Of a stretch of 64,000 nt of DNA, positions 1 to 64,000 are shown piece after piece. Position numbers and translations under genes: made by a program. Origin of the DNA: Gemmatimonas groenlandica. Lineage in GTDB: Bacteria > Gemmatimonadota > Gemmatimonadetes > Gemmatimonadales > Gemmatimonadaceae. Where the stretch lies: contig NZ_CP053085.1 in assembly GCF_013004105.1 (NCBI RefSeq), positions 496,001 to 560,000 of the forward strand, given 5' to 3'. A model generated the notes under the pieces. The model was given only the letters and a program-made list of their open reading frames with translations, ran no database searches and was not told the origin of the DNA. The number at the start of each line of letters is the position of its first letter. Position 1 is the first letter of the stretch.

Positions 1-363
1 CTGACCAAGGCCCTCGGCGATCGCGTGCCGCGTCTGTTTCTGCGCTTCTTGCAGCAGCTGGTGAAGAACCGTCGGCAGATGCTGATCCCGATCGTGGCCA
101 ACGAGTACGACACGCTCCTCGACGCGTCGGCCGGTATTGTACATGCGCGCGTGACCGTGGCACGTGAAACAGGTGACGACGAGCGCGACGAGATCGGCAA
201 GCGGTTGTCGGCCATCGTTGGCAAGACGGTCGTGCCGCACCTCGCCGTCGACCCGAGCATTCTCGGTGGTATCGTGGTCCGCATCGGCGACACCGTGATG
301 GATGGCTCGCTGCGCCGGAAGCTCGGCTTGCTGCGCCGTCGCATGGGTGCGTCGCGCGTCTGA
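1..363 (+). CDS. atpH: F0F1 ATP synthase delta subunit, C-terminal part (5' end outside window)
   Basis: Open from the first base of the window, so the N-terminal part is missing. The visible 120 residues match the C-terminal region of the delta/OSCP subunit, which joins F1 to the peripheral stalk of ATP synthase: a helix with LRFLQQLVKNRR and 'IPIVANEYDTLLD', then a beta-rich tail with 'ARVTVA' and 'DPSILGGIVVRIGDTVMDGS', the usual end of the family. A strong hairpin follows at 391-420, so this is probably the last gene of its transcript. The rest of the atp operon should lie to the left. Confidence 0.93.
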   Translation: MTKALGDRVPRLFLRFLQQLVKNRRQMLIPIVANEYDTLLDASAGIVHARVTVARETGDDERDEIGKRLSAIVGKTVVPHLAVDPSILGGIVVRIGDTVMDGSLRRKLGLLRRRMGASRV

Positions 364-390
364 TTCGGCTCCACTCGCTTCGTGAAGGAA

Positions 391-420
391 CGGGGGAGTG
401 CACGAGAGTGCACTCCCCCG
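391..420 (+). terminator. Intrinsic-terminator-like hairpin after atpH
   Basis: A perfect 12-bp inverted repeat (CGGGGGAGTGCA / TGCACTCCCCCG) with a 6-nt loop lies 27 nt past the atpH stop. No clear T run follows. It sits before the GTG chosen as the start of the next gene, which argues against the longer reading of that gene beginning at 382. Confidence 0.7.
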
Positions 421-444
421 ATTCACATTCTGCCGATCATCTCC

Positions 445-2514
445 GTGCGTAAACGCCTCGCTTTCGTTCTCCTGCTCGTCGCGCGGGCCGTCACGGCGCA
501 AAGCGCGCCGGCTCAGCCGGCCGTCCTCCCGAATCAGCAGGCGCTCGCGCCCCGCATCCCGGTCCGCGCCGCGACCACGCGGGCGAGTGGCGACACGACG
601 GGGTACTGGCAGCAGCGAGCCGACTATCAGATCGTGGCCACGCTCGATGAGCGCGTCGGTGTGATCACGGCCACCGGGTCGTTGCGGTACGTGAATCGCA
701 GCCCCGAAGTGCTGCGTGAGCTCTGGGTGCATCAGTACCTCAATGCGTTCCGCCCCGGGTCGAGGTGGTCGGCGACCGATGAGCGCGAGGGCCGTTTGCG
801 CTTTCAGGAACTGCGTGATCCCGACTACGCGTATGAGCGTTTTACCTCAGCCCCGCGCGTGAATGGCCGCACTGTGACCGTGGAGTATCCGCTGTCGCCG
901 GACAGCACCGTCGTGCGGTTGCCTCTGGCCACGCCGTTGGCCCCCGGGGACTCGGTCACCGTGGAGTTTGCGTGGACGGCGCGGCCGAGCACGGTGCCTC
1001 GACGTCAGGCACGCCGCGGGCGGAGCTTCGACTTCTCGCAATGGTATCCGAAGGTGGCCGTGTACGATCGCGACGGCTGGAAGCCGAATGCACTCGTGCC
1101 GGCGGGAGAGTTCTACGGGGAGTTCGGGGCATTCGATGTCACGCTGGTCTTGCCAGCCGATCAGACGGTGGGCGCCACGGGTGTCCCGGTGAGCGGCGAC
1201 CCGGGCTATGCGCGCGTGATGGCGCCCGGCAGTGAGCGTCCGCGGCTGGCGGCGCAGGCGTATCGTGATGTACCGGCGGCGACCACGGTTCGGGTGCCGA
1301 CAGGCTACAAAGCGGTGCGCTTCATCGCGCGCAACGTGCACCATTTCGCGTGGAGCACGTCGCCCGGATTCCGGTATGAAGGCACGTCGTATGTACATGC
1401 CCCGTCGCAGTTCTATCGCTTCCCGATTTGGGACACGGTGTCGGTGCACGTGCTGTATCGGGCCGATGCCGCCGACGACTGCTCCCGGGCGTCGCTGAGC
1501 GAGAGCGCCGAGAAGCGCTGCGTGGACGAGTCCCTCACGCAGTGGCAGGGTGGCAAGGCGCTGGATCAGACGCGCAAGGCTCTCCGCTGGCTGGAGGCAC
1601 TGTACGGGGACTATCCGTATCCGCAGATCACCGTGGTCAAACGCATCGACGCCAGCGGCACGGAATTTCCCATGCTGCTCATGAACGGTGAGGCCACGCT
1701 GGGGCTCACGGTGCACGAACTCGGGCACGTGTACACCTATGGCATTCTCGCCAACAACGAGTGGCAGAGCGGTTGGATGGACGAAGGGTTGAGTTCGTAT
1801 CAGGAGTTGTTGCAAGCCGGAGACTCACGCGTGCTGCTGGCCGCCCGGCTCGAGATGGCGAACGATCGGAATCCATCACAGCCCGCCGACACGGCCGTTC
1901 GTCGCTTGCGTGCTCGACTCGATTCCATGTCAGGCGAGCAGGCGACCACGGTGCGCGAGGGGACCGCGGAGCCGATCGGGTCGCGGGCGGATCTGTTCCG
2001 CAGCTTCGCCGCGTACAACGCGTCGGTGTATGATCGCGGCCAGTCGATGTACCAGGCGCTGCACGATGTGCTGGGCGAGGAAACGTTTCAGCGCTTCCTG
2101 CGCGAGTACTACGCGATGTGGCAGTTCCGGCATGTGGATCGCTGGGCGATGCAGGCCACGGCGGAACGCGTCGGCGAGCGGAAGCTCGGCTGGTTCTTCG
2201 ATCAGTGGGTGCAGCAGACCGGGGTCATCGATTACGCCTTGCGGGCGCCGGTCGTCCGTAAGGAGCAAGTGGCTGGGCGGTTCCAATGGGTCGTCACGGC
2301 GCAGCTCGCACGCGTGGGACAATACCGGCATCCGATGCCGGTGGGCGTGCGGACGGCGACTGGGTGGACGGTGATTCGCACCGACCCGCTCAAGGATGTA
2401 CAGCTGGTGCAGTTCCGGCTCGACGAGGCGCCCGACGCCCTTTGGCTCGATCCATACGGCAGCACGGAGAGCCCCACAGCCCGGTTCTATCGATTGGTAT
2501 TGCCGACCCGCTGA
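445..2514 (+). CDS. Secreted M1-family (gluzincin) metallopeptidase
   Basis: A 689-residue exported zinc peptidase. The N-terminus is a signal peptide (basic VRKR, hydrophobic LAFVLLLVARAV, cleavage near TAQS). Residues about 30-290 look like the M1 N-terminal beta domain. The catalytic domain has HELGH at residues 424-428 and a third zinc ligand Glu 18 residues further on (E447, in GWMDEGLSSY), the M1/gluzincin spacing HEXXH-18-E. The usual exopeptidase motif GxMEN is only loosely kept (EFPMLLMNG upstream), so aminopeptidase activity is not certain. GTG 445 is preferred because the upstream frame reads through the atpH hairpin. A 16-bp palindrome covers the stop codon. Confidence 0.85.
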   Translation: MRKRLAFVLLLVARAVTAQSAPAQPAVLPNQQALAPRIPVRAATTRASGDTTGYWQQRADYQIVATLDERVGVITATGSLRYVNRSPEVLRELWVHQYLNAFRPGSRWSATDEREGRLRFQELRDPDYAYERFTSAPRVNGRTVTVEYPLSPDSTVVRLPLATPLAPGDSVTVEFAWTARPSTVPRRQARRGRSFDFSQWYPKVAVYDRDGWKPNALVPAGEFYGEFGAFDVTLVLPADQTVGATGVPVSGDPGYARVMAPGSERPRLAAQAYRDVPAATTVRVPTGYKAVRFIARNVHHFAWSTSPGFRYEGTSYVHAPSQFYRFPIWDTVSVHVLYRADAADDCSRASLSESAEKRCVDESLTQWQGGKALDQTRKALRWLEALYGDYPYPQITVVKRIDASGTEFPMLLMNGEATLGLTVHELGHVYTYGILANNEWQSGWMDEGLSSYQELLQAGDSRVLLAARLEMANDRNPSQPADTAVRRLRARLDSMSGEQATTVREGTAEPIGSRADLFRSFAAYNASVYDRGQSMYQALHDVLGEETFQRFLREYYAMWQFRHVDRWAMQATAERVGERKLGWFFDQWVQQTGVIDYALRAPVVRKEQVAGRFQWVVTAQLARVGQYRHPMPVGVRTATGWTVIRTDPLKDVQLVQFRLDEAPDALWLDPYGSTESPTARFYRLVLPTR

Positions 2515-2523
2515 CGTCAGCGG
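2508..2523. promoter_or_regulatory. Perfect 16-bp palindrome over the peptidase stop codon
   Basis: CCGCTGACGTCAGCGG is fully self-complementary and contains the M1 peptidase stop codon. It lies about 40 nt upstream of the cupin start, so an operator for a dimeric regulator is possible. No matching regulator gene is visible nearby. Confidence 0.35.
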
Positions 2524-2561
2524 ATCGGTCGCATGATTCGTCTACGATTCTGGAGCGTTGC

Positions 2562-2939
2562 ATGAGTGGTCGCGTCGAAGTCCGGCATGTGCCGAAACCG
2601 TGGGGACATGAGACGATCTGGGCCCACACCGATCGGTACGTGGGCAAGATCCTGCATATCACCGCCGGACAGGCATTGTCCGTGCAGTACCACGAGCGGA
2701 AGGACGAAACCGTCTATCTGCTGCAGGGCGAAATGAAGTACTGGGTTCAGCTGCCCGGCGAGACCGAGCTGCAGGACCAGCGTTTGACCACCGGTCAGTC
2801 GTTCCGGATCACGCCGGGCACGATCCACTACATGGAAGCGATCACTGATTGCGATGTGCTGGAAGCCAGCACGCCGGAACTGGATGATGTGGTCCGGATC
2901 AAGGATCGATACGGCCGCGAGGGCACCAGCGCCCCCTGA
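2562..2939 (+). CDS. Small cupin, phosphomannose-isomerase type II-like
   Basis: A 125-residue single-domain cupin. It carries the metal-binding cupin motif 1 (QYHERKDETVYLLQGEM) and motif 2 (PGTIHYMEA), in the layout of type II mannose-6-phosphate isomerase or the C-terminal domain of ManC. The opening VPKPWGHETIWA is also typical of that group. A likely role is sugar-phosphate isomerisation, but many such small cupins are uncharacterised. ATG 2562 has a good ribosome site (GGAG, 6 nt). It is followed by a hairpin and then a sugar nucleotidyltransferase, which fits a role in sugar activation. Confidence 0.75.
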   Translation: MSGRVEVRHVPKPWGHETIWAHTDRYVGKILHITAGQALSVQYHERKDETVYLLQGEMKYWVQLPGETELQDQRLTTGQSFRITPGTIHYMEAITDCDVLEASTPELDDVVRIKDRYGREGTSAP

Positions 2940-2974
2940 CGCGCTCGCTCGTGATCGCGATCCCTCAGCACTTC

Positions 2975-3010
2975 GAACGGCGCCGCCCCTCCCCGAGGAC
3001 GGCGCCGTTC
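2975..3010 (+). terminator. Hairpin between cupin and nucleotidyltransferase genes
   Basis: An 11-bp perfect inverted repeat (GAACGGCGCCG / CGGCGCCGTTC) with a 14-nt loop that can pair further (CCTC/GAGG). It lies 35 nt after the cupin stop and 62 nt before the next start, so the cupin is probably transcribed apart from the downstream set. There is no T run. Confidence 0.6.
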
Positions 3011-3072
3011 TGCATCTTGCGTCGATCTGCAGGAGCGCCCGACTCACCCCGCCACTCGGGATCGAATTCGAC

Positions 3073-4062
3073 ATGAAGGTCATTATCCCCCTCGCCGGGA
3101 AAGGCACGCGCCTTCGTCCGCACACCCACGTGACGCCGAAGCCGATGCTGAAGGTCGCTGGCCGCCCCGTGATGAGCTACGTCATGGACGACGTGCTCAA
3201 GCTCGGCAATGTGGAACAGGTGGTGTACATCACCGGACATCTGAAGGAGAAGGTCGAAGCGTTCACGCGCGCGACGTACGAGATCCCGAGCATGTTCATC
3301 GAGCAGGCGGTGCAGGACGGCACGGCGGGCGCGGTCGCGCTGGCGAAGCCGTTCGTCGACCAGCCGGTACTGATCATCTTCGTCGATACGATCTTCGATG
3401 CCGACCTGAGCATTCTCAAGAACAGCGACGACGACGGCATCATCTGGACCAAGGAAGTCGAGGATTACCAGCGCTTCGGCGTGGTGGTCACCGACGAGCA
3501 CGGCCACATGACGAAGATCGTCGAGAAGCCGAAAGAGCCGATTTCGAAGCGGGCGAACATCGGCCTGTACTACATCAAGAACTGGAAGCTGCTGTACGAG
3601 GGCATCGATCACGTGCTGACTACGGCGCCAAACAAAGGCGAGTGGTACCTCACCGATGCGTTCCAGTACATGATCGATCATGGCGCCAAGATCAAAGTGG
3701 TGGACGTCGCCGGATGGTACGATGCCGGTCAGCTCGAGACCTTGCTCGACACGAACCGCACGATGCTCGAGAAAGGACGTGCCCGTCGCCCGGCCGCTCT
3801 TGGCGAAGGCGCGACGATCGTCGAGCCGGTGTACATCGAAGACGGCTGCACCATTGAGCATGCCACCGTTGGACCGAATGTGTCGCTCGGCACGGGCAGC
3901 ACGGTGCGCCATTCGACCGTTGCCAACGCGGTGATCGGCGAGCACACGACAGTCGAACATGCCCAGTTGCACGACGCATTTCTGGGCGACCGCGTGGTGG
4001 TGCGGGGCGTGAAAGGCAGCATGAACCTCGGCGATGACTCCGACATTCGGATGGACACGTGA
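3073..4062 (+). CDS. Sugar-phosphate nucleotidyltransferase with left-handed beta-helix tail
   Basis: A 329-residue NTP:sugar-1-phosphate transferase of the RmlA/GlmU kind. The N-terminal Rossmann-like domain opens with IIPLAGKGTRLRPHT (residues 4-18) and VTPKPML, the phosphate-binding loop and catalytic lysine region. It has 'DGTAGAVALA' and a metal-site-like 'FVDTIFDAD'. Residues about 245-320 contain hexapeptide repeats (VEPVYIEDGCTIEHATVGPNV and following), a left-handed beta-helix that may bring oligomerisation or acetyltransferase activity. The substrate cannot be read from sequence. The stop overlaps the next start (GTGA), so it is translationally coupled to the GH109-type gene. Confidence 0.85.
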   Translation: MKVIIPLAGKGTRLRPHTHVTPKPMLKVAGRPVMSYVMDDVLKLGNVEQVVYITGHLKEKVEAFTRATYEIPSMFIEQAVQDGTAGAVALAKPFVDQPVLIIFVDTIFDADLSILKNSDDDGIIWTKEVEDYQRFGVVVTDEHGHMTKIVEKPKEPISKRANIGLYYIKNWKLLYEGIDHVLTTAPNKGEWYLTDAFQYMIDHGAKIKVVDVAGWYDAGQLETLLDTNRTMLEKGRARRPAALGEGATIVEPVYIEDGCTIEHATVGPNVSLGTGSTVRHSTVANAVIGEHTTVEHAQLHDAFLGDRVVVRGVKGSMNLGDDSDIRMDT

Positions 4063-5507
4063 GCGACGAATCGAACGGTGGCGATCACGGTGAATCGCGA
4101 AGCGAATCGCGAGGCGAATCGCGAGGCGTGTCGCGCCGTGACCTGTTGAGTGGGGCGGCCGCGGCGTTGGCCGCTGCGGCAGTCACGGGTGCGCCAGCGC
4201 GATTGCTGGCCAGCACGGATGACTGGCGCGTGGATCTCACCCCGCCGCGGCTGGCCGGAAACGGCAGCATGCTCGGCGTCCCGTTCGAGAAGTACGCCAC
4301 GGTGCGCGTCGCGATCGTAGGCACGGGGCTGCGCGGAAGCTCCGTGCTGGGCGAACTGCTCGCCATCGAAGGCGTGGAGATTACCGCACTCGCGGATATC
4401 GTCCCGGAGAAGGCGCAACGCGCGGCCGACCGGGTGGTGAAAGCGGGGCGCAAGGCCCCGGCGCTGTACACCAACGGAGAACGCGATTTTGAACGGCTGG
4501 TGCAGCGTGACGATATCGACTTCGTCTACACCGCCACTCCATGGCCGTGGCACACGCCGGTCGTCCTGGCCGCGATGCGGGCGGGCAAACATGCCGGCAG
4601 CGAAGTGCCCATCGCGCTCTCCGTCGACCAGTGCTGGGAACTGGTCGACACGTCCGAGAAGACGAAGCGGCATTGCCTGCTTATGGAGAATTGCTGCTAC
4701 GGCAACAGCGAGCTCACTGTGCTGCGCATGGTACGCGAAGGCGTATTCGGCACGTTGCTGCACGCGGAGGCGGCGTATCTGCACGACCTGCGCGAGATCC
4801 TGTTCGAGAACAAGGACGAAGGGCTCTGGCGTCGCTTCCCGCACACCGAACGCGACACGAACTTCTATCCCACGCACGGGCTCGGACCGGTCGCGCAGTA
4901 CCTTGGCATTCATCGCGGCGACAAGTTCGAGTACGTCGTATCGATGTCGTCGCCGGAAGCCGGACTCTCCGAGTGGCGCGAGAAGGCGGAGCCAAAGGAC
5001 AGTCCGAAATGGAAGGAACGCTACAAAGCCGGCGATATGAACACGTCGCTGATCAAGACGGCCAAGGGACGCACGATCCTGCTGCAGCACGATGTCGTGA
5101 ATCCGCGTCCGTATTCGCGGCTGAACAACCTGCAGGGATCCAAGGCGATCTTCAACGACTATCCCGCACGCCTGTATATCGACGGCGCCGCCGGTGGCGA
5201 GAAGTGGACGCCGTTGGCCGAATTCAAGAACAAGTACGAGCATCCGCTCTGGACGGCGGTCGGCGACATGGCCCGCAAGAACGGCGGCCATGGCGGCATG
5301 GACTTCATCATGGCCTACCGTCTCGTGCAGTGCATGCGCGAAGGGCTCGCGCCTGACTTCGACGTGTACGATGCTGCCGCGTGGAGCGTGCCGTATGCGT
5401 TGTGCGAGCAGTCAATCAAGAAGGGTAGCGCGCCCATCAAGTTCCCCGACTTCACCCGCGGTGCGTGGCGGACGTCCACTGCACCGCAGGGCCCAAGTCC
5501 GACATGA
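4059..5507 (+). CDS. Tat-exported GH109-type NAD-dependent glycosidase (Gfo/Idh/MocA fold)
   Basis: 482 residues. The N-terminus has a twin-arginine signal (SRRDLLSGAAAALAAAA, residues 24-40), so the folded cofactor-bearing protein should be exported. The Rossmann domain has VAIVGTGLRGSSVLGEL near residue 85. Instead of the EKP motif of ordinary Gfo/Idh dehydrogenases it has SEVPIALSVDQCWELVDTSE, followed by HCLLMENCCYG, FYPTHGLGPVAQYLGI, HGGMDFIMAYR, VYDAAAWS and FPDFTRGAW. These are the hallmarks of glycoside hydrolase family 109 (alpha-N-acetylgalactosaminidase, NAD as internal redox cofactor). The region before the Tat motif is an in-frame 12-bp tandem repeat. It overlaps both neighbours by 4 bp. 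Confidence 0.85.
   Translation: MSDESNGGDHGESRSESRGESRGVSRRDLLSGAAAALAAAAVTGAPARLLASTDDWRVDLTPPRLAGNGSMLGVPFEKYATVRVAIVGTGLRGSSVLGELLAIEGVEITALADIVPEKAQRAADRVVKAGRKAPALYTNGERDFERLVQRDDIDFVYTATPWPWHTPVVLAAMRAGKHAGSEVPIALSVDQCWELVDTSEKTKRHCLLMENCCYGNSELTVLRMVREGVFGTLLHAEAAYLHDLREILFENKDEGLWRRFPHTERDTNFYPTHGLGPVAQYLGIHRGDKFEYVVSMSSPEAGLSEWREKAEPKDSPKWKERYKAGDMNTSLIKTAKGRTILLQHDVVNPRPYSRLNNLQGSKAIFNDYPARLYIDGAAGGEKWTPLAEFKNKYEHPLWTAVGDMARKNGGHGGMDFIMAYRLVQCMREGLAPDFDVYDAAAWSVPYALCEQSIKKGSAPIKFPDFTRGAWRTSTAPQGPSPT
4092..4127 (+). repeat. 12-bp in-frame tandem repeat, three copies
   Basis: Three head-to-tail copies of GAATCGCGARGC encode Glu-Ser-Arg-Ser/Gly units just before the twin-arginine motif of the GH109-type protein. 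The repeats are whole codons, so copy-number change would not shift the frame. Confidence 0.85.
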
Positions 5508-6313
5508 TCCGTTCGGCCGTCATCATGGCCGGAGGCCTCGGCACCCGCATGCGTCGCACTGACGACACGGCAACGCTCGAGGCCTCGCAGGTGGCGGCCG
5601 CGGAATCCGGGGTGAAGGGGATGATTCCGATCAAGCGTCCCTTTCTCGAATATGTCCTCTCGGCATTGGCCGATGCGGGCATCGTCGATGTGCTGCTCGT
5701 GATCGGGCCGGATCACGACGCGGTGCGACAGTACTTCACGCGCGAAGCGCCGCCCACGCGTGTGCGCCTTCGCTTCGTGGTGCAGCCGGCGCCGATTGGC
5801 ACGGCCAACGCCGTGACGGTAGCCGCCGCCGTGCTCGGCGATGCGCCGTTTCTGGTGCTGAACGCCGACAATTACTACCCGGTGGCGGCCTTTCGCGAAC
5901 TTGCGACCGAAGACAGCGCCGGCGTCGTGGCGTTCGATCGGGAGGTCCTCGTGCGCGACGGCAACATCGATGCAGAACGTGTGCGCGCCTACGCGGTACT
6001 CGACCTATCGCGCGATGGCATGTTGTGCGGCATTCTGGAGAAGCCCGGCGACGCGTTCGATCTCACGAGCGACGCGGCGAAGTGGGTCGGCATGAACTTG
6101 TGGGCCGTCACGCCGGCGATTGTGGAGGCCTGCCACCGCGTGCCGGTGTCGGCGCGCGGCGAGTTCGAGTTGCCGGAAGCCGTAGCGCTTGCGCTTCGTG
6201 AGGGCGTGCCGGTTCGCGCCGTTCGCCTGAGTGCGCCGGTGCTCGATTTGTCACGTCGCTCGGACATTGCCGGCGTCGTGGATCGCCTGTCATCGGTCGA
6301 TCCGCGGCCATGA
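5504..6313 (+). CDS. Sugar nucleotidyltransferase family protein
   Basis: 269 residues, NTP-transferase fold. It begins RSAVIMAGGLGTRMRR (signature G-x-G-T-R), with GVKGMIPIKRPFLEYVLSAL in place of the usual PKPLLPI motif after an unusually long loop, then 'GTANAVTVAAAVLGDAPFLVLNADNYYP', where the NAD carries the metal-binding Asp. It is much shorter than the 3073-4062 protein and has no beta-helix. ATG 5504 overlaps the previous stop (ATGA), which decides the start against a longer frame at 5465. Its stop overlaps the kinase start by 4 bp. Adjacent kinase and nucleotidyltransferase suggest sequential sugar-1-phosphate then NDP-sugar formation. Confidence 0.8.
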   Translation: MIRSAVIMAGGLGTRMRRTDDTATLEASQVAAAESGVKGMIPIKRPFLEYVLSALADAGIVDVLLVIGPDHDAVRQYFTREAPPTRVRLRFVVQPAPIGTANAVTVAAAVLGDAPFLVLNADNYYPVAAFRELATEDSAGVVAFDREVLVRDGNIDAERVRAYAVLDLSRDGMLCGILEKPGDAFDLTSDAAKWVGMNLWAVTPAIVEACHRVPVSARGEFELPEAVALALREGVPVRAVRLSAPVLDLSRRSDIAGVVDRLSSVDPRP

Positions 6314-7728
6314 CGCTCGACGCGTTTCCGCCACTCAGCGAACAGTTCGTGCGGCGGTCGTTCAACAGTGTCGGCTTCTCGCCACTCGTGGCGAACGCGT
6401 ACCGCTCGTTGCTGCGCGATGCGCATCAGGCGCTCGATGATGCCAGTGTGCCATCGGACCACCGTCGGGTGTGGATCTTACCCGGACGCATCGAAGTACT
6501 TGGTAAACATGTGGACTATGCCGGCGGCCGCTCGCTGCTGTGTACGGTCGAACGCGGCATCGTGCTGGTGGCCCGCCGCCGCGATGATAGAGTGGCCGTG
6601 CTGCGCGATGCGCGACGCCGTGAATCGATCTCGATTGCCTTCGATGCACCGACCCGCAGTGCGCTGCCGTGGGCGGTGTATCCGCGCACAGTCCTGCGTC
6701 GCCTGATCGCCAACTTCGGCAGCGCGGTCTGTGGGGCCGACATCGCGTTGGCGAGCAACCTGCCGCCGGCGGCTGGCGTCTCGAGTTCGAGTGCACTCAC
6801 CGTGGGACTTAGCCTGGCCTTTGCAGAGCTGTCGGAGCTTCCCGCGTTGCCCGCGTGGCGCACCACGATCACCGATCGTGCGGCACTAGCCGGCTACATC
6901 GGTGCTCTCGAGAATGGCGCCGACTACGGGCTGCTGGCTGGCGAACGTGGCGTGGGCACCCTCGGTGGTGCGCAGGATCAGACGGCGATTCTGTGCGGTG
7001 AACCCGATAGACTCGAGATGTTTCGCTGGGCGCCGGTGACGTACGAGCGATCGGTTCCCTGGCTCGCCGATTTCACATTCGTGATCGGCGTGAGCGGTGT
7101 GGTCGCGGCGAAAACCGGCGCGGCCAAGGAGCGGTACAATCGTGCGGCGCGCACGGCGCATCGGCTCGTGGATGCATGGAATCTCCACGGCGGCGGGGAG
7201 GCCGAGACGCCGGCTCGTTCATTGCGCGAGGCCTTCGAGTTGGCATCTCAGGGCCCCGTGACGCGGGTACCAGCGACGTTGGTCGACGCCGCGCGGGCCG
7301 TGGCCGATCAGGAGTTCACGGCCAATCATCTCGTCGCGCGTCTCGAGCAGTTCTTCGACGAGACGTTCGTGATCGTACCGACTGCCGCCGACGCGTTGGC
7401 CAACGGTGACGTGAAGCAGTTCGGCGCACTGGTGGATCGCTCCCAGGGCGGTGCCGAGCGGGCGCTCGAGAATCAGATCGCGGAAACGGTGCATCTCGCG
7501 CGCTACGCGCGCGAACTCGGCGCGCACGCCGCGAGCGCGTTCGGCGCCGGCTTTGGTGGAAGTGTGTGGGCGATGGTCTCGGCGCAAGATGCCGAGCGAT
7601 TTGCGTCGCGGTGGCGAGACCGTTATCTGCGCACACACGGATCGGCATCGCATCGTGCGCTGTTTTTCGCCACGCGGCCGAGTGCGCCGGCCTTTGAAGT
7701 GATCGACGACGACACACGCGGCGCATAA
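6310..7728 (+). CDS. Galactokinase-family GHMP sugar kinase
   Basis: 472 residues. Galactokinase signature GRIEVLGKHVDYAGG starts at residue 59 (the usual Glu of the GEH motif is Lys here). GHMP ATP-binding motif PPAAGVSSSSALTVGL is near residue 152. The C-terminal motif GAGFGGSVWAMV is also present. It should phosphorylate C1 of a hexose such as galactose or N-acetylgalactosamine in the cytoplasm; the substrate is not decidable from sequence. It is the last gene of the overlapping set that begins at 3073. The GH109-type gene in the same set makes GalNAc an attractive substrate (inference). Confidence 0.82.
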   Translation: MTLDAFPPLSEQFVRRSFNSVGFSPLVANAYRSLLRDAHQALDDASVPSDHRRVWILPGRIEVLGKHVDYAGGRSLLCTVERGIVLVARRRDDRVAVLRDARRRESISIAFDAPTRSALPWAVYPRTVLRRLIANFGSAVCGADIALASNLPPAAGVSSSSALTVGLSLAFAELSELPALPAWRTTITDRAALAGYIGALENGADYGLLAGERGVGTLGGAQDQTAILCGEPDRLEMFRWAPVTYERSVPWLADFTFVIGVSGVVAAKTGAAKERYNRAARTAHRLVDAWNLHGGGEAETPARSLREAFELASQGPVTRVPATLVDAARAVADQEFTANHLVARLEQFFDETFVIVPTAADALANGDVKQFGALVDRSQGGAERALENQIAETVHLARYARELGAHAASAFGAGFGGSVWAMVSAQDAERFASRWRDRYLRTHGSASHRALFFATRPSAPAFEVIDDDTRGA

Positions 7729-7742
7729 GCGCGTGGGCGTAA

Positions 7743-7784
7743 GCGCGTGTGCGGCCGCGCGTGTGCGGCCGCGCGTGTGTAGCC
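7743..7784 (+). repeat. 14-bp tandem repeat, three copies
   Basis: GCGCGTGTGCGGCC occurs twice exactly and once with two changes (GCGCGTGTGTAGCC), head to tail, in the gap between the convergent kinase and M20 peptidase genes. No other element is seen in this gap. Confidence 0.8.
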
Positions 7785-7791
7785 GCGCGGA

Positions 7792-9009
7792 CTAGCCGGA
7801 CAGCCGCTCGGCGGTGCCGAGCGCGACGATCAGACGGAGTAACCGCTCGATGCCGATGTCACTATCGGTGTCATCGTACCACTCGTTCGCCGTATGAGCG
7901 GCGCTGCCCGACCCACCGGCGCCGATCGCGATGGCCGGGATGCCCCGTGAGAGCGGCACGTTGGCATCGGTGGATGCGGACGCTGATTGCGGAACGCGTC
8001 CCACGGCGCGGGTGGCCGCCGCGGCGGCGATAACGAGCGGGTGCTGTTCGTCGATCATGCCGGCGGGCCGATCGCCGAGCGTGGTGATGGTGTAGCGTAG
8101 CGCCTGCGCGGGCGTGTGCTGCGATGCATCGAGTGCGGCGCGCCGAACGATACGCTCCACTTCACCGGCCATCGTGCGCAGTCGCTCCGGATCGAGTGAC
8201 CGCAGGTCAACGTCGATCCACGCGTGCGTCGGCACGCCGGTGAGATGTTCGCCACCGTGCATGCGGGTGACGGCGATGACACCGTAGGGGCGGGAGGCGT
8301 CGGCAAGACGGGCGATCGCGGCAATGCAGGCACCGGCGGCGTGCACCGGGTTCGGGGTCGTCGCATTGGCCCAGCTGTGCCCGCCCACACCGGTGAAGGC
8401 GATGCGCCATCGCCGTGAACCCACGGCGTGGTGGACGATGGTTCGGTCGCCGGGGCCGTCGATGGCCACGGCCGCGACCGGCATCGCGCCGCGGGCGGAG
8501 GCATCGTCGAACCACTGTGTCGCGCCGCGCAGATTCCCTTCGCCTTCTTCCCCGACGGTCAGCACGAGTTCGATCGGCCGCTGCAATCGCGCCCGTACGT
8601 CGGGTTGCCGAAGGATGCGCGCCAGCACCGACATCGCGGCCAGTCCGCGTCCATTGTCCCCGATGCCGGGGCAATAGGTGCGCGTACCGTCTTGCCGCAC
8701 CGCGAGCGGTTCAGCGGCGTCGAACACCGTATCCAGGTGCGCCAGACAGACCAGCGGTCGGCCATCGGTGCGATGGGGCGTCGCCGTGGGATCCACCCGA
8801 GCAATCACGTTGCCGGCGCCGTCGCTCGTGACGTGATGGCCACAGTTGCGCCAGTCCTGTTGCAGCAGCGCCGCCCGTTCGCTTTCGTTCCCCGTTGGTG
8901 CCGCGACGCGGGCGATCGCGATTTGTTGTTCGAGAATCCACGCGCGCTGTGCTCGCCAGCTTGCCAGCAGCGGCGTCAGCCAGTTCTTCCCGGAGTCCGT
9001 CGTGGTCAT
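7792..9009 (-). CDS. M20-family zinc peptidase
   Basis: 405 residues, cytoplasmic (no signal peptide). Metal-site motifs of the M20/carboxypeptidase G2 group are all visible in order: LVCLAHLDTVFD (H-x-D), CPGIGDNGRGLAAM (bridging Asp), VGEEGEGNLRGA (catalytic Glu-Glu), SASTDANVPLS (Asp) and SGSAAHTANEWYDD (His). The middle holds a dimerisation domain (GVGGHSWANA). It likely cleaves small peptides or N-acyl amino acids. The start at 9009 is supported by GGAG 8 nt upstream. The start codon is only 3 bp from that of the divergent MFS gene. Confidence 0.88.
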   Translation of the reverse strand: MTTTDSGKNWLTPLLASWRAQRAWILEQQIAIARVAAPTGNESERAALLQQDWRNCGHHVTSDGAGNVIARVDPTATPHRTDGRPLVCLAHLDTVFDAAEPLAVRQDGTRTYCPGIGDNGRGLAAMSVLARILRQPDVRARLQRPIELVLTVGEEGEGNLRGATQWFDDASARGAMPVAAVAIDGPGDRTIVHHAVGSRRWRIAFTGVGGHSWANATTPNPVHAAGACIAAIARLADASRPYGVIAVTRMHGGEHLTGVPTHAWIDVDLRSLDPERLRTMAGEVERIVRRAALDASQHTPAQALRYTITTLGDRPAGMIDEQHPLVIAAAAATRAVGRVPQSASASTDANVPLSRGIPAIAIGAGGSGSAAHTANEWYDDTDSDIGIERLLRLIVALGTAERLSG

Positions 9010-9012
9010 CGC

Positions 9013-10230
9013 ATGAGCTCCATCCCGCCAACGACTGCACCGACGCCCGCCACGCGCTGGATACCGACGCGCAATGTGCTGGCGCTCGCTGCGGTCAGTT
9101 TTCTCACTGACGCGTCGAGCGAAATCATCGCGCCGCTGCTGCCGCTGTTTCTGGTGGGCACGTTGGGCGCGACGGTCAGTATGGTGGGCGTAATCGAGGG
9201 CGGCGCCGAGGCGGTGGCCTCGCTGCTCAAACTGGCCAGTGGATGGTGGTCGGATCGGGTATCCCGCCGCAAGCCGCTGATCGTGGCCGGCTACACGATC
9301 GCGTCGCTGGTGCGCCCATTGGTGGCCATTGCGCAGAGCGCCACGCAGGTGCTGGCCATTCGCTTGGTCGACCGAGTCGGGAAGGGCATTCGCGGCGCCC
9401 CCCGCGATGCGCTGCTGGCCGCATCCACACCGCTCGAATTTCGCGGTCGGGCTTTCGGATTCCATCGGGCGGCCGATCACGCCGGCGCGGTGGTCGGTCC
9501 GCTGATCGCGTTGGCATGTCTCCAGTGGCTTGGCATGCCCATACGCCACGTCTTCTGGGTGGCGGCGATTCCGGGAGCGCTAGCGGTGATGGTGGCCATT
9601 GCCTTCGTCCGTGAGCAGCGGGAACCGGCGGTTCCCCGTGTCAAAGTGGCCGCTTCACCGACCAGTCCGGCGAGTGCGCTGCCACGCTCGTTCTGGCTCA
9701 CGATGGTGCCGATTCTCGTGTTCACGCTGGGGAACTCCACCGACGCCTTTCTGCTGCTGCGGGCCTCGCAACTCGGGGTACCCACGGCGCTGATCCCGTT
9801 GGTGTGGGTGCTGCTGCACCTGGTGAAGAGTGCGTCGAGTACACCGGCCGGCGCGTTGTCGGATCGCGTGGGGCGTCGCCCGCTGATCGTGGCCGGCTGG
9901 GGGCTCTACGCGGCCGTGTACGCCGGTTTCTCGCTGGCGACCGAACCGTGGCATGCCTGGGCGCTCTTTGGCGTGTACGGCGTCGTCTTCGGCCTCACGG
10001 AAGGCACGGAGAAAGCGTTGGTGGCCGATCTGGTCCCGGCGGCGCGTCGTGGTACGGCCTTCGGTTGGTATCAGGCAACGGTCGGCGTGGCAGCGTTGCC
10101 GGCGAGCATCGTGTTCGGCGTCGTCTGGGACCGCCTCGGCTCGCCGACGGCATTCGGGATGGGGGCGGCGCTGGCCATCGTCGCCGCGGTCATCATGTCA
10201 CTGGTGCCCTTGACCCCCGCCGAGGCCTAG
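9013..10230 (+). CDS. MFS transporter
   Basis: 405 residues with about 12 hydrophobic segments. It has the MFS loop 2-3 motif in both halves (GWWSDRVSRRKPLIVAGY and GALSDRVGRRPLIVAGWG), and VGKGIRGAPRDALLAAS, common in a group of uncharacterised major-facilitator proteins. The substrate is unknown. No convincing ribosome site precedes ATG 9013, because the upstream bases code for the divergent peptidase; an in-frame later start would remove part of the short cytoplasmic N-terminus. Shared control with the peptidase, for example peptide or amino-acid uptake or efflux, is possible. Confidence 0.88.
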   Translation: MSSIPPTTAPTPATRWIPTRNVLALAAVSFLTDASSEIIAPLLPLFLVGTLGATVSMVGVIEGGAEAVASLLKLASGWWSDRVSRRKPLIVAGYTIASLVRPLVAIAQSATQVLAIRLVDRVGKGIRGAPRDALLAASTPLEFRGRAFGFHRAADHAGAVVGPLIALACLQWLGMPIRHVFWVAAIPGALAVMVAIAFVREQREPAVPRVKVAASPTSPASALPRSFWLTMVPILVFTLGNSTDAFLLLRASQLGVPTALIPLVWVLLHLVKSASSTPAGALSDRVGRRPLIVAGWGLYAAVYAGFSLATEPWHAWALFGVYGVVFGLTEGTEKALVADLVPAARRGTAFGWYQATVGVAALPASIVFGVVWDRLGSPTAFGMGAALAIVAAVIMSLVPLTPAEA

Positions 10231-10240
10231 CCCGGCACGC

Positions 10241-10450
10241 TCAGCAGCAGCGCGAGCCGGGTTGCTTGTATCGGTCCACGAGCCGCTGCTTCTCGAAGGC
10301 CCGGGCATCCAACGGCGTGCATCCGGGATGCTTGCGCTGCATGTGCGCCAGATACGTCTCGTAATCCGGGGCGCCGATGATCCGATGCACGGTCGCGATC
10401 CAACGACGCATCGTGACTTTCCACGGCGTGGCATTCGCTGCGAGTGACAT
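10241..10450 (-). CDS. ybdD: YbdD/YjiX-family small protein, CstA partner
   Basis: 69 residues. It has the family hallmarks IIGAPDYETYLAHMQRKHPG, then 'TPLDARAFEKQRLVDRY', and a C-terminal Gly-Ser-Arg-Cys-Cys. YbdD/YjiX proteins normally sit directly beside CstA-type transporters and are needed with them for pyruvate/peptide uptake. Here the cstA gene lies on the same strand but 750 bp upstream, with an opposite-strand gene between. The stop is 10 bp from the convergent MFS stop. An alternative start at 10411 would give 56 residues and keep the whole conserved part. Confidence 0.88.
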   Translation of the reverse strand: MSLAANATPWKVTMRRWIATVHRIIGAPDYETYLAHMQRKHPGCTPLDARAFEKQRLVDRYKQPGSRCC

Positions 10451-10605
10451 GGCGTGACGATGAGAGTCGCCGGCGTGACACGAGGGTGACCTCGGTCGTG
10501 CTGGCTCGTAGGGTGGGTGAGCGCCCGACGTCGGGTCGGTCGGCGCGCGGCCTGTCCGTAAGTTCGTTCGTGACCCGCCTTTTTGCGAGAGCCAGAGTCC
10601 CGCCC

Positions 10606-11121
10606 ATGTCCCTGCCGACGTCGATGACGACAAGTCGTGTCTTGATCTTGTCCCTGCTCGCGGTCTCGGGTGCGGTGGTCTCGTCGACGGCGGCGAGTGT
10701 GTACGCGGCGGGTGATACGGCCCGACGGCTTCCGCCCACTGCCCGCGTGGCGGGACGGGTGGACCCGCTCTCGCCCGCCGTGCTCGCTGAGGCCGCTGAT
10801 ACGACACGGTCGTTCACGTCGCGCGTCCGACTGCTCGAGGCGATCGCCGACGGCGCCTGCGTCCGTACGCGCGAAATGCTGTTCGGTGCCTCCACGACGC
10901 GACACGCCGCCCTCGATCGCGCGATCGACGCCATGACCGGCGTGCCGAACGTGCCGGACCTCCGCCGGCGGATGCATCAGCGGCTCGACGCGTTCTCCGA
11001 TGGCCCTACCTGGTTGGCGGCGGCAACGCGCGCGACCCCCGGCTCCAGCGTGCCGATGCTTCGCTGGCTGCTACCACACACCATCGAGGCGCGCGTCGAC
11101 TACTGTCGAACGCTGCGCTGA
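10606..11121 (+). CDS. Hypothetical exported protein
   Basis: 171 residues, not recognised. The N-terminus is a signal peptide (VLILSLLAVSGAVVSSTAAS, cleavage near VYAAGD). The rest is Arg/Ala-rich and predicted helical, with two cysteines (GACVRTREM and DYCRTLR) that could pair in the periplasm. A start at 10624 (MTTSRV) is equally possible. It stands between cstA and ybdD on the opposite strand and ends in a perfect 15-bp-stem terminator shared with cstA. Confidence 0.6.
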   Translation: MSLPTSMTTSRVLILSLLAVSGAVVSSTAASVYAAGDTARRLPPTARVAGRVDPLSPAVLAEAADTTRSFTSRVRLLEAIADGACVRTREMLFGASTTRHAALDRAIDAMTGVPNVPDLRRRMHQRLDAFSDGPTWLAAATRATPGSSVPMLRWLLPHTIEARVDYCRTLR

Positions 11122-11125
11122 CGAA

Positions 11126-11159
11126 ACAGGGGGCGACGGCATCTGCCGTCGCCCCCTGT
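11126..11159. terminator. Bidirectional terminator between the exported-protein gene and cstA
   Basis: Perfect 15-bp inverted repeat (ACAGGGGGCGACGGC and its complement) with a 4-nt loop ATCT, placed 4 nt after the plus-strand stop and 40 nt after the minus-strand cstA stop. Its symmetry and position suit transcripts from both sides. Confidence 0.8.
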
Positions 11160-11199
11160 GTGCATCGTACCGCACGCAAACTGCGTTACGCGAACCGCG

Positions 11200-13290
11200 T
11201 TACGCGTCGACCAGCTGGGTGCGCACGTACGGCGTTTCGCTCGATACCGCCGCCTTGCTGCCGTTCATCACCTTCACCCACTCGATGATCGACGCGGTCA
11301 GAATCACGACCACCGACACGAGGAAGAAGCCGGCCACGGCCGCGTCGAGGTGGTCGTTGAAGATCATCCGCTGCGCCGCTTCGAGCGACTTGATGTTCGC
11401 CGGAAGCGTGCCGCCCGCGATCTGTCCTTCGATCAGCCGCGCGTGCGACAGGAAGCCCAGCTTCGGATCGCTCGAGAAGATCTTGAGCAGGCCAGCCGTC
11501 GCCGTCACGATCACCAGCCACACCAACGGGATGATGGTGACGAACGCGTACTTCGCCTTACCCATCTTCACGATCACGGTCGTGCCGACGCACAGCGCCA
11601 CAGTGGCCAGCAGCTGATTCGAAATGCCGAACAGCGGCCACAGCGAGTTGATGCCACCCAGAGGATCCGTGACACCCTGATACAGGAAGTATCCCCACAT
11701 CGACACGAACAACCCCGAGCAGAACACGACCGCCGGATACCAGGACACGCGGCCGAGCGGCTTGTACACCTGACCGAGGAGATCCTGCAGCATGAAACGG
11801 CCGACGCGCGTGCCGGCATCGAGCGTGGTCAAAATGAACAGCGCTTCGAACATGATCGCGAAGTGGTACCACAGCGACATCGCCGATTCACCACCGAGCG
11901 CGCGCGAGAACAGGTGCGCCATACCGACGGCAAGACTGGGCGCTCCACCGGTGCGGGACAGGAGTGAATTCTCACCGACCTGGCGGGCCAGCAGCTCGAG
12001 ATCCGCGGCAGAAATCGTCTTGAACAACGCCCACCCGTTGATCGTGTCGGCCGCGCTCATGGCGGTCGTGCCGATCACGGCTGCCGGCGAGTTGATCGCG
12101 AAGTAGATGCCGGGCGTGAGTACGCACGCGGCGATCAGGGCCATCGTGGCCACCAGCGACTCGGTGAGCATCGAACCGTAGCCGATCAAGCGGGCATCCG
12201 GCTCGCGACGCAGCAGCTTGGGCGTGGTGCCCGAGGAGATCAGCGCATGGAAGCCGGAGATGGCACCGCACGCGATCGTCACGAACACGAACGGAAATAG
12301 CTTGCCGGAGAACACTGGTCCGGTGCCGTCGATGAACTTCGTGACCGGCGGCATCTCCATGTCCGGGAGCACCACGATGATGCCGACGCCGAGCGCCAGC
12401 ACCACGCCGATCTTCACGAACGCCGACAAGTAGTCACGCGGCGCGAGCAGCATCCACACCGGGAGCACCGAGGCAAAGAAGCCGTACACCATGATCGACA
12501 GCGAGAGCGTCACGCCGCTCAGGGTGAACACCGGCGCCCACGTGGCCGACTCCGATACCCACTTGCCCGCGTACAGCGACAGAAACAGCAGCACCAGGCC
12601 GCCGGCGGTCGCCTCGAGTACGGCACCCGGCCGGATCCAGCGCAGATACACGCCCATCAACATCGCGATCGGGATCGACAGGCCGATCGTGACCGTGCCC
12701 CACGGGCTGTCGCGCAGGGCGTTGACGACGACCAGCGCCAGCACCGAGATCAGGATGATCATGATGCCGAGAATGGAGACGAGCGCCGTGGCACCGGCCA
12801 CCGTCCCGATCTCCTCCTTCGCCATCTGACCCAACGACTTGCCATCGCGGCGGATCGAGGCACAGAGGATCACGAAGTCCTGCACCGCACCGCCCAACAC
12901 CACGCCCACGAGAATCCAGAGGGCGCCGGGGAGGAAGCCGAACTGGGCCGCCAGGGTGGGACCAACCAACGGTCCAGGCCCGGCGATGGCCGCAAAATGG
13001 TGGCCGAACACGATCCACTTGTTGGTCGGCACGTAGTCACGACCGTCATCGAGTCGCTCAGCCGGTGTCGACCGGGTGGCGTCGAGGCCGAAGATGTCCG
13101 CCGCGATGAAGCGACTGTAGAACCGGTAGGCGATGAGGTAGGTGCAGACCGCCGCGGTAAGCAACCACGCAGCGCTGATCGTCTCACCCTTGTTCAGGGC
13201 GACGGTGGCGAGGGCGCCGGCGCCGAGCACAGCGATGGCGATCCACGGGACCTGTTTGAGCAGGCCGGAGGTAGGGGAGGGGGAGGACAT
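11200..13290 (-). CDS. cstA: Carbon starvation protein A, peptide/pyruvate transporter
   Basis: 696 residues, inner-membrane protein with many hydrophobic segments. CstA hallmarks are present: [25 protein letters not shown] near residues 85-108, [35 protein letters not shown], and '[18 protein letters not shown]' near the C-terminus. The family imports pyruvate or small peptides when carbon is scarce. Length is normal. A TTGACA box at 13322-13327 (minus strand) with a weak -10 would start transcription at or next to the ATG. The partner ybdD is downstream but not adjacent. Confidence 0.95.
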
Positions 13291-13297
13291 GGCATAC

Positions 13298-13327
13298 GGT
13301 GTACGCTCTGGTACATGCCCGTGTCAA
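13298..13327 (-). promoter_or_regulatory. Candidate cstA promoter giving a near-leaderless transcript
   Basis: On the minus strand, consensus -35 TTGACA (13327-13322) is followed after 18 bp by TACACC (13303-13298), a poor -10. Transcription would begin near 13291, one base before the ATG. No Shine-Dalgarno sequence is present upstream of the ATG. Confidence 0.35.
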
Positions 13328-13454
13328 TGAAGACCCGTGCAAAATTCGGAAAACTGGGGCAGGGCGTACTCAAGTTTGGACGTGCCGTCGCCCGATTTGC
13401 GGCATTCCAGCACGCGACTTCACTCCCCGTGCGCGGCAGACGATCTTATTCGTC

Positions 13455-14468
13455 ATGGCTACTCCCGTAACGCTCATCCCCGGCGACGGCATCGGACCGT
13501 CCATTGCCGACGCCACCGTGCGCATCCTGGCCGCCGCTGGCGCCGATGTGGAATGGGACCGTCAGGTCGCCGGCATGGCCGGCGTGGCGCGCTGGAACGA
13601 TCCGATCCCCGACGCTACTCTCGACTCGATCAAGCGCACCCGCGTGGCCCTCAAGGGCCCGCTGGAGACCCCGGTCGGCGAAGGCTTCCGCTCCATCAAC
13701 GTCGCCCTGCGGAAGACGTTCGATCTCTACGCCAACGTCCGGCCGGCGTACACGATCGTGCCAGGGCGCTTCGATAACGTCGATATCGTGCTGGTGCGCG
13801 AGAACACCGAAGGGCTGTACATCGGCGTCGAGCACTACGTGAAGATCGGTGACGATCCGAAGGCGGCAGCCGAGTCGGTGGCGATCATCACGCGGCATGG
13901 CTCGGAGCGTATCGTACGCTACGCCTTTGACTACGCGATCGCGCACAACCGCAAGAAGGTCACGCTGGTGCACAAGGCGAACATCCTCAAGTTCTCACAG
14001 GGGCTGTTCCTCGATGTCGGTCGCATGATCGCCCGCGAGTACGAAGGCCGTGTGCAGTTCGAAGAGCGCATCATCGACGCCATGGCGATGCACCTCGTCA
14101 TGCGCCCCGAGCAGTTCGACGTGGTGGTCACCACCAACCTCTTCGGCGATATTCTCTCCGACGAGATCTCGGGGCTCGTGGGCGGTCTCGGCCTCGCGCC
14201 CGGCGCGAACTTCGGCACCAACGCGGCGATCTTCGAAGCCGTGCATGGCACCGCGCCCGACATCGCCGGCAAGAACGTCGCCAACCCGGGAGCGCTCGTG
14301 CTCGCGGCGTGCATGATGCTCGATCATATCGGCGACCGCGGTCGCGCGACGAGCATCCGGAACGCCTTCGAAGGCACCATCCGCGACGGTGCTGTGCTCA
14401 CGCGAGACCTCGGCGGCACCTCGACCACCGATCAGTTCACCGACGCTGTGATCGCGCGCCTTGGCTGA
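13455..14468 (+). CDS. NAD-type isocitrate dehydrogenase (isocitrate/isopropylmalate dehydrogenase family)
   Basis: 337 residues. Family motifs in order: TLIPGDGIGPSI, ALKGPLETPVGEGFRSINV, VRPAYT, VRENTEGLYIGVEHYV, VTLVHKANILKFSQGLF, VTTNLFGDILSDEISGLVGG and the cofactor loop 'EAVHGTAPDIAGKNVANP'. The short length and RENTEGLY..EH pattern fit the NAD-dependent isocitrate dehydrogenase group rather than LeuB, so a TCA-cycle role is likely. ATG 13455 gives the family N-terminus; the longer open frame from 13299 is upstream DNA. The gene overlaps the next one by 8 bp. Confidence 0.88.
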   Translation: MATPVTLIPGDGIGPSIADATVRILAAAGADVEWDRQVAGMAGVARWNDPIPDATLDSIKRTRVALKGPLETPVGEGFRSINVALRKTFDLYANVRPAYTIVPGRFDNVDIVLVRENTEGLYIGVEHYVKIGDDPKAAAESVAIITRHGSERIVRYAFDYAIAHNRKKVTLVHKANILKFSQGLFLDVGRMIAREYEGRVQFEERIIDAMAMHLVMRPEQFDVVVTTNLFGDILSDEISGLVGGLGLAPGANFGTNAAIFEAVHGTAPDIAGKNVANPGALVLAACMMLDHIGDRGRATSIRNAFEGTIRDGAVLTRDLGGTSTTDQFTDAVIARLG

Positions 14469-15324
14469 TCCGGAAACAGGCGCGGTGCTCCGTCGCGTCC
14501 TGCACGTATCGGATATTCACTGCGGCCACCCGTTTGTGGCCGTGCACGTGGCCGCTGCCCTCGAGGTGGCGGCCGCGTCGCGTTTCGACGCCATCGTGAT
14601 CTCTGGCGATTTTTCGCAGCGCGCGCGCGTGAAAGAGTTCGAACGCGCCCGCGGCATACTCGATCAGTTTCGCGCGATCGCGCCCACGATCGAGGTCCCA
14701 GGGAATCACGACACCGCCTGGTGGCATGCCCCGTTCGGCTGGGGCGATGCCAGTCGACTGCACGAGGGCTACACGCAGTACATCAACCCGGTGCTGGAGC
14801 CCGTGGTGCGCGTGCCGGGCGTGACGATGGTGGGGCTCAACTCGGCGGCCGGCATGCTCCCGCAGGCAGTCACGTGGTATCCGCGTGACTGGCGCGTGAA
14901 GGGCGGGCTGACCGCGTCGCAGTTCGAGTGGGCGCAGCGCGAGATGGCCGCGAGTCCGGCGGGTGACCTTCGCTTGCTCGTGGTGCATCACAACGTGGTG
15001 CGCGGCCGACTGTCGCACCGGTGGGGACTCAAGCGGCCGGAAGCCGCGCTCGACCGTTTAGCGGCACTGCCGGTGGACGTGGTCTGCACCGGCCACGACC
15101 ACGAGGAACGCACCGAGGTCGTGCAGCGCCGTACCGGGCGGTTTCTGGTGAGCGGGGCCAACACGCTCTCAAGCCGTAGTCGAAAGCATCGCCCTTCGGC
15201 CCTGAACGTCATCGAAGCCACGGCCGCACACGTGACCGTGCAGGCGTGGGGATACCGTCAAGGCGCCTTTGCGCCGGGGCCGATGTCCGCCACACTGGAC
15301 CGGCGGGAGTCCCGCTTGACATAG
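14461..15324 (+). CDS. Calcineurin-like metallophosphoesterase
   Basis: 287 residues, cytoplasmic. The five metal-site motifs are seen: HVSDIHCG (D-x-H), VISGDFSQ (GD), EVPGNHDTAW (GNHD), LLVVHHNV (H) and CTGHDHEERT (GHxH). The substrate is unknown. The TTG start at 14461 overlaps idh; GTG 14485 is an alternative that leaves a very short lead into motif 1. The last codons (TTG ACA TAG) form the -35 box of the next promoter. Confidence 0.85.
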   Translation: MADPETGAVLRRVLHVSDIHCGHPFVAVHVAAALEVAAASRFDAIVISGDFSQRARVKEFERARGILDQFRAIAPTIEVPGNHDTAWWHAPFGWGDASRLHEGYTQYINPVLEPVVRVPGVTMVGLNSAAGMLPQAVTWYPRDWRVKGGLTASQFEWAQREMAASPAGDLRLLVVHHNVVRGRLSHRWGLKRPEAALDRLAALPVDVVCTGHDHEERTEVVQRRTGRFLVSGANTLSSRSRKHRPSALNVIEATAAHVTVQAWGYRQGAFAPGPMSATLDRRESRLT

Positions 15325-15343
15325 GCGGAAAGGGGTATATCTT
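15316..15343 (+). promoter_or_regulatory. Sigma-70-type promoter of the dioxygenase/hydrolase operon
   Basis: Consensus -35 TTGACA (15316-15321), 16-bp spacer, -10 TATCTT (15338-15343). The -35 lies in the last codons of the phosphoesterase gene and the -10 lies inside a perfect 20-bp palindrome, the classical layout for repression. Confidence 0.65.
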
Positions 15344-15356
15344 AGTACTAAGATAT
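15337..15356. promoter_or_regulatory. 20-bp palindromic operator, MarR/MhqR-like
   Basis: ATATCTTAGTACTAAGATAT is perfectly self-complementary and covers the -10 region. The AT-rich ATCT...AGAT half-sites resemble MarR-family boxes such as MhqR sites upstream of mhqO/mhqD-type genes. No regulator gene is next to it in this window. Confidence 0.7.
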
Positions 15357-15387
15357 TAACCGCCCGCCAGACGGGCAGGAGGACTGT

Positions 15388-16548
15388 ATGTCCACCACGT
15401 CTTCGATTCTCGGACTTCACCACATCACGCTCGTCGCCAGCAACGCGCAGCGGACCGTGGATTTCTACTCCCGCGTGCTCGGCCTTCGGTTGGTCAAGAC
15501 GACGGTCAATTTCGATGACCCGGGCAGCTACCACCTGTATTTCGCCGACGAAACCGGCAGTGCAGGCACGGTGGTCACCTTCTTCGAGTGGCCGCGGGCG
15601 CCACGCGGCCGTACCGGCATCGGCGGCACGCATCACTTCGCGCTGCGGGTCGCTGACCGCGATGCGCTGCTGCGCTGGAAGCGTCGCCTCACCGATCTCG
15701 GCTTGCGCGTGCGTGGTCCGTACGACCGACAGTACTTCACGTCGATCTACTTCCGCGACCCCGATGGTGTGATTCTCGAAATCGCCACCGACGGCCCTGG
15801 CATGCTCTTCAACGAGCAGGCCGGCACCACGATGCAACGCACGCCGCCGGCGGAATTGGTGCGCGGTGGTCGCGATGAAGCGCTGATCGCAACGCTCACG
15901 TGGCCGGAGCCGGTCACGACGATCGATCCGGCAATGGCGCTCACCCGCGGCATGCACCATCTCACCGCGATGACGGCGAACGTGGAACGCACCGACGAAT
16001 TCCTGCGCGGCGTGCTGGGCCTGTCGCTTGTGAAGCAGACCGAAAACTTCGATGATCCCGGCACGCGCCACTGGTCGTGGGGCAGCCCCGATGCACGCCC
16101 CGGGTCGCTGGTGACGTATCTCGAGCGCCCATCGACGGAGCGCCGATCGCACATGGGCACGGGGCAGGGCCATCACTACGCGCTTGCCGTGGCCAACGAA
16201 ACGGAGCAGCTCATGTTCCGCGATCGACTGCTCGACGCGGGTATCAACGTGTCGCCGGTGATGGACCGCGTGTACTTCAAGAGTATCTACACCAAGGATC
16301 CCGATGGACACATCGTGGAGCTGGCCACGATGGGCCCGGGGTTCCTCGTGGACGAGCCGGTGAGCACGACCGGCTCGACGCTGCGACTGCCGCCCTGGCT
16401 CGAGGAGCATCGCGAGCAGATTGAGGCGAACATTAAAGACATCGACCGGTCGCCGTGGCCCTACGACGGGTTCGACGGTGATCGAGGGATGCTCTCACAC
16501 CCGGGTCGGTCACTGCCGATTCCTGAAACGATGGAGGCGATGTCGTGA
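15388..16548 (+). CDS. Ring-cleaving dioxygenase, VOC family, MhqO-like
   Basis: 386 residues made of two vicinal-oxygen-chelate modules: residues about 8-140 (GLHHITLVASNAQRTVDFYS, 'THHFALRV', PDGVILEIATDGPGM) and about 190-320 (GMHHLTAMTANVERTDEFLR, 'GHHYALAV', PDGHIVELATMGPGF). Each module supplies His and Glu ligands for a metal. This double-VOC layout is that of MhqO/MhqE-type hydroquinone dioxygenases. It has a strong ribosome site AGGAGG (15377-15382). The stop overlaps the start of the hydrolase gene, as expected for a catabolic or detoxification pair, and the operator upstream suggests induction by quinones or related electrophiles. Confidence 0.85.
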   Translation: MSTTSSILGLHHITLVASNAQRTVDFYSRVLGLRLVKTTVNFDDPGSYHLYFADETGSAGTVVTFFEWPRAPRGRTGIGGTHHFALRVADRDALLRWKRRLTDLGLRVRGPYDRQYFTSIYFRDPDGVILEIATDGPGMLFNEQAGTTMQRTPPAELVRGGRDEALIATLTWPEPVTTIDPAMALTRGMHHLTAMTANVERTDEFLRGVLGLSLVKQTENFDDPGTRHWSWGSPDARPGSLVTYLERPSTERRSHMGTGQGHHYALAVANETEQLMFRDRLLDAGINVSPVMDRVYFKSIYTKDPDGHIVELATMGPGFLVDEPVSTTGSTLRLPPWLEEHREQIEANIKDIDRSPWPYDGFDGDRGMLSHPGRSLPIPETMEAMS

Positions 16549-17219
16549 GCGACACAGCAGCAGAACGGACAGGACCGCACGGCGGCGTGCCCCCACTCGT
16601 ATCCGGCACGCCGCTCACGGAGGCGTCGTACGCGCTCGTGCTGGTGCACGGGCGCGGCGGCAGCGCCGAGGGCATGTTGCCGATCGCCAAGGCCGCGAAG
16701 GCCACCGACGCCGCGTTGGTGGCACCGGTGGCCGTGGGCAACAGCTGGTATCCGAAGCGCTTTCTCGATCCGCGCGAGCAGAACGAGCCGTGGTTGAGCA
16801 GTGCGTTGGCGTCGGTCGGGGCGGCGGTGGAGCAGGTACGGGCGGCGGGCATTCCCAGTGAGCGCATCATTTTAGTGGGCTTCTCGCAAGGCGCCTGTCT
16901 GATGCTCGAATACGCCACCATGGCGGCGAAGTCCGACGTGCGCTTCGGTGGCGTCGCGGCGCTGGCGGGCGGCTTGATCGGCGACCCGTTGGTGGCGCGT
17001 GATGACCGTGGGTCGCTGGGCGGAACGCCGGTGCTGCTCGCGTGCGGGAACGCCGATGGGCATATCCCCGAGGCCATCGTGCGGTCGTCGGCCGAGGTGT
17101 TCCGTCAGCTTGGCGCGTCGGTCGACTTGCGGATCTATCCGGGAATTGGTCATGACATCGTGGGCGACGAGATCGACGCGCTCACCGAAATGGTCAATAC
17201 GTTGCGCGGAGCCCAGTAG
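16545..17219 (+). CDS. Alpha/beta hydrolase, phospholipase/carboxylesterase family, MhqD-like
   Basis: 224 residues. Alpha/beta-hydrolase features: oxyanion region LVLVHGRGGSAEGML, nucleophile elbow GFSQGA (Ser), Asp in 'ACGNADGHIP' and His in YPGIGHDIV. The GFSQG motif and size match the phospholipase/carboxylesterase family, which includes MhqD encoded in quinone-stress regulons. The GTG start overlaps the dioxygenase stop by 4 bp, so the two are translationally coupled. The substrate is unknown; an ester or ring-cleavage product is plausible. Confidence 0.85.
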   Translation: MSDTAAERTGPHGGVPPLVSGTPLTEASYALVLVHGRGGSAEGMLPIAKAAKATDAALVAPVAVGNSWYPKRFLDPREQNEPWLSSALASVGAAVEQVRAAGIPSERIILVGFSQGACLMLEYATMAAKSDVRFGGVAALAGGLIGDPLVARDDRGSLGGTPVLLACGNADGHIPEAIVRSSAEVFRQLGASVDLRIYPGIGHDIVGDEIDALTEMVNTLRGAQ

Positions 17220-17239
17220 GGGGCGCATCTTCCGCCTCG

Positions 17240-18148
17240 ATGAGTCGCCGGCACACGCAATTAGGGTTCGACTTTTTCGACGCGGCTCCGGCCGCGTCGG
17301 AATCGTCGTTGCCGGTGGCGCCCGTTGCGACACCGCCAACCGTGCCCGCGCCCTCGTTCACGCAGAACGTGACCAGCGCCGTGTCGCAGCTGTTCACCCA
17401 GGTGTTTTCGCCGGTGCTCACGCCGGCATTCGTGCCGGTGCCGCCGAAGCCGGTGGCCGATGATACGCGTCCGTCGCGCGGTCGCACGGCGGTGCGGGCC
17501 CGCACCGCGGTCCTGTTTTCGCGCCTCGAAGATCTCGGGCTGCGCGGCGTGGATGCGCTGGTGCTCATGCGCACACGCACCGTGATGGTGTCGCTGATCG
17601 GCCGTACGCTACGCATTCACGAAGGCTACGCCGAGGCACCGGAATCGGTGCTGCGGGCCATCGTAGCCTTCGCAACGGCACGTAACAAGACCGAGCGGAC
17701 GACGGCGCGCGAAGCGATTCTGGCCTTCGACGTCGAGCGCGGCCCCTCGGTGCGCCGACAGGAACCGGCGCGTCCAGGTGACGTCGCGATCATCGCGCAG
17801 CTCATGGAAGCGCATCGCGAACTCAACGCGAAGTGGTTCGAGGGTACGCTGACAGCGATTCCGCTGCGCTTGTCGGGGAAGATGGCCACGCGACTCGGGC
17901 ATTACGATCCGGGCTCGCGTCACACGCCGCCCGAGATCGTGATGTCACGGACGCACATCACGCGACATGGATGGCGCGAGGCGATGCACACACTGCTGCA
18001 CGAAATGGTGCATCAGTGGCAGCACGAAACCGGGCAGCCGGTGGATCACGGCACGGCATTCCGACAAAAGGCGCGCGACGTGGGCATTACCCCCGCCGCG
18101 CGCCGTGATGTCACGCCGCTCGAGAAGCGACGCAAAGCGACGGGCTGA
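17240..18148 (+). CDS. SprT-like zinc metallopeptidase domain protein
   Basis: 302 residues. The N-terminal 70 residues are Pro/Val/Ala-rich and probably disordered; residues 75-140 are not recognised. The C-terminal 140 residues form a SprT-like domain: 'LMEAHRELNAKWFEGTLTAIP', then HTLLHEMVHQWQHETGQP with the zinc motif HEMVH, and DHGTAFRQKARDVGI supplying the third His. SprT-like domains occur in Spartan-type DNA-protein crosslink proteases, but many bacterial members have unknown substrates. There is no signal peptide. The gene is convergent with the Ig-repeat lipoprotein gene, 9 bp apart. Confidence 0.8.
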   Translation: MSRRHTQLGFDFFDAAPAASESSLPVAPVATPPTVPAPSFTQNVTSAVSQLFTQVFSPVLTPAFVPVPPKPVADDTRPSRGRTAVRARTAVLFSRLEDLGLRGVDALVLMRTRTVMVSLIGRTLRIHEGYAEAPESVLRAIVAFATARNKTERTTAREAILAFDVERGPSVRRQEPARPGDVAIIAQLMEAHRELNAKWFEGTLTAIPLRLSGKMATRLGHYDPGSRHTPPEIVMSRTHITRHGWREAMHTLLHEMVHQWQHETGQPVDHGTAFRQKARDVGITPAARRDVTPLEKRRKATG

Positions 18149-18157
18149 GTTGTGTCG

Positions 18158-19165
18158 TTACGGCGCGCTGACGATCACCGTGAGCGTGCTCACGTAATTC
18201 GCGGCGCCGGTCGAGGTGCCCGTGATCGGTATGACGTACACGCCCGCGGCGGTGGCCGACGTCGTTGCGACGGTGACTGCTACTGACGTGCCCGGCGCCG
18301 GGTTTGGCGTGAACGTCACCGTCATACCCGTTGGCACGCTGGCGGCCGCCAGCTGAACGCTGCCGGCAAAGACGTTCTGACGTGCGATCGTGATCGCACT
18401 GGCCACCGACTGTCCGGCCTGTACCGACAACGCCGCCGGCGACATCGACAAGCCGAAGCCGGCCGTTGCCGACGGCGAGACCGTGAATGCGATCGTCTGC
18501 GTCTGCGCACCGACGCCGGTGCCGGCGCCGCGAATGGTGATCGTGCTGAGACCCGCGGTCGCCGTGCTGGCGGCCGTCAGCGTGAGCGTGGTCACGCGGT
18601 TGGTGCCGGTGATCGTGGCCGGTGAGAATGCCGCCGTCACGCCAGTGGGGAGATTCTCGGCAGACAGCGTGACATCACCCGTGAACGTGCCGATGCGATT
18701 GATCACCACGGGGATCGTCGTGGCGGCTCCCTGCGCGGCCATCGCGGTGGTCGCGCTGGCGGACAGTGTGAGCCCGTTGCTGGACACCGTGAGCGGCAGC
18801 GTCGCGGTGCCGGCGGTCACGTTGTTGCCGGTCGCACGTACCGTGATGGTGCTGGTGGCGGCGGCGGCGGTGCTGGCGGCGGTGAGGGTGAGCACACTAC
18901 TCGTGCTGGCGCCGTCGACCGTGGCGGGCGTGAAGGTCGCGGTGACGCCCGTGGGAAGATTCTCGGCCGACAGATTCACCGATCCGCTGAATCCACCACC
19001 GCGTGTGAGCGTGATCGGCACCGTCGTGTTGCCGCCGACCACGACGGCTGAGGCGGTCTGGCCGAGGCTGACGCCAAGGGTGTTGGACGGGTTGACGATG
19101 TCATCGTCAGAGCACGCGGAAGTGAAAACAGCCGCGGAGAGAAGGAACGGTAACCAAGCTTTCAT
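18158..19165 (-). CDS. Lipoprotein with three Ig-like repeats
   Basis: 335 residues. It has a lipoprotein signal peptide (MKAWLPFLLSAAVFTSAC, lipobox Cys at 18) followed by an acidic linker SDDD. The rest is three near-identical domains of about 100 residues, each with the pattern VxxGxxxxxPIxxxRxGxFxGxVxLSAENLPTGVTAxFxPAxx then a Ser/Thr/Ala-rich strand region ending in TVS. These are Ig-like beta-sandwich domains often seen in cell-surface proteins. No catalytic part is seen. ATG 19165 is chosen because it gives the signal peptide. The neighbouring gene upstream encodes a larger protein with the same unit, so the two are paralogues. Confidence 0.75.
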   Translation of the reverse strand: MKAWLPFLLSAAVFTSACSDDDIVNPSNTLGVSLGQTASAVVVGGNTTVPITLTRGGGFSGSVNLSAENLPTGVTATFTPATVDGASTSSVLTLTAASTAAAATSTITVRATGNNVTAGTATLPLTVSSNGLTLSASATTAMAAQGAATTIPVVINRIGTFTGDVTLSAENLPTGVTAAFSPATITGTNRVTTLTLTAASTATAGLSTITIRGAGTGVGAQTQTIAFTVSPSATAGFGLSMSPAALSVQAGQSVASAITIARQNVFAGSVQLAAASVPTGMTVTFTPNPAPGTSVAVTVATTSATAAGVYVIPITGTSTGAANYVSTLTVIVSAP

Positions 19166-19315
19166 CGCATCGTCTCGCTTGAACAGGCTGAGAAGTACGC
19201 CGCGCCAACACGCGCGGTCACGTGCGATGGGTTCCAAGCAAGTGTCGGTCCGATATTCGCGCGCTCGGTGACGGCGCACACGCGTGGTGAAAGGTTCCGC
19301 GTTGACTACGAATAT

Positions 19316-19354
19316 GAAGACGGGAGCCGTGCACCGTGCGCGGCTCCCGTCTTC
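19316..19354 (-). terminator. Terminator-like hairpin after the large Ig-repeat lipoprotein gene
   Basis: Perfect 14-bp inverted repeat (GAAGACGGGAGCCG and its complement) with an 11-nt loop, starting 24 nt past the minus-strand stop at 19378. It separates the large gene from the smaller paralogue at 18158-19165. Confidence 0.7.
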
Positions 19355-19377
19355 ACGACCTGCTCAATCGGTAAGAC

Positions 19378-22212
19378 CTACGGCGTCACCGTACCGATTC
19401 GCGCAGCAATCTTGAAGGATGCGCCTTCGATGATCTGGTTGAAGCCGGTGAGGCCGCCCTGTGCGTTCGTCGTCCAGGTCGTCGCGACGCCGGTGCGAAG
19501 CCCCCAGTTGTTGTCGAAGCCGGCCACGCCGCTGAAGTCAGGGGTCTCGAGGTCATACTCTGCAGACGCACCGAAATATCCGCGCGACGCCAACAACGTC
19601 CAGGAACGCGCCGTACCGCTGGATTGCGTGAATCCGGCGCCGACCGCATCCGGATACTCCGTCTGCCATGTGCCCCTCGACTTCAGTCGGGCGAAGGGGG
19701 ACGTGCCAGTAACGGTGATGGCCGGCAGGGTGAGCGACGGGCCGATCGTGAGCGTGCGATTCGCCAGTTCACGATTGTACTGCGCAACGAGACGCGTCTG
19801 AGAAACCTCCGAACCGCTGAGCGTGCTGGCGAGGGCGATCGCCATGTGCAGGTCGCCGTCACGCGTGCGCGCGAGCGGAATGCCGTACACCGTATATGGC
19901 GACGCGCCACCGAACAGCGCACCGAACGCGAAGCCGGAGAAGTTGCCGTTGGTGCTCTGGAAGTTGGCGTAGACCTGAACGAGGTCACTGCCGCCGCCGT
20001 TTACCGTGAACTGCGCGGTCTGCACCGGGAACGACTCGGCGCCGTTGAAGTCAATCACGGGAATCGCGCTGCTCGCCGCATAATTCACGTCGCGTCGGAG
20101 AACCGCTCGATCGGCTACGATCGAGACGGAGGTTCCGCCACTGACCGTGGTCGTCCGGAACCCAAGGAGATCGGTCGCCCCGTCATCCGCGTCGAGACTG
20201 AACGTGGTGGTGGGGAACGCTGCCGAACCTAGCGAACTACCGACATTCACCGTTCCCGTTTGGCCTGCACCCAGTCCGGCGAACGAGCCGGTGAGCGCCT
20301 TCGTCGCGCGATTGTTCACGCACTCGAGCGTGCCCATCTGCGTGAGTTCGGCGCGCGTGAAATAATTGATCGTGACCTGCGCCGGTCCGCCGCTCAGCGG
20401 CTGCGCGTACGCCACGCCGCCCACGCTGCTATTGATGGTGAACGCGTACGTCTGGTTGGCGCCGGCGGTCACCCGCGTCCATGCGCCGGTCGTTCCGTCA
20501 CGGAACGCGAACCACAGCGGGAAGCGTCCCGCTTCACAGAACTGCCAGTTCACGTTCCCCGTGCCACCACCCGGTGACGTGACCGTGAGCGCCACGTTCG
20601 CCGTCACGTTGGCTAAGCCCGCCGTGGTGCCCGTGATCACGCCGGTGTAGTTGCCCGCGGCAACCGCACCGCCCACGGTGAGCGTGAGCGTCGACGTCGT
20701 GCCCGTCACCGCTGCCGGATTGAACGTGGCCGTCACACCAGCCGGCAATCCCGTGACGGCGAGGTTCACCGTACCGACAAAGCCTGCGCCGCGCGTGAGC
20801 GTGACAGTGCTGGCGCCCGCGGTGCCTTGCTGCGCGCTCACCGCCGTGGCGGCCATGGTGTACGTCGGCGCTGCAGTCACGGTGAGATTCACCGAGGCCG
20901 TTTGCGAGGTCACGCCGGTGCCCGAGGCGGTCACCGTAATCGCCGCCGCACCAACCGCTGCGCCAGTGGTTGACGTCAGCGTCAGTGTGCTCGTGAGCGT
21001 CGCACCCGTAAGCGTCGCCGGCGCGAAGCCGGCTGTGACGCCCGCGGGAAGTCCCGTAGCCGCGAGCGCCACATCCGCCGCGTAGCCGCCGGCGCGCGTG
21101 ATCGTGACCGCCGTCGTGGTCGCACTACCGGCCGCCACCGACACCGCCGTCGGCGTGGCCGCGACCGTGATGCCGGGGGCAGCCGTCACCGTAACCGCCA
21201 CCGTGGTGGTCGTCGCCGTGACGCCCGTACCGGTGCCACGCACCGTGAGATTGTAGATGCCCGGCACCGCGGCGCCCGTGGTCGTAATCGTCAGCGTGCT
21301 CGTCGTGCCAGCGGCGAGCACTGGATTAGCCGAGAATGCGCCCGTCACACCCGCCGGTGCGCCTTCTAGGGCCAGCGTGACATCACCGGCAAAACCACCG
21401 GTGCGCGACAGGCCGATCGCCGTGGTGCCGTTCGCGCCCGCCACAATGCTCACGGCGGCGGGCGTCGAGGTCAGTGAGATGGCCGGTGTGGCCGCCGCCG
21501 TGAGCGTGAGCGCCACGCTCGCCGTCTGCGTCGTTACGCCGGTGCCCGACGCGCTGATCGTGATCGTGCTGGCGCCCGCCGCTGCAGTGCCGGCCACGGT
21601 CAGACTGAGCGTGCTGGTGGTCGAACCCGCAGCGATGGTCGCCGGGGTGAACGTCGCCGTGACGCCCGCGGGGAGTCCACTCGCCGCCAACGTGACCACA
21701 TCGGTAAATCCATTGGACCGCGTGATCGTAATCGGCACGGTGGCCGATCCGCCCACCACGATGGAGCTGGCTCCCGTGCCCGCCGTGAGCGCCACCGCGG
21801 GTGTCGGAATCGTGAGCGCATACGTGCTCGTTACGGCCGTCACACCGCCGCCCGCCGCGCGCACCGTGATCGTACTCGATCCGGCCGCAGCCGTCGTTCC
21901 GACGTTGAACACCACCGTCGCACTGGTCGCCGAGCCGGCTAACGTCGACGGCGTGAAATCGGCCGTGACACCGGTCGGCAGGTTCTCGGCGGTGAGCGCC
22001 ACGCTTCCCGTGTAGCCACCCACCCGACTCACGGTGATCGTGGAATTTCCCGAGGCGCCGCGGGCGATCGTGCCCGACGTGGCGGACAGCGACAGCCCGA
22101 TGCTCTGGGTGACGGGAGGTTGGGTGGTCCCACCATCGCCGCCGCTCGAACAGGCGGCCAAGGCGAGGGTCAGGACGGCGGAACGAACGAACGACGGCCA
22201 ACGAAGCATCAT
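19378..22212 (-). CDS. Large lipoprotein with five Ig-like repeats and a unique C-terminal domain
   Basis: 944 residues. The lipoprotein signal peptide has its lipobox Cys at 21 (TLALAAC), then a Gly/Ser/Thr/Pro linker. Residues about 36-550 hold five Ig-like repeats of about 100 residues, each with a hydrophobic-rich line such as VGGYTGSVALTAENLPTGVT. Residues about 553-944 form a different domain beginning NVNWQFCEAGRFPLWFAF, with two cysteines (WQFCEAG and LECVNN), rich in beta strands and not recognised. It probably lies at the cell surface, with repeats as a stalk and the C-terminal domain as the functional head. ATG 22209 has better ribosome-site spacing (GAGGA, 4 nt) than ATG 22212. 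Confidence 0.75.
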   Translation of the reverse strand: MMLRWPSFVRSAVLTLALAACSSGGDGGTTQPPVTQSIGLSLSATSGTIARGASGNSTITVSRVGGYTGSVALTAENLPTGVTADFTPSTLAGSATSATVVFNVGTTAAAGSSTITVRAAGGGVTAVTSTYALTIPTPAVALTAGTGASSIVVGGSATVPITITRSNGFTDVVTLAASGLPAGVTATFTPATIAAGSTTSTLSLTVAGTAAAGASTITISASGTGVTTQTASVALTLTAAATPAISLTSTPAAVSIVAGANGTTAIGLSRTGGFAGDVTLALEGAPAGVTGAFSANPVLAAGTTSTLTITTTGAAVPGIYNLTVRGTGTGVTATTTTVAVTVTAAPGITVAATPTAVSVAAGSATTTAVTITRAGGYAADVALAATGLPAGVTAGFAPATLTGATLTSTLTLTSTTGAAVGAAAITVTASGTGVTSQTASVNLTVTAAPTYTMAATAVSAQQGTAGASTVTLTRGAGFVGTVNLAVTGLPAGVTATFNPAAVTGTTSTLTLTVGGAVAAGNYTGVITGTTAGLANVTANVALTVTSPGGGTGNVNWQFCEAGRFPLWFAFRDGTTGAWTRVTAGANQTYAFTINSSVGGVAYAQPLSGGPAQVTINYFTRAELTQMGTLECVNNRATKALTGSFAGLGAGQTGTVNVGSSLGSAAFPTTTFSLDADDGATDLLGFRTTTVSGGTSVSIVADRAVLRRDVNYAASSAIPVIDFNGAESFPVQTAQFTVNGGGSDLVQVYANFQSTNGNFSGFAFGALFGGASPYTVYGIPLARTRDGDLHMAIALASTLSGSEVSQTRLVAQYNRELANRTLTIGPSLTLPAITVTGTSPFARLKSRGTWQTEYPDAVGAGFTQSSGTARSWTLLASRGYFGASAEYDLETPDFSGVAGFDNNWGLRTGVATTWTTNAQGGLTGFNQIIEGASFKIAARIGTVTP

Positions 22213-22369
22213 GTCCTCATGAGAAAAAAGTCATGTCGTGTGAACCAAGTCATACGACCGCGCATTCACTCATATGTCAACCAAACTCGAGCGTGATGGT
22301 CGCTTCACGTTGGTAACACGCTAGATTTCGCCGACTACTCACCGCTTCTCCAGCTGAAAGGCTTCCTAC

Positions 22370-23608
22370 ATGGCGACTGAACTCCTGTCCGCGAGCGCGA
22401 TCCCCGCGCTGCCCTCCGTCGAGCTCAAGGCGCACGCCGCCGACCTGTTCAACATCGATGCGGCGCTCACCGAAGAAGAGCGCTCCATTCGCGACACGAT
22501 TCGCAAGTTCGTGGACGAGCGCGTGCTGCCGATCATCGGCGAGTGTTACGTGCAGGGACGCTTCCCCGACGAGCTTGTGGCCGAGATGGCCGAGCTTGGC
22601 GTGTTGGGTGCGAACCTCCCCGAGGAGTACGGCTGCGCCGGCCTCTCGAGCGTGGCCTACGGGCTGATCATGCAGGAACTCGAGCGCGGCGACTCGGGCA
22701 TCCGCTCGTTCGCGTCGGTGCAGGGCGCCTTGGTTATGTATCCGATTTTCGCCTTCGGATCCGAGGCGCAGAAACAGCACTATCTGCCCAAGCTCGCCAA
22801 GGCCGAGATGATCGGCTGTTTCGGCCTCACCGAAGCCGACTACGGTTCGAATCCGAGTGGGATGATCACCCGCGCCAAGCAGCAGGCCGACGGCAGCTGG
22901 ATCATCAACGGCGGCAAGATGTGGATCACCAACGGATCCAAGGCGCACGTCGCCATCATCTGGGCCAAGACCGGTGAGAGCACCGACGATAGCAGCATCC
23001 GCGGCTTCGTCGTCGACACGTCACTGCCGGGCTTCCACGCCAAGGACCAGCATGGCAAGCTCTCGCTCCGCGCCAGCCACACGTCGGAGCTGGTGCTCAC
23101 CGACGTGCATGTGCCGGCGGACGCGATTCTCCCCGAATCGAAGGGACTCAAGAGCCCGCTCATGTGTCTCACGCAGGCGCGCTACGGCATCTCGTGGGGC
23201 GTGCTCGGTGCCGCCATGGCCTGCTTCGAGGAGGCGGTCTCGTACTCGAAGAATCGCGTGATGTTCGACAAGCCGATCGGCGGCTTCCAGATCCAGCAGG
23301 TGCGCCTCGCCGACATGCTTACCGAACTCACGAAGGCGCAGCTGGTATCGCTGCACCTGGGTCGCCTGAAAGACGCCGGTAACTTCACGCCCACGCAGGT
23401 GTCGTTGGCCAAGCGCAACAACGTCAGCATCGCGACCGACATCGCTCGCGAGGCGCGTCGCTTGCTCGGCGGCAACGGCATCCTCGCCGAGTACAGCGCG
23501 ATGCGCCACATGGCGAACCTCGAAAGCGTCTACACCTACGAGGGTACGCACGATGTGCACTCGTTGATTCTCGGACAGGCGATCACGGGACTGAACGCGT
23601 TCAAGTAG
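22370..23608 (+). CDS. Acyl-CoA dehydrogenase, glutaryl-CoA dehydrogenase type
   Basis: 412 residues, FAD enzyme of acyl-CoA oxidation. Motifs: IRKFVDERVLPIIGE, 'SGIRSFASVQGALVMYPIF' (the glutaryl-CoA dehydrogenase version, where RSxxSVQ.. lines the substrate site), GCFGLTEADYGSNPSGM, WITNGSKAHVAIIWAKT and the catalytic Glu in YTYEGTHDVHSLILGQAITG. Close agreement with the glutaryl-CoA group suggests lysine/tryptophan or aromatic catabolism, but the exact acyl chain is inferred. It stands upstream of etfB, etfA and an ETF:quinone oxidoreductase, which would take its electrons. Confidence 0.87.
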   Translation: MATELLSASAIPALPSVELKAHAADLFNIDAALTEEERSIRDTIRKFVDERVLPIIGECYVQGRFPDELVAEMAELGVLGANLPEEYGCAGLSSVAYGLIMQELERGDSGIRSFASVQGALVMYPIFAFGSEAQKQHYLPKLAKAEMIGCFGLTEADYGSNPSGMITRAKQQADGSWIINGGKMWITNGSKAHVAIIWAKTGESTDDSSIRGFVVDTSLPGFHAKDQHGKLSLRASHTSELVLTDVHVPADAILPESKGLKSPLMCLTQARYGISWGVLGAAMACFEEAVSYSKNRVMFDKPIGGFQIQQVRLADMLTELTKAQLVSLHLGRLKDAGNFTPTQVSLAKRNNVSIATDIAREARRLLGGNGILAEYSAMRHMANLESVYTYEGTHDVHSLILGQAITGLNAFK

Positions 23609-23700
23609 GGGTGAGCGGCGCTACGAAAAGGTGACGCTCCCGTCGCATTGCCGGCGGGGGTACCCGCGCCTAGCTTCCCCTTCGAAGTAGTTCCTACCTC

Positions 23701-23722
23701 TCAGCCTCTTTTCAGCCTCTTT
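23701..23722 (+). repeat. 11-bp tandem duplication in the etfB leader
   Basis: TCAGCCTCTTT is repeated twice head to tail in a pyrimidine-rich stretch just before the etfB ribosome site. It may be only a small slippage duplication. Confidence 0.7.
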
Positions 23723-23737
23723 TACGGAGCGTCCGCG

Positions 23738-24493
23738 GTGAAGATCGCCGTGTGCATTAAGCGCGTCCCGGTTATGGAAGTGAAGTTCGCCATTACCGCT
23801 GACGGCTCCCGCGTAGATGAAGCGGGCCTCAAGTACGACGTCAACGACTTCGATCTGTGGGCGATCGAAGCCGCGCTGCAGCTGAAGGAGAAGAACGGCA
23901 ATGTGGGCGAAGTAGCCGTGATCTCCCTCGGACCTGACGCGGCACAGGAACAGATCCGCAAGGCGCTGGCGATGGGTGCCGATCGTGGTGTGCTGCTGAA
24001 GGCCGACAGCATTCCGGCCGACGGGCTCGCCATTGCGCGCGCGCTCGCCGCCGAAATCAAGGAGGGCGGCTATGACCTCGTCCTCTTTGGACGCATCGCC
24101 ATCGATTCGATGAATCAGATGACGGGCCCGATGGTGGCCGAGCTGCTCGATCTGCCGTGCGTGACGAACGTCTTCAAGCTCGACATCACCGGCACCACCG
24201 GTCGCGCCGAACGTGCGCTCGAAGGCGCGACGGAAGTCATGGAGTTCCCGCTCCCTGCGGTGCTCACCATCGACGATGGCCTGAACAAGGAACGGCTGCC
24301 GTCGCTCAAGGGCATCATGGCTGCCAAGAAGAAACCGCTCGATGTGAAGCCGGCGCAGCTCGGCGACGCGAAGGTGACGGTGCACAAGATGGCGCTGCCC
24401 CCCGAACGGGCTGCCGGACGTATCCTCGGTGACAGTGCTGCCGCGGTGCCGGAGCTCGTGCGACTCCTCCAGACCGAAGCGAAGGTGCTCTGA
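23738..24493 (+). CDS. etfB: Electron transfer flavoprotein beta subunit
   Basis: 251 residues. It begins KIAVCIKRVPVMEVKFAI and shows the ETF-beta signatures: ALAMGADRGVLL, 'LVLFGRIAIDSMNQMTGPMVAELL', EFPLPAVLTIDDGLNKERLPSLKGIMAAKKK (in two parts), ending with an AMP-site-like helix. It forms the heterodimer with EtfA that accepts electrons from acyl-CoA dehydrogenases. GTG 23738 is preceded by GGAG at 7 nt and fits the family start; the open frame to 23648 is leader. etfA follows after 1 nt. Confidence 0.95.
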   Translation: MKIAVCIKRVPVMEVKFAITADGSRVDEAGLKYDVNDFDLWAIEAALQLKEKNGNVGEVAVISLGPDAAQEQIRKALAMGADRGVLLKADSIPADGLAIARALAAEIKEGGYDLVLFGRIAIDSMNQMTGPMVAELLDLPCVTNVFKLDITGTTGRAERALEGATEVMEFPLPAVLTIDDGLNKERLPSLKGIMAAKKKPLDVKPAQLGDAKVTVHKMALPPERAAGRILGDSAAAVPELVRLLQTEAKVL

Positions 24494-24494
24494 G

Positions 24495-25484
24495 ATGGCC
24501 AACGTTCTCGTATTCGCAGAAGTGCGTGGCGGCGACCTGCGCAAGGTGGCGCTCGAAGCCGTGACGGCCGGTCGCGCCCTCGCCGAACTCTCCGGTGGCG
24601 GCAGCGTACATGCGCTGCTCGCTGGTGACGCTGGCATCGCTGCCAAGGCGTCGTCGTTGGCGCAGTACGGCGCCGACACGGTACTCGTGCTCGAACACGC
24701 CGGTTTTGCGCAGTACAATCCGGAAGCGCTCGCGGCCACGGTGGCCCAGCAGCTGGGTACCGGCACCTATGGCTACGCGCTGTTCAGCGCGACCGCGCAG
24801 GGACGCGACTTGTCGCCGCGCGTGGCGGCCAAGTTGGGCGTCGGTCTCGCGGCCGACCTCACCGGCTTCACGGTCGAAGGCAGCACGGTGTTGGGACAGC
24901 ACTTCAACATGAACGGCAAGGTGATCGCCACCTTGGCGCTCTCCGGTTCGCCTGCGCTGTTGTCGGTGCGTCCGGCGGCGTTCCAGCCGGCCGAGGCGCC
25001 GCGTGCGCTCGCCACCACCTCGATCACGTCGGCCGCTGATCCGCTGTCGTCACGGGTGAAGGTGGTGGAGCTCAAGCAGGGCAACACCGGCAAGCTCGAT
25101 CTCAACGACGCGCCGGTGATCGTGGCCGGTGGTCGCGGTCTCAAGGCACCCGAGAATTTCAAGCTGTGCGAAGATCTCGCTGATGCGTTCGGAAACGCCG
25201 CCGTGGGGGCAACCCGCGCGGTGACCGATGAAGGCTGGCGCCCGCATTCGGATCAGATCGGCCAGACGGGACGCAACGTGAGCCCGAATCTGTACGTGGC
25301 CGTTGGCATTTCGGGCGCCATTCAGCACTTGGCCGGCATGCGCACGTCGAAGACGATCGTGGCGATCAACAAGGACAAGGACGCCCCGATCTTCAAGATT
25401 GCCGACTATGGCATCGTGGGTGATGTGTTCGAGATCATGCCGGCGCTCACCGCTGCCGTGAAGGCCGCGAAGGCGCAGGGCTGA
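24495..25484 (+). CDS. etfA: Electron transfer flavoprotein alpha subunit
   Basis: 329 residues. The N-terminal half is the ETF alpha/beta fold ([40 protein letters not shown]). The C-terminal FAD domain has [19 protein letters not shown], '[22 protein letters not shown]', [16 protein letters not shown] and '[23 protein letters not shown]', the classic ETF-alpha signature. It is directly downstream of etfB and 8 nt upstream of the membrane Fe-S oxidoreductase gene, making a full electron-transfer unit. Confidence 0.95.
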
Positions 25485-25492
25485 CCGGGAAC

Positions 25493-27538
25493 ATGTTCGG
25501 GGTCTCGAATCTCGTCTTCGCGGTCATTCTCGCCGTCGCGCTCGGGTTCTTCGCCCGCAGCGCGAAACGATTGAACCGCTGGCTGAATATCGGCCACGAT
25601 GAAGTCCGTACCGACCACCCCGATCAGCGCACGAAGAACTTCCTGCTGATCGGGCTCGGGCAGAGCAAGATTCTGCGCGACCCGGTTGGCGGCATGATGC
25701 ACGCCCTCGTGTTCTGGGGCTTCTGTGTGCTTGGTCTCGGCACGATCGAGATCATGATCCAGGGGCTCTACACGCCCTTCACGTGGGATTTGATCCTTCC
25801 GCGGTTCCTGTACCTGCCGTACGTGGTGTCGCAGGAGATCTTCGCGGTCTTCGTGCTGATCCCCGTCGTGTACTTGCTGTACCGTCGTCTGGTGATCAAG
25901 CCGAAGCGTTTCGCCGAGGTGAGTGGCGCCGACGCCGTGTTCATCCTGAGCATGATCGCGACGCTCATGCTCACGCTGATGCTGCTGTTCGTGATGGAGC
26001 TGCGCACGGGAGCACCGACCGACGGCCGTATCATCTCCGGCTTGCTGCTGCCCCTGTTCAGCGGCGTGGCGCCGGAAACCGCCCACATGGTGGCACGGGC
26101 GTCGTGGTGGATTCACGCGGTGCTGATTCTGTACTTCCTGAATCACCTGCCGGGCTCGAAGCACCTGCACGTGCTTACGTCGCTGATCAACGTGTGGTTC
26201 TCCAACACGAGCGGCCCCGGTCGCATCGGCGCTATGCGCCCGATGGATCTGGAAGCGGAGAACGCCGAGCAGTTCGGCGCCGCCGATGTGGAGCATCTGA
26301 GCTGGAAGAATCTCCTCGACGGCTACTCGTGTACCGAGTGCGGCCGCTGCACGGCCGTGTGCCCGGCCAACACCACCGGCAAGCTGTTGTCGCCGCGCAT
26401 GATCGTGGTGAAAACGCGCGCCCGCTTGACCGAAAAGGCCACGACGCTCGATGCGATCGCGGCGAGCGGTGGTACGGCGACTGAAGAACAGACGGCGGTC
26501 CTTGCCAAGAATCTGCTCGACGACTGGATCACCGAAGAAGAACTCTGGGCGTGCACGAGTTGCCGCGCCTGCGTGCAGGAGTGCCCGGTCAGCATCGACC
26601 AACTCGACATCATCAACGAGTTGCGTCGCGATCTGGTGCTCATGGAGTCGCGCTTCCCCGAGGAGCTGGCACCGGCGCTCACGAGTCTCGAGCGCAACGG
26701 CAGTCCGTGGGCTTTCAGTGCGTCGGACCGGGCGCAGTGGGCCGAGGGGATGGACATCCCCACGATGGCCGAGCTGGTGGAGAAGGGCGAGAAGGCCGAC
26801 ATCCTGTTCTGGGTCGGCTGCATGGGGTCGTTCGACGATCGCGCCAAGAAGATCACGGTGGCGTTCGCGCGTATCCTGCAAGCGGCCAATGTGCGCTTTG
26901 CGATTCTCGGCCAGGAAGAGACGTGTCACGGTGATCCGGCGCGTCGCATGGGTAACGAGTATCTGTACCAGATGCTCGCCAAGGGTGTGATCGAAACGCT
27001 CGATGGCTATAACGTGAAGACGATCGTCACGTTCTGCCCGCACTGCTTCCATCAGATGGGCAGCGAGTTTCCGGATATCGGCGGTAACTACGAAGTCATT
27101 CACCACACCGACTACATCGAGCGGTTGCTCGAGGCCGGGCGTGTGCCGCTCGACACCGAGCACGGGCAGCGGCTCAAGGTGGCGTACCACGACTCGTGCT
27201 ACCTCGGTCGCTACAACGAGATCTACGACGCGCCGCGCAACACGCTCAAGCGGGCGTTGCCGATCATGGAGCTCGTGGAACCGCCGCGCACCAAGAGCCG
27301 TGGTATGTGCTGCGGCGCCGGTGGCGGTCGCATGTGGATGGAAGAGAACGTCGGCAAGCGCGTCAACGTGGAGCGCAGCGAAGAGCTGCTGGCCACGGGC
27401 GCCGATCAGATTGCCGTCGCCTGTCCGTTCTGTATGACGATGATCACCGACGGTGTGACCGGTGCCGGCAGCAGCGTGCCGGTGCTCGACATCTCCGAAG
27501 TGGTGGCGTCGCGGTTGTTGCCGATCGTGCCGGCCTGA
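25493..27538 (+). CDS. Membrane Fe-S ETF:quinone oxidoreductase (cytochrome b/4Fe-4S/CCG type, EMO-like)
   Basis: 681 residues. The first 230 residues hold about six membrane segments of a NarI/cytochrome-b-like domain with histidines for heme ([34 protein letters not shown]). Then come two 4Fe-4S motifs, [12 protein letters not shown] and [12 protein letters not shown], followed by two CCG/heterodisulfide-reductase-type modules ([49 protein letters not shown]). This layout is that of the ETF:menaquinone oxidoreductases found next to etfBA in anaerobes and Gram-negatives lacking classical ETF-QO. It would move electrons from ETF to the quinone pool. Its stop abuts the convergent GH3 stop. Confidence 0.88.
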
Positions 27539-30229
27539 TCACGGCACGTCGACTTCACGCCGCAGGCGGATGTCTTTGGATGACGCGCCGACCATGATGC
27601 GCCATGCGCCGGGTTCTTCGACCCGGCGCATGTTTGCATCCAGGAGCGAGAGTTGGTCGCGACGCACGCTGAAGGTCACGCGCTGTGACGCCCCAGGGGC
27701 GAGCGCGATGCGTGTGAAACCGGCCAGCTCCATCATCGGCCGCGCCACGCTCGCCAGCACGTCGCGCAGGTAGAGTTGTACTACCTCATCGCCACGGCGT
27801 GCGCCGCTGTTCTCGACCGTGAGCGACACGAGTAAGGCCACGCTGTCGCTCTTGGGGCGCACGTCGACGGCGAGATCGCGATACACAAATGTCGTGTAGC
27901 TCAGGCCGTGTCCAAACGGGAAGCGCGCCTGTCCCGTGAGGTCCAGGTAGTCATCGCCGCGCCCGGTGGGCTTGTGCGCGTAATGCAGCGGCACCTGACC
28001 TTCGTGCATCGGAAACGTGAGCGGCAACTTTCCACCCGGTGACGCCTTGCCGAACATCACGTCGGCCACGGCATGCCCACCATCCTGGCCGGGATACCAC
28101 ACATCGAGCACGGCGTCCACGCGGTCGAGCCACGGCATCGTGATGGCACTGCCGCCCACGAGCACCACGACCACGGGTGTACCAGTGGCCGCGACGGCAC
28201 GAATGAGTTCTTCCTGACGGCCGGGTAGTCCAAGCAACGCACGGTCACGGAATTCGCCCTCCTCGATGCCGGCGACCACGATCGCCACGTCGCTCGCGCG
28301 GGCATCGGCCACCGCGCGTGCGATCGCTGCCGGCTGCGGGTCGCGTACGCCAGCGTCCCACACAAACTTGAGTCGCGCGTTGCCGGTGGCCTCGAAGTAC
28401 TCGAGACGCACGCGATGCCGTGATCCGCCGGCCATCGACACACGTGCGCTCTGTGTGCCGTACGACGCTTTGCGCCACCGGTCAATACGCAGCGTATCGT
28501 TCACAAAGAGGCGATAGCCGTCGTTGCCTTCTATCGCGATCGTGCGCGCGCCGCCAGCCGGCACCGTGAGCGTGCCGGTCCATCGCGCCGAGTACCAGTC
28601 GTACGGGATGCCGCGGCCGGGCGAGTTGAGCGTCCAGCCGAAGTCGATCTGCGCGTCGGTGCGGGTGATCGCGGGGGTACCGTCGAAGCTGATGTTGGGC
28701 CAGTACTCGCCGCGTAACCCGGGCACCGTGGCGCCGTCGCGCACCGTCGTGAAATGTGCGGCGGGAATCACCACCAGCGGCTTCCAGATGCGTGGCACGC
28801 CCTCACTCACGCGCAGCACGGTCCCCGCCGGCACCGCGGCGCGAATGCCGTCGACGATGCTCACGGCGCGCGCTCCCGGCGGCGAGTAGCCACCAACGCG
28901 CGCCTCGGTGGCGTCGCTGCCGATCAGCGCAATGCGCTTGGTACCCAACGCGAGCGGCAACCGCGCGCGCTCGTTGCGTAGCAACACGAACGACGCCACG
29001 GCCGACTCACGCGCCAGCGCGCGATGCGCCGGCGAACGGGCCAGCGCCGCCGCGCTGTCGGCGCTGCCGTACGGCGACTCGAACAGCCCCATCGCGAACT
29101 TGGCGCGCAGCACGCGCGCCACCGCGCTGTCGATCACCGCCATCGACAGGCCACTGGTGCGGAACGCGGCGAGATACGGGCGGTGTTGCTCGTAGCTCGA
29201 CTGAAAGATGACGTCGAGTCCCGACTCGAGCGCGTGCCGCGTGGCCGTGGCCGTGCTGGCCTCGGTGTGGTGCAACACCGTGGACCCGCCCGTGGCGGCC
29301 GCGTCGGACATCACGAATCCGCTGAACCGCCATTCACCGCGCAGCACGTCGGTCAGCAAGGCGCGGTTCTGCGTGGATGGTGAGCCGTCTACCGAGTTGT
29401 ACGAACTCATGACCGACCCGGCATGGGCATCGCGGATCGCCGTGAGAAACGGCGGATAGTAGCGCTCGCGCAGCAGCCGTTCGCTGAACTCGATCGGATA
29501 GCTGTCGCGCCCTCCATCACCGACGTTGGCCACGAAGTGCTTCGGCGTGGCGATGACGCCGCGCGTTTCGAGGGCTGAGATGTATGCACGGGCCATGGCC
29601 GACGTGAGCCAGGTGTCTTCGCCATACGTCTCTTCGACTCGGCCCCAACGCACGTCATTGGCGATATTCACCACCGGCGACAGCGACAGGCGGATGCCAC
29701 GGCTGCGCGCTTCGCTGGCGATCGCACCGGCCACGCGGCTCACCAAGGCCGTGTCCCACGTGGCGGCCAATCCGATGGCCTGCGGAAAGGTGGTTGCTCC
29801 TTCGCGGCCGAGTCCGTGCAGCGTTTCCTCGAAGGGCAACAGCGGAATGCCCAGCCGGGTGTCGCTTACGAACCAGCGCTGCAGCGCGTTGATGCGCTCA
29901 GTGTGGGCGCGCGCGACCACCCCCGCGTTCAACGTGTCGCTGCGCAATGCCTCGGCGCGCATACCGGCCGGCGCATTGATCTGCAGACCAAACGACCCGT
30001 GGCGATAATCGTGCGACGCGTCATCACGATCGCCGGGAATCATGAACAGCTGCCAGAACTTTTCGTCGAGCGTCATGCGCGCGAGGAGGTCCTGTGCCCG
30101 CTCCGACGGCGCGCGACGGGCGTCGCGGTAGGGCGCGTCGGCTGGCGGCCGGGAAGGGGCTTCCTGGGCCGCGGCGGAGGCCGCCGTGGTCAGGGCGGCA
30201 ACGAGCAGACCGGCCAACGCCGGCCGCAC
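27539..30229 (-). CDS. Secreted beta-glucosidase-type glycoside hydrolase family 3 with PA14 insert
   Basis: About 896 residues with a signal peptide (ALAGLLVAALTTAASAAAQ). GH3 N-terminal barrel: FEETLHGLGREGATTFPQAI, 'GVIATPKHFVAN' (KH), then GFVMSDAAATGG with the nucleophile Asp; the Trp usual after this Asp is Ala. The second alpha/beta domain carries a PA14-like insert (LRGEYWPNISFDGTPAI ... 'FVNDTLRIDRWRKAS') and EEGEFRDRALLGLPGRQEEL, the acid/base region. The end is a fibronectin-III-like domain. It probably hydrolyses beta-glucosides or xylosides in the periplasm. GTG 30229 is preferred for its AAAGGA ribosome site at 9 nt; starts at 30262 (ATG) and 30268 (TTG) only lengthen the signal peptide. 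Confidence 0.85.
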   Translation of the reverse strand: MRPALAGLLVAALTTAASAAAQEAPSRPPADAPYRDARRAPSERAQDLLARMTLDEKFWQLFMIPGDRDDASHDYRHGSFGLQINAPAGMRAEALRSDTLNAGVVARAHTERINALQRWFVSDTRLGIPLLPFEETLHGLGREGATTFPQAIGLAATWDTALVSRVAGAIASEARSRGIRLSLSPVVNIANDVRWGRVEETYGEDTWLTSAMARAYISALETRGVIATPKHFVANVGDGGRDSYPIEFSERLLRERYYPPFLTAIRDAHAGSVMSSYNSVDGSPSTQNRALLTDVLRGEWRFSGFVMSDAAATGGSTVLHHTEASTATATRHALESGLDVIFQSSYEQHRPYLAAFRTSGLSMAVIDSAVARVLRAKFAMGLFESPYGSADSAAALARSPAHRALARESAVASFVLLRNERARLPLALGTKRIALIGSDATEARVGGYSPPGARAVSIVDGIRAAVPAGTVLRVSEGVPRIWKPLVVIPAAHFTTVRDGATVPGLRGEYWPNISFDGTPAITRTDAQIDFGWTLNSPGRGIPYDWYSARWTGTLTVPAGGARTIAIEGNDGYRLFVNDTLRIDRWRKASYGTQSARVSMAGGSRHRVRLEYFEATGNARLKFVWDAGVRDPQPAAIARAVADARASDVAIVVAGIEEGEFRDRALLGLPGRQEELIRAVAATGTPVVVVLVGGSAITMPWLDRVDAVLDVWYPGQDGGHAVADVMFGKASPGGKLPLTFPMHEGQVPLHYAHKPTGRGDDYLDLTGQARFPFGHGLSYTTFVYRDLAVDVRPKSDSVALLVSLTVENSGARRGDEVVQLYLRDVLASVARPMMELAGFTRIALAPGASQRVTFSVRRDQLSLLDANMRRVEEPGAWRIMVGASSKDIRLRREVDVP

Positions 30230-30279
30230 GACTGATAATCCTTTGGGCACGCAAGTGAGCATGCCCAAGCGTAGCGCGC

Positions 30280-30720
30280 TTACGGCCGGATTTCGAGTTC
30301 GGCTTGGGCCGCCGTGAGTGAATCACCGCCGAAATTCACGACCGCGTAGATCGTGTACTTTCCCGGCGGCAGCGAGGGCATCGCGACGCGGAACGTCTCC
30401 CGCTTGCCCGCGTCGATGCGCTTGCCCTCCACCAGCGGCACCGCCACGACCAGCGAGTCGTCGCCCAGGCGGACCTGCACTTCGCCGACGATCTCGGTGG
30501 CGGTCGTACCGGTGTTGCGATAGCGCACCTCCAACGATTTGCCCTTCACAACCATGTCGCTCACTTCGCCGTCGACCGTCACCACAGCGGCGGGAGCGGA
30601 GGCGGATACCGTCTGCGCCTGGATTGCCGCAATGGGCAACAGCAGCAGGAGCGCGAAGAGCAGAATTGCGAGGGCCAGCAGCGGCGCCCGCAGCCAGGTG
30701 ATACGCGTCGGCGAGGTCAT
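30280..30720 (-). CDS. Hypothetical membrane-anchored/exported protein
   Basis: 146 residues, not recognised. It has a long hydrophobic segment (residues about 12-34, LLALAILLFALLLLLPIAAI) ending in IQAQTVSA, a signal peptide or anchor. The remaining ~110 residues are beta-rich (VTVDGEVSDMVVKGKSLEVR, 'FRVAMPSLPPGKYTIYAVVN'), the pattern of a small Ig-like domain. It is upstream of the GH3 gene on the same strand, probably in one transcript, so it may serve that enzyme at the envelope. Confidence 0.6.
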   Translation of the reverse strand: MTSPTRITWLRAPLLALAILLFALLLLLPIAAIQAQTVSASAPAAVVTVDGEVSDMVVKGKSLEVRYRNTGTTATEIVGEVQVRLGDDSLVVAVPLVEGKRIDAGKRETFRVAMPSLPPGKYTIYAVVNFGGDSLTAAQAELEIRP

Positions 30721-30934
30721 GGCCCGCTCTACTGGAAGGATGGTGCCAACCGGCTCTCAGAGGGAAGCACGCGTCCGCGACGACCCACCTGTGGGGCTGG
30801 CGCGACAGTCAGTGGGGGATCGGCCCGTCACTGTTGTCGAGGCCGGGGTGGCTGACGCAGTTGGAGGCGACGCGACGACCCGATAACTTCCTTCCGTCCC
30901 GCGACGCGGCGGGCGCAGTGCGCGGGCGAAACGC

Positions 30935-32857
30935 ATGCGCGACGTCAACGATGTGCAGAGGCCAATGCTCGACAAGCCGCAATGGACGTTGGGTGACGCA
31001 GCGGAAGGCCCCCTACTGGCGGCCATCGTGGAAACGTCCGGCAGTGTCATTCTGGGCCTGCATCCGGACCAGCGCATTTTTGCGTGGAACCGCGCCGCCG
31101 AAGATCTGTTTCAGACGCCGCGCGGTGATGCGCTGGGGCAGGACTACGTCGCCACGTTCATCGCACCCGAGCATCAGGTCGCCGTGGCCGCCGACATTCA
31201 GGCCGTCCTCGGCGGAAAGGACACGCTGAACTTCGAGAACGACACGATCTTGGCGGACGGGCAACGGCGCACGCTGCTCTGGAACGTCAGCCGCGTCTTG
31301 GACGCCGTCGGCACACCGATCGGCATCGTGGCCATCGGGCAAGACATCACGGCGCGCAAGGAAGCGGAGGAACGCTTCCGACTGGTGTTCGAGCACGCGC
31401 AGGACGGTCTGCTCATCTCCGATCATTCCGGCGTCGTCGACTGCAATCCGGCCGCGCTGCGTATGCTTGGCCTCGTTGATAAAGCGCAACTCGTGGGCCG
31501 CCGTCCAGCCGAGTTCTCGCCACCGATTCAACCCGACGGCACGCCCTCTGATACCAAGTCGCGGGATCTTGGGGCTGTCACCCTCCAACGCGGCGCGCAC
31601 ACCTTCGACTGGGTGCATCAGCAGCCCGATGGCACCGAGGTCCCGGTCGAGGTGAGTGTGCGACACACGCTGCTGAATGGACGGCGGGTCTCCGTCGTCG
31701 CCTGGCGTGACCAGACGCGCCGATTGGAGCTGGATCGCGAACGCGCGATCGTGCAGCAGCGACTCGATCTGGCGCAGAAGATGGAGGCCGTCGGGCAGCT
31801 CGCCGGCGGCGTCGCGCACGACTTCAACAATCTGCTGGCGGCGATACGCAATGCCGTGCAACTCGCGATGTATGAGCTGCCCGTGGACAGCGCCACGCGG
31901 GCCGATCTTGAAAGCGCCCTGCAGACGGCGGATCGTGCCGCCGGTCTGACGCGGCAACTGCTGGCGTTCAGCCGGCGGCAAACTCGTGCGACCGAGTGTA
32001 TTGATCTCGCGGCGCTGGTTCGTGACACCCTCCCGCTGCTGCGCTCCTCGATCCCGCCCGCGGTGGACGTGCGGATCGATGCGGACGTGGCCAACGCACT
32101 CGTCGTGGGTGATCGCAGTCAGTTGGAGCAGGTACTGCTCAACCTCGTGCTGAACGCGCGGGATGCCATGCCGGACGGCGGACAATTGGATATCGTGGTC
32201 CGCGTCGACGAGGCACGAGCGATGTCGTTACTGACCGTGACCGATACGGGAGTTGGTATCGACGAGCTCACGCGGCTGCGGATCTTCGAGCCATTCTTCA
32301 CCACCAAAGCGCTGGGGACCGGCAGCGGGCTCGGGCTCTCGGTCGTATACGGTGTCGTCACGCAGGCCGGCGGCACGGTGCGCGCGGACAGTGCGCTCGG
32401 TCAGGGTACGACAATGCACGTCGAGCTGCCGTTGTCGATGCTCGTTCCCCAAGTCTCCATCACGCCCGCGACGGATGACGGCGATCGTGCCGACGGCGTG
32501 CTGCTGGTTGATGACGATGAGGCGGTCCGCACGACGACCCGTCGGCTGCTGGCGCGTCACGGATGGCGCGTGCTCGAGGCAGGCGATGGAGAGGCAGCGC
32601 TCGCACAGTTCGTTGCCCATCGCGACCAGATCGCGATTGTGCTCACCGATCTGCGCATGCCCGTTATGGACGGCGTGCAGCTCGCGCTGCGCATCCGTCG
32701 CCTCGCGCCAGATTTCCCGGTGGTGTTCTTCTCGGGCTACGACGAGCTCGAAGAGCACTCGGTGGAAGGCATGGGCGACGTTCCCTTGATCGCCAAGCCG
32801 TTCGGCACCGACGATCTGCTCCGCGTCATGGCCGACACCTTGGCGGCCGCGCGCTAG
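30935..32857 (+). CDS. PAS-PAS hybrid sensor histidine kinase with receiver domain
   Basis: 640 residues, no membrane segments, so a cytoplasmic sensor. Order: PAS 1 (about 25-125, ending [19 protein letters not shown]), PAS 2 (about 126-255), dimerisation/phosphoacceptor region with [16 protein letters not shown] (His295), HATPase ([22 protein letters not shown], '[21 protein letters not shown]'), then a receiver domain with [11 protein letters not shown], Asp572 in [12 protein letters not shown], and IAKPFG. The HDFNN phosphoacceptor box is typical of NtrB-like/hybrid kinases. No response regulator is adjacent. ATG 30965 is an alternative start. The stop shares CTAG with the convergent methyltransferase stop. 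Confidence 0.9.
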
Positions 32858-33546
32858 CAGCGTCGCAAGCGCATGACCTGAATCTCCTGCTTCACCGGGC
32901 CTTCTTCGAACTTCGTGGTGACGGTGTCGAAGATCTCGAGTCCCACGTGCACGAGATTGTCGCGGAACATGGGCAGGGCCAAGCGACCGGGGTCGGCCAC
33001 GATCGCCACGCCGTCGGGCGCCAGCGAGCGCGCCATGCACTCGCCCACGAGGATGGCGTACTCTTTCTCGTACAGCACGTCGGCGGCCATGACCACGTCG
33101 AAGACGGCAAGATCGGTGGGCCATTCGCGCCAGTTCACCATACGCACGGTGGGCTCGTGGCCCAGATTGCGCGCGGCATTGCCGCGGGTCACGTGGAGCG
33201 CGTCGTCGTAGTAGTCGGTTGCGGTCACGTCGAAGCCACCCAGCATGGCACCCACCGTCGCGAGCCCGAGTCCGCAGCCCATCTCCAGCAATCGTCGTCC
33301 CGCGCCGGCTTCGCGCGCGATCGTCGCGGCGAGCACACGAGCCGATGGCCACAAGTCTGCCCAGTACGGCAGCCGTTCGTCCATCACGTAGTCCGCTTCG
33401 CTGATCAAGTGATCGGCATTCTCCGGTTTCACGAGCGTGATCGCGCGGCCGCCGATATCCACTGTTTCCGTGGCGAGGGAGAAGCAGCGTCCCAACGCCT
33501 CGTCGAGCGCCTCGCCATGCAGGTCGGTCAGGATCGGACGAGTCAT
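32854..33546 (-). CDS. Class I SAM-dependent methyltransferase (lysine-methyltransferase-like family)
   Basis: 230 residues. SAM-binding motif I is LLEMGCGLGLATVGAML, followed by 'DVTATDYYDDALHV', and the post-motif AADVLYEKEYAILV. The WADLWPSARVLAATIA segment upstream of motif I is characteristic of the METTL21/nicotinamide-N-methyltransferase-like protein methyltransferases. The substrate is unknown. It is the last gene of a six-gene minus-strand operon; its ATG overlaps the moeA stop by 4 bp. Confidence 0.83.
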   Translation of the reverse strand: MTRPILTDLHGEALDEALGRCFSLATETVDIGGRAITLVKPENADHLISEADYVMDERLPYWADLWPSARVLAATIAREAGAGRRLLEMGCGLGLATVGAMLGGFDVTATDYYDDALHVTRGNAARNLGHEPTVRMVNWREWPTDLAVFDVVMAADVLYEKEYAILVGECMARSLAPDGVAIVADPGRLALPMFRDNLVHVGLEIFDTVTTKFEEGPVKQEIQVMRLRRC

Positions 33547-34838
33547 GAAGTCATCAGGGGAACATCGGGCAAGAGAATCGCGGTGAAGGTCGTGCCGACG
33601 TCGGCGCGGGATACGTCGGGCGGTATCATCAGCAGCGCGTTGGCGAGCGCCATGGTGCGCAGCAGGTTGGACCCCTGCGGGCCAGCCAGCCGTGCTTCGG
33701 GCATGCCGTCGGCGCCCGCCGTGAGGACCACGCGCAGGAAATGGGTGAGCGGCGCCGGAGTTTCAGCGCTGTCGAGAAACCGCACCGGGATCCGTAGCGG
33801 TCGATAACCAGCATGTCCACCCAGCAGGCGAATCAAAGGCCACGCGAACAGTGCGCCGGTCACCATCGTCGACACCGGATTACCGGGCAGGCCAAGCCAC
33901 GGCACGTTGCGCACCATGCCGGTGCCGATCGGTCCGCCAGGACGGATGCGCGCGCGCCAGAATGTCTGTCGACCGCCGAGCGCAGCGAGCGCCTCGCGGG
34001 TGTAGTCGTGGGCGCCGACGGACACGCCGCCGGTCGTAATCAGCAAATCACAGCCGCCATCAAGGGCGCCAGCCAATGCATCGGTCAGCGCGTGAAGGGT
34101 ATCGGGCACCAGCGGCACCGTTCGCACGTCGGCGCCCGCCGATCGCAGCAGCGCCGGCAGTGCGTAGCTGGATGACGACACGATGCGCTGTCCGGCCTCG
34201 ACCTCCTCGAATCGATCGAGCAGCACCAGCTCGTCGCCGCTCGACACGATCGTCACCCGCGGTGTGCGATACACGGGAACCGTGTGCGCGCCGATGCTCG
34301 CCAGTACGCCCAGGTGAGACGCGCCAATCGTGGTGCCGCGCGCGAAGAGTTCGCTGCCGGCGGCGACATCTTCACCGCGGGGGCGCACGTTTGCACGCCC
34401 CTGCGCATCGCGATCATCGAACACGGAGACCCGTTCGATCCCTCCGTCGGTGTCTTCGATGCGAATCACGGCATCGGCGCCCGGTGGCATCGGCGCGCCG
34501 GTCATGATGCGCAGCGCCGTGCCCTGTTGCACCCATGGGAGCGCCGTCGCGTCGGCACCTGCCGCGCTGATCCCGAGGATGGGCATCACGCGTGGGGCCG
34601 CGCGCGTGGCTCCCATCACGTCGGCACGCTGGACCGCGTAGCCGTCCATGCCGGCATTGTCCCACGGCGGCAACGCCACGCGACTGCGGACCGACGCACT
34701 GAGCGCGCGCCCGAGAGACTGTACGAGCGCGAGCTGCTCCGTTTCGGTCGTGTGGCCGTCGGCCTGCCGCAGAATGGCGTCGAGCGCCTCGTCGAAGGGC
34801 AGTGGCGCGGTCGATGCCGGTGTCGGCGCGTCGTTCAC
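33543..34838 (-). CDS. moeA: Molybdopterin molybdotransferase
   Basis: 431 residues, inserts molybdate into adenylated molybdopterin in the cytoplasm. Family motifs: PPWDNAGMDGYAVQRADV near residue 58, RIMTGAPMPPGADAVIRIED, 'VRPRGEDVAAG', 'VSSGDEL', 'DLLITTGGVSVGAHDYTREAL', WRARIRPGGPIGTGMV and 'GLPGNPVSTMV', then domain IV. Length is typical. It starts with GTG at 34838, overlapping the DacB stop by 4 bp. No other molybdenum cofactor gene is in the window. Confidence 0.95.
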   Translation of the reverse strand: MNDAPTPASTAPLPFDEALDAILRQADGHTTETEQLALVQSLGRALSASVRSRVALPPWDNAGMDGYAVQRADVMGATRAAPRVMPILGISAAGADATALPWVQQGTALRIMTGAPMPPGADAVIRIEDTDGGIERVSVFDDRDAQGRANVRPRGEDVAAGSELFARGTTIGASHLGVLASIGAHTVPVYRTPRVTIVSSGDELVLLDRFEEVEAGQRIVSSSSYALPALLRSAGADVRTVPLVPDTLHALTDALAGALDGGCDLLITTGGVSVGAHDYTREALAALGGRQTFWRARIRPGGPIGTGMVRNVPWLGLPGNPVSTMVTGALFAWPLIRLLGGHAGYRPLRIPVRFLDSAETPAPLTHFLRVVLTAGADGMPEARLAGPQGSNLLRTMALANALLMIPPDVSRADVGTTFTAILLPDVPLMTS

Positions 34839-36427
34839 CGTTCGACGCGCGGCGCGATGCCGCCCAGTGTACGGCCGGCCAGCGTCGTGACCAGCAGATC
34901 CTGCACGCGCTCCACCTCACGCGTCGGCACCGTGAAGTTGTTGCTCAACATCGAAAACATGATGAGCCGGCCATCGGCCGTCGTCACATACCCCGAGAGG
35001 GAGCGGGCCTTGTCCACGGTGCCGGTCTTGGCGCGCGCGTTGCCCGCCGCCGGTGTGCCTTTCATGCGATTGCCGATCGTGCCGTCCACGCCGGCAATGG
35101 GCAGCGCATCGCGATAGGTCGTGAACCACGGCGACCGGCGCATCGCATCGAGTACTTTCACGATTGCTCGCGGCGTCACGTAGTCGTGCCGCGACAGTCC
35201 GCTGCCATCGCGGTACGCCGCATCGGCCGAGGTGATGCCCCATCCCGCCAACGTCCGTACGCCCACGGCGCGCGCGCTGTCGGCGGAGCCATCGCCGCTG
35301 GCCCGTAACCCCGACGTACGGAACAGCAGTTCCGCGATCTGATTCTGCGACGGTTTCTGCATGCGACGTAGCACGGCGGACAACGGCGCCGACTGCAGCA
35401 CGACCACCGTATCTGCCGCACGGCCGAGCGTATCCGCCCTGGCCAGAGCACGTCCGATTACCTGAACGCCAGCATCGCTTAGCGACTGCGTGAGTGCGGC
35501 CACATACGCATCGTTGGGATGTCGATACGACAGGGTAATCGATGCGCTATCACCCATCGCCAACGTGCCCGAGACCACCACGCGATCGCCGATACTGTCG
35601 TACACGGCCTCGAGGCGGGGCGGACGCGTACCACCAGTGGCCGACGCCACCGAATCGCGCGTGGTGGCTTGCACCAGCAGCCGTGGATACGCTCGAGTCG
35701 GCGCGCTCGTCACCATGACAGCACCACCCACCCGGGTGGACGCTCGCGCCTTCAGCACGAGCACGCCCTCGTTGAACATCAGTTCGTCCACCGCCGCGCT
35801 GTACGCCGCATCGAAGTCGTCGTACGCCCAGCCGAAACCCGTCGTCATTCCGGGGAACGCATCACCGACAGCGCGCACGCGGCCGGAGATGCGCGCGATA
35901 CCGCGGGCTGCGAGCGCGTCGCGTATCGGCACGAACGCGTTCATGGCCGAGCCGCCGCTCAGAGAGTCGCTCACGCCGGGATCGCCGCTTCCCGACACCA
36001 GCACGTCGCCTTGCCACGTCGTACCTCGCTGGCGGCCGTGTAACAGCACCGGCGTGCGCCACCGATGGTCGGGCCCGAGCGTCTGCAACGCGATGGCACC
36101 GGTGAGCAGCTTTTCGTTCGACGCGGGCATGAATAACCTGTCGGCGTCGTTGCTCAGAATCGTGTCACCGCGCTCAGCATCCACGATCAACAGCCCCCAG
36201 CGTGCATTGCGCCACATCGGCGCCGCCAGCACCGAGTCGACGATGCCCTGCAGAATGCCCTGCGTGGTCGGCGCCGGAACCACGGCGGCCGGCATCATGA
36301 TCGGTGCACTCGGCTCCGCCCGTGGACCGACCATCGAGGTCGTCGGGCCGCGCGCACATCCGGCGGCTAACGCGGCCCCGAACGTGAGCGACAGCACCGT
36401 GACGCCGAGTCTTGAAGGCACCATCAT
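34835..36427 (-). CDS. dacB: D-alanyl-D-alanine carboxypeptidase/endopeptidase, PBP4 family (S13)
   Basis: 530 residues. Lipoprotein-type signal (TFGAALAAGC), then the penicillin-binding fold of class C PBPs: catalytic SxxK in FMPASNEKLLTGAIAL, SxN in MQKPSQNQIAELLF, and KTG in NARAKTGTVDKARSLSGYV. A large insert with beta strands between SxxK and SxN is typical of PBP4/DacB. It trims or cuts peptidoglycan cross-links in the periplasm. It overlaps moeA downstream (GTGA) and the pterin synthase upstream (4 bp). Confidence 0.9.
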   Translation of the reverse strand: MMVPSRLGVTVLSLTFGAALAAGCARGPTTSMVGPRAEPSAPIMMPAAVVPAPTTQGILQGIVDSVLAAPMWRNARWGLLIVDAERGDTILSNDADRLFMPASNEKLLTGAIALQTLGPDHRWRTPVLLHGRQRGTTWQGDVLVSGSGDPGVSDSLSGGSAMNAFVPIRDALAARGIARISGRVRAVGDAFPGMTTGFGWAYDDFDAAYSAAVDELMFNEGVLVLKARASTRVGGAVMVTSAPTRAYPRLLVQATTRDSVASATGGTRPPRLEAVYDSIGDRVVVSGTLAMGDSASITLSYRHPNDAYVAALTQSLSDAGVQVIGRALARADTLGRAADTVVVLQSAPLSAVLRRMQKPSQNQIAELLFRTSGLRASGDGSADSARAVGVRTLAGWGITSADAAYRDGSGLSRHDYVTPRAIVKVLDAMRRSPWFTTYRDALPIAGVDGTIGNRMKGTPAAGNARAKTGTVDKARSLSGYVTTADGRLIMFSMLSNNFTVPTREVERVQDLLVTTLAGRTLGGIAPRVER

Positions 36428-36852
36428 GCATCCACCTCATACGTGCTGCTGAGCGTGAGATCCTCGGCGAGATGCACGCGGATCACGACGGCGGTGGTGT
36501 GCGCGAGCGCTCCCTGCACGCGCTCACAAATGAAACGCGAGAGATTCTCGCCGGTGGGAATCAGTCGCCCGTCCCCGAACTCGGGTACGTCGAGATTGAT
36601 ATTCCGATGGTCGAACCGGTCACGTACTTCCCGCTGCAGTACGCGGTCGAGAAAACCGAGGTCCACCACGAAGCCCGTCTCTTCATCGACCGGGCCGGCC
36701 ACGGTCACATCGCAGACGTAGGTGTGCCCGTGATAGTTCGGATGTGCGCACGCGCCGAACACCTCGGCGTTCTCCTGATCGCTCCAGTCGGGGCGACGAT
36801 AGCGATGCGCCGCGGCGAACGTCACGCGGCGGGTGAGTGACGTGCGCGGCAT
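36424..36852 (-). CDS. 6-pyruvoyl-tetrahydropterin synthase / QueD family
   Basis: 142 residues, T-fold enzyme. Zinc ligands His16 (TFAAAHR) and His41/His43 (NYHGHTY); catalytic Cys35 lies in ACAHPNYHGH; Asp81-His82 (RFDHRN) and Glu102 (PTGENL) are also present. The spacing Cys-x5-HGH is that of eukaryote-type PTPS, whereas QueD/CPH4 synthases usually have Cys-x3-HGH. It could therefore make a tetrahydrobiopterin precursor or still serve the queuosine pathway. No other queuosine or biopterin gene is near. It is coupled by a 4-bp overlap to dacB. Confidence 0.85.
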   Translation of the reverse strand: MPRTSLTRRVTFAAAHRYRRPDWSDQENAEVFGACAHPNYHGHTYVCDVTVAGPVDEETGFVVDLGFLDRVLQREVRDRFDHRNINLDVPEFGDGRLIPTGENLSRFICERVQGALAHTTAVVIRVHLAEDLTLSSTYEVDA

Positions 36853-36858
36853 GCGCGA

Positions 36859-37641
36859 TCAGCGGAACAGCGGCAGCGTAACGCCCACCGTGACCGTACG
36901 CGATCCGCGCCACGCCGAGCGGTTGCGCGTATCGGTCAGTACTGACGTCGTGTCCGCCGCCTTCACGAAATAGCGGTCGGGATAGTCGTACTGCCACAAG
37001 AAGTTCGTGAGATCCACGCGAATCATCGGTCCCTTGCGCGGCAGGTAGCGAACGCCGAGGCCGTACGAAAAAGAAAACTTCGTACCGAACTGGTACGATC
37101 CCGTATCGGCCGACGAGAAATCACTCACGATGCCCGCGCCGCCATTCAGCGACGGAATCAGTCGGTGCCACGTCTTCTTGCCGGTCAGTGCCAGGTCCAA
37201 ACCGCCATCCAGTTCGTGCGTGGTCACGCCCGGCGTACCGATCACGCGCGTGGCGCGCGGATTCGTGGGCAGCAGCAGCTTCCGTTCGGAGGGCGCCACC
37301 AGGTAGCGCACGTACAGTGACGCCGGCCCGCCGATCGCAATGTCGTAGCGCAGTGCCGCGGCAAGTGACGACTTGGGCGCGACATCGGCCGGGTCACGCT
37401 TCATTGCCATCCACCCACCCATGATCGACAGATTCTGCCCCAGCTTCACGTCTTCGAACGGACTGTTGGCGGGCAGGTGACCCACCTGCGCCGTGACGAC
37501 GGTCGGCATCAAGGTTCCCAGCGCGACCACGCCGAATCGGGCGACGGACCGCCGAACACGGGCGATGGACGCGGAGGACGACAACGTGGACGGCAGCGGA
37601 GAGCGCAGAACGGTAGACAGAGCGGTAGACAGAGCGGGCAT
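36859..37641 (-). CDS. Predicted outer-membrane beta-barrel protein
   Basis: 260 residues, no named family recognised. The N-terminus has a long basic/Ser-rich region, then a hydrophobic stretch ending TVVTAQVGHLP, a signal peptide cleaved near residue 51. The mature part alternates short amphipathic strands (ASLYVRYLVAPS, 'GTKFSFSYGLGVRYLP', MIRVDLTNFLWQYDYPDRY) and ends SRTVTVGVTLPLFR, with a terminal aromatic/basic residue pair as in outer-membrane barrels. The start shares a base with the gpmI stop (TGATG). The first codons are a 12-bp tandem duplication encoding LSTALST. Confidence 0.65.
   Translation of the reverse strand: MPALSTALSTVLRSPLPSTLSSSASIARVRRSVARFGVVALGTLMPTVVTAQVGHLPANSPFEDVKLGQNLSIMGGWMAMKRDPADVAPKSSLAAALRYDIAIGGPASLYVRYLVAPSERKLLLPTNPRATRVIGTPGVTTHELDGGLDLALTGKKTWHRLIPSLNGGAGIVSDFSSADTGSYQFGTKFSFSYGLGVRYLPRKGPMIRVDLTNFLWQYDYPDRYFVKAADTTSVLTDTRNRSAWRGSRTVTVGVTLPLFR
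37611..37634 (-). repeat. 12-bp tandem duplication in the barrel-protein signal region
   Basis: CGGTAGACAGAG occurs twice head to tail (plus-strand reading), giving the repeated Leu-Ser-Thr near the N-terminus. It keeps the reading frame. Confidence 0.75.
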
Positions 37642-39209
37642 CACACGGTGGCTGAAGGCGAGCGATCGTGCAGGTCGCGCAGGTCGCGACCCGTGATTTC
37701 TGGAGGTAACGCGAGGCCGAGCAATGCAAGCGCGGTCGGCCCGACATCGCACAGGGCACCGCCGCGTCGCAGCGGCACCGATGCATCGGGGTCGAGTATC
37801 ACGAGCGGTACCGGATTCGTGGTATGCGCGGTGTGCGGCTGACGCGTGATCGGATCGACCATGACATCGGCGTTGCCGTGGTCGGCGGTGATGATCAACC
37901 GCGCGCCGCCGCGCTCGGCGGCCTCGAGGATACGACCGAGGCACGAGTCAACGGCTTCCACCGCGCGGATCGCCGCTGGAATCGATCCGGTGTGGCCGAC
38001 CATATCGGTGTTGGCAAAGTTGCACAGCATGAAGTCATGCGTGCGATCGGCCAGCGCATCGCAGAGAATGTCGCAGACGCCGGCGGCGCTCATTTCGGGT
38101 TGCAGATCGTACGTCGCAACCTTCGGGCTCGGCATCATGTGCCGCTCTTCGCCGGGGAAGGGTGCATCGCGCCCGCCGTTGAAGAAGAACGTGACGTGCG
38201 GATACTTCTCCGTCTCGGCGATGCGCAGCTGTGTCAGACCGGCGTCGGAAATCACCTCGCCCACGAGATGGCGCATCGATTGATGCGCGAAGGCGACCGG
38301 GAAGGGAAATGCGTCGTCGTAACTTGTCATCGTGGTGATGGACAGCGCCGGACGCACGCCGGTATCGAAGCCGGTGAAGCCGGGCATCGCTAGGGCACGA
38401 AGCGTCTGACGCATCCGATCGCTGCGATAGTTGAAGCAGATCAATGCGTCGCCGTCGCGCATCGGCGCGAGGGCCGCGCCATCGGGCCCGGACATCACGT
38501 ACGGCAGCACGAACTCGTCCGTGGTGCCGGCGTCGTACGCGCGCTGCAGCGCCGCTAGTGCATCGACTTCCACGGGAGCCTCGCCGCGCACGGCGGCGCG
38601 ATACCACAGGCCGGTGCGTTCCCAGCGATTGTCTCGATCCATGCCGTAGTAGCGTCCGGATACCGACGCCAATTCCGCGCGGCCACCCACGTTCGCGAGG
38701 ATCTCACGCAAATAGCCCATGGCCGACTGCGGCGGAGTGTCGCGACCATCGAGCATGGCGTGCAGCACGACCCGCTTCACCCCGCGCTGTTGCGCCAGCT
38801 CCACCAGCGCCAGCAGGTGCGCGTCGTGCGCGTGGACGCCACCGTCACCCAGGAGACCCAAGAGGTGGAGCGTGCCGCCGGATGCGTTGACGCGATCGCA
38901 CGCGAGTACCAGCGCATGGTTTTGGAAGAAGCTCGCGTTCTCGATGGCACTGTCGATCCGCACCAGATCCTGCATCACGACCCGTCCGGCACCCAAATTA
39001 AGATGTCCGACCTCACTGTTGCCCATCTGCCCCTCGGGAAGACCAACAGCTCGTCCAGACGCGGTCAACAGGGTGCGCGACTCGTGGGCCCAGATGCGAT
39101 TCCAGTTGGGCGTGCTCGCCATCAGGATCGCATTCGATTCAGGGTCTTCCCGATAGCCCCACCCATCAAGAATGATGAGGGCAACGGCACGTGCGGGTCG
39201 CGCGGTCAT
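37641..39209 (-). CDS. gpmI: 2,3-bisphosphoglycerate-independent phosphoglycerate mutase
   Basis: 522 residues, glycolytic interconversion of 3- and 2-phosphoglycerate with two Mn ions. It opens VALIILDGWGYRED (metal Asp), has the phosphoserine loop GQMGNSEVGHLNLGAGR, 'HAMLDGRDTPPQSA', SVSGRYYGMDRDNRW, CFNYRSDRMRQTL, 'NFANTDMVGHTG' and ITADHGNADVM, all metal- or substrate-binding motifs of the family. The start ATG 39209 gives the normal length; a longer frame to 39257 adds only unrelated residues. No clear ribosome site. First gene of the operon that runs down to 32854. Confidence 0.94.
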   Translation of the reverse strand: MTARPARAVALIILDGWGYREDPESNAILMASTPNWNRIWAHESRTLLTASGRAVGLPEGQMGNSEVGHLNLGAGRVVMQDLVRIDSAIENASFFQNHALVLACDRVNASGGTLHLLGLLGDGGVHAHDAHLLALVELAQQRGVKRVVLHAMLDGRDTPPQSAMGYLREILANVGGRAELASVSGRYYGMDRDNRWERTGLWYRAAVRGEAPVEVDALAALQRAYDAGTTDEFVLPYVMSGPDGAALAPMRDGDALICFNYRSDRMRQTLRALAMPGFTGFDTGVRPALSITTMTSYDDAFPFPVAFAHQSMRHLVGEVISDAGLTQLRIAETEKYPHVTFFFNGGRDAPFPGEERHMMPSPKVATYDLQPEMSAAGVCDILCDALADRTHDFMLCNFANTDMVGHTGSIPAAIRAVEAVDSCLGRILEAAERGGARLIITADHGNADVMVDPITRQPHTAHTTNPVPLVILDPDASVPLRRGGALCDVGPTALALLGLALPPEITGRDLRDLHDRSPSATV

Positions 39210-39285
39210 CAGGTAATGGGGTAAGCTGGGAGGGTACCGGAGGCGCCATGGAAGCATGACACCGTCCGCGATCCGGTTTGGGATC

Positions 39286-39309
39286 GTTGGAGCAGGTCCA
39301 ACTGTTGGA
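39286..39309. promoter_or_regulatory. Three alternating GTTGGA/TCCAAC half-sites
   Basis: GTTGGA (39286-39291), TCCAAC (39297-39302), GTTGGA (39304-39309), in the gap between gpmI and the divergent wall cassette. The middle copy can pair with either neighbour, giving two exclusive hairpins or two overlapping operator dyads. Confidence 0.35.
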
Positions 39310-39374
39310 ATCTACTGGACGCCGCGACCGCGACACCACCGCCCGCCGGCTGTTCTGTCCTCAATCGAGCTCTG

Positions 39375-40034
39375 ATGCGCGTTCGTCGACGAAGCCTGTT
39401 GCTGGTCCTCCTGCTGCTCGCCATCGGCTTGTTCGATGGATTCCTGTTGTTGCGCCGGGCGCGCTATCGCGAGGAGTCCACGCGGCTGCGCGCCGGCATG
39501 TCCACGCTCGAGCGTACCCGCGCCGATGCCATTGTTTCCGCGCAGGCGGACCGGGCCGAGTTGATGTTGGAACTCATGCGCCGGCAGGCGGAAGGCGACG
39601 ACGCCCTGCATCTCGCCGTCAGCACCGATTCCGCGTACCTCGCGCTCGACCGCGGAGCCGCCCGGCTGCGCGAGATCAAGGCCCTGATTGGACCGGAGCG
39701 TCGCGTCGGTCTGGCCCCCGACACCGTGCACGTGGTGATCCCGCGTGGCGTTCGGGCCGTCCAGCGCCTGCTCACCACCAGTGATCGGTACGAGCTCCCA
39801 GCGTGGGTCTGGATCGATCGAGGCCTGCCGGTCCCGGCGGTGCGCGCCGATAGCGGCTGGGTCGGTCGCGGGGCCATCGTGACCTCGGGGGGGACGCTTA
39901 TTTACGCGCTTCCGGCGTCGGGGCCACTTGCCGACAGCACATATGTGATGCCCGGCAGCATTCGCGTACCTGCGGTCGACCTCGCCGCAATCCGCGAGAA
40001 TCTTTCCCCTGGCATGCGGGTCTACTTCTTCTAA
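39375..40034 (+). CDS. Hypothetical membrane-anchored envelope protein
   Basis: 219 residues, not recognised. It has a basic start and one membrane segment ([20 protein letters not shown], residues about 7-26), then a helical coiled-coil-like stretch (residues 30-110) and a beta-rich C-terminal half with '[20 protein letters not shown]' and PGMRVYFF at the end. Its last codon overlaps the ATG of the L,D-transpeptidase (TAATG), which itself has the same anchor-plus-helix N-terminus. It may act as a partner or scaffold for that enzyme. Confidence 0.65.
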
Positions 40035-40924
40035 TGACCACCACTTCGATCAATCCGCACGGCAGCACGCTCGCAGGGCGCCGCACCGGATGGCGCGGCG
40101 CGCCCCTCTGGCTCTTGCTGCTGGTCGCCGTGGCGGTCGGGCACGCGGCGTGGCTCGTTCGGCTGACGCTGCGCGACCGTTTTGAGCGCGACGTGGCCCG
40201 CATGGTATTCAACGACAACAGCGAGGCGCTGGAGCAGGCCGAACTGCAGGCCGGTCTCGCGACCGACAGTCTTCGGGCTGCGCTCGACGAAACGCCAGCA
40301 CCGCCCCCGACCGACTCCGATTATCTGGTGGTCTCGATCGCCGATCGCCGCGTCTGGTACAAGCATCGCGACAGCGTGCTCTTCACGGCCCGGGTTGCGA
40401 CCGGTTCCGGCAAGCAGTTGGTCATCAAGGGCAACAACAAGATCCTCCGATTCGAGACGCCCCGAGGGCGCCTCACCGTGCAGCGCCGGGATTCGGCCCC
40501 GGCTTGGATCCCGCCAGACTGGCACTATCAGGAGCAAGCCAACAAGCGCAGGCTCGGCATTGTACAGCTCGTTCGTGGGGTGCCCCTCCAGCTTCGCGAT
40601 GGATCCCAGATCATCGTGCAGGGAAACGACGTGGTGCGTCGGGGCGCTGACGGCACCGCCCGCCCACTCACGGCGAGCGACGGCCGGGAGATCGTGGCGG
40701 ACGGCAAGATTGTGATCCCGCCCTACGGCACCAACCAGCGGAAGTACGCCGATGTGCTCGGCACCCACCGCCTGTACCTCGGCGATGGCTACGCATTGCA
40801 TGGCACCAACAACCCCGCATCGATTGGCCAGGCTGTGAGCCATGGATGTGTCAGATTGCGGAACGAAGACATAGCCGCGCTGTATGAACGTGTCGCGGTC
40901 GGCACTCCGGTCTACATCTACTGA
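40034..40924 (+). CDS. L,D-transpeptidase (YkuD domain), membrane-anchored
   Basis: 296 residues. One N-terminal membrane segment ([18 protein letters not shown]), a helical linker, then a YkuD domain starting near residue 95 ([19 protein letters not shown]). The active-site motif is [20 protein letters not shown], with catalytic Cys in SHGCVRL. An insert of about 100 residues sits between the first strands and the active site. It would form 3-3 peptidoglycan cross-links or attach proteins to the wall in the periplasm. It is coupled to the preceding gene and followed by two M15-like wall peptidases. Confidence 0.87.
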
Positions 40925-40971
40925 ACACCGGGTCGGCTATATTTCCTGACTGCCGCTCGATCGTCCTTGGA

Positions 40972-42006
40972 TTGAGCGACAAACCCGATTCCGTGACCCA
41001 GAAAACTCTCCATACCCAGCAGGCAGCCCAGGAGAAGACATCCTCCCCGCGGCGCCGTCAGCAAGCGCGTTTCACCCGGCTCGCCATTATGCTAGCCGGT
41101 GCGTCCGCATGCGCCGGATTAGTGGCGTTTGCCCGTCCCGGATACGCCGAATCCGCAGCGGCGCGCGCCGCTGCCCGGTCTACCTCGCGATCGGTCGCGG
41201 CCACGCCGCGCATTCCGCTCCTCGACTCCCTGAAGGGTCGTAGTCGCAAGCTTCGGGCCCGTTTTCTTAGCCCGACCCGCGCGGCCGGTATTCCGCTGTT
41301 GCGCGAACTGTTCGGTGACTCCGCCGTGTCGCGAGCCGGCGTTTACGCCGCCAACGACACCGCTGGTTCGTTTCACTTCATCACGATGCGACCCTTCACC
41401 GACAAAGTGCAGGGACGTATCGGCAGCTATCGCATCGGCTTCTTTCCGAGCGAGAAGCGCTCTATCCGATCGGCGGCCTACAGCAATCCCGATGGCTTCC
41501 TCGAAGTCACGGCGCGCAATCAGGACACGCCGATCTCGGAGCATTTCCGGCTGCGCGATTTCCTCACGCACGACCAGGCCACCGTATGGCCGAAGTATCT
41601 CGTGCTCCGCGAGCCGCTCGTCGACAAGCTCGAGCTCGTGCTGACCGAACTGCGCAGCATGGGCATCCCGGCCAATCGGCTTCGCGTGATGTCGGGTTTC
41701 CGCACCCCGCAGTACAACGAACAGGGCGTTGGCGCCGGCGGACGCGTGCAGGACAGCCGGCATCAGTACGGCGATGCGGCCGATGTGTACGTCGTGAACG
41801 GTGAGCGTGACTGGATGAGCGATCTCAATCGCGATGGTCGCATCGACACCCGCGATGCCAAGATCCTCGCTCAGGCTGCCGAGAACGTGGAACGCGATCA
41901 TCCCGAGTTCACCGGTGGTGTCGGCATCTACAAAGCCACCTCGGCGCACGGCCCGTTCGTCCACATCGACGTGCGTGGGACCCGCGCGCGTTGGGGGGCG
42001 CTGTGA
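40972..42006 (+). CDS. M15/DUF882-type murein peptidase with internal EF-hand loop (paralogue 1)
   Basis: 344 residues from TTG 40972 (GTG 40993 is an alternative). It is exported: basic region then LAIMLAGASACAGLVAFARP. The C-terminal domain (residues about 190-340) is the zinc peptidase fold of M15A/DUF882: MSGFRTPQYN, SRHQYGDAADV with His264 and Asp271, and GPFVHIDVRG. Between the zinc motifs lies DLNRDGRIDTRD (residues 284-295), with Asp/Asn at loop positions 1, 3, 5, 9 and 12, a calcium-binding EF-hand/dockerin-type loop. It probably trims peptidoglycan peptides. Its stop overlaps the start of paralogue 2 (GTGA). Confidence 0.82.
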   Translation: MSDKPDSVTQKTLHTQQAAQEKTSSPRRRQQARFTRLAIMLAGASACAGLVAFARPGYAESAAARAAARSTSRSVAATPRIPLLDSLKGRSRKLRARFLSPTRAAGIPLLRELFGDSAVSRAGVYAANDTAGSFHFITMRPFTDKVQGRIGSYRIGFFPSEKRSIRSAAYSNPDGFLEVTARNQDTPISEHFRLRDFLTHDQATVWPKYLVLREPLVDKLELVLTELRSMGIPANRLRVMSGFRTPQYNEQGVGAGGRVQDSRHQYGDAADVYVVNGERDWMSDLNRDGRIDTRDAKILAQAAENVERDHPEFTGGVGIYKATSAHGPFVHIDVRGTRARWGAL

Positions 42007-42989
42007 TTCGTCGTCGCGCGGCACTGGTGTTGAGCGGGATGGCCGCGATCACGGCGGCGATTCTGTATCAGCCGCCGGCGGAGCTGCTGGCCGGTTCATC
42101 GGCCGAGAGCGCCAAGCTCGCGGTACCGGTGGTCGAAGCCGGCCCCGAGTCGCGCGGCGTGAGCGGTGATGTGCAGATGCATTTTGTGCGTGCCGGAGAA
42201 CGCGTCGCGTTTCCGGTACGCGTGCGTGGGAACGCGCAGGGCTTCACGTACCAGTGGATTGAGGTGCGCAGCAACAGCTCCGCCGACGTCGCGCGTCCGC
42301 TGCGTGGTGACACATTGCTTGCCCCGCTCACGCCGGGATTCTACGAACTCGCCGTCACGCGAGCCGGCGTCGTGCAACGCATCACCGAGCCGCGACTGGC
42401 AGTGTTGGTTCCGTTCGAGCTCAAGCTCGGGAGCACGCTGAACGGCTACCAGATCGGCCGCTATCCCGCCGAATGGGCGCATGACGAGCAGGCGGAGCGT
42501 CCGGCCGGATTTGCCGAGGTGCGTGAAGCGGATCTCGATCTGCAGCTTACCCGCCACATCAAAGTGCGCGATTTCGTCACGCATGATCGGCAAACGGTGT
42601 GGCCTCGCTATGTGGCCGTCGACCCGCGCGTACTCGACAAGATCGAACTGGTCATGCGCGAGCTGGCCCGCCGTCGTGGTGAGGAGCGCATGGATTTCGA
42701 TGTCGAGGTGCATAGCGGCTTCCGCACCCCGATTCACAACTCTGGCGTCGAAGGATCCGCGCGCGACTCGCGGCACTTGTATGGTGATGCGGCCGACGTC
42801 GCGATAGACGCCGACGGAGACGGTAAGCTCACCATTTTCGACGCCTATCGGGTCGAGCAGGCCGTGGATTGGGTGGAACGGCTGCACCCCGAGCTCGCCG
42901 GCGGACTGGGCGTGTACAGCAGCCGACGCTTCTCCACGCCATATTGCCATATTGATGCGCGCGGCGAACGGAAACGCTGGCGCGGCTGA
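42003..42989 (+). CDS. M15/DUF882-type murein peptidase with internal EF-hand loop (paralogue 2)
   Basis: 328 residues. Signal peptide (ALVLSGMAAITAAILYQPPA), a middle beta domain, then the zinc domain with VHSGFRTPIHN, SRHLYGDAADVAI and TPYCHIDARGERKRWRG. An EF-hand loop DADGDGKLTIFD stands between the zinc motifs, at the same place as in the upstream paralogue. Shared segments such as TRHIKVRDFVTHDRQTVWPRY / FRLRDFLTHDQATVWPKY show the two arose by duplication. The GTG start overlaps the upstream stop. A role in wall turnover gated by Ca is inference. Confidence 0.82.
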   Translation: MIRRRAALVLSGMAAITAAILYQPPAELLAGSSAESAKLAVPVVEAGPESRGVSGDVQMHFVRAGERVAFPVRVRGNAQGFTYQWIEVRSNSSADVARPLRGDTLLAPLTPGFYELAVTRAGVVQRITEPRLAVLVPFELKLGSTLNGYQIGRYPAEWAHDEQAERPAGFAEVREADLDLQLTRHIKVRDFVTHDRQTVWPRYVAVDPRVLDKIELVMRELARRRGEERMDFDVEVHSGFRTPIHNSGVEGSARDSRHLYGDAADVAIDADGDGKLTIFDAYRVEQAVDWVERLHPELAGGLGVYSSRRFSTPYCHIDARGERKRWRG

Positions 42990-42995
42990 GCCGTA

Positions 42996-43022
42996 GGGCA
43001 GGGCAGCCATCCTGTCCCGCCC
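42996..43022 (+). terminator. Hairpin after the wall-peptidase pair
   Basis: 11-bp stem with one mismatch and one G-T pair (GGGCAGGGCAG / CTGTCCCGCCC), 5-nt loop, 6 nt past the stop of paralogue 2. No T run; a plausible terminator. Confidence 0.4.
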
Positions 43023-43053
43023 GAATGAGCGTCCGAGAGACGCCGGAGGTTCG

Positions 43054-43467
43054 ATGAACCCGTACGTCCGCGACCGAATCAATCGCAAACTCGACACGCT
43101 CGCCGACGAGCGACTGTATCAGATTCTTGATTACGTCGAGTTCCTGGAGTCGAAGTACGCCGAGAAGTCGGCCCCGGTAGCGAACGTCTTCACGCGGTTC
43201 GCCGAGGGCGTGGAGGACAAACTGCGCGCCGGCGGCGTCGCCGTGAGCACCGTGTCTGAAACGATGGGCTTCCTGAACAAGGCGATGGGCGTTCTGAACG
43301 GCGTCGCCCAGACCACCATGACGGTGGCGGGTGACGTGGTGAGCGCGGCCAAGACAGCCGCCGATCAGGTGGGTGCTCCGCCGCCAGCGACGACCACGCC
43401 GCCGCAGCCGGGCACGCAACCTGCACCTCCGGGAGTGCCACCGACCCCGCCCAGTGCTGCCGCATAG
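43054..43467 (+). CDS. Hypothetical protein with DUF2281-like N-terminus and Pro-rich tail
   Basis: 137 residues. Residues 5-40 (INRKLDTLADERLYQILDYV then EFLESKYAEK) resemble the short DUF2281-type helix often seen in antitoxin-like or regulatory small proteins. A helical middle (residues 45-105) is followed by a tail rich in Pro, Ala and Thr. No signal peptide. The ribosome site GGAGG at 5 nt is strong, suggesting real expression. It is followed by the DUF1232 gene; no toxin partner is visible, so a TA role is not supported. Confidence 0.6.
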   Translation: MNPYVRDRINRKLDTLADERLYQILDYVEFLESKYAEKSAPVANVFTRFAEGVEDKLRAGGVAVSTVSETMGFLNKAMGVLNGVAQTTMTVAGDVVSAAKTAADQVGAPPPATTTPPQPGTQPAPPGVPPTPPSAAA

Positions 43468-43515
43468 CGCAACAGCGCGTAGCGCGGCCTTGAACCTGTT
43501 GGACCGAGAGAACGC

Positions 43516-45731
<2,216 letters not shown>

Positions 45732-45788
45732 TTTCTGCGTCTGGTCCCTCGGGCCGGCGCCTGACGCGCGCGGAGAAATCGCCTCAGG

Positions 45789-45816
45789 CCGCAAACGTCA
45801 TGTAACACGTTTGCGG
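45789..45816. terminator. Inverted repeat between guaB and permease genes
   Basis: Perfect 10-bp arms CCGCAAACGT / ACGTTTGCGG with an 8-nt loop. It is moderately AT-rich for this DNA and has no T run, so it could be the guaB terminator or an operator for the permease. Confidence 0.5.
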
Positions 45817-45912
45817 TCCAGCGCGTATCGTTCCGTCCGAGGATCCATCCCCGGGTGTCGGCAGCGCCGACGCCCGTGTCCTACCCCACCCTGTCCCCAC
45901 AACCCCCGACCG

Positions 45913-47490
45913 ATGGGAATCTGGTCCAAGAAGTCGATCACGGCGCTCCGCGCCGAGGCCGCAAGTTCCGAGGGCGGCCTGAAGCGAACGCTCGGCGCGC
46001 TCAACCTGACCATGCTGGGCATCGGCGCCATCATCGGCGCCGGCATCTTCGTGCTCACGGGCACTGCAGCGGCCAACTTCGCCGGACCCGGCGTGTCGCT
46101 GTCCTTCGTGCTGGCTGGTCTCGCGTGTCTGTTCGCGGGCCTCTGCTATGCAGAGTTCGCGTCGATGATTCCGATCGCCGGCTCGGCCTATACGTACAGC
46201 TACGCGACGATGGGTGAAGGCGTGGCGTGGTTTATCGGTTGGAATCTGGTGCTCGAGTATCTGTTCGCCGCAGCGACCGTCGCGGTGGGCTGGTCGGGGT
46301 ACTTCAGCGCGATGCTCGACACGGTGGGTATTCATGTCCCTGCCGCGTTCGCGTCGGCGCCGCTGACGGTAGAGAACGGGCATCAAGTGGTCCGCGCCTT
46401 TACGTGCGTGAACACCAACACCGGCGGTGTGCTCGCCGATGCCGCAACCAAGATTGCCTTCGCCACGCGCGAAGCGTGCACGGCGGCCGGCGGTAATGCG
46501 GTGGATGGCCTGATCAATCTTCCGGCGATCCTGCTCATCCTGGCGTTGACGATGCTGCTGGTGCGTGGTGTTCAGGAATCGGCCACATTCAACAACATCA
46601 TCGTCGCCATCAAGATGGTGATCGTGTTGTTGGTGATCGGGTTCGGCTTCATGTACGTGAACACCGACAACTGGCACCCGTTCATCCCCGAGATGGTCAC
46701 CAACTCCGATGGCAGTACGAAGTACGGCATGTCGGGCGTGCTGCGTGCGGCGCCGGTGGTGTTCTTCTCGTACATCGGCTTCGATGCCGTGTCCACGGCC
46801 GCGCAGGAAGCCAAGAATCCGCAGCGTGACTTGCCGATCGGCATGATTGCCTCGCTGCTGATCTGCACGGTGCTGTACATCCTGATGTCGTTGGTGATGA
46901 CCGGACTCGCGCCCTTCCAGTCGCTTGGCGTGGCTCACCCGGTGTCGGCCGCCCTCGAGGCGGTCCCGCAGCTCAAGTGGCTCGAGAATCTGGTAAACAT
47001 CGGCGCCGTGGCCGGCTTGTCGTCGGTCGTGCTGGTGATGCTCATGGGCCAGCCGCGCATTTTCTACACGATGTCGCGTGACGGTCTGCTGCCGAAGATT
47101 TTCGCGAAGGTGCATCCGAAGTATCAGACGCCAGCGGCTTCTACCTGGATCGTCGGTCTTATCGCGATCGTCATTGCCGGCTTCTTTCCGCTCGGCCTGC
47201 TCGGTGAGCTGGTGTCGGGTGGAACGTTGGCGGCTTTTGCCACCGTCTGCATCGGCGTGCTTGTGCTCCGCAAGCGGTCGCCGGAACTCGAGCGTCCGTT
47301 CCGTACGCCTTGGGTGCCGCTCGTTCCCATCATGGGCGCCGGTGCCACGCTGTACATGATGTACCAGCTGCCCAAGCTCACCTGGACGCTGCTCGGTGTC
47401 TGGACCGCGATCGGTATGACGGTCTACTTCGTGTACGGTATGGGCAATTCGAAGATCGGTAAGCAGGACAAGGCCAGCGGCGCCAAATGA
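45913..47490 (+). CDS. APC-superfamily amino-acid permease (cationic amino-acid transporter-like)
   Basis: 525 residues with about 12-14 membrane segments. It opens GGLKRTLGALNLTMLGIGAI and GAGIFVLTG, the conserved first helix of APC transporters, followed by 'PGVSLSFVLAGLACLFAGLCYAEFAS' (two parts) and later 'VVFFSYIGFDAVSTAAQEAKNPQRDLP', typical of the CAT/YfnA subgroup. An ~60-residue loop with two cysteines (FTCVNTNTGG, REACTAAGG) lies between helices 4 and 5 outside the membrane. The substrate amino acid is unknown. ATG 45913 fits the family start. Its stop overlaps the DHH gene start. Confidence 0.9.
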   Translation: MGIWSKKSITALRAEAASSEGGLKRTLGALNLTMLGIGAIIGAGIFVLTGTAAANFAGPGVSLSFVLAGLACLFAGLCYAEFASMIPIAGSAYTYSYATMGEGVAWFIGWNLVLEYLFAAATVAVGWSGYFSAMLDTVGIHVPAAFASAPLTVENGHQVVRAFTCVNTNTGGVLADAATKIAFATREACTAAGGNAVDGLINLPAILLILALTMLLVRGVQESATFNNIIVAIKMVIVLLVIGFGFMYVNTDNWHPFIPEMVTNSDGSTKYGMSGVLRAAPVVFFSYIGFDAVSTAAQEAKNPQRDLPIGMIASLLICTVLYILMSLVMTGLAPFQSLGVAHPVSAALEAVPQLKWLENLVNIGAVAGLSSVVLVMLMGQPRIFYTMSRDGLLPKIFAKVHPKYQTPAASTWIVGLIAIVIAGFFPLGLLGELVSGGTLAAFATVCIGVLVLRKRSPELERPFRTPWVPLVPIMGAGATLYMMYQLPKLTWTLLGVWTAIGMTVYFVYGMGNSKIGKQDKASGAK

Positions 47491-48521
47491 GTGATGGCGT
47501 GCTGACGGCGTCGACGACACGCCGTGACGCCATCGAGACGTGGTTTGCGACGCTGCGCCCGGGTATGACGGTGGCGCTGTCGACGCACATCAATTCGGAT
47601 GGCGACGGGTGCGGTTCGGAGACGGCGTTGGCACGCCTGCTGGCGCAACGGGGGATACATGCACGTATCGTGAATCCCACGCCGTGGCCGGCGATGTTCA
47701 ATTTTCTCCTCGGCGATGATATCGAGGAGGCGAGCGCGCGCGGGGCCGCCGCGCTTGACGGGATCGATGCGTTGATCGTGCTCGACATCAACGACATTCG
47801 CCGACTCGGGCAGTTGGCCGACACGGTGCGTGCGCTGACGGTGCCGATTTCGGTGGTCGATCACCACGTGGCCGGCGATGAGCCCGTGGGGCACATCGCC
47901 GTGGCCGACACCGCCGCCTGTGCCACGGGCGAGTTGGTGTTCGATATCGCGATGACGCTCGGGCTCGAGGTCACCCCCGCGGTAGCGCAGTCGCTATACG
48001 CGGCGATCCTCACCGACACCGGCAGCTTCCGCTTCAGCAACACCTCGCCGCGCGCGCATTCCATCGCGGCGGCGTTGTTGGCCGCGGGCGTGAACCCGGA
48101 GGAGATGTACCGGCGCATTTACGCGCAGGTGAGCGTGGGACGCCTGCAGTTACTGCGCGAGGCGCTCTCCACCTTGCATGCCGACCCTGAGATAGGCCTG
48201 TCGTACATCTCGGTGGCCGCCGGCGCGATGGAGCGCTTCGACATCACGAGCGAGGAACTCGATGGTATCGTGGAACACCCACGCTCGATTTCCGGCACGC
48301 GCATGGCGATGTTCTTCCGCGATCTTGGCCACGGCAAGGTGAAGGTGTCGTTCCGCAGCACCGGCTCCGTCGACGTGCAGCAGTTCGCGCGTCGCTACGG
48401 CGGCGGAGGCCACGCCAAGGCATCAGGCGCCTTGCTGACGGGGAATCTCGCCGAGGTGCAGGAGCAGGTGGTGGCCGATGCGCGCGCGTATCTGACGGGC
48501 GGGGATTTGGCGGCAGGGTAG
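47487..48521 (+). CDS. DHH/DHHA1 phosphoesterase, NrnA-like
   Basis: 344 residues, cytoplasmic. The DHH domain has STHINSDGDGCGSE (metal Asp/His), 'LIVLDINDIRRLG', ISVVDHHVAGDEP (the DHH motif), 'AILTDTGSFRFSNTSPR'. The C-terminal DHHA1 domain ends with RRYGGGGHAKASGALLTG. This matches NrnA, which degrades short oligoribonucleotides or cyclic-di-nucleotide breakdown products and dephosphorylates pAp. It starts within the permease stop (ATGA), so it is translated with it. Confidence 0.9.
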   Translation: MSDGVLTASTTRRDAIETWFATLRPGMTVALSTHINSDGDGCGSETALARLLAQRGIHARIVNPTPWPAMFNFLLGDDIEEASARGAAALDGIDALIVLDINDIRRLGQLADTVRALTVPISVVDHHVAGDEPVGHIAVADTAACATGELVFDIAMTLGLEVTPAVAQSLYAAILTDTGSFRFSNTSPRAHSIAAALLAAGVNPEEMYRRIYAQVSVGRLQLLREALSTLHADPEIGLSYISVAAGAMERFDITSEELDGIVEHPRSISGTRMAMFFRDLGHGKVKVSFRSTGSVDVQQFARRYGGGGHAKASGALLTGNLAEVQEQVVADARAYLTGGDLAAG

Positions 48522-48550
48522 GGTAGGTGAATGGGTGCGGTCGCCGTGTA

Positions 48551-49651
48551 CTATTTCCTCTGCTTCTGTTTGGCGATGTCGCGAGGGGAAAGCGGCGTGG
48601 TGGAGAGCGCTACGACCAGTGAAGTCTCCGTGCCGATAGACGCGGCGAAGAGTCGACCGTCCGGAGCAATGGCGAGTGCGGTGGGAGTGAATGGAAGTCG
48701 ACGGGAATAGAGATATGCGCCGTCGCTGGCGCGGTAATAGTCGAGGAGCTGGTGCGGATACGTCTTGGTGGCTCCCGCCTCGATAATGACGGTGTCGCCG
48801 CGCTGCATCGCACCGCGCGCAATGGGACTCACTTCCGTCGTCATCGTGGTCTGCGTCGTGACGTGCGTTGCCGTGCGCTCGAGTCGACGCTGTTTTGTGA
48901 CCACCACAGCTTCGTCGCCCGCTTCGATGTACGAGAAGCGTTTCGCGGCGCCGCTCGACGAAATGCTGTACCACGAACCGCCAAAGAACGGCGCGACCGC
49001 CATCGACTCTCCTGCGCACCCGTCGGCGATGTACGCGGAGTTGGCGAATGACGGTGCCTTCTGCAGGGCGGTGACGACCGGCAGCGAGGTGCGCGAAAGG
49101 GTCCTGCCGCTACTATCGATCATCGCGATTGCTCGTGTGGCGCCGAGGTACTTCACGCGGATGAGCCCACGCGGTAGGAGACATATCGTCTCCACCACCG
49201 GGCCATCCGGCACGCGAGTCGTCCAGAGAAATCGTCCGGAATCCGAGTAGACGGTGAGCCGACTCGTGGCCGCATCGAGCACACCCACATGCCGTGCGGA
49301 CGCCACAATCTGCATCGGTCGCTTGAACTCTCCCGGACCTTCGCCGGTCGCATTGAGCACGAATCGTTTTGCCCCAGTCGTCAGATCGAACGCGTGGATT
49401 TCTCGCGTGCCTGCGTCGAGCACGACAACCACGTGCTCGGTGACAGCGAGGGAGCGTGGTTCGACCAGAAGATCCGGATCCTTGGTGCCGCCGCGCACCC
49501 ACTCGCGGATATAGAAGGAATCCGCGCGGAATCGACGAATCGTGGGTGATTGCTGCGCATGAACGGCGGTGCTGCTGTCGGGGGCGCTGACAACCAGGGC
49601 CAAGATGATCCCGGCAAACGCGCGATGCGATAGGCGAGGCGTCAGAGGCAT
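48551..49651 (-). CDS. Secreted 6-bladed beta-propeller protein
   Basis: 366 residues with a signal peptide (AFAGIILALVVSAPDSS, cleavage near VHAQQS). The rest has propeller-type repeats: 'EPRSLAVTEHVVVVLDAGTR', GEGPGEFKRPMQIVASAR (a hallmark GxGPGEFxxPxxI of 6-bladed propeller proteins), 'HVGVLDAATSRLTVYSDSGR', 'TALAIAPDGRLFAASIGTET'. Two cysteines lie in TICLLPRG and DGCAGES. It is the last gene of a tight three-gene operon with a six-cysteine peptide and a thioredoxin-like protein. The start has GAGGA at 7 nt and directly follows the previous stop. Confidence 0.75.
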   Translation of the reverse strand: MPLTPRLSHRAFAGIILALVVSAPDSSTAVHAQQSPTIRRFRADSFYIREWVRGGTKDPDLLVEPRSLAVTEHVVVVLDAGTREIHAFDLTTGAKRFVLNATGEGPGEFKRPMQIVASARHVGVLDAATSRLTVYSDSGRFLWTTRVPDGPVVETICLLPRGLIRVKYLGATRAIAMIDSSGRTLSRTSLPVVTALQKAPSFANSAYIADGCAGESMAVAPFFGGSWYSISSSGAAKRFSYIEAGDEAVVVTKQRRLERTATHVTTQTTMTTEVSPIARGAMQRGDTVIIEAGATKTYPHQLLDYYRASDGAYLYSRRLPFTPTALAIAPDGRLFAASIGTETSLVVALSTTPLSPRDIAKQKQRK

Positions 49652-50194
49652 TCAGAGTTCCTCGATCCAGGTGAGTCCTTCGATGATCTTCCGCAGCCCG
49701 GCCACTTCGCGTGATGAACGTGGACTCTGCGTCGTGAAGCGCACGCGCCCTTCCTGGTCGAGGACGAGCAGCGCGGGCGTCGTGGTGTGACCCAACGACG
49801 CGAACTGTTGCACGACGGGAGTCGGTGCAGGGCGTAGCGGGATGGCGGCTGTCCAGGCCGGCAGTTCGGCCCGGATGTTCGTCGAGTCAGAGACCGGTCC
49901 GACATACCAGATTACGGCAAGCTGGATGTGCCGCTTCGTTGATCCGCGGTGAAGCACATGCAGCATGCGCAGATTGCCGGAGCAATCGCTGAGTTGCAGG
50001 AGGACGGCGGCCGGCACGGCGGCTGTCACCCGCCCACTCGGCGGAGCGATCGGCGCCGCCTCGTGAGTAAAGTGACGCATGGCGTCGGGAAGCGTGCGCT
50101 GCGGCATCGCTCGCGCGACGTCGTATCCGACGCCGGCGAGCGAGACCACAAGCCCCGCGACCACCCAGTGCCAAAGGGTCGGGGCGCGATGCAT
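49652..50194 (-). CDS. Exported thioredoxin-fold-like protein with a single Cys
   Basis: 180 residues. The N-terminal hydrophobic segment (WVVAGLVVSLAGVGYDVARA) is a signal peptide or anchor. Then VLLQLSDCSGN resembles the active-site loop of TlpA/redoxin proteins, but with one cysteine (CSGN) instead of CxxC. A later 'TTPALLVLDQEGRVRF' has the cis-Pro region and strand typical of thioredoxin folds. It could bind or reduce a partner cysteine without forming its own disulfide. It overlaps the peptide gene stop (TGATG) and abuts the propeller gene. Confidence 0.65.
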   Translation of the reverse strand: MHRAPTLWHWVVAGLVVSLAGVGYDVARAMPQRTLPDAMRHFTHEAAPIAPPSGRVTAAVPAAVLLQLSDCSGNLRMLHVLHRGSTKRHIQLAVIWYVGPVSDSTNIRAELPAWTAAIPLRPAPTPVVQQFASLGHTTTPALLVLDQEGRVRFTTQSPRSSREVAGLRKIIEGLTWIEEL

Positions 50195-50580
50195 CAGTCT
50201 TCGCAGAGCTCGATGTTCGCCTCGAACCCGTCATCCGACGATCCGCTGGTCGTCGCGGCGCTGCACGTCTTGAACGGGCCAGTCGTCGTCGTACCGGTCG
50301 AGATGGAAGTCCGGTCCTTATAAAGGGTCTTGTAGCCTGCGACGCATTTCGTCTGCGTGAACGTGAACCCTCCGCTCTGCATGAACACGTTGAGGTTGAA
50401 CTGGATGGAGGTCTCGCACGTCGTAATCGGCTGCGTGCCGCACGCCGTGAGCGTGCCCATCGAACACGCCGTCGACGTCACCGTCGACGACTGCGCCATC
50501 GCGCGCGACACATCGACGGTGGCCACCGTGAACAGCAACGCGAACACGCCGAAGGCGGCGCGGGGAATGGTCATCATCAT
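50194..50580 (-). CDS. Secreted six-cysteine small protein
   Basis: 128 residues, not recognised. Signal peptide to about residue 30 (FGVFALLFTVATVDVSRAMA), leaving a mature chain of about 98 residues rich in Thr and Ser. It has exactly six cysteines (STACSMG, TACGTQ, TTCETS, TKCVAG, KTCSAA, ELCED), enough for three disulfides, and a beta-forming middle (IQFNLNVFMQSGGFTFTQTK). Ribosome site GAGG at 6 nt. It is the first gene of the operon with the thioredoxin-like and propeller genes. A structural or signalling peptide is possible. Confidence 0.65.
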   Translation of the reverse strand: MMMTIPRAAFGVFALLFTVATVDVSRAMAQSSTVTSTACSMGTLTACGTQPITTCETSIQFNLNVFMQSGGFTFTQTKCVAGYKTLYKDRTSISTGTTTTGPFKTCSAATTSGSSDDGFEANIELCED

Positions 50581-50823
50581 GACAAACCTCGGGATCTATC
50601 CGTGAAGTGGCGCGCCGCGGAGTGCGTCGCACCGGTCATCGCGGCCCGGATCCGCGCGACGGAGCCACCATAGCACCCCCGCGTCAGCGCGCTGTCACCG
50701 GATTGCTGCCGGCATGGCCATTTCACCGCCGGACGCCGTCGGGAACGTCAGTCCCCCGCTTGGAGCGCTTCGTCGCGATGCCTACTTTTCAGCACGTAGT
50801 CATCCCGATAACCCGACTCTCCA

Positions 50824-51984
50824 ATGCAGCCTCTCATGGAGCGGATCACCGGCGCTCTCGCCGCGGTCCGCAACCCCCGTACCGGCGCCGATGTCATGGC
50901 CGCCGACATGGTGCGGGATATCGCCACCACGGTCGACGGCAAGGTGCGCCTCACGCTCCTGCTGGCCGCCCAGGACGACGCCACCCTCGTGCGCGACGTC
51001 CGCCAGGCCATCGAGGCGCTCGCGGGCGTGTCCGATGTCCGCGTTGATGTGCGCGACCCCGCGCAGACCGAACCCACGCCGGCGCGTCGCGCGCCGACCT
51101 CCGCACCGCCAGCCATGAATCAGCCGCAAGCGCCCGCCACGGGTGGCATGGGACGCGCCCTCCCCGTCATGGATGCCGCCCCCAAGGCGCCGCCCAAGGT
51201 CCCCGAGCCGGTCGCCTATCCGCAGCTCGGTCGCATCATTGCCGTGTCGTCGGGCAAGGGCGGCGTGGGCAAAAGCACCGTGGCCGTGAATCTCGCGGTC
51301 GCGCTCGCCAAGATGGGCAAGCGCGTCGGTATCATGGACGCCGACATTTACGGCCCCAACCTGCCGCTCATGCTCGGTGTCGATGCGGCGCCCGCAGTCG
51401 TGGATGAAAAGATCATCCCGCTCGAGGCCTACGGCATCAAGGTGATGTCCATCGGCTTCCTCATCGAGAAGGAGCAGCCGGCCATCTGGCGCGGCCCGAT
51501 CGTCATGAAGATCCTCACGCAGTTCCTGAAGGACGTCGCGTGGGGACAGCTCGACTACTTCCTGGTCGACATGCCGCCGGGCACCGGCGACGCGCAGCTC
51601 TCGCTCGTGCAGGCAACGCAGGTACACGGCGCGGTGATCGTGACCACGCCGCAGCAGGTGTCGGTCGGTGACGCGCTCCGCGGCGTGAAGATGTTCGAGC
51701 GCACTGCCGTGCCCGTGCTCGGCATCGTGGAGAACATGTCGTACTTCGAGAACCCCGAAACCGGCAAGCCGATCGCCGTCTTCGGCACTGGTGGTGGCGC
51801 GCGGTTGGCTACAGAAACCAACCTGCCGCTCATCGGACAGGTGCCGCTCGATCCGCGCATTCAGGAAGGCGGCGACACCGGCCGTCCCATTGTGGACGCT
51901 GAGCCGACGTCGCGCGCCGCGAAGGAACTCGAAGCGATCGCCCAGCGTGTCGTGGAGCGCCTTGTCAGCATCTACGGGAACTGA
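50824..51984 (+). CDS. Mrp/NBP35-family ATPase (Fe-S carrier-like)
   Basis: 386 residues. Residues about 1-80 form a MIP18/DUF59-like domain, then a Pro/Ala linker, then the P-loop ATPase with deviant Walker A VSSGKGGVGKSTVAVNLA, 'IMDADIYGPNLPLML', 'FLVDMPPGTGDAQLSL' and 'VTTPQQVSVGDALRGVKMF'. Mrp proteins load or carry Fe-S clusters. The usual CxxC after the MSYF motif is missing (MSYFENPETGKPIAVFGTGG), and no other cysteine pair is seen in this region. A cluster-binding role is therefore less certain than for canonical Mrp. The MATE gene start overlaps its end. Confidence 0.9.
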   Translation: MQPLMERITGALAAVRNPRTGADVMAADMVRDIATTVDGKVRLTLLLAAQDDATLVRDVRQAIEALAGVSDVRVDVRDPAQTEPTPARRAPTSAPPAMNQPQAPATGGMGRALPVMDAAPKAPPKVPEPVAYPQLGRIIAVSSGKGGVGKSTVAVNLAVALAKMGKRVGIMDADIYGPNLPLMLGVDAAPAVVDEKIIPLEAYGIKVMSIGFLIEKEQPAIWRGPIVMKILTQFLKDVAWGQLDYFLVDMPPGTGDAQLSLVQATQVHGAVIVTTPQQVSVGDALRGVKMFERTAVPVLGIVENMSYFENPETGKPIAVFGTGGGARLATETNLPLIGQVPLDPRIQEGGDTGRPIVDAEPTSRAAKELEAIAQRVVERLVSIYGN

Positions 51985-53341
51985 CGCGAAGGCGGAATCG
52001 CACGCTGAAGACAACGCGCCACGCGGCGCACTCGTCGGGGAGCCGTTAGCCCTCACGATTCGCCGCGTGGCGCTGCCGGCGGTCGTCGCGAATCTGCTCA
52101 TGACCACGTTTCACAACGTGGACACGTATTGGATCGGACGTACGCTCGGCCCCGATGCGCTCGCCGCCGCCACCAGCTCGATCTTCTGGATCTGGCTTGT
52201 GATTTCGATCGGCGAAATGGTCAGCATCGGACTCGATGCGATCGCCGCGCGTCGTCATGGCGAGCGTCGCCCGTCGGAAGCGGCGCGCACGATCAGCGAA
52301 GGCTTCGTGCTGGCACTGCTGCTGGGCGGTGCGATCGCGTTGGCCACGCCGTTCTTGTTGCACTGGCTCTTTGCCGTGATGAACACCGGCGCCAGTGTCA
52401 GCGCGATCGGTCGCGAATATCTCGGCACCTATCTGCTCGGCATGCCGCTCATCTTCGGCTTCTTCGCCGTCGATGCCGCGTTCCGTGCGAAGGGCGACAC
52501 GCGTACGCCGCTGTACATCCTCGCGGTGACCACCGTGCTCGGGCTCGTGCTCGACCCGATCCTCATTCGCGGCTCGGGGCCCGTGCCCGCGTTCGGTATT
52601 CGTGGCGCCGCGCTCGCCACGCTCGTACCGCGCGGACTCGGCTGCATTGCCGGCGTGATCATTCTGCAACGGCGCAGCATGCTGCGCTGGGCGAAGCCGC
52701 GGTGGGATGTGATCGCGAGCATTGCGCGTGTTGGCGCACCGGCCGCGCTCACGGGCGTGGCGTTCAGCGCGATCTACGTGCTGCTCACGCGCATCACCAC
52801 GCAGTTCGGCACGCCAGCCCTTGCGGCACTCGGGCTCGGCTTTCGCATCGAGAGCGTGGTGTATGTCGTGTCGGTGGGCATGGGCGCGGCGGTGGCCGCG
52901 ATCGTGGGGCAGAGCATGGGTGCCGACGATCCCGATCGGGCTGAACGCGCAGGGTGGACTGCGACCGGGATCGTGAGTGTCGTGGGCGCGGTCATGGCGG
53001 GGGCGTCGTTCTTCTTTGCTGAAGACTTTGCCGCGATCTTCTCCACCGATCCGGCGGTGATTGCCGAAGCGGCGCGGTATCTGCGCATTGCGGCGTTCTC
53101 GCAGTTGTTTCTCGGCGCCGAGGTGGTGCTGGAGAGTGCGATGGGAGGCGCTGGATGGACGCTGTGGCCGATGATCGGATCCAGCACCATCACGTTGTTG
53201 CGGTTGCCCATCGGTGCGTGGGCGGCCGCACAGTGGGGCACGAGTGGCTTGTGGTGGACGCTGGCGCTCACGGCCGCCGCGCGTGGTCTGCTGATGGCGG
53301 CGCTGTGGGGCAGCGGACGGTGGCGTCGCGTGCGGGTGTAG
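51962..53341 (+). CDS. MATE-family multidrug/metabolite exporter
   Basis: 459 residues with 12 membrane segments in two similar halves (LALTIRRVALPAVVANLLMT and VIASIARVGAPAALTGVAFS at each half start, typical of MATE). 'DTYWIGRTLGPDALAAATSS' and GFRIESVVYVVSVGMGAAVA are further family regions. It exports cationic drugs or lipids by Na/H exchange; the substrate is unknown. Translation must start inside the mrp gene, probably TTG 51962 or GTG 51947, since the frame upstream belongs to mrp. Confidence 0.88.
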   Translation: MSASTGTDAKAESHAEDNAPRGALVGEPLALTIRRVALPAVVANLLMTTFHNVDTYWIGRTLGPDALAAATSSIFWIWLVISIGEMVSIGLDAIAARRHGERRPSEAARTISEGFVLALLLGGAIALATPFLLHWLFAVMNTGASVSAIGREYLGTYLLGMPLIFGFFAVDAAFRAKGDTRTPLYILAVTTVLGLVLDPILIRGSGPVPAFGIRGAALATLVPRGLGCIAGVIILQRRSMLRWAKPRWDVIASIARVGAPAALTGVAFSAIYVLLTRITTQFGTPALAALGLGFRIESVVYVVSVGMGAAVAAIVGQSMGADDPDRAERAGWTATGIVSVVGAVMAGASFFFAEDFAAIFSTDPAVIAEAARYLRIAAFSQLFLGAEVVLESAMGGAGWTLWPMIGSSTITLLRLPIGAWAAAQWGTSGLWWTLALTAAARGLLMAALWGSGRWRRVRV

Positions 53342-53354
53342 CGCACGTTACGAC

Positions 53355-54113
53355 ATGATCGCTCCCGCCATCACGTTACTCACGGACTTCGGCACCGCCG
53401 ACGGCTACGTCGCCGAAATGAAGGGCGTCCTCACCACGCTAGCGCCCGGCATTCCGCTGCTCGATCTCACGCACGATGTGCCGGCGCAGGATGTGGCGTT
53501 CGCCCGTCTCACGGTTGCGCGCTACTGGCGTCGCTTTCCGGTGGGCACCGTGCACCTCGTGGTCGTCGACCCAGGCGTGGGCACGTCGCGCGAGGCGATC
53601 GCGGTGTGCAGCGAAGGGCGGTATCTGGTGGGTCCCGACAACGGCGTGCTGTCGCCGGCGCTGTTCGCGCTCGATGCACGTGTGGTTTCGCTCACCGTCG
53701 ACGTGCAGGCGTCGCCCACCTTCCACGCGCGTGATGTGTTCGCGCCGGCGGCCGCGCAGCTGGCACGCGGCGTTTCGATCGACATGATCGGCGAGCCGTT
53801 TACGCAGCCCGTACGACTGCGCACGGCGCAGCCGCGCCGCGCTCCAGACGGCGCCCTGCACGGTGAGATCCTCACCATCGATCGCTTCGGCAACGCGATC
53901 ACCAATTTGGCCGCCCGCGACGGCGCGGCGGTGCAGGTGGGTGGCCACCAGGTGCGCGTGGTGCGCACGTATGGCGAGGCCGCGCCCGGCGAACTCGTGG
54001 CGCTGGTGGGGTCGAGCGGCTTCGTGGAGATCGCCGTCCGCGACGGGCACGCGGCCGCCCGACTGCGCCTGTCGCGTGGGCAGGCCGTTGAGCTCGCACC
54101 AGTGATGCGTTGA
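53355..54113 (+). CDS. SAM hydrolase / adenosyl-transferase family (DUF62)
   Basis: 252 residues. Signature motifs of the S-adenosylmethionine hydroxide adenosyltransferase family: ITLLTDFGTADGYVAEMKG, 'LLDLTHDVPAQDVAFA', VVVDPGVGTSREAIAV, 'YLVGPDNGVLSPAL' and 'GEILTIDRFGNAITNLAARD'. The family hydrolyses SAM to adenosine and methionine in most bacteria (a few make halogenated adenosines). Length is normal. The stop codon lies inside the -35 box of the vapB promoter. Confidence 0.9.
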   Translation: MIAPAITLLTDFGTADGYVAEMKGVLTTLAPGIPLLDLTHDVPAQDVAFARLTVARYWRRFPVGTVHLVVVDPGVGTSREAIAVCSEGRYLVGPDNGVLSPALFALDARVVSLTVDVQASPTFHARDVFAPAAAQLARGVSIDMIGEPFTQPVRLRTAQPRRAPDGALHGEILTIDRFGNAITNLAARDGAAVQVGGHQVRVVRTYGEAAPGELVALVGSSGFVEIAVRDGHAAARLRLSRGQAVELAPVMR

Positions 54114-54140
54114 CATCATTTAGGTGATGCGTTAGCATCA
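54103..54140. promoter_or_regulatory. Two tandem dyad operators before vapB
   Basis: TGATGCGTTGACATCA (54103-54118, arms 5 bp) and TGATGCGTTAGCATCA (54125-54140, arms 6 bp) are near-identical dyads 22 bp apart, two helical turns. They overlap the -35 and -10 of the vapB promoter, the layout expected for autoregulation by the antitoxin complex. Confidence 0.65.
54110..54138 (+). promoter_or_regulatory. vapB promoter giving a leaderless transcript
   Basis: Consensus -35 TTGACA (54110-54115), 17-bp spacer, -10 TAGCAT (54133-54138). A start point 6-7 nt downstream falls on the ATG at 54144, and there is no Shine-Dalgarno sequence, so translation should be leaderless. Confidence 0.6.
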
Positions 54141-54143
54141 TTT

Positions 54144-54410
54144 ATGCGTACGACCATCGATCTCGACGACGCGCTCCTTCAGCGTCTCCGTGACACCGCC
54201 CACCGCGAAGGCGTGCCGTTCAAGGCGCTGCTGCATCGGGTGATTCTTCGCGGCCTCGACGAAGCCCCCTCGGTCGCCCCGACGCACTACGAGCCTCGCT
54301 CGTACAGCATGGGCCCGATACGAGAGGGCTACGATCTCGTGAAAGCCCGGTGGATCGTGGACGATCTCGAAGACGAAGAGATCATTCGGAAAATGAACGA
54401 GGGGCGCTGA
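54144..54410 (+). CDS. vapB: VapB-type antitoxin
   Basis: 88 residues. The N-terminal part MRTTIDLDDALLQRLRDTAH is a ribbon-helix-helix DNA-binding region; the C-terminal part (IREGYDLVKARWIVDDLEDE) is acidic and would wrap the toxin. It pairs with the PIN-domain toxin gene 3 nt downstream. Two dyads in the promoter are its likely binding sites. Confidence 0.82.
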   Translation: MRTTIDLDDALLQRLRDTAHREGVPFKALLHRVILRGLDEAPSVAPTHYEPRSYSMGPIREGYDLVKARWIVDDLEDEEIIRKMNEGR

Positions 54411-54413
54411 GGG

Positions 54414-54842
54414 GTGATTGTCCCGGACGTCAACCTGCTGGTGTACACGCTCAATCGTGACAGCCCGCAGTGCACTCGTGCGCGTGATTGGTGGCGCACG
54501 CTGCTCAACGGCGACGAGCCTGTCGGTCTCACCTGGGTGACCGTGATGGGCGTCGTACGCATCAGCACGAACCCGCGGATTTTTCGCTCGCCGCTCGCGC
54601 TTGTTGACGTCATCGGGAACGTCGATGAATGGTTCTCGCAGCCAGTGGTGAGTACGCTGGAACCTGGCGCGCGCCATTGGGCGATCATGCGCACGCTGCT
54701 GGCCGAAGCCGGCCGTGGCGGCAACCTCACCACCGACGCGCATCTCGCCGCACTCTGCATCGAACGCGGCGCCACGCTGCACAGCGCCGATGGCGACTTC
54801 GCGCGCTTTCGCGGACTGCGCTACGAGAACCCGCTGCGCTGA
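54414..54842 (+). CDS. vapC: VapC-type PIN-domain ribonuclease toxin
   Basis: 142 residues, GTG start. PIN acidic residues: Asp5 (IVPDVNLLVYTLNR), Asp in 'GGNLTTDAHLAALCIERGA', and Asp in 'TLHSADGDFARFRGLRYENP'. The ending LRYENPL is common in this VapC group. It cuts RNA unless held by VapB. The gene ends in overlap-free tail-to-tail position with the membrane protein gene, 15 bp apart. Confidence 0.88.
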   Translation: MIVPDVNLLVYTLNRDSPQCTRARDWWRTLLNGDEPVGLTWVTVMGVVRISTNPRIFRSPLALVDVIGNVDEWFSQPVVSTLEPGARHWAIMRTLLAEAGRGGNLTTDAHLAALCIERGATLHSADGDFARFRGLRYENPLR

Positions 54843-54857
54843 ACTCGGCCGCGCCGA

Positions 54858-55592
54858 CTACAACCCAGCGCCGTTCCCCGCGCTGCTGTCGGTACTGACG
54901 GGTCGCCGTGCCGCCACCACACCCTGCACGGGCGTCGGCGTCTGCCAACCGGGCGCCGCGACTTCGGTGGTCGTGGTGGTCGATGCCGCCCCCCACCGCG
55001 ACGTGAAGCCCGACATGCCGAAACGCGAGCCCCCGAAACGCATCGAGAGCTGCGCGACGCCCATGCGCGATTTCACCACGGCACCCAGTCCCACCGTGGC
55101 CACCGCCCAGGTGAACGCCACGGCAACAAGCCGCGCGATGGCGCCGGCCACCGGCACCTTGGCAGCCACGGCCGCGCCGAACCAAATCAGACTGAGCGTG
55201 GCCAACCCAACGGCCAAGCCGCGCAAGGCCGCACCGCGCTCGCTGCTGCTTGCACCACGTCCGGCTAGAGCACGACCGATCACCAATGCCACGGCCAGGA
55301 TGCCCAGCGTGAACGCACCGGCGTAGGCCAGCGCCCATGCCAGCGCGGCGATCGGGATCACCAGAATGCCGATAATGGTGATGGCGCACGCGACCAGCAG
55401 CACCACCAGCAAGGGTACCGCTAACAGCTGCCAGAGGAGACCGACCCAGAAGCTGCCGGAGATGTCGCGCGCCGCGGTCTTGGCGACGGCGGTGAGCGCC
55501 TCTTCGGCGGTCATGAGCACCACGAGGCCGATGAGCAGGCCGATGCCGAACACGCCGGCGACCGCGAGCAGGTTGGTGGTCGCCGTCAGCAT
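54858..55592 (-). CDS. Hypothetical polytopic membrane protein
   Basis: 244 residues. Five or so hydrophobic segments (VFGIGLLIGLVVLMTAEEAL; LLWQLLAVPLLVVLLVACAI; IPIAALAWALAYAGAFTLGI; GLAVGLATLSLIWFGAAVAA; VAVAFTWAVATVGLGAVVKS), then a Ser/Thr/Gly-rich tail of about 65 residues. It resembles the membrane domain found in sigma-linked polymer-type proteins but no family is assigned. It is the third gene of a sigma/anti-sigma operon, 9 bp after the anti-sigma stop. Confidence 0.65.
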   Translation of the reverse strand: MLTATTNLLAVAGVFGIGLLIGLVVLMTAEEALTAVAKTAARDISGSFWVGLLWQLLAVPLLVVLLVACAITIIGILVIPIAALAWALAYAGAFTLGILAVALVIGRALAGRGASSSERGAALRGLAVGLATLSLIWFGAAVAAKVPVAGAIARLVAVAFTWAVATVGLGAVVKSRMGVAQLSMRFGGSRFGMSGFTSRWGAASTTTTTEVAAPGWQTPTPVQGVVAARRPVSTDSSAGNGAGL

Positions 55593-55601
55593 GTCATGAC
55601 C

Positions 55602-56189
55602 TCAACGGGCGCGACGCGAGGCGGTGGCGAGGGCGCGAAGCCCGACGACCCCCATCCCCACGATGGCGACAAAGCCGCCCACCGCGATGGCCGCCATTTC
55701 CGGCGACCCGCTCTGCATGGCGGCGATGCCCGGCTGACCCAGCACCGTGGACGCCACGTCGTTGGAGGCGGCCACGACCTGCTCGCGCACGCCTTCGGCG
55801 CCAAGCTGCGTGAGGATGAATGCCATGTCGGCGCGCGCCACAACCCACGTCGCACCGGCGGTCGCGAGTCCCGCGGTGATCGCCGCGCCGAAGCCAGCGG
55901 CAATGCGGGCCGGCCGGGTGGCCGGGACGAACTGCGCGACGGTGCGGGTCGCCGCGGCGTGCCACGGCTCAAACACCTGAACCTGCGACATGACCCGATC
56001 GGAGAAGTTCACGGAGGGGGCAAAGTCGGGAAGGGCGTCGAGCGCGAACATCAGCTCCTGAGCACTCTCCAGTTCCTGACGGCACGAAATGCACGATTTG
56101 ACGTGCGCTCTCAAAGGAGCGACGCCAAAGCCTTCCTCCCCATCCAGCAGGAGCTCGATTTCGTCTGATCTCAGGTGTCTGTCGTGCAT
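55602..56189 (-). CDS. Zinc-finger anti-sigma factor, membrane-bound
   Basis: 195 residues. The N-terminal zinc-binding motif is LRAHVKSCISCRQELESAQE (His-x3-Cys-x2-Cys, ZAS type) near residue 28. A membrane segment follows at about 102-119 (AAGFGAAITAGLATAGATWV), and a second hydrophobic segment near the C-terminus (AAIAVGGFVAIVGMGVVGLR). It should hold the ECF sigma factor encoded just upstream. ATG 56189 has GGAGG at 5 nt, better than the GTG at 56201. Confidence 0.82.
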   Translation of the reverse strand: MHDRHLRSDEIELLLDGEEGFGVAPLRAHVKSCISCRQELESAQELMFALDALPDFAPSVNFSDRVMSQVQVFEPWHAAATRTVAQFVPATRPARIAAGFGAAITAGLATAGATWVVARADMAFILTQLGAEGVREQVVAASNDVASTVLGQPGIAAMQSGSPEMAAIAVGGFVAIVGMGVVGLRALATASRRAR

Positions 56190-56244
56190 TGGTGCCTCCA
56201 CGGGGAACTACGCGCCTGCCCGCCGTCAGGTTTCACAGGGTTTC

Positions 56245-56266
56245 AGTGATCTTGAGGAAGATCACT
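56245..56266 (-). terminator. Hairpin between sigma and anti-sigma genes
   Basis: Perfect 9-bp arms AGTGATCTT / AAGATCACT with a 4-nt loop, about 26 nt after the sigma stop. There is no T run, so it may be an attenuator or an RNA-processing site that lowers anti-sigma relative to sigma expression. Confidence 0.5.
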
Positions 56267-56291
56267 TCATGAATGGGTCCAGCGTGATCTC

Positions 56292-56894
56292 TCAGTCCCG
56301 CAGCCCCTCGAGCGCCTTTCGGAGCTCGTGGCGGGCCCGGTGGATGTACGTCTTCACCGTGCCCAGGGGCAGGTCGAGCGTGGCCGCAATCTCTTCGTAC
56401 GCGCGGCCTTCCACATGACGCAGCATAATGCAGGCCCGATACTCAGGTCGCAGCTTCGCGATGGCCTGTTCGATGGCCGAACCCAGCTCCTTCGCCTCGA
56501 GCTCGTCAAGAGCACTCTCCTGCTCGGACTCGAGGTTGAGGGTCGTGGCCTCGACCTCGCTGGCCGTCGAGGCGTGCGGGGAGCCGTCCATGCTGATCGT
56601 ATCCAGCCGTCGTCGGCGGAGATGATCGATCGCCACATTGTTCGCGATCTTGAACAGCCAGCTCGAGAACTTGAACTCGGGGCTGTACTTGTCGATGTGG
56701 TTCAGGACTTTGACGAATGCGTCCTGCGCGAGGTCCTCGGCCGTCTCCCGGTCACGGACCATACGGAAGACGAGCGAAAACACCGGCCGTTCGTAGCGGC
56801 GCACCAGCTCGCGGAACGCGAGCTCACGGCCCTGCTGCGCTAGGCGAACGACATCGGCATCGGGGAGTGTTCCCAGCTCGTCGAGAGTCTGCAT
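56292..56894 (-). CDS. ECF-type RNA polymerase sigma factor
   Basis: 200 residues. Region 2: 'FRELVRRYERPVFSLVFRMV', DRETAEDLAQDAFVKVL, FSSWLFKIANNVAIDHLRRR (the -10-recognising helices). An acidic linker follows (residues about 105-140). Region 4: LRPEYRACIMLRHVEGRAYE, 'EIAATLDLPLGTVKTYIHRARHELRKAL' (HTH). The paired zinc-finger anti-sigma and membrane protein point to envelope-stress or surface control. Divergent from the ubiE homologue. Confidence 0.92.
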   Translation of the reverse strand: MQTLDELGTLPDADVVRLAQQGRELAFRELVRRYERPVFSLVFRMVRDRETAEDLAQDAFVKVLNHIDKYSPEFKFSSWLFKIANNVAIDHLRRRRLDTISMDGSPHASTASEVEATTLNLESEQESALDELEAKELGSAIEQAIAKLRPEYRACIMLRHVEGRAYEEIAATLDLPLGTVKTYIHRARHELRKALEGLRD

Positions 56895-56959
56895 CGGATC
56901 GCATAACCTAGCACGGGCGTGCGCTTGCTCGCACTCCCCCGCCTGTCGATGTTTCGCAA

Positions 56960-57730
56960 ATGCCAGTCGTCCCGCCTCCGAACGAGGCCACCGAACGCGC
57001 TGAATCCACCGGCCGGGCCGAACAGGCCGCCCGTGGAGAAGGGAAGCGCGAGTACGTGCAGCAAATGTTCTCGGACATCGCGCCGCGCTATGACCTGCTC
57101 AATCACGTCCTGTCGATGAACATCGATAAGGCGTGGCGGCGGAAAGCCCTGCGCGCCCTCCAGTGGACCCAGCGGCCGGCGGGCAGCTACCTCGACCTGT
57201 GCGCGGGGACCCTCGACGTGGGTGCCGCACTGGTGAAGCAGCCGGGATTCACCGGGTTCGTGGCCGGTGCCGATTTCGCCGTCCCGATGCTCCGGCACGG
57301 CAACGGCAAGGCGTCGCGTGAGGTCCTCGCCCCCGTGGGCGCCGACGCGCTGGCGCTGCCCTTCGCCACGGCCTCCCTCGACGGCGCGATTGTGGCGTTC
57401 GGCATCCGCAATGTGGCCGACCTCGATGCGGGACTGCGCGAAGTGCATCGGGTGCTCAAGCCGCGTGCCCGTTTTGTCATTCTCGAGTTCTCCACGCCGC
57501 CGTTGGCGATCGTGCGCACGTTCTATCACCTGTACTTCCATCACGTGTTGCCGAGAGTGGGACGCCTCGTGAGCGGCCATGGCAGCGCGTACACGTATCT
57601 GCCGATGTCCGTATCGCATTTCCCCACCGAAGAAACGCTCGCCGGCCACATGCGCCGCGCGGGCTTCACCACGGTCACGTGGGAACGCCTCACCTTCGGC
57701 ATCGCCGCGATTCACGTGGGGACGGCGTGA
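56960..57730 (+). CDS. ubiE: UbiE/MenG-type demethylmenaquinone methyltransferase
   Basis: 256 residues, SAM-dependent. Signature YVQQMFSDIAPRYDLLNHVL, then 'SMNIDKAWRRKALRAL', motif I YLDLCAGTLDVGAALV, 'VGADALALPFATASLDG', FGIRNVADLDAGLREVHRV and 'FVILEFSTPPLAIVRTFYHL', all typical of UbiE/MenG. It makes the last C-methylation of menaquinone (or ubiquinone). It is upstream of UbiD, UbiA and UbiX homologues, so it fits a quinone operon. Confidence 0.92.
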   Translation: MPVVPPPNEATERAESTGRAEQAARGEGKREYVQQMFSDIAPRYDLLNHVLSMNIDKAWRRKALRALQWTQRPAGSYLDLCAGTLDVGAALVKQPGFTGFVAGADFAVPMLRHGNGKASREVLAPVGADALALPFATASLDGAIVAFGIRNVADLDAGLREVHRVLKPRARFVILEFSTPPLAIVRTFYHLYFHHVLPRVGRLVSGHGSAYTYLPMSVSHFPTEETLAGHMRRAGFTTVTWERLTFGIAAIHVGTA

Positions 57731-57776
57731 GTAACGCACGAAGGAACGCCATCACGTACCGCCCGGTTGGTCTCTG

Positions 57777-59267
57777 ATGTCTCTCGATACGCTTTCCGAT
57801 TTCATCACGGCCATCGATCGGGCCGGCGAACTGCATCGCATCACCGAACCGGTGAAGGTGCATCTCGAGATCACCGAGATTGCCGACCGCGTGTCCAAGA
57901 TGCCCGGCGGCGGCAAGGCGCTGCTGTTCGAACATCCGATTCTCCGCGACGGGACACGCTCGCAGTATCCCGTGGCCATCAACCTGTTCGGCTCCATGCG
58001 TCGCATGGCGATGGCGCTGGGTGTGGACGATCTCGACGCCATCGGCGACCGCATCACGGCGCTGATGGATCTCAAGGTCCCCGACGGATTCCTCGGCAAA
58101 CTCTCGCTGCTGCCGCGCCTGCTCGAAGTGTCGAAGTTTCCGCCGCGCACCAAGAGCGGCAGCCCGTCGTGTCAGGACATCGTGTGGCAGGGCGACGAGA
58201 TCGATCTCGACAAGATCCCCGTACTGCACTGCTGGCCCGAAGACGGCGGCCCGTTCGTGACGATGACGGCGGTGATCAGCAAAGATCCCGTGCGTGGCAT
58301 TCGCAACGTCGGCATGTACCGCGTGCAGCAGCTCGACAAGAAGTCGGTGGCGATGCACTGGCAGCGTCACAAGACGGGCGCCGAGCATATGCGACAGATG
58401 GCCGAGCGCGGCGAGAAGATGCCGGTGTGCATCGTCGTCGGCGCCGACCCGGCCAGCATGTTCTCGGCGAGCGCACCACTCCCGCCGAACATCGACGAGT
58501 TTCTCTTCGCCGGATTTCTGCGTCGCGATCCCGTGAAGCTCACGAAGGCGGTGTCGTGTGATCTCGAGGTGCCGGCCGACGCCGAGTTCGTGATCGAGGG
58601 CTATATCGATCCGGCCGAGGCGCTGGTGGTCGAAGGGCCGTTCGGCGACCACACCGGCTTCTACTCCGAAGCCGATCTGTATCCGAAGGTGCACGTCACG
58701 GCCGTCACGATGCGCAAGAACGCGGTGTATTCCACCACGATCGTGGGCCGCCCGCCGATGGAAGATTTCTATCTCGGCCACGCCACCGAGCGCATCTTCC
58801 TGCCGCTGCTCAAGCTCACGACGCCGGAGATTGTGGACTATCACATGCCGGCCGAGGGGGGCTTTCACAACCTCGTGTTCGTGAGCATCGACAAGAAGTA
58901 TCCGGGGCACGCCGACAAGGTGATGCATGCCTTGTGGGGCCAAGGGCTGATGTCACTGGCGAAGGTGCTGGTGGTGGTGGACAAGGAAGTCAACGTGCGC
59001 AACCCCGTCGAAGCGTGGTGGGTGGCGCTCAACAACATGGATCCGCAGCGCGACGTGCGGTTCACGATGGGGCCGGTCGACGTACTCGATCACGCCAGCC
59101 GCGCATTCACGTACGGCAGCAAGATGGGCATCGACGCCACGCGAAAGTGGCCTGAAGAAGGCTTTACGCGCGCGTGGCCCAAGGTGATCACGATGGACGA
59201 CGCCACCCGTCGTGCCGTCGATGCGAAGTGGTCGAAGTTGGGACTGCCTCCGTTGGGCAAGTCGTGA
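57777..59267 (+). CDS. ubiD: UbiD-family prenylated-FMN decarboxylase
   Basis: 496 residues. 'LREHRITEPV'-like opening (GELHRITEPVKVHLEITEIA), 'KALLFEHPILRDGTRSQYPV', prFMN-site regions 'SCQDIVWQGDEIDLDKIPVL', 'GPFVTMTAVISKDP', 'GIRNVGMYRVQQLDKKSVAM', and EGPFGDHTGFYSEADLYPKV with catalytic Glu. It decarboxylates an aromatic quinone precursor with the cofactor made by UbiX, whose gene is two genes downstream. In the futalosine pathway this role belongs to MqnL-type enzymes. Stop overlaps the UbiA gene start (GTGA). Confidence 0.9.
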   Translation: MSLDTLSDFITAIDRAGELHRITEPVKVHLEITEIADRVSKMPGGGKALLFEHPILRDGTRSQYPVAINLFGSMRRMAMALGVDDLDAIGDRITALMDLKVPDGFLGKLSLLPRLLEVSKFPPRTKSGSPSCQDIVWQGDEIDLDKIPVLHCWPEDGGPFVTMTAVISKDPVRGIRNVGMYRVQQLDKKSVAMHWQRHKTGAEHMRQMAERGEKMPVCIVVGADPASMFSASAPLPPNIDEFLFAGFLRRDPVKLTKAVSCDLEVPADAEFVIEGYIDPAEALVVEGPFGDHTGFYSEADLYPKVHVTAVTMRKNAVYSTTIVGRPPMEDFYLGHATERIFLPLLKLTTPEIVDYHMPAEGGFHNLVFVSIDKKYPGHADKVMHALWGQGLMSLAKVLVVVDKEVNVRNPVEAWWVALNNMDPQRDVRFTMGPVDVLDHASRAFTYGSKMGIDATRKWPEEGFTRAWPKVITMDDATRRAVDAKWSKLGLPPLGKS

Positions 59268-60217
59268 GCAGCGTCGTGCCGCCGAAGGGGGCCCGCGACG
59301 GCCAGCTCATGTCCGGCGAATCGCTGCTCGTGCGACTGGCCAACTTCGTGAAGCTGCCGCACACAGTGTTCGCGATGCCGTTTGCGTTGGTGGGCGTGCT
59401 CTGCGCGAGTGTGGTGGCACCGGTCACGATCGCGATGGTCGGTTGGGTGTTACTGGCGTTTACCGCGGCGCGCTTTGCCGGAATGGGGTTCAACCGCATC
59501 GTCGATCGCGATGTCGATGCGATCAATCCGCGTACGGCCAAGCGAGAGTTGCCGGCGGGTACGTTGTCGTTGGCGCAGGCCAAGGGGTCAGTGGCCGTGG
59601 CCAGCGTGTTGTTCGTGATCGCGGCGTGGCAGCTGAATCCGCTCTGTCTTGCTCTGAGTCCCGTCGCGCTGCTGTGGGTGTTGGGCTATAGCTACACCAA
59701 AAGGTTCACGCGATACTCGCATCTGTGGCTCGGACTCGGGTTGTCCATCGCACCGGTGGGCGGCTATCTCGCGGTGACGGGTGCGTGGAGCGACCCGTGG
59801 TGGTTTCTGTGCGTGTTGGCACTAGCCATCGTGTGCTGGAGCGGCGGCTTCGACATGCTGTATGCGTTGCAGGACGCGGAGTTCGATCGCACCAATGGCT
59901 TGCACAGCATGCCATCGGCGATCGGGGTGCCGAAGGCAATTCGCTTTTCGCGCACGCTGCACGTGATCGCGCTGAGCTGTCTGGCCATCGTGGTCTCCAC
60001 GCATCCGCTGGGCACTGGCGTGGCGGTTGTGCAGACGGTGTTGTGGGGCGGCGTGGTCTTCGTGGCGGCGATGCTGGTGTGGGAGCATCGCATGGTGAAG
60101 GCCGATGATCTCACCAAGCTCGACGCGGCCTTCTTCACGATGAACGGCATCATCTCGCTGGGCTTTCTCACGGTCTTTGCGGTGGCTCGCTTCCTCGCTT
60201 CCGGAGCACGGGTATGA
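59264..60217 (+). CDS. ubiA: UbiA-family polyprenyltransferase
   Basis: 317 residues, integral membrane, eight or nine hydrophobic segments. First Asp-rich motif GMGFNRIVDRDVDAINPRTA, 'KRELPAGTLSLAQA', second motif MLYALQDAEFDRTNGLHSMP. It attaches a polyprenyl chain to an aromatic acceptor; in this context MqnP-like prenylation of 1,4-dihydroxy-6-naphthoate is likely (inference). The GTG at 59264 overlaps the ubiD stop and is preferred; ATG 59309 is an alternative that begins closer to the first helix. Confidence 0.9.
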   Translation: MSSVVPPKGARDGQLMSGESLLVRLANFVKLPHTVFAMPFALVGVLCASVVAPVTIAMVGWVLLAFTAARFAGMGFNRIVDRDVDAINPRTAKRELPAGTLSLAQAKGSVAVASVLFVIAAWQLNPLCLALSPVALLWVLGYSYTKRFTRYSHLWLGLGLSIAPVGGYLAVTGAWSDPWWFLCVLALAIVCWSGGFDMLYALQDAEFDRTNGLHSMPSAIGVPKAIRFSRTLHVIALSCLAIVVSTHPLGTGVAVVQTVLWGGVVFVAAMLVWEHRMVKADDLTKLDAAFFTMNGIISLGFLTVFAVARFLASGARV

Positions 60218-60825
60218 CGCAGGCGGCTGCTCGACACCCGATCGTTCTGGCGATCACCGGCGCCTCGGGAGCACCCTATGCGGTGCGCTTGCTGCAACAG
60301 CTGGTTGAACGGCAGATGCCCACTTGGCTGATCGTGTCGAGTCACGGATTCCGCTTGCTGGCCACCGAAAGCGACATCCCCGACCTGCACACGTTGCGCG
60401 CACACGCCGGCGCCGACGCGTTCGACGCCTGCGTCACGGTGTTCGATGACAATGATCGTGGGGCCGCACCGGCGTCGGGCTCAGCGAGATCGAGCGGCAT
60501 GGTGGTGTGCCCGTGCAGCATGGGCACGGTGAGTGCGATTGCGCACGGCACGTCACGCTCGCTGGTGGAGCGCGCGGCCGACGTGGCGCTCAAAGAGCGG
60601 CGGAAGCTCATTCTGGTTCCACGGGAAACACCGCTGTCGCTCATTCACCTCGAGAATCTCACGCAGGTCACGCGGGCTGGTGCCACGGTGATTCCGGCGG
60701 CGCCGGGCTTCTACCACAAGCCGGCTAGCATCGACGATCTCGTGGATTTCATCGTGGCGCGGGTGCTCGATCATCTTGAGGTGGAGCACACGCTGGGCAA
60801 GCGCTGGGGCGGAGAAGGCGAGTAG
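60214..60825 (+). CDS. ubiX: UbiX-family flavin prenyltransferase
   Basis: 203 residues. FMN/DMAP-binding motifs: LAITGASGAPYAVRLLQQL, 'WLIVSSHGFRLLATESDIPD', 'VVCPCSMGTVSAIAHGTSRS', 'LVERAADVALKERRKLILVP' and RETPLSLIHLENLTQ, 'VIPAAPGFYHKP'. It makes prenylated FMN for the UbiD decarboxylase in the same operon. It overlaps ubiA by 4 bp. Confidence 0.94.
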   Translation: MTQAAARHPIVLAITGASGAPYAVRLLQQLVERQMPTWLIVSSHGFRLLATESDIPDLHTLRAHAGADAFDACVTVFDDNDRGAAPASGSARSSGMVVCPCSMGTVSAIAHGTSRSLVERAADVALKERRKLILVPRETPLSLIHLENLTQVTRAGATVIPAAPGFYHKPASIDDLVDFIVARVLDHLEVEHTLGKRWGGEGE

Positions 60826-60831
60826 CGTCGA

Positions 60832-61509
60832 ATGCCGCCAATCAAGATTGAGCCTATCACGCTGACGCCGGACAAGTACCGCCACGAGTTCAAGACCAAG
60901 GCGACGAAGGTCTTTCTCGTGTTCGTCTTCTGGTGCCCGTTCGGATTCTTGCTCGCGTCCATCCTGGGCTACAAAGGGACAACGCGGTTTCTCGTGGCCC
61001 TCGGGTTTGCCGTCCCTCTGGCCATAGCGGGGTTGCTCGCCATTCTGCTCGCGCAACGGATCGGATCGGGAGTATTGCAGGCCTTTCTGTTTCCGCGCGG
61101 CTCCCGGGCGTCGGCGGCGATCACGAGCCATGCCGAATCACTGGCGGCGCGCGGCCAGTACGACGAAGCCGCGGCGGAATTCGCGGCATTGCGTACCAAG
61201 TACCCGCACGATATTCCCTTGCTTCGCGTCGAGGCGGAGTTTCAAGCCGGCGTTGGCGGCAATCCTCAGGTCGCCGCGCAGGTGCTCAATCAGTTGCGTC
61301 GGGTGCCCAACGTGCCGGCCGCCGTGGAACTCTATGCCACACATCGACTCCTCGACCTGTATCTTGGAGTGTTGGCCGAACCCGGTCGCGCCATGGTAGA
61401 ACTCCGGCGCATGGCTGATCGCTTTCCCGACACACCCGACGGACAGGGCGCGCTCGCCGAACTCACCCGACGACGCGACCACCTTGCACAGGATCAGACG
61501 AACACATGA
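60832..61509 (+). CDS. Hypothetical membrane protein with TPR-like C-terminal region
   Basis: 225 residues. Two membrane segments near the N-terminus (FLVFVFWCPFGFLLASILGY; FLVALGFAVPLAIAGLLAIL) and a cytosolic helical C-terminal part with TPR-like helix pairs (ESLAARGQYDEAAAEFAALR, 'PAAVELYATHRLLDLYLGVL'). Function unknown. It starts 6 bp after ubiX and overlaps the phosphodiesterase gene by 4 bp, so it is part of the same transcript. Confidence 0.65.
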   Translation: MPPIKIEPITLTPDKYRHEFKTKATKVFLVFVFWCPFGFLLASILGYKGTTRFLVALGFAVPLAIAGLLAILLAQRIGSGVLQAFLFPRGSRASAAITSHAESLAARGQYDEAAAEFAALRTKYPHDIPLLRVEAEFQAGVGGNPQVAAQVLNQLRRVPNVPAAVELYATHRLLDLYLGVLAEPGRAMVELRRMADRFPDTPDGQGALAELTRRRDHLAQDQTNT

Positions 61510-62024
61510 AGGAAGCCACGATCATCGGCCTGATTTCCGATACGCATGGACTGGTGCGCCCCGAGGTCTTCGCGGCGCTCGACGGCGTGTCGCGCATTTT
61601 TCATGCGGGCGACGTGGGGCCGCCCGAAGTGCTGATCGAGCTGGCAACGATCGCGCCGATCCAGGCGGTGTGGGGCAACACCGATGCGCCCGGCCGCGCC
61701 GATTTGGTGGAGCGCATCGAAGAAACGATCGACGGGGTGCGTATCGTCGTCACGCATGGGCATGAAATCAGCAGCGTGAACCCGCCGCGACTGGTGAGCG
61801 CATACATGAACGCCGATGTGATCGTGTACGGGCACACGCACGTCCAGCTGATCACCAAGGCGGCGAAGCGCATCGTCGTCAATCCGGGCGCCGCCGGTCC
61901 GCGTCGGTTCAAGCTGCAGCCAAGCGTGGCGAAGCTGTACATCCTGAACGGCAAGGCGGACGTGGAGTTGATTCCGCTGGGGATTCCGGAGGAGGTCGTG
62001 GCGGAGGATGACGAATTGGAGTAG
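61506..62024 (+). CDS. YfcE/MJ0936-family metallophosphodiesterase
   Basis: 172 residues. Motifs: GLISDTHGLV (D-x-H), RIFHAGDVGP (GD), AVWGNTDAPG (GNxD), VVTHGHEIS (H), VYGHTHVQLI (GHxH) and 'IVVNPGAAGPRRFK'. Small bacterial members hydrolyse phosphodiesters, with no clear physiological substrate. Last plus-strand gene before the palindromic element. Confidence 0.88.
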   Translation: MKEATIIGLISDTHGLVRPEVFAALDGVSRIFHAGDVGPPEVLIELATIAPIQAVWGNTDAPGRADLVERIEETIDGVRIVVTHGHEISSVNPPRLVSAYMNADVIVYGHTHVQLITKAAKRIVVNPGAAGPRRFKLQPSVAKLYILNGKADVELIPLGIPEEVVAEDDELE

Positions 62025-62030
62025 GTGGAT

Positions 62031-62132
62031 AGACTCACGTGAGTTCTAAGTGGTGAGTCGAAGTTTCGAGTCGTGAGTGAGCCAACTCGTAACTCCGAAC
62101 TTGAACTCAGCACTCCCAACTCACGTGAGTCT
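62031..62132. repeat. 102-nt imperfect palindrome between convergent genes
   Basis: Two 48-nt arms (62031-62078 and 62085-62132) match at about 38 of 48 positions around a 6-nt loop. The outer 15 bp are perfect, and each outer arm holds the palindrome ACTCACGTGAGT. The region repeats GAGT/ACTC motifs and is less GC-rich than its surroundings. The right end covers the minus-strand nuclease stop codon. It may be a bidirectional terminator or a member of a dispersed palindromic repeat family. Confidence 0.75.
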
Positions 62133-63227
62133 GTCCGAATTTCGCACCAACGTTTCCAGTGCCCCCACGACCGTCTCCGCCTTGTACACCGCGTCGTTGG
62201 GCCGGGTGCGGAACCACGACTCGATCATGAGCAGTTCATCGAGTTGGTCGACCACGGCACCGGTAGGCGCCTGCACGCCGCGCTGCTCCAGCGCCTGGAG
62301 CGCCGTCACGGATTCCGGTTCGCGGCAGCGCGCTTCGGCCACCACGCGACCGTGTCGCACGAGATACAACCGGTCGTCGCCGTCGCGCCCCGGCATTGCG
62401 TACACGAAACTCGGCTTGGTGATCGCTTCACGCACGCGTGCGAGTTGAGCGTCGAGTTCCTGCAGCGCCGTGAGCCGGTCGCGCAGCCACCCGGCCCGCT
62501 CGTAGCTCAGCGCCGCGCTGGCGGCCGACATTTCGCGCACGAGCTGCTGATGCGGCGAATCGTCGCGTCCTTCCAGCACGGCGCGCGCGCGGGAAAGCTG
62601 CGCGCGATACGCGTACTCCGTGGTGGCGCCGACGCACGGACCGAGACAGCGTCGCGTCTCGTAGCGATGGCAGCCGGGTGTACGCGTGAGCGATGGATGC
62701 ACCATATCGTCGAACAGGTCGACCGCGTCGTGCAATACCATGGGCACGCGATCGGTACAGTCACGCAGCCCCAAGGCGTCGTTCAAGACGCGTAACGCCT
62801 CCACCAGCGGACGACGCGACGCGAACGGTCCGATCACCTGTGCCGCCTGCTTGGCACGGGCGGCGGCACTTGCGCGCTGAATGCGCAGCCGCGGCGCGGG
62901 GCCGCCGGCCACCGTGATCACCCACCACTTATCGAGCGGGCGCGCCGCCTTGATGTTGTACTTCGGGAGATGCGCGCGAATGAGCCGTACTTCGCGCAGC
63001 AATGCCGCGAATTCACTCGGCATCGGCTCCCATTCGATGCGCGCCGTTTCGCGCAGCAGCCGCGCATGACGGTGTTCGGGCCACGGCAGGCGGAAATACG
63101 ACAGCAATCGCGTGCGCACCTGCGTGCTCTTGCCTACATACAGCACCTCGCCGTGCACGCCGCGCATGAGGTACACGCCCGGCTCGTTGCGCATCTGCTC
63201 GCGTACCTGCTCCCGCAATCGCTGCAC
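62121..63227 (-). CDS. GIY-YIG nuclease, Cho/UvrC N-terminal-half type
   Basis: About 368 residues. The GIY-YIG domain begins EPGVYLMRGVHGEVLYVGKS (residues about 15-34) with RTRLLSYF following, then a middle region with CHRYETRRCLGPCVGATTEY (UvrC/Cho-type cysteine cluster). A UVR motif follows: 'LSYERAGWLRDRLTALQELD'. There is no C-terminal RNase H-like endonuclase domain or helix-hairpin-helix, so only one incision centre, as in Cho. The start is uncertain: GTG 63227 or ATG 63194; the open frame extends to 63494 inside the fpg gene. Confidence 0.82.
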   Translation of the reverse strand: MQRLREQVREQMRNEPGVYLMRGVHGEVLYVGKSTQVRTRLLSYFRLPWPEHRHARLLRETARIEWEPMPSEFAALLREVRLIRAHLPKYNIKAARPLDKWWVITVAGGPAPRLRIQRASAAARAKQAAQVIGPFASRRPLVEALRVLNDALGLRDCTDRVPMVLHDAVDLFDDMVHPSLTRTPGCHRYETRRCLGPCVGATTEYAYRAQLSRARAVLEGRDDSPHQQLVREMSAASAALSYERAGWLRDRLTALQELDAQLARVREAITKPSFVYAMPGRDGDDRLYLVRHGRVVAEARCREPESVTALQALEQRGVQAPTGAVVDQLDELLMIESWFRTRPNDAVYKAETVVGALETLVRNSDRLT

Positions 63228-63309
63228 GTCGGCGTCGGGCGAACCGACCGCCAGGTCGAGCTGCGTGGCCAGTTTGGGGCGCGACTTGCCGCGCCGTGTA
63301 CCGTCGAGC

Positions 63310-64000
63310 CTACCGCTGGCAGTGCGAGCAGAAGACGGTGCTGCGGCCGTCGATCGCGTGCGTGCCGACCAGACGACGGCCGCAGGCGAGACAGGGCTCG
63401 CCGGCGCGACCGTAGGCGGCCAACTGCTCGACGAAAGCGCCTCGTTCACCGCGCGCATCCCGGTAGTCGCGGAAGCTCGTGCCGCGGGCCGCAATGGACG
63501 CCGTCAACACGGCGCAGAGCTGCGCTCGCAGCTCCGCGCTTTCCTGCTCGGAGAGTGTGCGCGCTTCGCGCGACGGATCGATCCCGGCCAGCCACAGAGC
63601 CTCGTTCGCGTAGATGTTGCCGACGCCGGCAAGTCGCTTCTGGTCCATCAGAAACACTTTGATGGCTTGACGCGACTCCCGAACAAGTCCCGAAAACTCG
63701 GCGTCGCCGAGCTGCGGGTCAAGAGGTTCGGCACCTAATGCGGTCGAATAGTTCGTGAAACGTTCGGGTGACATGAGCGCCACCGTGCCCAGCCGCCGCA
63801 CATCGCGGTAGTGCAGGGCCCGACCATCCTGCAGGCGGAGCGTAACGGCCACGTAGGCCCGATCGGCCGCCGAGAGCGAGCCCTCATCAACCACCATGCC
63901 GCCCGTAAAGCGTGGCTGCACCACCACGCGCCACGGTGGCTCGGCGGCGTGACTCGCCGCCGTTCGGGGACGCATGTCGAGCACGATCAGTTTGGCCCGG
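63310..64000 (-). CDS. fpg: Formamidopyrimidine-DNA glycosylase, C-terminal part (5' end outside window)
   Basis: About 230 residues seen. The frame stays open to the window edge, so the catalytic N-terminal Pro-Glu is outside. Visible parts: 'RAKLIVLDM' and 'DGRALHYRDVRRLGTVAL', the helix-two-turn-helix FLMDQKRLAGVGNIYANEAL, and the C-terminal zinc finger CLACGRRLVGTHAIDGRSTVF then CSHCQR (four cysteines). It removes oxidised purines such as 8-oxoguanine from DNA. Located upstream of the nuclease gene on the same strand. Confidence 0.93.
   Translation of the reverse strand, partial: RAKLIVLDMRPRTAASHAAEPPWRVVVQPRFTGGMVVDEGSLSAADRAYVAVTLRLQDGRALHYRDVRRLGTVALMSPERFTNYSTALGAEPLDPQLGDAEFSGLVRESRQAIKVFLMDQKRLAGVGNIYANEALWLAGIDPSREARTLSEQESAELRAQLCAVLTASIAARGTSFRDYRDARGERGAFVEQLAAYGRAGEPCLACGRRLVGTHAIDGRSTVFCSHCQR

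Follow-up and report, generated by a model that had tools for sequence, protein, structure and literature searches.

A unit of three genes, encoding a small cysteine-rich peptide with an export signal (PEP), a membrane-tethered monothiol thioredoxin-fold protein (TRX) and a six-bladed beta-propeller with a signal sequence (PROP), is kept, lost and rearranged as one in the Gemmatimonadota. That this trio is a real conserved unit beyond chance is well supported, because it was intact in all of the first 12 syntenic loci, is wholly absent from three relatives, and occurs in other gene orders elsewhere.

Results

Organisation of the trio

The window analysed here is a 64-kb stretch, bases 496001–560000 of the single-contig genome of Gemmatimonas groenlandica TET16 (5,179,092 bases), and positions are those of the window unless a locus is named. 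Base 50194 is common to PEP and TRX, and TRX abuts PROP (Table 1). The initial annotation of this DNA had already described this abutting, one-base-overlapping layout, and its coordinates are exact. It also described a peptide with six cysteines, a thioredoxin-like protein with a single cysteine and a six-bladed propeller, all three exported, and the sequences bear this out. The six Cys of PEP lie in the mature part, behind an export signal of the AMA-Q type; the one Cys of TRX is C71, with an N-terminal hydrophobic segment ahead of it; and PROP has a signal sequence. PEP, TRX and PROP are real genes, and when compared with their relatives all three are under purifying selection (dN/dS 0.14–0.41).

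The genes on both sides, which we take to encode a DHH-type phosphoesterase (47487–48521, plus strand) and an Mrp/ApbC-like protein (50824–51984, plus strand), lie on the strand opposite to the trio, which therefore forms a separate transcription unit. The promoter of the trio should lie in the gap that separates PEP from the divergently oriented Mrp/ApbC-like gene, where no match to the sigma-70 consensus was found.

Table 1 Features of the trio and its surroundings in the window.
Feature	Position	Strand	Remarks
PEP, six-Cys peptide with export signal, 128 aa	50194–50580	minus	cleavage predicted to follow AMA (residue 29)
TRX, membrane-tethered monothiol thioredoxin-fold protein, 180 aa	49652–50194	minus	C71 in DCSGNL, cis-Pro P140
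PROP, six-bladed beta-propeller with signal sequence, 366 aa	48551–49651	minus	Pfam DUF5128 match, E=3.5e-8
PEP 5' block, about 51 nt of leader and most of the signal sequence	50513–50631	minus	
Intergenic region, PEP to the divergent Mrp/ApbC-like gene	50581–50823		from the gene layout

Presence and loss at the home-genus site

Relatives of PEP were found by sequence search in the home genus and in one sister genus. The trio is found at the same syntenic position in 19 home-genus and 2 sister-genus genomes, eight further genomes being counted in, and the first 12 of these loci to be inspected have the same two flanking genes. Among the home-site relatives the TRX motif DCxGNL is present in 13 of 13 aligned rows, and each locus has PROP. 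Three home-genus genomes (G022, G069 and G098) have none of the three genes, and their flanks are closed up over a short intergenic gap. In the tree of the flanking genes, G069 and G098 are nested in a trio-bearing clade, and therefore the whole unit was lost in both. One home-genus genome has a second, different trio with two tandem peptides (L149, also L195; 2459–6023), and from the transposase genes near it we suppose that units of this type may be mobile.

Two other features of the neighbourhood vary between relatives. A two-gene pair at 54144–54842, encoding a ribbon-helix-helix-like protein of 88 aa and a PIN-like protein of 142 aa and by eye of the VapBC type, is found at the same place in L036 and L041 and is missing in L035 and L042. 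Between GuaB and the DHH gene lies a gene for an amino-acid permease; its product in L034 and L187 is only about 53% identical to that of the window, compared with 88–95% in most other home-genus genomes, as if the permease had been replaced in the L034/L187 lineage.

The trio across the Gemmatimonadota

A first TRX profile led to distant TRX genes in other families. Once these had been added, the profile was searched against 395 genomes of the phylum, and 20 loci were fetched. Each true distant TRX hit lies beside a propeller and a small Cys-rich peptide with an export signal; the link of these peptides to PEP had been missed by sequence search. The initial annotation had proposed looking for the trio in other Gemmatimonadota and expected the peptide to co-occur with the other two genes; about 42 verified loci contain all three genes. 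They are spread over six families with 15 genera, several unrelated genomic sites being represented, and the peptide has stayed, gone and moved together with its partners.

The presence of the peptide was also scored by a blind rule, which demanded a signal-like start, at least four Cys, small size, the same strand and a distance within 2.2 kb. A peptide was found in 11 of the 13 loci outside profile building, as against 204 of 3,626 control stretches (5.6%), the 13 loci amounting to some six independent cases since several belong to the same genus. On inspection by eye one of the two missed loci, L148, does contain a peptide; in the other, L152, TRX and PROP are present and no peptide was found. 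Within the 64-kb window PEP is the sole open reading frame that passes the rule.

Three gene orders were observed: PEP-TRX-PROP, PEP-PROP-TRX (with an intervening Cys-less TRX copy) and TRX-PROP-PEP, and the gaps between the genes are often -4. The TRX profile also caught ordinary CxxC TlpA proteins (L155, L156, L158 and L159), which have neither peptide nor propeller alongside and were rejected as TRX of the trio; the weak hits L101 and L102 were discarded as CoA-transferase-like proteins, and L100 as an antisense frame. When 84,980 species were scanned for the canonical peptide pattern, 13 records were obtained, 12 of them titled Gemmatimonadota and one 'uncultured bacterium', the last being the Gemmatimonadota locus L098. 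No relatives of the trio were found on viral contigs or on plasmids.

Several loci depart from the simple arrangement. In L103 (5432–5893) and L145 (1221–1661) a second TRX-like gene, whose catalytic Cys is missing, lies between PEP and PROP in addition to a normal TRX, and appears to be either a degenerate or a structural partner. A two-peptide trio is accompanied in L153 (also L192; 3394–4170) by a subtilase (Pfam S8, E 1e-12), possibly involved in peptide processing, and by a further one-Cys TlpA-like gene. L154 (1901–2699) encodes three tandem, similar four-Cys peptides with export signals, followed by one TRX and one PROP. A small membrane gene, its family not known, adjoins PROP in some loci (L098, 5919–6407; L146, 1600–2028), and in L157 (3458–4930) and L162 (3185–4621) the propeller itself starts with a membrane segment, perhaps as a fusion of the small membrane gene and PROP.

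The cysteine peptide

Residues A29, C39, C47, C55 and C79 of PEP are invariant in alignments of 13 and 23 rows, C106 and C126 are kept in all single-copy members, every one of which has six Cys, and the dN/dS of PEP against the nearer relatives of the window is 0.23–0.41. The distant peptides are tied to PEP by position and Cys pattern more than by sequence similarity. They share the start C-x(6-8)-C, the C1–C2 spacing being 6–8 in nearly all of the 48 peptides collected; the canonical form has 4 Cys, 47 of the 48 mature parts contain an even number of Cys, and the L161 peptide has five. Most mature peptides of this set are acidic, with a median charge of about -4. Tandem copies occur in L149, L153, L154, L040 and L043.

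Disulphides C39–C47, C55–C79 and C106–C126 (C1–C2, C3–C4 and C5–C6) are predicted from the alignments, because paired cysteines go missing together in natural relatives: the L095 peptide retains C1 and C2 only, C3 and C4 being gone together, and the second peptides of L040 and L043 in the sister genus have lost C5 together with C6. The AlphaFold model of PEP is poor (pLDDT 47) and gives no fold that would back this pairing.

PEP and the distant peptides matched no Pfam or NCBIfam family above the cut-off, so the peptide has not turned out to be a piece of some known family, an outcome that the initial annotation had named as a refutation. The BB_PF pore-former (E 0.064) and, for the peptide of one relative, Toxin_7 (E 0.074) were rejected as far under their curated cut-offs. 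The peptide had also been judged distinct from NVEALA, and indeed PF14055 found no match in PEP, in eight distant peptides or in the genome; as a control, the same profile matched Bacteroides ihuae and four others, and one of these five matches exceeded the cut-off.

The 5' block of PEP is 93–100% identical between TET16 and its three nearest relatives, as against 50–78% for the mature peptide. In the comparison with G389 the signal is 100% identical and the mature part 50.5%, and the DNA around the PEP start is 97–100% identical. An RNA element was considered for this block and rejected, the folding z being 0.11 against shuffles and covariation unsupportive; Rfam gave nothing over the gathering score, its miRNA matches being sub-threshold. 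The block is present in a single copy in the TET16 genome, and its conservation is treated here as that of the leader and the signal sequence.

The monothiol thioredoxin and the propeller

A thioredoxin fold had been guessed for TRX from its sequence, and the predicted model (pLDDT 89.2, pTM 0.76) bears this out. Its closest solved folds are of the DsbE, DsbF, ResA and TlpA types (Foldseek against DsbE 3gl3: E 2e-4; Z 9.5 over 123 aligned residues), and the NHLRC2 structure 6gc1 is matched as well. In the model the Cys is located at a helix start and the cis-Pro before strand 4, as expected of the fold, and we assign this predicted fold with confidence. Across 39 sequences no column is invariant other than those of C71, the attacking Cys, and P140, the cis-Pro, and in none of these 39 aligned rows is there a second Cys completing a CxxC at the active site. 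TRX members gave no match to the Pfam thioredoxin families at E < 0.001, and Ni_hydr_CYTB (E 0.021) was set aside as far under its curated cut-off. TRX thus resembles TlpA/ResA/DsbE-type thioredoxins in fold and topology, in its membrane anchor and in the usual placing of the attacking Cys and cis-Pro, but differs from them in having no CxxC and in being always tied to PEP and PROP.

PROP scores 33.4 bits against Pfam PF17170 (DUF5128), the curated cut-off being 22.9, and 9 of 15 PROP relatives match the same family at E 0.01. A PROP profile matches the NHL propellers of TRIM71 and other proteins. The signal of PROP is an ordinary one in TET16; a lipobox is found in most distant relatives and by eye also in L096, L147 and L043. 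Since most relatives have this lipobox, PROP is usually a lipoprotein and held in the envelope.

Evolution of the unit

The proteins of the trio change 3–6 times faster than the flanking genes, yet under purifying selection. After correction for the flanks, the distances of PEP and PROP are correlated with a partial r of 0.77–0.79 (0.21–0.30 for the control gene), those of TRX and PROP with 0.79–0.80 and those of PEP and TRX with 0.55–0.59; the joint inheritance of the three genes as a cassette may be enough to account for these correlations. Two deeply split trio types, A and B, are present in the home genus. Three changes between them are needed on the flank tree and one on the trio tree, but a single type-A clade was not rejected by the AU test (p 0.145), so that an exchange of trios between species is at most suggested.

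Discussion

From these results a working mechanism may be proposed, to which we give rather less than an even chance: TRX is a monothiol thioredoxin dedicated to the peptide, folding or holding it as a disulphide peptide, and PROP binds or displays the product. The initial annotation had likewise suggested that TRX may help to fold or trap the peptide and that PROP may bind it. Together, the three genes would then produce a small disulphide peptide for secretion, fold it and present it, and so act as one functional unit. PEP would leave by the general (Sec) route, be cut after AMA and form its disulphides. TRX would be membrane-held with its domain in the periplasm; as the second Cys of CxxC is missing, it could not run a dithiol cycle alone, and it would act on PEP via a mixed disulphide, as a dedicated isomerase or a holding chaperone. 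PROP would bind PEP and retain or display it at the outer surface of the envelope, perhaps in concert with TRX, much as the Trx domain and the NHL propeller of NHLRC2 together form a single cleft. Because the mature peptide changes fast under a conserved signal sequence, its target is suggested to lie outside the cell, and might be a neighbour, some surface or a partner in signalling. An extended version, which we hold only as a doubtful conjecture, is that throughout the Gemmatimonadota TRX keeps a hypervariable peptide bound to itself by a mixed disulphide and passes it on to a propeller at the surface, serving recognition or competition between cells.

A different function, antagonism, is unlikely in our estimate, though worth setting out: PEP would be a bacteriocin-like peptide directed at close relatives, TRX its disulphide maturation factor, and PROP a receptor-blocking immunity protein or a carrier. 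In the pediocin PA-1 operon the thioredoxin PedC increases the activity of pediocin (PMC4919988), and the canonical trio peptides have four Cys as pediocin does, so that in both cases a small peptide, with two disulphides (predicted for the trio), is encoded with a dedicated thioredoxin-fold protein. The fast-evolving mature peptide behind a conserved signal, the tandem peptide copies and the patchy presence of the trio point the same way. However, PedC has a CXXC motif and its operon an ABC transporter and an immunity gene, none of which is found in the trio, whose flanks in TET16 are housekeeping genes; the trio has ordinary export signals instead, and a propeller is added. The lack of a transporter and of a separate immunity gene in the conserved unit argues against antagonism, as do the mostly acidic mature peptides, most killing peptides being cationic, the absence of a lone PROP at the home site in genomes without PEP, and the absence of any match to the anti-phage models of PADLOC for the two trios run.

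Equally improbable to us is an envelope redox pair, in which TRX and PROP would make up an enzyme or sensor like NHLRC2 but split in two, and PEP, instead of being an exported effector, would serve it as a small redox substrate, regulator or electron carrier. Human NHLRC2 arranges a Trx-like domain and a six-bladed NHL propeller around one cleft (PMC6107167), the same pairing of parts as in TRX and PROP, and the structural match to 6gc1, the strong correlation of TRX and PROP distances and the fact that these two are the tightest-overlapping gene pair would all fit. But NHLRC2 is one fused protein of cytosolic type, its motif is CCINC and no small peptide goes with it, whereas the trio consists of separate proteins with export signals and a monothiol, whose lone Cys cannot cycle by itself. 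A conserved cofactor-like carrier would moreover be expected to change more slowly than the peptide does, and the Cys-less TRX copies speak against a redox role as well. The trio is a member of neither the pediocin/PedC nor the NHLRC2 systems.

Bacteroidota NVEALA loci, to which the initial annotation likened the trio, have a small exported peptide near a DUF5128 propeller. That it is a Gemmatimonadota branch of such loci we regard as quite improbable. The general make-up is alike, a small peptide with an export signal being encoded beside a six-bladed propeller, and PROP belongs by its DUF5128 match to a propeller family of Bacteroidota type. Against this, none of the trio peptides searched matches the NVEALA profile, the peptides have a C-x7-C pattern, the monothiol TRX is a fixed third member, and the canonical pattern is confined to Gemmatimonadota among the species scanned. 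Methylamine dehydrogenase has the same three kinds of part, MauA being a small Cys-rich subunit, MauD a thioredoxin and MauB a propeller. The analogy was rejected: the unit contains no MauE-like gene, PEP alignments have no invariant Trp, the mature peptide of TET16 has no Trp at all, and without a conserved Trp a tryptophan-derived cofactor is not to be expected. Finally, that unrelated neighbours are together by chance or operon inheritance is extremely improbable, as home-genus synteny alone could account for the linkage there but the linkage holds in six families, at different sites and in different gene orders, with clean whole-unit absences.

The literature searched contained no paper mentioning NVEALA and none joining Gemmatimonadota with secreted peptides, and the trio unit was not found in it. 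Two of the three families, the peptide and the monothiol thioredoxin, are unnamed in the libraries searched. If the proposed mechanism, with TRX folding or holding the peptide and PROP displaying it, is true, its working principle would be a variant of the small disulphide peptide with its own thiol partner. In the trio, nature has linked a single-cysteine thioredoxin to one family of peptides with predicted disulphides, and the Trx-propeller partnership resembles that in NHLRC2. Gemmatimonadota are widespread in soil and water, and to our knowledge almost nothing is known of their interactions; since the unit is present in a cultured, sequenced type strain, a secreted-peptide pathway of this phylum would be directly testable.
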